Source: Spirochaetales bacterium (GTDB lineage Bacteria; Spirochaetota; Spirochaetia; ARS1246). From it: DNA of 14,449 nucleotides. The stretch is from contig NZCE01000030.1 in NCBI GenBank assembly GCA_002688185.1, positions 1 through 14,449 of the forward strand, in the 5' to 3' direction. Position 1 is the stretch's first letter. Every line of letters begins with the position of its first letter. Made by a program: the position numbers and the translations under genes. The notes under the pieces are model-generated. The model was not told where the DNA came from. It searched no databases and was given only the letters and a program-made list of their open reading frames with translations. Below, piece after piece: positions 1 to 14,449 of the stretch.

Positions 1-175
1 AACGTAAAGACTGTCATCCTACTCCTGTTTATTCTCACCTCCGTTCCAAATAAATCGCGCTGTCCATAGTGGGATCAGCGAATGTTTACTTTGTGTTATG
101 CCTAACTCATTACACCACATGGAGGTATTTTTTTCTACCGGCAAGAATCGCTCAATTTAGGAGTAAATAAAGTGT

Positions 176-280
176 AATGTCCATTCGACATTCTTACGAT
201 CGTGCAAGATTATTTGCACGCGTTGCAGCACTATCTATATCAGTAACGAAGACACTTGCGACCCGTTGGGCGTGTTACTG
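176..280 (+). promoter_or_regulatory. Structured leader with three inverted repeats upstream of the switch cassette
   Basis: Three separate inverted repeats lie in the 311 bases before the first gene. AATGTC/GACATT is at 176-181 and 187-192 (loop 5). CGTGCAA/TTGCACG is at 201-207 and 214-220 (perfect 7 bp, loop 6). CAGTAAC/GTTACTG is at 241-247 and 274-280 (7 bp, with a nested CCC-GTT-GGG). They could be operators or leader-RNA hairpins. I see no confident -35/-10, sigma28 or sigma54 promoter in 1-311, and no match to riboswitch classes I can recall, including the c-di-GMP types. Bases 1-175 hold no gene that I can see. Confidence 0.35.
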
Positions 281-311
281 AAGAAATGTTGTCGGATGAG
301 AGGAGGAACTT

Positions 312-593
312 GTGGGTGATGTAAATGGATTCTTAAAAACCAACCAGGCGGCACGGCGGATACAGCTGGAAAGCATTATCGTCCTGCACCGCGCAGAATT
401 GAGCCCAAGGGACATTTTGTCCCTTGGTGAGTCCGGTCGGTATGTCCTCGATACAGAGGCAAACGAGGGCTATGAGCTTCAGATCGGAGAGTCCGTCGTC
501 GCGTTGGGGGAAATAGTTGAGGACGAGGGCGAATACTATTTTGAGATATCGGAAGTGGTGGAAAACCCACCGGAGAATAGGGAGGTTCTATGA
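312..593 (+). CDS. Short SpoA-domain (FliN-like) protein, divergent
   Basis: This 93-residue protein is probably a C-ring (cytoplasmic rotor) component. Residues about 18-82 follow the SpoA/FliN-C pattern: a hydrophobic strand (IQLESIIVLHRAELS), then 'RDILSLGESGRYVLD', a Gly turn, and a final 'VVALGEIVEDEGEYYFEISEVV'. It is clearly more divergent than its downstream neighbour and ends in an acidic, Pro-rich tail. The N-terminal extension of ordinary FliN (about 130 residues) is absent. The start is GTG, with AGGAGG at 301-306 at good spacing. The stop overlaps the next gene as ATGA (590-593), so translation is probably coupled. The SpoA call rests on pattern and context. I infer that it pairs with the next SpoA protein or with the SpoA domain of the FliM part of the fusion. 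It could also be a type III secretion C-ring-type SpoA protein, but FliM/FliG next door favour a flagellar origin. Confidence 0.75.
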   Translation: MGDVNGFLKTNQAARRIQLESIIVLHRAELSPRDILSLGESGRYVLDTEANEGYELQIGESVVALGEIVEDEGEYYFEISEVVENPPENREVL

Positions 594-829
594 AGGCAAA
601 AAGCATCAGCAATATTGTGGTAAATGTAGAGGTTGTTATCGGCACCACCGAGCTTACACTGAGTGATCTTGCATCATTGGGAGAAGGATCGATTATCGAG
701 TTGAGCGCCCTGGCGGGAGAGCCTGTTCTTATGAAAGCGGGAGGCCAAAATTTTGCCAAAGGGGAAGTCGTGGTAATAGATGAATGCTTTGGCATAAGAC
801 TTACGGAATTAGTCTCCGTTGAGGAGTGA
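590..829 (+). CDS. fliN: Minimal FliN-like SpoA protein
   Basis: This 79-residue protein is little more than one SpoA domain, the FliN C-terminal fold that forms the base of the flagellar C-ring. The canonical landmarks are easy to see: 'VEVVIGTTELTLSDLASLGEGSIIEL', then 'LAGEPVLMKAGGQNFAKGEVVVIDECFGIRLTEL', which is close to textbook FliN. It lacks the N-terminal region of normal FliN, so it is at the short end of the family. ATG at 590 is preceded by GGAGG (581-585), overlaps the stop of the upstream SpoA gene by 4 nt, and lies just before the FliM-FliG fusion. FliN normally forms heterotetramer-like units with the FliM SpoA domain and helps bind FliH and CheY. Here two tiny SpoA proteins appear to do this together (inference). 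The gene symbol is by family resemblance. Confidence 0.85.
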   Translation: MKAKSISNIVVNVEVVIGTTELTLSDLASLGEGSIIELSALAGEPVLMKAGGQNFAKGEVVVIDECFGIRLTELVSVEE

Positions 830-834
830 TGCAT

Positions 835-2676
835 ATGGCACATGAAATGATGCTTGGCAAGGATATTTTTGGTCACCGCTTTCAGGCCGATCAGGAATGC
901 AAAATCAAGAAATACAATTTCAAAAAACCCGACAAGTTTTCTAAAGATCAGATCAGAACCATATCAATTATTCACGAGACATTTGCGCGGCTTTCAACCT
1001 CGACTCTTTCGGCAATGCTCCGATCATTGGCGCTTATCCATGTTGCCGCAGTAGATCAGTTGACCTATGAGGAGTTTATCCGGTCGGTCCCAAACCCCAC
1101 GTGTCTCGGCATCGTAAATATGAATCCTCTGAAGGGTATGGCGGTTCTCGAAATAGACCCCTCGTTGACCTGTGCAATTATTGATAGGCTCCTCGGAGGG
1201 AGGGGAGATGGGGCGACAACGGGCCGCGAGTACTCGGAAATAGAAATGGGGCTGATCGAAGGTGTTTTGATTCGACTCCTGGGTGGGCTCCGCGAAGCCT
1301 GGACTCCGGTTTTCAACCTCGCGCCTCTGCTCGGACAGATTGAAACAAATCCCCAGTTTGCGCAAATCGTGCCGCCCACTGAAATGGTGGTGCTTATCTC
1401 CTTGGAGGCAAAAATAGGCGAGGCAGAAGGCATGATAAATTTCTGCGTTCCGTACATCACCATTGAGGCTATCATGTCCAGACTGACAGCAGTGTATATG
1501 TATTCCACGGTGAAACGAAAAGCCAACGTGAGTGAAGTGGCCCCCGATCTGATGTTCGATATAAAGTCGGAGGCTTTAGTGTGTGTATCCGGAGAACGGA
1601 TAAGTCTGGAACGTATTGGAGCGCTCAAAAAAGGTGACAGGATACGTCTGCCCGAGTGGAAAGATGGCGGCGCCTTTATCCGGTCCGGCGGGGTGCCGGT
1701 GCTGAACCTTACGAGACAGGCTCGGCCCGACAGTCAGGGCCTCGAATTTTCGGTAGAGCCTCCCGTCATCACAAAGCTCGAGTTTCTAGAATCCCAAAAA
1801 GCTCCTCCGGAAGCCGATCTGCAGAGAATCGAGGAGCCGCTAATCAAAATGAGCGATGAAATTCGCCGTGGATTTGAATCTCTCCAGAAAAAGATGAGTG
1901 AGTTGAGCTCCTGGCAGGAGAGCGTTGCGGATCAGCTCGAATATGGCGGACCGCCTACGGAGATCCCCGAACACCGGACGGGCGGCCGAAGGCCCTTTGC
2001 GGTCGTCACCCGAGACAATGTTGACTGGCTCGCGTCGGTTATAGGCGTTGAGCATCCACAGCTGATTGGCATGATTCTCTCTTTTCTGAGCTCGGATCTT
2101 GCCTCTGACGTCATCGGAAGACTGCCTGAATCCATTCGCCCCGACATTATTAAGCGGATAGGAACCATAGAAAGGATCGCTCCTCACGTAATTCAAGAGG
2201 TGGAAAGAACCCTCGAAAAGAAAATGCGGGCAATGCCCATGGAAGAAGTTATGAGATCCGGCGGGATCGATACCGCCGTGGGGATTCTGAATTATGCGAC
2301 TCGGAGCATAGAAAAACAGATCATTGAATACCTCGAGGACGATGATCCCGAGCTTGCAGAAGAAATCAAACGGAGAATGTTCGTCTTTGAGGACATCGTG
2401 CTCTTGCAGCCTGAGGGGATACCCAAAATCTACCATGAGGCCGGCCCACAGCAGTTTGCCGTTGCCATGAAGGGGATAATCCATGAAGTACACGATCACA
2501 TATTCAAGTGCTTAAACGAGGAAGATCTCGAAGAGCTGAAATCCGAGCTCGAACAGACAAAGCCGATGCGGTTGTCCGACGTGGAGACGGTTCAGCAGAC
2601 GGTTGTTTCCATAATCAGGAGACTCGAGCAGTCCGGCGAAATCATAGTTGCCCGTGCGGATGAGAAACTTGTGTAG
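835..2676 (+). CDS. FliM-FliG fusion, flagellar motor switch protein
   Basis: This is one uninterrupted 613-residue frame joining two rotor proteins. Residues about 20-225 are FliM: 'YNFKKPDKFSKDQIRTISIIHETFARL', 'VDQLTYEEFIRSVPNPT', the FliG-binding 'RLLGGRGD' (about 118-125), and 'ETNPQFAQIVPPTEMV'. Residues about 237-307 are a FliM-type SpoA domain. Residues about 310-390 are a charged linker with a probable coiled coil (about 325-367). Residues about 392-613 are FliG middle plus C-terminal domains: 'EHPQ' at 406-409, 'EEIKRRMFVFEDIVLL' with MFVF at 515-518, and a C-terminal 'RLSDVETVQQTVVSIIRRLEQSGEIIVAR'. Two parts are missing: the FliG N-terminal FliF-binding domain, and the LSQxEIDALL-type CheY-binding peptide at the FliM N-terminus. 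ATG 835 was chosen because GAGGAG (821-826) sits 8 nt upstream. GTG 826 and ATG 829 are also in frame but too close to it. It starts 5 nt after the fliN-like stop. Family assignment of both halves is very secure; the function of the fused form is inferred. Confidence 0.93.
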   Translation: MAHEMMLGKDIFGHRFQADQECKIKKYNFKKPDKFSKDQIRTISIIHETFARLSTSTLSAMLRSLALIHVAAVDQLTYEEFIRSVPNPTCLGIVNMNPLKGMAVLEIDPSLTCAIIDRLLGGRGDGATTGREYSEIEMGLIEGVLIRLLGGLREAWTPVFNLAPLLGQIETNPQFAQIVPPTEMVVLISLEAKIGEAEGMINFCVPYITIEAIMSRLTAVYMYSTVKRKANVSEVAPDLMFDIKSEALVCVSGERISLERIGALKKGDRIRLPEWKDGGAFIRSGGVPVLNLTRQARPDSQGLEFSVEPPVITKLEFLESQKAPPEADLQRIEEPLIKMSDEIRRGFESLQKKMSELSSWQESVADQLEYGGPPTEIPEHRTGGRRPFAVVTRDNVDWLASVIGVEHPQLIGMILSFLSSDLASDVIGRLPESIRPDIIKRIGTIERIAPHVIQEVERTLEKKMRAMPMEEVMRSGGIDTAVGILNYATRSIEKQIIEYLEDDDPELAEEIKRRMFVFEDIVLLQPEGIPKIYHEAGPQQFAVAMKGIIHEVHDHIFKCLNEEDLEELKSELEQTKPMRLSDVETVQQTVVSIIRRLEQSGEIIVARADEKLV

Positions 2677-2695
2677 TGGTCCAAAGCTTGGGGAT

Positions 2696-2731
2696 GGCGC
2701 CGGCAAGAAAAGCCTATGGGCCGCCGGCGCC
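2696..2731. terminator. GC-rich hairpin between convergent operons
   Basis: A perfect 9-bp inverted repeat, GGCGCCGGC (2696-2704) and GCCGGCGCC (2723-2731), has an 18-nt loop. It lies in the 75-base gap between the fliM-fliG stop (2676) and the livM stop (2752, minus strand). The position suits a bidirectional terminator. No T-run follows on either strand, so intrinsic termination is uncertain. Confidence 0.4.
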
Positions 2732-2751
2732 CGCGGGCTGCGGGGCCGCGC

Positions 2752-3723
2752 TTATTCGGACATTTTTGAGACGCTCTTTTCTTCACCAAGCATGCCCTGG
2801 GGCCTGAAGAGAAGGATCATCTCGAGCAACACTCCTATTACCAAAAATCGGATGTATGGCGCCCGGGCTTTTAGGACCGCCGGAAGGGCGAGGTCGGTGA
2901 TAAACTGGGTGCCGACCCAAATGCCCCAAATGACGAAAGCACCGAGTATGACTCCCTTGTTATTCCCGCTTCCCCCCGCCATTACCATGACCCAGATAAT
3001 AAAGGTGCCGTACAACGGAACGAAAACCTCTGGTGAGATAGCGATAGTATAGTGCGCGTAGAGCGCACCGCCGATTCCCATAATCATGGCGCCAAAAACG
3101 AACGCCTGGATTTTATAGCTCACCGTATTTTTGCCGCTCATGGAGGCCGAGACCTCATCCTCTCTAATTGCCCGTAACACCCTGCCCCACGGCGAGCGGA
3201 TGGCCCGTTCAATAATAAAATAGATTGCTACCAGGAAAACGATTACGATGACGAGATAGATGTAATTATAGTACCTTGGCGCAACCAGGCTTTTTAGGGG
3301 TTGGGGAAGTCCGACTAATCCCCTCGGACCGTTCGCCAACCAATGTTCATTATTAAAAATAAGCCGAATGGTTTCAGCGATCCCGATGGTGGTGATTGCC
3401 AGGTAATCGCCGCCGAGGCGGAGAGTAGGACCGGCAATTACCAAAGCAATCAGGCCAGACACCAAAGCGGCGCCGAGGATTCCCAACGGGAACGGGAGAT
3501 TGAGGGCAAAAACTTGTTGCACATACTGTGCGTAGATTCCCGTCGGTTTTGGTGATGTAATCAGAGCAGTGGTGTATGCGCCGACTGCAAAAAAGCCTGC
3601 AATGCCTATGTTAAACAGTCCCGTATATCCCCACTGTATATTGAGACCAAGGCAGAAAATCGCGTAGATGCTCGCCATGATTGCCAGAGACACAATGTAT
3701 GCAAGTATTCCGAGGAGGTTCAC
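2752..3723 (-). CDS. livM: Branched-chain amino acid ABC transporter permease LivM
   Basis: This 323-residue, very hydrophobic inner-membrane permease is one half of the LivHM channel for branched-chain amino acids or related compounds. Family landmarks are 'NIQWGYTGLFNIGIAGFFAVGAYTTAL' near the N-terminus, 'GGDYLAITTIGIAETIRL', 'NGPRGLVGLP', the ATPase-coupling loop 'SPWGRVLRAIREDEVSA', 'GAMIMGIGGALYAH', and 'LLEMILLFRPQGMLGE' at the C-terminus. Length is normal. The start is GTG at 3723, with AAGGGGA upstream. It overlaps the livH stop as GTGA (4 nt), so translation is coupled. It is the last gene of a G-F-H-M operon. The substrate cannot be fixed from sequence: members of this family also carry urea, amides and aromatic acids. 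Confidence 0.93.
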   Translation of the reverse strand: MNLLGILAYIVSLAIMASIYAIFCLGLNIQWGYTGLFNIGIAGFFAVGAYTTALITSPKPTGIYAQYVQQVFALNLPFPLGILGAALVSGLIALVIAGPTLRLGGDYLAITTIGIAETIRLIFNNEHWLANGPRGLVGLPQPLKSLVAPRYYNYIYLVIVIVFLVAIYFIIERAIRSPWGRVLRAIREDEVSASMSGKNTVSYKIQAFVFGAMIMGIGGALYAHYTIAISPEVFVPLYGTFIIWVMVMAGGSGNNKGVILGAFVIWGIWVGTQFITDLALPAVLKARAPYIRFLVIGVLLEMILLFRPQGMLGEEKSVSKMSE

Positions 3724-4634
3724 AGGCGTCCCCTTTTTCCGAATATGCCTTGGGGTTTAATAAGTAGAATAATAATCATGATGAGAAAGGCCACCGCGGG
3801 TTTATACGTAGGAAGTATGATTGCCGTTGATAGTTGCTGGATAATGCCAATGATAAGTCCGCCCACAAATGCTCCGTAAATATTTCCTATGCTGCCGAGG
3901 ATCGTCGCCGCAAAAAGTGGGAGAAGGAAATTCCACCCGAGGGCTGGATGAAGCTGGACATCCACTGCGTAGAGAATCCCCGCCGCCGCGGCCAGCCCGC
4001 CGCCGATAATCCAAGTAATAACGATGATCCTCTCGATATTGATACCGGATATTAACGCCAGGTCCATATTGTCAGCCGTCGCTCGCATTGCTTTGCCCAG
4101 TTTCGTCCTCTGCAGAAAGAGGTGCAGGGCGAAAACCAGCACCATCACCGCCACCAGTATCACCAGCTGATCCGGCCGTATTTTGATGCCAAAAGGAAGC
4201 ATTAGGGCAGGTCTCAAAACACCGGGTCTATAGAACAGAAAATCCGGTCCCCAGATAATCAGTATAATCATACGAATAATAAATGAGGCGCCAAGGGCAG
4301 ACATGGCCAACATGACCCGGCCGGCTCCCTTTCTGCGGAGCTTTCGGTAGAGCGCGCGGTCTATAAAAATCGCCAACCCACCGACCGCGGCCATAGATAT
4401 TGGGAACGAAATAAGAAGACGCCACCCAAAGGACAAACTGCCGAAGGTGGTGTCCGGCACCCCGATCCACGCGAGGGGTCCACTGATGAGAAAGAAGGTA
4501 ATATATGCTCCGCCGGCCATAAACTCGCCGTGGGCGAAATTAGCAAAGTTGAGAATTCCGTATATCAGTGAGAGGCCTATGGCGCCGAGCGAGATAATGC
4601 TGCCGAGCACTATACCGTAAACCAATAGCTCCAA
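3720..4634 (-). CDS. livH: Branched-chain amino acid ABC transporter permease LivH
   Basis: This 304-residue membrane protein is the partner permease of LivM. Typical segments are 'GIVLGSIISLGAIGLSLIYGILNFANFAHGEFM' at the start, 'RKLRRKGAGRVMLAMSALGASFIIR', the cytoplasmic coupling loop 'QRTKLGKAMRATADNMDLALISGINIERI', 'GGGLAAAAGILYAVD', and 'IKPQGIFGKRGRL' at the end. The frame is open further upstream, to 4823, but that stretch overlaps livF and is not LivH-like. I chose TTG at 4634 because GGGAGG (4648-4643, inside the livF 3' end) lies 8 nt upstream and the protein then has family length. ATG at 4673 (MKTWEAYTWEDN...) is the alternative. It starts 4 nt after the livF stop. Confidence 0.9.
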   Translation of the reverse strand: MELLVYGIVLGSIISLGAIGLSLIYGILNFANFAHGEFMAGGAYITFFLISGPLAWIGVPDTTFGSLSFGWRLLISFPISMAAVGGLAIFIDRALYRKLRRKGAGRVMLAMSALGASFIIRMIILIIWGPDFLFYRPGVLRPALMLPFGIKIRPDQLVILVAVMVLVFALHLFLQRTKLGKAMRATADNMDLALISGINIERIIVITWIIGGGLAAAAGILYAVDVQLHPALGWNFLLPLFAATILGSIGNIYGAFVGGLIIGIIQQLSTAIILPTYKPAVAFLIMIIILLIKPQGIFGKRGRL

Positions 4635-4638
4635 AATG

Positions 4639-5358
4639 TTATCCTCCCAGGTATAGGCTTCCCACGTCTTCATCGGCGAGCAGCACTTTCCCCTCGCCCT
4701 CCATAGCGTTTCTCCCCGCGGCAAGGACGTATCCCCGATCCGCCATCCCGAGGGCTTCCCGGGCATTTTGCTCGACGAGAATAATGGATACTCCCGAACC
4801 GTTGATCTCTTGGATTTTCTCAAAGATCATCGATACAAACAGTGGCGCGAGGCTCGCCGAAGGCTCGTCAAGCAATAAGACTTCTGGATCGAGCATAAGG
4901 GCCCTGCCAAGCGCCACAAGCTGACGCTGGCCACCGGAGAGGTTACCTGAGCGCCTTTCCCGTGCCTCTTGGAGCATGGGAAAAAGCTCGTACACCTCTT
5001 CAATTCGACCTTTGTAGTCATCCTCGCGTATGAATGCTCCCATTTCCAAGTTTTCCTGAACCGTTAAAGACGGAAATATATTTTGAACTTGAGGAACGTA
5101 GCTTATGCCCCTCTGCACGATAACATCAGGCTTTAAGCCGTCGATTTGCTCATCCAGAAATCGTATAGCTCCGTGTGTTGGGATCAGAAAGCCAAAAATG
5201 GTTTTTAATAAAGTCGATTTCCCAGCTCCGTTTGGCCCGATGACCGAAACTATCTCGCCACGGTGCAATTTGATACTTACCTCAGTAAGTACGTCCGCCT
5301 CGCCATAGCCGGCGGTCAAATTTTCGACTGTCAGAATCACCTCAGACGTACTGGCCAC
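4639..5358 (-). CDS. livF: Branched-chain amino acid ABC transporter ATPase LivF
   Basis: This 239-residue cytoplasmic ATPase energises the LivHM permease. Visible elements are Walker A GPNGAGKS (about 41-48), Q-loop YVPQ with Q about 90, ABC signature LSGGQ (about 140-144), Walker B VLLLDEPSASLAP (about 160-172), and 'LVEQNAR' in the switch region, where Gln replaces the usual His, as is typical of LivF. GTG at 5358 is preferred because GGAGG lies 9 nt upstream; it overlaps livG by 17 nt. GTG at 5340 would give 233 residues and is almost as plausible. The longer open frame, to 5400, only adds a tail inside livG. Confidence 0.92.
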   Translation of the reverse strand: MASTSEVILTVENLTAGYGEADVLTEVSIKLHRGEIVSVIGPNGAGKSTLLKTIFGFLIPTHGAIRFLDEQIDGLKPDVIVQRGISYVPQVQNIFPSLTVQENLEMGAFIREDDYKGRIEEVYELFPMLQEARERRSGNLSGGQRQLVALGRALMLDPEVLLLDEPSASLAPLFVSMIFEKIQEINGSGVSIILVEQNAREALGMADRGYVLAAGRNAMEGEGKVLLADEDVGSLYLGG

Positions 5359-6103
5359 CCAGATATGCCTCCAAGACCTGTTCATTTTTTTTGATATCAT
5401 CAGGATGACCTTCAGCGAGTTTTGTCCCGGCGCTCATCACGATTACCGGATCGCAGAGATGCATTATGAGATCCATATCATGCTCAATCAGGAAAAACGT
5501 CATGTTTCTCTCTTGCCTGAGCTTAAGAATGTTGTCCGTAATTTTTTTCATAAGGGTCTTATTGACACCGGCTCCCGGCTCGTCCAACAAGACCAGTTTT
5601 GAATCGGCCATCATGGTTTTTGCCAGCTCAAGCAATTTCTTTTGGCCGCCAGAGAGAGTTCCAGCATATTCATCCTTTAAATGGATGAGGCTCACAAACT
5701 CAAGAACTTCGAGGGCCTTTTCCCTGATGTCCTTCTCCTGTGCATGAATGTTGCGGGGCTTAAGCCATGTATTCCATATGTGTTCGCCGTTCTGCGCCGG
5801 CGGGATAAGCATGAGATTTTCCAAAACCGTCATGAGTTGAAACTCTCGTGTAATTTGAAATGTTCGAAAAATGCCTCTGTGGAATATTCGATTGGGTTTT
5901 AGGGCCGTAATATCAGCCCCTTGAAAAAGCACCTTTCCGCCATCTGGCTTGTAGATGCCGGTAATCAAATTGAACAGAGTCGTCTTGCCCGCACCGTTTG
6001 GTCCGATAAGTCCGGTGAGAGAACCTTCAGACACCTCGATCGTGCAGTCACTAATGACCTTCATCGTGCCAAAGCTTTTCTGTAAGTTTTGAATTTCAAG
6101 CAT
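5342..6103 (-). CDS. livG: Branched-chain amino acid ABC transporter ATPase LivG
   Basis: This 253-residue ATPase is the partner of LivF. Walker A GPNGAGKT (34-41) is followed by 'FRTFQITREF' around the Q-loop (Q about 83), the long LivG-specific insert (about 100-125), signature LSGGQKKLLELAK (150-162), Walker B LVLLDEPGAGV (170-180), H-loop 'LIEHDMDLIM' (H about 208), and the LivG C-terminal end 'VLEAYLGG'. ATG at 6103 begins directly with 'MLEIQNLQKSFG', the normal family start, although the ribosome binding site is weak. The frame is open to 6265, but that extension has no family similarity. It is the first gene of the operon. No periplasmic binding-protein gene (livJ/livK) lies next to it, so the receptor must be encoded elsewhere. 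Confidence 0.92.
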   Translation of the reverse strand: MLEIQNLQKSFGTMKVISDCTIEVSEGSLTGLIGPNGAGKTTLFNLITGIYKPDGGKVLFQGADITALKPNRIFHRGIFRTFQITREFQLMTVLENLMLIPPAQNGEHIWNTWLKPRNIHAQEKDIREKALEVLEFVSLIHLKDEYAGTLSGGQKKLLELAKTMMADSKLVLLDEPGAGVNKTLMKKITDNILKLRQERNMTFFLIEHDMDLIMHLCDPVIVMSAGTKLAEGHPDDIKKNEQVLEAYLGGQYV

Positions 6104-6246
6104 CACTTTTTTGGTCCAGCAGCTGAGCGTATGAAAAGGTATCTCAAACCCTGGATATCCGCAAGGGCGCTCAAAAATGCCTGAGATGATCCTGACTATG
6201 GGCATTGCCAATAGATTTCGGCGTCGAAGGTGCGAATGAGCGCAGA

Positions 6247-6262
6247 TGCGAATATATAGCCA
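6247..6262 (-). promoter_or_regulatory. Possible sigma54 -24/-12 element upstream of livG
   Basis: On the minus strand the sequence is TGGCTATATATTCGCA. The GG and GC dinucleotides have exactly the spacing required for sigma54. The -24 half is only partial (TGGC, then TA instead of AC), and the -12 half is TCGC instead of TTGC. It would place a start about 130 nt before livG. It is weaker than the site at 7943-7958. The rest of the 378-base divergent region (6104-6481) shows no confident sigma70 promoter. Confidence 0.22.
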
Positions 6263-6431
6263 CACCGTGGGAAATATGCTGTACTAGCGGTATCGATGAT
6301 AGCCAAAGTCCGACGCAAGCAATTATCCGACCGTGGGCTTCCCGACCTGACCATCGCCGTGCCCGTTCTCATCGTCAATTCAAGCTTTTTTTGTAGGATA
6401 CGATGATATCGAAGGGGCGATACTCCATGTA

Positions 6432-6456
6432 CTCGAGGAGGGTACAATCCCTCGAG
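6432..6456 (+). repeat. Inverted repeat before the purN-GNAT gene
   Basis: CTCGAGG (6432-6438) and CCTCGAG (6450-6456) form a perfect 7-bp repeat with an 11-nt spacer, ending 25 nt before the start codon. It could be an operator or a leader hairpin that controls access to a weak ribosome binding site. Confidence 0.35.
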
Positions 6457-6481
6457 ATGTGACGAACGAGCGGTCATAGCA

Positions 6482-7585
6482 ATGGATAAAAAAAAACTCG
6501 GCGTGTTCGCCTCGGGAAACGGGACCAATCTGCAGGCGATTATCAACGCCTGTGACTCAGGTGTGCTGCCTGCCGAGGTGTCGCTGATTATCAGTAACAA
6601 TTCGACCTCGGGTGCTCTGGAACGAGGGAGAAATCACGGAATACATAGGCTGCATCTGAGCACTAGAGCCCATCCGGATTCAGATGAGCTCGATCAAGCT
6701 ATCTATAATGTATTAGTAAGGAATAATATCGAGTTTGTGCTTCTCGCCGGCTATATGAAAAAGCTTGGAAAAAAGGTGCTCTCGGAATTTAGCAATCGTA
6801 TTCTCAATATACATCCGGCGCTTTTGCCAAGGTTCGGCGGAAAGGGAATGTACGGCATCAATGTTCACAGGGCGGTACTTGCGGCAGGAGATGCATTGTC
6901 CGGCGCCACAGTGCATTTAGTGAATGAGCGGTATGATGAAGGCCCCATTCTCAATCAACGAAGCGTTCCCGTGGTTGCGTCCGATACCGCTGAGACGTTG
7001 CAGAGCCGCGTTCTCGGTATTGAGCACACTCTTTATGTGGAGACGATTCAACGCCTGTTGTCGAGGGAGGTGGCGGTCGTTGACCGATATGGACCCGCCG
7101 TTATTCGGCCGGTCGCAGAAGATTGGGAGATCGATGAAGCAGTCAAAACCATACGTCATTCCTTTGAGCCTGTTGCGCGCCGCTTTCATCTCACACGGGA
7201 AAATTGCCCGACTCATCCGAGCTTTCTCGAACGGAATAGACTTGCGATCACGCTGGAGCGCGGAGGGCGTCTCATATCCTGCTATGTTGACGGCAAGATG
7301 ATCGGCTTCTATGCCCTGGAGAAAAGCAGAGACTCCGCAAACGTGATGTACCTCGAGAGACTCTGCGTGCGTCCCGAGAGCCGGCACCGTGGCATTGGAG
7401 CCGCCCTCGTGAACCATTGCTGTACCTTGGCATCAGCGGCCGGTGCTAAAAGAATCTCCATTGGCCTTATCGATGACCATATTGAGCTAAAACGCTGGTA
7501 TCTAAGTCTTAAGTTTATACAGACCGGTACTCGTGATTTTGAGCACCTGCCGTTTACCGTGTGCTTTATGGAGAAAAGCCTTTAG
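6482..7585 (+). CDS. PurN-like formyltransferase fused to GNAT acetyltransferase
   Basis: This 367-residue protein has two domains. Residues 1-205 are phosphoribosylglycinamide formyltransferase (PurN), which transfers formyl from 10-formyl-tetrahydrofolate to GAR in purine synthesis. Visible are the phosphate-binding SGNGTN (11-16), 'NIHPALLPRFGGKGMYG' with catalytic Asn109 and His111, and 'SGATVHLVNERYDEGPI' with catalytic Asp152. These match Asn106, His108 and Asp144 of E. coli PurN, so the domain looks active. Residues about 216-367 are a GNAT N-acyltransferase: motif A 'LERLCVRPESRHRGIGAALV' with the acetyl-CoA loop RHRGIG (301-306), and motif B 'ELKRWYLSLKFIQTG' (335-349). PurN alone is about 200-215 residues, so the GNAT part is extra. 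ATG 6482 is the only usual start before an upstream stop; its ribosome binding site is weak. No other purine gene is nearby. The acyl acceptor is unknown. It may be the cell's PurN or a formyltransferase recruited to another pathway. Confidence 0.9.
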   Translation: MDKKKLGVFASGNGTNLQAIINACDSGVLPAEVSLIISNNSTSGALERGRNHGIHRLHLSTRAHPDSDELDQAIYNVLVRNNIEFVLLAGYMKKLGKKVLSEFSNRILNIHPALLPRFGGKGMYGINVHRAVLAAGDALSGATVHLVNERYDEGPILNQRSVPVVASDTAETLQSRVLGIEHTLYVETIQRLLSREVAVVDRYGPAVIRPVAEDWEIDEAVKTIRHSFEPVARRFHLTRENCPTHPSFLERNRLAITLERGGRLISCYVDGKMIGFYALEKSRDSANVMYLERLCVRPESRHRGIGAALVNHCCTLASAAGAKRISIGLIDDHIELKRWYLSLKFIQTGTRDFEHLPFTVCFMEKSL

Positions 7586-7618
7586 TCCGCGCCTCGGCAG
7601 CGCAGAATCTCGTGGCCT

Positions 7619-7861
7619 TCACAGTAGCGGCAAGCCCATCTTTTGCATGGTGGTGTGAAGCTGACCCGACGGGGACGTACGGCAAGGCTTTTTTGTGCTC
7701 CAGAAATTCGGTGGCTTTAACTTCGCCGAGACAGAGAGCCGTGGCCGAGAAGAACGGAAAGGCCTGATGATCGCTGAAATGAAATAGGCGATGTTTCTCC
7801 GCCGGCCGTTCCTTTCCCTTTTCGCTAAAACGAAGCTTGCAGGTGCAGTGATTTCTGACAT
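7619..7861 (-). CDS. Hypothetical small basic protein, doubtful
   Basis: This 80-residue frame starts at ATG 7861 with GGGAGG six nt upstream, a good ribosome binding site, and lies about 70 nt downstream of a consensus sigma54 promoter on the same strand. It begins MSEITAPASFVLAKRERNGRR and is Arg/Lys/Ser-rich, with no recognisable domain. An overlapping frame on the same strand (7904 to 7566, 112 residues, with several Cys and His) is open over the same stretch and has the more gene-like third-codon bases, but lacks a good start. Either frame could be the real one, they could be parts of one decayed gene, or the transcript may be non-coding. No function is assigned. Confidence 0.25.
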   Translation of the reverse strand: MSEITAPASFVLAKRERNGRRRNIAYFISAIIRPFRSSRPRLSVSAKLKPPNFWSTKKPCRTSPSGQLHTTMQKMGLPLL

Positions 7862-7896
7862 CTTGGTCCTCCCGATACGGTTTGTTTTGAGGCTCT

Positions 7897-7926
7897 GTCA
7901 GCAACAGAACTTCGTCTGTTGCTGAC
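7897..7926 (-). other. Perfect 12-bp stem-loop at predicted 5' end of sigma54 transcript
   Basis: GTCAGCAACAGA (7897-7908) and TCTGTTGCTGAC (7915-7926) are perfectly complementary around a 6-nt loop. On the minus strand it starts only about 5-7 nt after the +1 predicted from the sigma54 site at 7943-7958, so it would form at the extreme 5' end of that RNA. Possible roles are RNA stabilisation, a regulatory RNA, or termination of rightward transcription from the purN-GNAT gene. No T-run follows on the plus strand. Confidence 0.55.
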
Positions 7927-7942
7927 TGCCCGTATACAGTGA

Positions 7943-7958
7943 TGCAAGATGCGTGCCA
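7943..7958 (-). promoter_or_regulatory. Consensus sigma54 (RpoN) promoter
   Basis: The minus strand reads TGGCACGCATCTTGCA, which matches TGGCACR-N4-TTGCW at every defined position, with the exact GG/GC spacing. The predicted start is near 7931-7933, reading left into the hairpin and the small ORF at 7861-7619. A sigma54 activator gene begins its 3' end 260 bases away. That fits local regulation, although the target relation is inference. Confidence 0.75.
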
Positions 7959-8107
7959 GATGACGGGTAAACACGCTACAGAATGTCTTCAAATGTTTTT
8001 GTCTCCCGCGAGCTCTGGTGGCACAAAGGAAAACGGGGAAAGTGTATCTGAAATGAGCTCTGGCGTCTGGTTTAGTAGTGCTTCTAAAAGAAAATCACCA
8101 GAAAAAT

Positions 8108-8146
8108 CTAATTAGCTCCTCTAGCTGTAAAGATTTCGCTAATTAG
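8108..8146. repeat. 9-bp inverted repeat, possible activator site
   Basis: CTAATTAGC (8108-8116) and GCTAATTAG (8138-8146) are perfect inverted copies separated by 21 nt, and each contains the palindrome CTAATTAG. They lie about 175-215 bp upstream of the predicted sigma54 start, within the usual range for enhancer sites. The pair could equally form an RNA hairpin. Confidence 0.4.
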
Positions 8147-8181
8147 TAAAGGGATTTCACGGATAGTTCAGCATCATTAAC

Positions 8182-8212
8182 CCAATATATTGGATGTCCT
8201 CCAAAATATTGG
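8182..8212. promoter_or_regulatory. Twin palindromes CCAA-N4-TTGG, possible enhancer or terminator
   Basis: CCAATATATTGG (8182-8193) and CCAAAATATTGG (8201-8212) are two 12-mers differing at one base, with centres 19 bp apart. The second extends to CTCCAA/TTGGAG (8199-8214). They lie just past the stop of the sigma54 activator gene (8220) and about 255-275 bp upstream of the predicted sigma54 start. They are candidate binding sites for that activator. A weak terminator for the signalling operon is the other reading. Confidence 0.4.
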
Positions 8213-8219
8213 AGTTCCT

Positions 8220-9796
8220 TTATCTCTGGCGCTTGATATTCAACTTTTTCATTCTCGCCTCTAGTGTGGTTGGCTTCATTGCCAGCAGTTCGGCGGCACC
8301 ATCACTTCCTCGCACCTTCCAGCCCGTCATCTCCAGTACTTCAATGATGTGTTCACGGTCCTTTTCTTCTAACGTGGGAATAGATGTAGAGTTTGAAGAA
8401 AGGGAGGAGTTGGAAAGCCAATCTCCCAATTCGAGCTTTTTTCCTCGGCTTATTATCACCGCCCGTTCGACAATATTCTCAAGTTCCCTCACATTGCCCG
8501 GCCAGTCATACGCCTGCAGCGCCATCATGACGTTGCTTGGCACGGCATCTATCGCCTTACCGATTTTAGCGCCGTACTTTTTGATGAAATGTTCCACCAG
8601 CAGAGGGATATCTTCTCCACGTTCCCGCAATGGCGGACATCGAATCGGAAATACATTCAGCCTATAGTAGAGATCTTCACGAAAATCGCCGTTCGCTATC
8701 GCCTGTTCCAGATCCCGGTTCGTGGCAGCCATAACCCGCACGTCCACATTGATAGTGCGCGCGCTTCCCAGCCGCTCGAGCTCACCCTCCTGAAGCACCC
8801 TCAGCAGCTTGGCCTGCAGCTCCAGAGGCAGCTCAGCAATTTCATCCAGGAAAATGGTGCGCCCTCGTCGGCCAGTTCGAAACGTCCGATCCTGCGCCCT
8901 TGCGCTCCCGTAAACGCCCCTTTTTCATGTCCGAATAGCTCGCTTTCGATGAGGTTGGCCGGCAACACCGCGCAGTTCACTTTGACCAACGAGCGGCTTT
9001 TGCGGGCACTGATGCTGTGAATGGCGCGGGCCAGCAGTTCCTTGCCGGTACCGCTTTCGCCGAGAATCAGTACGGTGGCATCGGTCCCGGCGACCTGCTC
9101 GACATTTTCCAGCACTTTTCTGAATTTATCGCTAATACTGATGATTTCTGTGAAATCATGGGACAGCCTAATTTCTTGCTGAAGGTATATGTTTTCCTCC
9201 TGCAGCCGATTCTTTAGCTCTTCGACTTCCTGAAGTGCGTTTTTCAGTTCCGCCGTCCGCTCGGTTACCCGCCCCTCCAGTTTTTCGTTCACCTCCTGGA
9301 GCTCCATCTCTGCCCGTTTCCGCTCGTGAATTTCCTGCTTCAACTGCTCGTTTGACTTTTCAATCTGGAGCAGGTATGAATTTTCTTGGTCGTTCCATTT
9401 TTTCTTTTCTAAGCAAGAGTCCAGCCTGGCTTGCAGAATAGCGGTATTGAATGGCTTGCACAGGTAATCTTCCGCCCCCAGCTCGATGCACCTCACCACG
9501 CTGTCCATCTGGTCCGCAGCCGAAATCACAATGATCGGTATGTGACGCAGAGCGTTGTCGGCCTTCAGACGCTCCATGACCTGATAGCCGTCCATATGCG
9601 GCATTATAATATCCAGCAAGATCAGGTCCGGACCTTCCTCTTTTGCTTTTTGCAAGGCCTCCACACCGTTGAAGGCCTCTAACACCTGGTAACCTTCATG
9701 CAGCAATCGATCGCGCAAAATCCGCACATTCCTTGGAACGTCGTCGACCACGAGGATTTTTGATCGCTCAACCATTTTATTTAATTTCTCATCCAT
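8220..9796 (-). pseudogene. Sigma54-dependent response regulator with 1-base frameshift
   Basis: This NtrC-type activator is split into two frames. Restoring one base gives a protein of about 525 residues. The first frame has a receiver domain (DD about 18-19, phospho-acceptor Asp62 in 'LILLDIIMP', Lys114), then a long coiled-coil signalling helix (about 130-210), then the start of the AAA+ domain with Walker A GESGTGKE (246-253) and the sigma54-contact loop GAFTGA (293-298). After 'GRFELADEG' the frame is lost, near 8856-8866. It resumes in the frame read from 8798 to 8220 with '...LQEGELERLGS', 'VRVMAATNRDLEQAI', 'FREDLYYRLNVFPIRCPPLRERGEDIP', 'WPGNVRELENIVERA', and a Fis-type helix-turn-helix (AAELLAMKPTTLEARMKKL). 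Codons through the gap spell the usual '[21 protein letters not shown]' in the shifted frame, so one base is missing from GGCGCACC. It may be a sequencing error or a true recent mutation. The start is ATG 9796; TTG 9829 is an alternative. Confidence 0.9.
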
Positions 9797-9856
9797 ACTA
9801 TTATGCCGCCCAAAAATGGCGTTTCTCAACCCCGAATCGCGCCCATCTGTTTGCCC

Positions 9857-10225
9857 TCAGCTAAGATACTTCTCTACCTTTTCCAGGAGCATTCTAGGGC
9901 GGAATGGTTTAGTCATATAATCATCGCAACCTGCTTCTAAGGCCTTCCGATCATCGCCACTGAGCGCATAGGAGGTCACGGCGATAATAGGGATGTGTTT
10001 TAAATCAGGGATCGATTTGATCGCTCGGGCGGCTTTGTAGCCTGAAATTTTGGGAAGTTGAATGTCCATCAGAATCACATCCGGCATTTCTCGTAGTGCC
10101 ACCTTAATTGCTTCTTCACCGTTCGTAGCTTCAACAACCTTGTAGCCTCTTTTGCCGAAGAGATCTCGAATAATTCTTCTATTGGCGGCATTGTCCTCGG
10201 CACTTAGGATTGTTTTTTGCGTCAT
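9857..10225 (-). CDS. Single-domain response regulator (CheY/DivK-like)
   Basis: This 122-residue protein is a lone receiver domain with no output domain. Key residues are present: acidic pair Glu10-Asp11 in '[10 protein letters not shown]', phospho-acceptor Asp54 in 'VILMDIQLP', Thr84 in 'IAVTSYA', and Lys106 in 'DDYMTKPF'. ATG 10225 was chosen because AGAGGA lies just upstream and the protein then starts directly at the receiver fold. The longer frame from 10291 lies within the kinase gene. Its ATG overlaps the kinase stop as ATGA, so the two are co-translated and are very probably a cognate pair. With no output domain, it may act as a phosphate shuttle or sink, or by protein contact. The sigma54 response regulator follows after about 60 nt. 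Confidence 0.92.
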
Positions 10226-11112
10226 TGCTTCCTCTTTGCCGGGAGTGTAAACCAAAACGTCGAACCCGCACCGACTTCTGATTCTGCCCAAATTTCGCCG
10301 CCATGCATCTCTACGAATTTTTTGGCAATGGACAGGCCCAAACCCGATCCCTGTACCTCTCGCTCGATCGAGCTATCAACCTGCTGGAATTCGTCAAAGA
10401 TGTTTTCGAGCTCGCCCTTGGGGATGCCGATACCCGTGTCCGACACCCAGAAGAGAAGATCTTCTTCTTTGGTCTTGGCCCCCATTCTGACTTCACCCTT
10501 TTGAGTGAACTTGATCGCGTTTCCCGCAAGGTTTGACAAAACCTGCGTGACACGCTGAGGGTCGAAAGTGCAAAGAGGCAGCTCCTCGTGAATCTCGGTC
10601 GATATTGCCAGTCCTTTCTCCATTGCCAGAGATGCCAGCCTTCCTATCACGGTTTCGATGCAATCCTCGGCAGCGTTCTCGGAAGGCCGCAACTCCATCC
10701 GGCCGGCTTCTATCTTCGAGATGTCGAGCACGTCATTAATCAATCCCAGCAGATACTCGCCGCTTTTTTGAATCTCCCCAACCACCTCTCGTATCTCCGA
10801 TGCTACTTCCCCGTAGATTCCATCGAGTATCATTTCAGAGAAACCGATGACGGAGTTCATCGGCGTTCGCAGCTCGTGGCTCATGTTGGCGAGGAAATCG
10901 CTCTTTGTGCTGTTGGCGGCCTCCGCCGCTTCCCGCGCCTTTTGCAGCTCTATATTTGTTGTTGCAATCTCCTCGTGCAATGTTTGGAACAACTTGGAAT
11001 TCCTATCGCACCGTGCCTCCAGCAATCTTCGGCTTTTCTCAATTCGCTGCAGACTGTGCCCCAATAACCGGTTTTCTTCACGCAGTTTTTGGATTTGATT
11101 GTCAGCTGACAT
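10222..11112 (-). CDS. Soluble hybrid-type histidine kinase without sensor domain
   Basis: This 296-residue kinase has no transmembrane segment, PAS, GAF or HAMP domain. Residues 1-70 are a predicted coiled coil. The H-box is '[22 protein letters not shown]' with His79. The ATPase domain has the N-box around '[13 protein letters not shown]' (191-203), G1 DTGIGI (225-230), F-box 'FDEFQQVD', and G2 GSGLGL (255-260), ending at '[14 protein letters not shown]'. It resembles the kinase core of hybrid (BarA/ArcB-like) kinases, but without attached sensor or receiver. ATG 11112 overlaps the stop of the upstream FIST gene as TAATG, and its own stop overlaps the response regulator start. This tight coupling suggests that the FIST proteins supply its input and the separate receiver its output (inference). 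Confidence 0.93.
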
Positions 11113-12278
11113 TATTCCAAACCAATCAATAGCGTGACAAATGTTCTGGAATGATATCTGGAAGGATTGTAGCGGTTTAAAGGCCCCAGTTCCCCATAGG
11201 TATAAAAGCCCGCTATCGGGAGGTTAGGAAAACTACTCTGCAGAACCTCGTATTCATCTTTTATCCTCGTTCCCAAAATCTCCTTGCGTATCGCACATGA
11301 AAAGCAAAAGGCAACCGACGGTTTAGAGCCGGGGTATTCAGTCAAAGCCGAGTGGACTGACTTTTTTGCCGCTTCAATTATATTATCTCTGGTTGTGTGT
11401 GCTATTTGAACCGTAACTCCTTCGGGAATAACCGATCCAAATGTTATGCTCCCTTTCTCTTCATCATAAGCTTTTATAGAGGGCAAATAGAAGCTTTCTC
11501 GGTCGTCTTCGAAAACTGCTAGCGGATACTCGGTTACGTAAGGTAGATCGATCGGCCAATCGATTTCGCCAATGTAGTATTCGAAGAAATCCGTAGCGGA
11601 CCGATTGCCGATTCTGTAAACGGTGTTCTGATCCGACCGAGTCACTCGTGCTTTTGATCCGACCGGCATCCATCCGTTTTCTGCGCCAAAAGAAAACAAC
11701 AGCCCGCCGGCGAGAAGGAGAAATGGAACAGCATCAGCAAACACTTCATTCTTATAAAACTGATAGGTTACCTTGTGTCTATACTGATCCGCAGCACAAC
11801 CGCCGAAAATCGGAAAATTCTCTCCCAGGCCCTGCTGCAGACCTTCCAGTACGCGATCAGCACGAGCCATCAATCCCTGGGGAGTTACAATGCACAGTTT
11901 TGGCTCCTGACCCAAACTCGATCTTGCTGTTTCGATTGCTTTTTTGAGAGAAGTATAAGGGTCTTCGGAAACTCCTTCTGCCATTCCGGCTTTGAAAGAT
12001 AATTCTTCGGAATAGAAGAGCGTCAGGACTATGGAATCATCAGTAAATCCATGGACCGACGACATTTCACCATCGGTCGTGCATCCGATGAGCTCTATCC
12101 CTGGATACGTCTCATTGATCCTGCCGAGAATCCGTTTAAAATTATGATTAATTCCCGCGAAAAGCATTCCCGCCTGGGGCCGCAGCTCCCCCAGCGTTTC
12201 ACGGGTTTGTTTCAGTACTTCTTCTACCGCAACCTGAGAGTCGAGCTCTGTGCTGTGGGCAATTGCTGTCTGCAGCAT
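11112..12278 (-). CDS. FIST-domain sensory protein (copy 1, kinase-proximal)
   Basis: This 388-residue cytoplasmic protein has FIST N (about 35-220) and FIST C (about 225-375) domains. The family is proposed to bind small ligands such as amino acids and pass the signal to kinases or other partners. Landmarks are '[10 protein letters not shown]' (65-74), '[12 protein letters not shown]' (155-166), '[24 protein letters not shown]' (202-225), 'CFSC' (325-328) and '[11 protein letters not shown]' (357-367). There is no signal peptide or membrane segment. ATG 12278 matches the start of copy 2. It begins 8 nt after the copy 2 stop, and its own stop overlaps the kinase start. The first 43 residues are identical to those of copy 2, while the C-terminal half is much more divergent. 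Confidence 0.92.
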
Positions 12279-13444
12279 GGGCGCACCTACTCTAAACCTA
12301 TTAGCAGCGTTAAAAAGGTATAATTATGCCTTCTGGAATGCTTGCCCCTATTCAAAGGTCCTATTTCTCCATAGCTATAAAAACCCGTCATAGGAAGATC
12401 TGGGAAATTGCCCTTCAAAACCTGGCATTCTTCTTCAACTCTCGTTCCTAAGATCTCTTTTCGTCCGCAACAGGAAAAACAAATGGCAACCGACGGTTTA
12501 GAGCCGGGATATTCAGTCAGCGCAGAATTGATCGACTTTTCTGCCGCTTCTATGACTTTGTCTCTGGTCGTATGCGATATCTGAACCATAGCACCCTCGG
12601 GAATATTTGCCCCAAAAGTCATGCTTCCTTTCTCTGCATCTGCAGCATGATGCGTAACAGCTGCCAAATAAAAGCTCTCCCCGACGTCCTCAAAAACTGC
12701 CAGCGGAAAACCGTCAAAATCCAAATCGCCTTCTCCAAGATAATGTCTGTAGAAATCTACCGCCGACTGGTTGCCGATTTTGTAAACGGCATTGTGATCC
12801 GCGTGAGTCACTCTTACTTTTTCCCCATCCGGCATCCAGCCGCCTTCAATACCAAAGGAAAACAACAGAGGACCGGCGAACAGCAGAAATGGGACTGCAT
12901 CAGTAAACACCTTTTTGCCATGAAATTGATATGTTTTTTGGAATCTGTACTGGTCCCCGGCGTTGCCCCCGAAAATCGGAAAAGTCTCTCCCAGGCCCTG
13001 CTGCAGGCCATCGACGACGCGATTAGCACGAGCCATCATTCCCCTGGGAGTTACAATGCACAGTTTTGGCTCTTGACCCAAACTCGATCTTGCTGTTTCG
13101 ATTGCTTTTTTGAGAGAAGTATAAGGGTCTTGGGAAATCCCTTCAGCCACTCCGGCTTTGAAAGCCAATTCTTCGGAATGGAAGAGCGTCAGGACTATGG
13201 AATCATCGGCAAATCCATGGGCCGACGACATTTCACCATCGGTGGTGCACCCGATGAGCTCAATTCCCGGATACGTCTCATTGATCCTTCCGAGAATCTG
13301 GTCAAAATCATGATCGATTCCCGCAAAGAGCATTCCCGCCTGGGGCCGCAGCTCCCCCAGCGTTTCACGGGTTTGTTTCAATACTTCTTCTACCGCAACC
13401 TGAGAGTCGAGCTCTGTGCTGTGGGCAATTGCCGTTTGCAGCAT
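12151..13444. repeat. Tandem gene duplication with near-identical 5' ends
   Basis: The first 128 coding bases of FIST copy 1 (12151-12278) and copy 2 (13317-13444) differ at only 5 positions by my direct comparison. A further block encoding the middle of FIST N (around 11885-12130 and 13050-13290) is also very similar. Similarity falls off clearly in the FIST C part. Copy 3 is more distant throughout. Confidence 0.85.
12287..13444 (-). CDS. FIST-domain sensory protein (copy 2)
   Basis: This 385-residue paralogue of its neighbours has the same FIST N / FIST C layout: '[14 protein letters not shown]', 'FPIFGGNAGDQYRF', 'GWMPDGEKVRVTHADHNAVYKIGN', '[14 protein letters not shown]', 'GFYSYGEIGPL'. 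ATG 13444 is preferred over GTG 13450 because AAGGAG lies 5 nt before the ATG. Differences from copy 1 cluster in the FIST C part, where there is also a length change near 'YLGEGDLDFDGFPLAVFED', consistent with different ligand preference. It is the middle gene of three in tandem. Confidence 0.92.
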   Translation of the reverse strand: MLQTAIAHSTELDSQVAVEEVLKQTRETLGELRPQAGMLFAGIDHDFDQILGRINETYPGIELIGCTTDGEMSSAHGFADDSIVLTLFHSEELAFKAGVAEGISQDPYTSLKKAIETARSSLGQEPKLCIVTPRGMMARANRVVDGLQQGLGETFPIFGGNAGDQYRFQKTYQFHGKKVFTDAVPFLLFAGPLLFSFGIEGGWMPDGEKVRVTHADHNAVYKIGNQSAVDFYRHYLGEGDLDFDGFPLAVFEDVGESFYLAAVTHHAADAEKGSMTFGANIPEGAMVQISHTTRDKVIEAAEKSINSALTEYPGSKPSVAICFSCCGRKEILGTRVEEECQVLKGNFPDLPMTGFYSYGEIGPLNRGKHSRRHNYTFLTLLIGLE

Positions 13445-13484
13445 GTTCACTCCTTTCCGGCAGGAAATTAGCGGAAGCCGAAAG

Positions 13485-14449
13485 TTACTCCGTGCCTATT
13501 AGCAGCGTCACAAAAGTCATATTGTGGAATCTGCAAGGCTTGCCCTTGTCTAGCGGCCCTATCTCCCCGTAAGTGTAATACCCGGCTATGGGAAGGCTTG
13601 GGAACTCGCTTTTCAGAGCCTGGTATTCTTCTTCAACTCTCGTCCCCAATATTTCTTTGCGGGCTGAGCAGGAAAAACAAATAGCGACCGATGGTTTTGA
13701 ACCGGGATATTCAGTCAACGCCGAATCAACCGACTTTTTTGCAGCTTCAATAATTTGGTCTCTGCTGGTATGGGCTATCTGGACTGCAGCGCCTTCCGCT
13801 ATAGTCGAATCGAAAACTATGCCTCCTCTCTCCGCGTCATACGTCCTCGCAGATGCTAAATGGAAGCTTTCACTGTCATCTTCGAAGACTGCAAAAGGAT
13901 ATTCCCTCATAAACTCCAGATCGCCTTCTCCGAGATAGTGGCCGGAAAACTCTACAGCGGACCGGTCTCCGATTTTTGAAACAGTATTTTTATCTGCTTC
14001 GGTTACCTTGGCTCTTTCGCCGATTGGCACCCATCCGCTTTCAATTCCAAATGAATACAACAAAGGACCTGAGAGCAAAAGAAATGGAACCGCATCAGTA
14101 AACACCTTGTTATTTTGAAATTGATAAGTTGCCTTAAATCTATACTGGTCTCCGGCGCAACCGCCGAATATGGGAAAATCCTCTCCCAAGCCCTGGCGCA
14201 AGCCTTTTATGAGAGGATCAGCCCATTCCAGAATGCCCCGTGGCGTTACAATACATAGTTGGGCTTCTTGAACCAAATCAGGTTTTGCTGTCTCAGCTGC
14301 TTCTCTGATGCAGGCAAGAGGATCGTCGGTAATATTTTCGGCTACTCCGGCTTTAAAAGACAATGGGGGTATGCACTTGACTCCGGTACACACTACATCT
14401 GGTGTCGTCGGACCTGAGTGCGGGAGCACTTGACCATCGAGCTTGGGGG
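13485..14449 (-). CDS. FIST-domain sensory protein (copy 3), partial at window edge
   Basis: About 320 residues of a third tandem FIST protein are visible; its 5' end lies outside the window. From 'LSFKAGVAEN' onward it aligns along its whole length with copies 1 and 2: '[14 protein letters not shown]', 'GWVPIGERAKVTEADKNTVSKIG', '[20 protein letters not shown]', 'GYYTYGEIGPL'. The last 85 bases (14365-14449) look unlike the other copies at DNA level. The frame stays open to the edge, and the spacing of 'DGQ', 'SG', 'T' and 'DVVCT' faintly follows the FIST pattern. I read it as one continuing, divergent gene rather than a start at GTG 14429. It ends 40 nt before copy 2 starts, and the operon promoter must be beyond the window. 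Confidence 0.85.
   Translation of the reverse strand, partial: PKLDGQVLPHSGPTTPDVVCTGVKCIPPLSFKAGVAENITDDPLACIREAAETAKPDLVQEAQLCIVTPRGILEWADPLIKGLRQGLGEDFPIFGGCAGDQYRFKATYQFQNNKVFTDAVPFLLLSGPLLYSFGIESGWVPIGERAKVTEADKNTVSKIGDRSAVEFSGHYLGEGDLEFMREYPFAVFEDDSESFHLASARTYDAERGGIVFDSTIAEGAAVQIAHTSRDQIIEAAKKSVDSALTEYPGSKPSVAICFSCSARKEILGTRVEEEYQALKSEFPSLPIAGYYTYGEIGPLDKGKPCRFHNMTFVTLLIGTE

Follow-up and report, generated by a model that had tools for sequence, protein, structure and literature searches.

The locus described here raises the question of whether the flagellar switch proteins FliM and FliG occur naturally as one chain and, if so, what such a chain does in the cell. The window, meaning the whole stretch of 14,449 nucleotides from a Spirochaetales bacterium that was analyzed, contains a single stop-free frame at 835-2676 on the plus strand, which runs from an ATG at 835 to a TAG ending at 2676 and encodes 613 residues. 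A GTG at 826 and an ATG at 829 are other possible in-frame starts, and the residue numbers of the PF02154 match are those of the 616-residue frame. A sequence-only reading of this DNA had proposed that FliM and FliG are naturally fused in a cassette with two SpoA genes, one chain carrying FliM middle and SpoA domains, a linker, and FliG middle and C-terminal domains. This was borne out by the Pfam and NCBIfam domains found in the one frame and by the two SpoA genes directly upstream, with the refinements that the SpoA domain is degenerate and the linker is predicted to be helical (Table 1).

In the window fusion, the Pfam families FliM (PF02154), FliG_M (PF14841), and FliG_C (PF01706) scored 244, 75, and 104 bits, each above its cut-off. 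The NCBIfam model fliM_switch (TIGR01397) matched residues 20-286 with 256 bits (cut-off 219.6), and the NCBIfam fliG model matched residues 390-613 with 191 bits, under its cut-off of 226.7. Because the fliG model aligned only from its position 111 onward, FliG_N is absent from the window fusion. A match to PF14842 (FliG_N) overlies FliG_M (residues 415-492), as it does in all 10 further members scanned (11/11), and is attributed to the repetition of the fold, as a cross-hit, rather than to a FliG_N. The SpoA domain at the end of the FliM part was not detected by Pfam at E ≤ 1; it was picked up solely by the fliM_switch model and by a Foldseek match to whole FliM chains, and is present but degenerate. 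The N-terminal CheY-binding motif is absent. Both sides of the FliM-FliG contact, GGxG (as GGRG) and EHPQ, are kept in the window copy as had been claimed, and so is the MFVF hinge of FliG. An AlphaFold model calculated from a 98-row alignment had a mean pLDDT of 85.3 and a pTM of 0.60, with a linker helix of 41 residues. The FliM part of the model matched FliM middle-domain chains in Foldseek with an rmsd of 1.0-2.2 Å at 30-40% identity, and window FliM shares 52-55% identity with the separate FliM proteins of the 10 genomes found to carry a fusion. FliG_C alone matched Thermotoga maritima 1qc7_B at 1.4 Å, whereas FliG_M and FliG_C taken together gave only loose matches (rmsd 11-18 Å). We are highly confident of the resulting anatomy, i.e. 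FliM followed by a helical linker in the position of FliG_N, then FliG_M and FliG_C, in a cassette of the order spoA1-spoA2-fliMG.

Table 1. Features of the cassette in the window
Feature	Position	Strand	Remarks
spoA1, degenerate SpoA protein	312..593	+	93 aa; PF01052 30 bits
spoA2, FliN-like SpoA protein	590..829	+	79 aa; PF01052 74 bits
FliM-FliG fusion protein	835..2676	+	613 aa; FliM, degenerate SpoA, helical linker, FliG_M, FliG_C
FliM middle domain	913..1485	+	PF02154, residues 30-220 of the 616-residue frame
FliM GGxG motif (GGRG), FliG-binding	1195..1206	+	
Degenerate FliM C-terminal SpoA domain, limits approximate	1552..1764	+	fliM_switch to 286; strands 247-307 in model; Foldseek
Linker helix, in the place of FliG_N	1819..1941	+	residues 329-369, DSSP of predicted model
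FliG middle domain	2026..2238	+	PF14841
EHPQ motif, FliM-binding	2050..2061	+	
FliG C-terminal domain	2329..2646	+	PF01706
Place of the torque helix	2521..2547	+	E, S, E vs E. coli K-12 FliG R281, D288, D289 (alignment)

The two upstream genes, spoA1 and spoA2, overlap by ATGA, and spoA2 ends 5 bases 5' of the ATG at 835. SpoA1 was modeled with a mean pLDDT of 74.5, and its best 41 PDB matches were all SpoA-type chains or FliM; the best match by fold was FliN (E 3e-4), and the folds of SpaO and HrcQb matched as well. A counterpart in the same place was present in 10/10 genome loci, one of them cut by a contig end. These counterparts are 16-26% identical to window SpoA1, and 0/10 reach the PF01052 cut-off. 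Window SpoA2 passed the PF01052 cut-off and scored 76.9 bits against TIGR02480 (fliN; cut-off 84.05). In 10/10 genomes a SpoA2 counterpart above the PF01052 cut-off lies beside the fusion, its stop codon starting between 6 bases before and 5 bases after the fusion start. SpoA2 retains the GEVVV-type patch of FliN, which we take to have a FliH-related role.

A chance fusion, an assembly error, or a decaying gene was weighed as an explanation of the frame. In precomputed Pfam assignments, 119 of the 120 listed matches (of 3194), the window's own cluster included, carried FliM, FliG_M, and FliG_C in one chain. P0005 lacks FliG_C, and P0107 has all three domains but is apparently corrupt; these two damaged or short entries are what speaks for error or decay. 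P0107 was also considered as a SpoA2-FliM-FliG triple fusion and rejected, as its joints are missing and its end is garbled. The 90% cluster of the window fusion was found on 5 contigs. At least 10 of the 392 Spirochaetota genomes scanned carry a full-length fusion, and the same 10 were picked in scans with the window protein and with the divergent L140 fusion. The count is a lower bound because at most three candidates per genome were scored and 14 likely genomes were followed up in the window-protein scan. All 10 loci showed two SpoA frames upstream of one frame with FliM, linker, FliG_M, and FliG_C, as in the window. For the locus pair L147/L148, dN/dS (NG86) was ~0.29 for the fusions, ~0.26 for the linker, and 0.23-0.24 for the SpoA genes; the L140/L142 fusions gave 0.35, and all genes tested in the two pairs fell within 0.22-0.35. 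The linker is thus under purifying selection in L147/L148, one locus pair. The fusion genes of L147 and L148 also have ~25 extra residues in the FliM middle domain past the GG loop. The earlier argument against a chance deletion is supported by these data; chance fusion, error, or decay is refuted for the family and is very unlikely for the window copy.

Three of the 120 listed matches had organism-named sources, all Spirochaetales metagenome-assembled genomes (MAGs). At E ≤ 1e-60 the window protein matched 333/392 Spirochaetota genomes, mostly through FliM among the matches listed; the weakest spirochaete fusions were found at 1.7e-70 with P0001 as query and at 3.7e-62 with the L140 fusion as query. 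In 299 Bacillota genomes all matches listed cover FliM or FliG alone, with at most four candidates per genome scored, so that a weak fusion could escape. A mobile origin was considered and rejected, as 93 plasmid records matched and none had one place covering >80% of the query. A viral origin was likewise rejected: three stretches in viral contigs matched the pattern, and none codes for a relative. One fusion-free spirochaete genome (G213) has two separate FliM genes (L114, L125). Some fusion members are already named 'FliM/FliG' by annotation pipelines. No description of a natural FliM-FliG fusion was found in searches of the open PubMed Central literature; most subscription journals lie outside it, and the absence is no proof.

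Trees were built from 43/129 fusions on the FliM side and 43/127 on the FliG side, about half of the spirochaetal FliG, and Spirochaetota sequences with a Bacillota outgroup. Within this Spirochaetota and Bacillota sampling, both halves of the fusion derive by tree position from spirochaetal fliM and fliG. In the FliG tree, 42/43 fusions formed one clade (support 100, and 99 in a second tree); P0041, from a contig of 1,969 bases, fell outside, its FliG half lying among separate FliG. In a first FliM tree, which lacked the native FliM of the carriers G001, G012, G323, and G170, all 43 fusion halves formed one clade (99). When those four FliM were added, 41 fusions stayed together (100), and L141, the fusion of G012, joined G012's own FliM together with P0063. 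The L141 middle domain grouped with that native FliM (L127) at supports of 100/99, and a single fusion clade was not rejected in an AU test (p-AU 0.19; 18 fusions vs 23 others). Over the first four 45-column blocks, the L141 middle domain is 67-73% identical to G012's own FliM vs 47-60% to two other fusions, whereas its SpoA end is closer to other fusions than to the native FliM. Local recopying is therefore as likely as a second origin: the trees may reflect one origin, after which the FliM middle domain was recopied, or several origins. Gene conversion between the native FliM gene and the fusion is possible in G012. Apart from the fusion, G001 (C127:42084-42764) and other carriers, at like places, encode a further distant FliG-like protein of ~400 aa, which brings the FliG-type genes of several carriers to three. 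In the FliG tree, the second FliG-like protein of G001 (L084) fell outside the main spirochaetal FliG on a long branch.

Within 6 kb of the cassette, 77 frames were collected, of which 9 (3 of them SpoA2 frames) were left out, giving 68 neighbors. The scan is incomplete because of these omissions and because the longest-frame choice missed genes of GC-rich loci (the AraC-type regulators of L144 and L148). An AraC-type regulator (HTH_18) adjoins the cassette in 8/10 loci, and the other two contigs end just upstream. MotA was considered as a conserved neighbor and dismissed, the neighbor of ~264-296 aa being the AraC-type regulator. Histidine kinases lie directly 3' of the cassette in L140 and L142. 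Two MCP-signal and two GGDEF proteins were counted among the 68 neighbors; the two MCP-signal proteins were not re-located in a later neighbor check. GGDEF proteins (one with EAL) that carry Cache sensor domains occur within 6 kb of the cassette at L140:14348-16846 and L144:4225-5910. The 25 most frequent of the 78 Pfam families in these neighbors include no flagellar structural family and no secretion family. The latter result bears on a sorting or export platform, in which a SpoA base would bind FliH and ferry the export ATPase or substrates, by analogy with SctQ pods, under a polymerizing FliG cap. The patch kept in SpoA2 and the SpaO, HrcQb, and FliN folds matched by SpoA1 would suit such a platform, but besides the lack of secretion neighbors the retention of FliG_M and FliG_C would be odd and FliH binding is putative, so that we consider it improbable.

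In the window itself, 10 proteins were scanned beyond the cassette, none of them flagellar. Branched-chain amino-acid ABC transporter genes occupy 2752-6265 (-). Their LivM shares 75-76% identity with named deltaproteobacterial proteins and 76% with a protein of one Spirochaetota genome (of 10 genomes tried), and these identities hint at transfer between phyla. At 6482-7585 (+), a PurN formyltransferase is fused to a GNAT acetyltransferase; the two full-length relatives that are named and have a stated organism come from Spirochaetales MAGs, and at E ≤ 1e-50 no full-length match was found in 198 Spirochaetota genomes, two of which matched PurN alone. A sigma-54-type response regulator at 8220-9829 (-) is broken into two frames (8801-9829 with the receiver and the beginning of AAA+, 8220-8798 with the remainder), which is either a frameshift or a sequence error near the frame border. 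At 11112-14429 (-), three tandem proteins of ~314-388 aa follow, of which that at 11112-12278 has FIST and FIST_C and the other two look alike by eye.

The functions that the fusions kept and lost were assessed by comparing 129 fusions (FliM side) and 127 fusions (FliG side) with 49 separate FliM and 74 separate FliG; P0005 was dropped everywhere, and P0096 and P0107 were removed by the FliG coverage filter. As given in the accessible part of PMC6700473, FliG_N is the FliF-binding part, EHPQR and GGxG form the FliG-FliM contact, and LSQxEIDALL is the CheY-P site. The CheY motif L[ST]Q.[ED][IV] was found in 11/129 fusions vs 47/49 separate FliM (strict form, 3 vs 44), and 21/129 fusions had at least a [LM][ST]Q start. 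The positions of R281, D288, and D289 are named as stator-interacting in the accessible text of PMC11528121, and 281 and 289 also in that of PMC7564593. All three charges (R/K281, D/E288, D/E289, E. coli numbers) were present in 0/127 fusions vs 73/74 separate FliG; two were kept in 6 fusions, one in 34, and none in 87. Position 281 is R in 73/74 separate FliG, whereas 71/127 fusions have A or E. Position 288 is E in 74/74 separate FliG and in 11/127 fusions, and position 289, D or E in 74/74 separate FliG, is R in 60/127 fusions. The MFVF hinge was well preserved (M in 116, F in 123, V in 122, and F in 123 of the 127). Site retention, the mean share in fusions of sites ≥90% conserved in the separate proteins, was 0.88 and 0.79 for the FliM middle domain and 0.5 for SpoA (5 sites). 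On the FliG side it was 0.86 for the hinge, 0.72 for ARM_C, 0.60 for FliG_M, and 0.59 for helix MC; toward the FliG end it was 0.43 before the torque helix, 0.27 in the torque-helix region, and 0.67 after it.

With no FliF-binding domain, a CheY motif in few members, and a full stator-charge set in none, the fusion is, judged by its sequence, probably not a torque-generating rotor. The loss of FliG_N, of the CheY tail, and of the torque charges, like the AraC neighbor, had gone unnoticed in the sequence-only reading. A caution on torque-blindness comes from a Salmonella gfp-motB fliG(R281V) strain, which still swims according to the accessible text of PMC7564593; the torque-loss argument therefore rests on the joint loss of the charges. 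The sequence-only reading had taken the fusion for a functional rotor whose FliM and FliG are held at 1:1 within the flagellar C-ring, and had related it to a FliG/FliM symmetry mismatch. That bearing did not hold. In the accessible parts of PMC11087270 and PMC11528121, Salmonella structures have 34 FliG to 34 FliM and FliG:FliM:FliN at 1:1:3, and the mismatch reported is that between MS-ring and C-ring. Since ordinary C-rings are already 1:1 in FliG:FliM, the argument is outdated. Moreover, the genome search for the domain order that had been suggested gave separate FliM and separate FliG in 10/10 fusion-carrying genomes. In these 10 genomes the fusion is thus an extra copy, and this, together with the missing FliG_N and the lost stator-facing charges, makes it unlikely to be the rotor. 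The contact motifs and hinge of the window copy would fit a locked rotor, and its own genome, outside the 10 compared, may be fusion-only, but against these results we regard it as very improbable.

The contact motifs themselves gave a divided picture. GGxG was complete in 111/129 fusions vs 49/49 separate FliM, and EHPQ in 103/127 fusions vs 45/74 separate FliG (EYPQ in 26). Both were complete in 95/127 fusions and both changed in 10/127. Among the 10 genome loci, however, GGxG was complete in 3 and EHPQ in 1, and 7 of the 10 doubly changed fusions were found there. Contact of the standard type with native FliM and FliG is therefore doubtful in these genomes. In L140, L142, L144, L145, L147, L148, and L149, GGxG and EHPQ have changed jointly, to G[AS].. 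and ER.Q, which looks like a remodeling of the contact from both sides. As these fusions belong to one clade, the joint changes represent few independent events. Identity within the FliM domain over 45 pairs each from the 10 genomes averaged 40% (25-82) for the fusions vs 81% (64-99) for separate FliM, and the fusions thus diverge fast. Exactly one FliF match was found in 9/10 carriers, on the contig of the separate FliG, and none in G064.

These results were weighed for two uses of the fusion. That a torque-blind paralogue acts on the flagellar motor is a guess, to which we give a little less than an even chance. It would be favored by the intact contact motifs of the window copy and of 95/127 fusions, by the FliN patch kept in SpoA2, by the coexistence with separate FliM and FliG and a single FliF, and by the MCP-signal and GGDEF proteins among the neighbors. 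The G012 fusion, whose middle domain resembles that genome's own FliM as if recopied, would agree with a requirement to stay compatible with the native component. Against this stand the few complete motifs in the carrier loci, the fast divergence, and the lack of flagellar structural families among the 25 most frequent neighbor families. The contact motifs lost in most carriers and the recopying seen in G012 speak for opposite readings and leave our estimate unchanged. Alternatively, the fusion and the two SpoA proteins may form a FliF-free scaffold independent of the flagellum, a cytoplasmic ring or arc for sensing, localization, or a signaling platform. The absence of FliG_N and of a second FliF, the missing torque-charge set, the divergence from native FliM, the joint motif changes, the adjoining AraC-type regulator, and the histidine kinases of L140 and L142 would agree with it; the motif pairs kept in the window copy and most fusions, and the SpoA2 patch, would not. 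All 10 carriers also have flagellar genes, but so broad a share of the phylum matches the window protein that this weighs little. We regard the scaffold as only slightly less likely than action on the motor. Its more specific form, a self-contained, stator-blind, non-rotary C-ring of the fusion and two dedicated SpoA proteins, assembled FliF-free in the spirochaete cytoplasm under AraC control, is a little less likely again.

The best reading is a switch paralogue that is torque-blind and AraC-linked. Spirochaetal fliG and fliM copies have been joined in one gene, with a helical linker behind FliM in the place of FliG_N, and the cassette is retained next to an AraC-type regulator by genomes that also encode FliM and FliG separately. 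The family has kept the FliM middle domain, the MFVF hinge, and part of the armadillo stack; it no longer has the FliF-binding domain or the stator-facing charge set, and most members lack the CheY tail. The fusion chain with SpoA1 and SpoA2 may form a C-ring-like subunit, perhaps on a FliM:FliN-like 1:3 base, that could polymerize but would neither hang from the MS ring by itself nor take torque. The sequence shows the core of a rotor ring that lacks anchor, input, and teeth and is accompanied by a SpoA pair of its own and an AraC neighbor; from this we infer conditional, torque-blind C-ring material.

Each part of the fusion has known relatives. It resembles FliM in the middle domain with GGxG but is fused to FliG and, in the window and most members, lacks the CheY tail. 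With FliG, it shares FliG_M with EHPQ, the MFVF hinge, and the FliG_C fold, and it groups with the main spirochaetal FliG; unlike FliG, it has no FliG_N and has lost the torque-helix charges. Borrelia FliG1/FliG2 likewise present an extra FliG paralogue with a divided role, which is not described as fused to FliM in the accessible part of PMC7225975. FliF-FliG fusions of Salmonella and E. coli strains put FliG in frame with a ring partner, and one deletion fusion also lacks FliG_N (PMC6700473, accessible part); however, these are mutant strains, the partner is FliF, and the proteins are still motor parts. SctQ/SpaO and FliN, by fold matches, also place several SpoA domains in a switch unit, but without a FliG part.

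In the fusion family, switch genes of a single phylum have been duplicated and fused and have lost motor functions, so that nature itself has set apart the parts that build the switch ring from those that turn it. If rings form without FliF, a C-ring could be built with no MS-ring as template, and structural work would gain a soluble subunit in which FliM and FliG are linked. If the fusion acts on the native motor, it would represent a new class of motor modulator.
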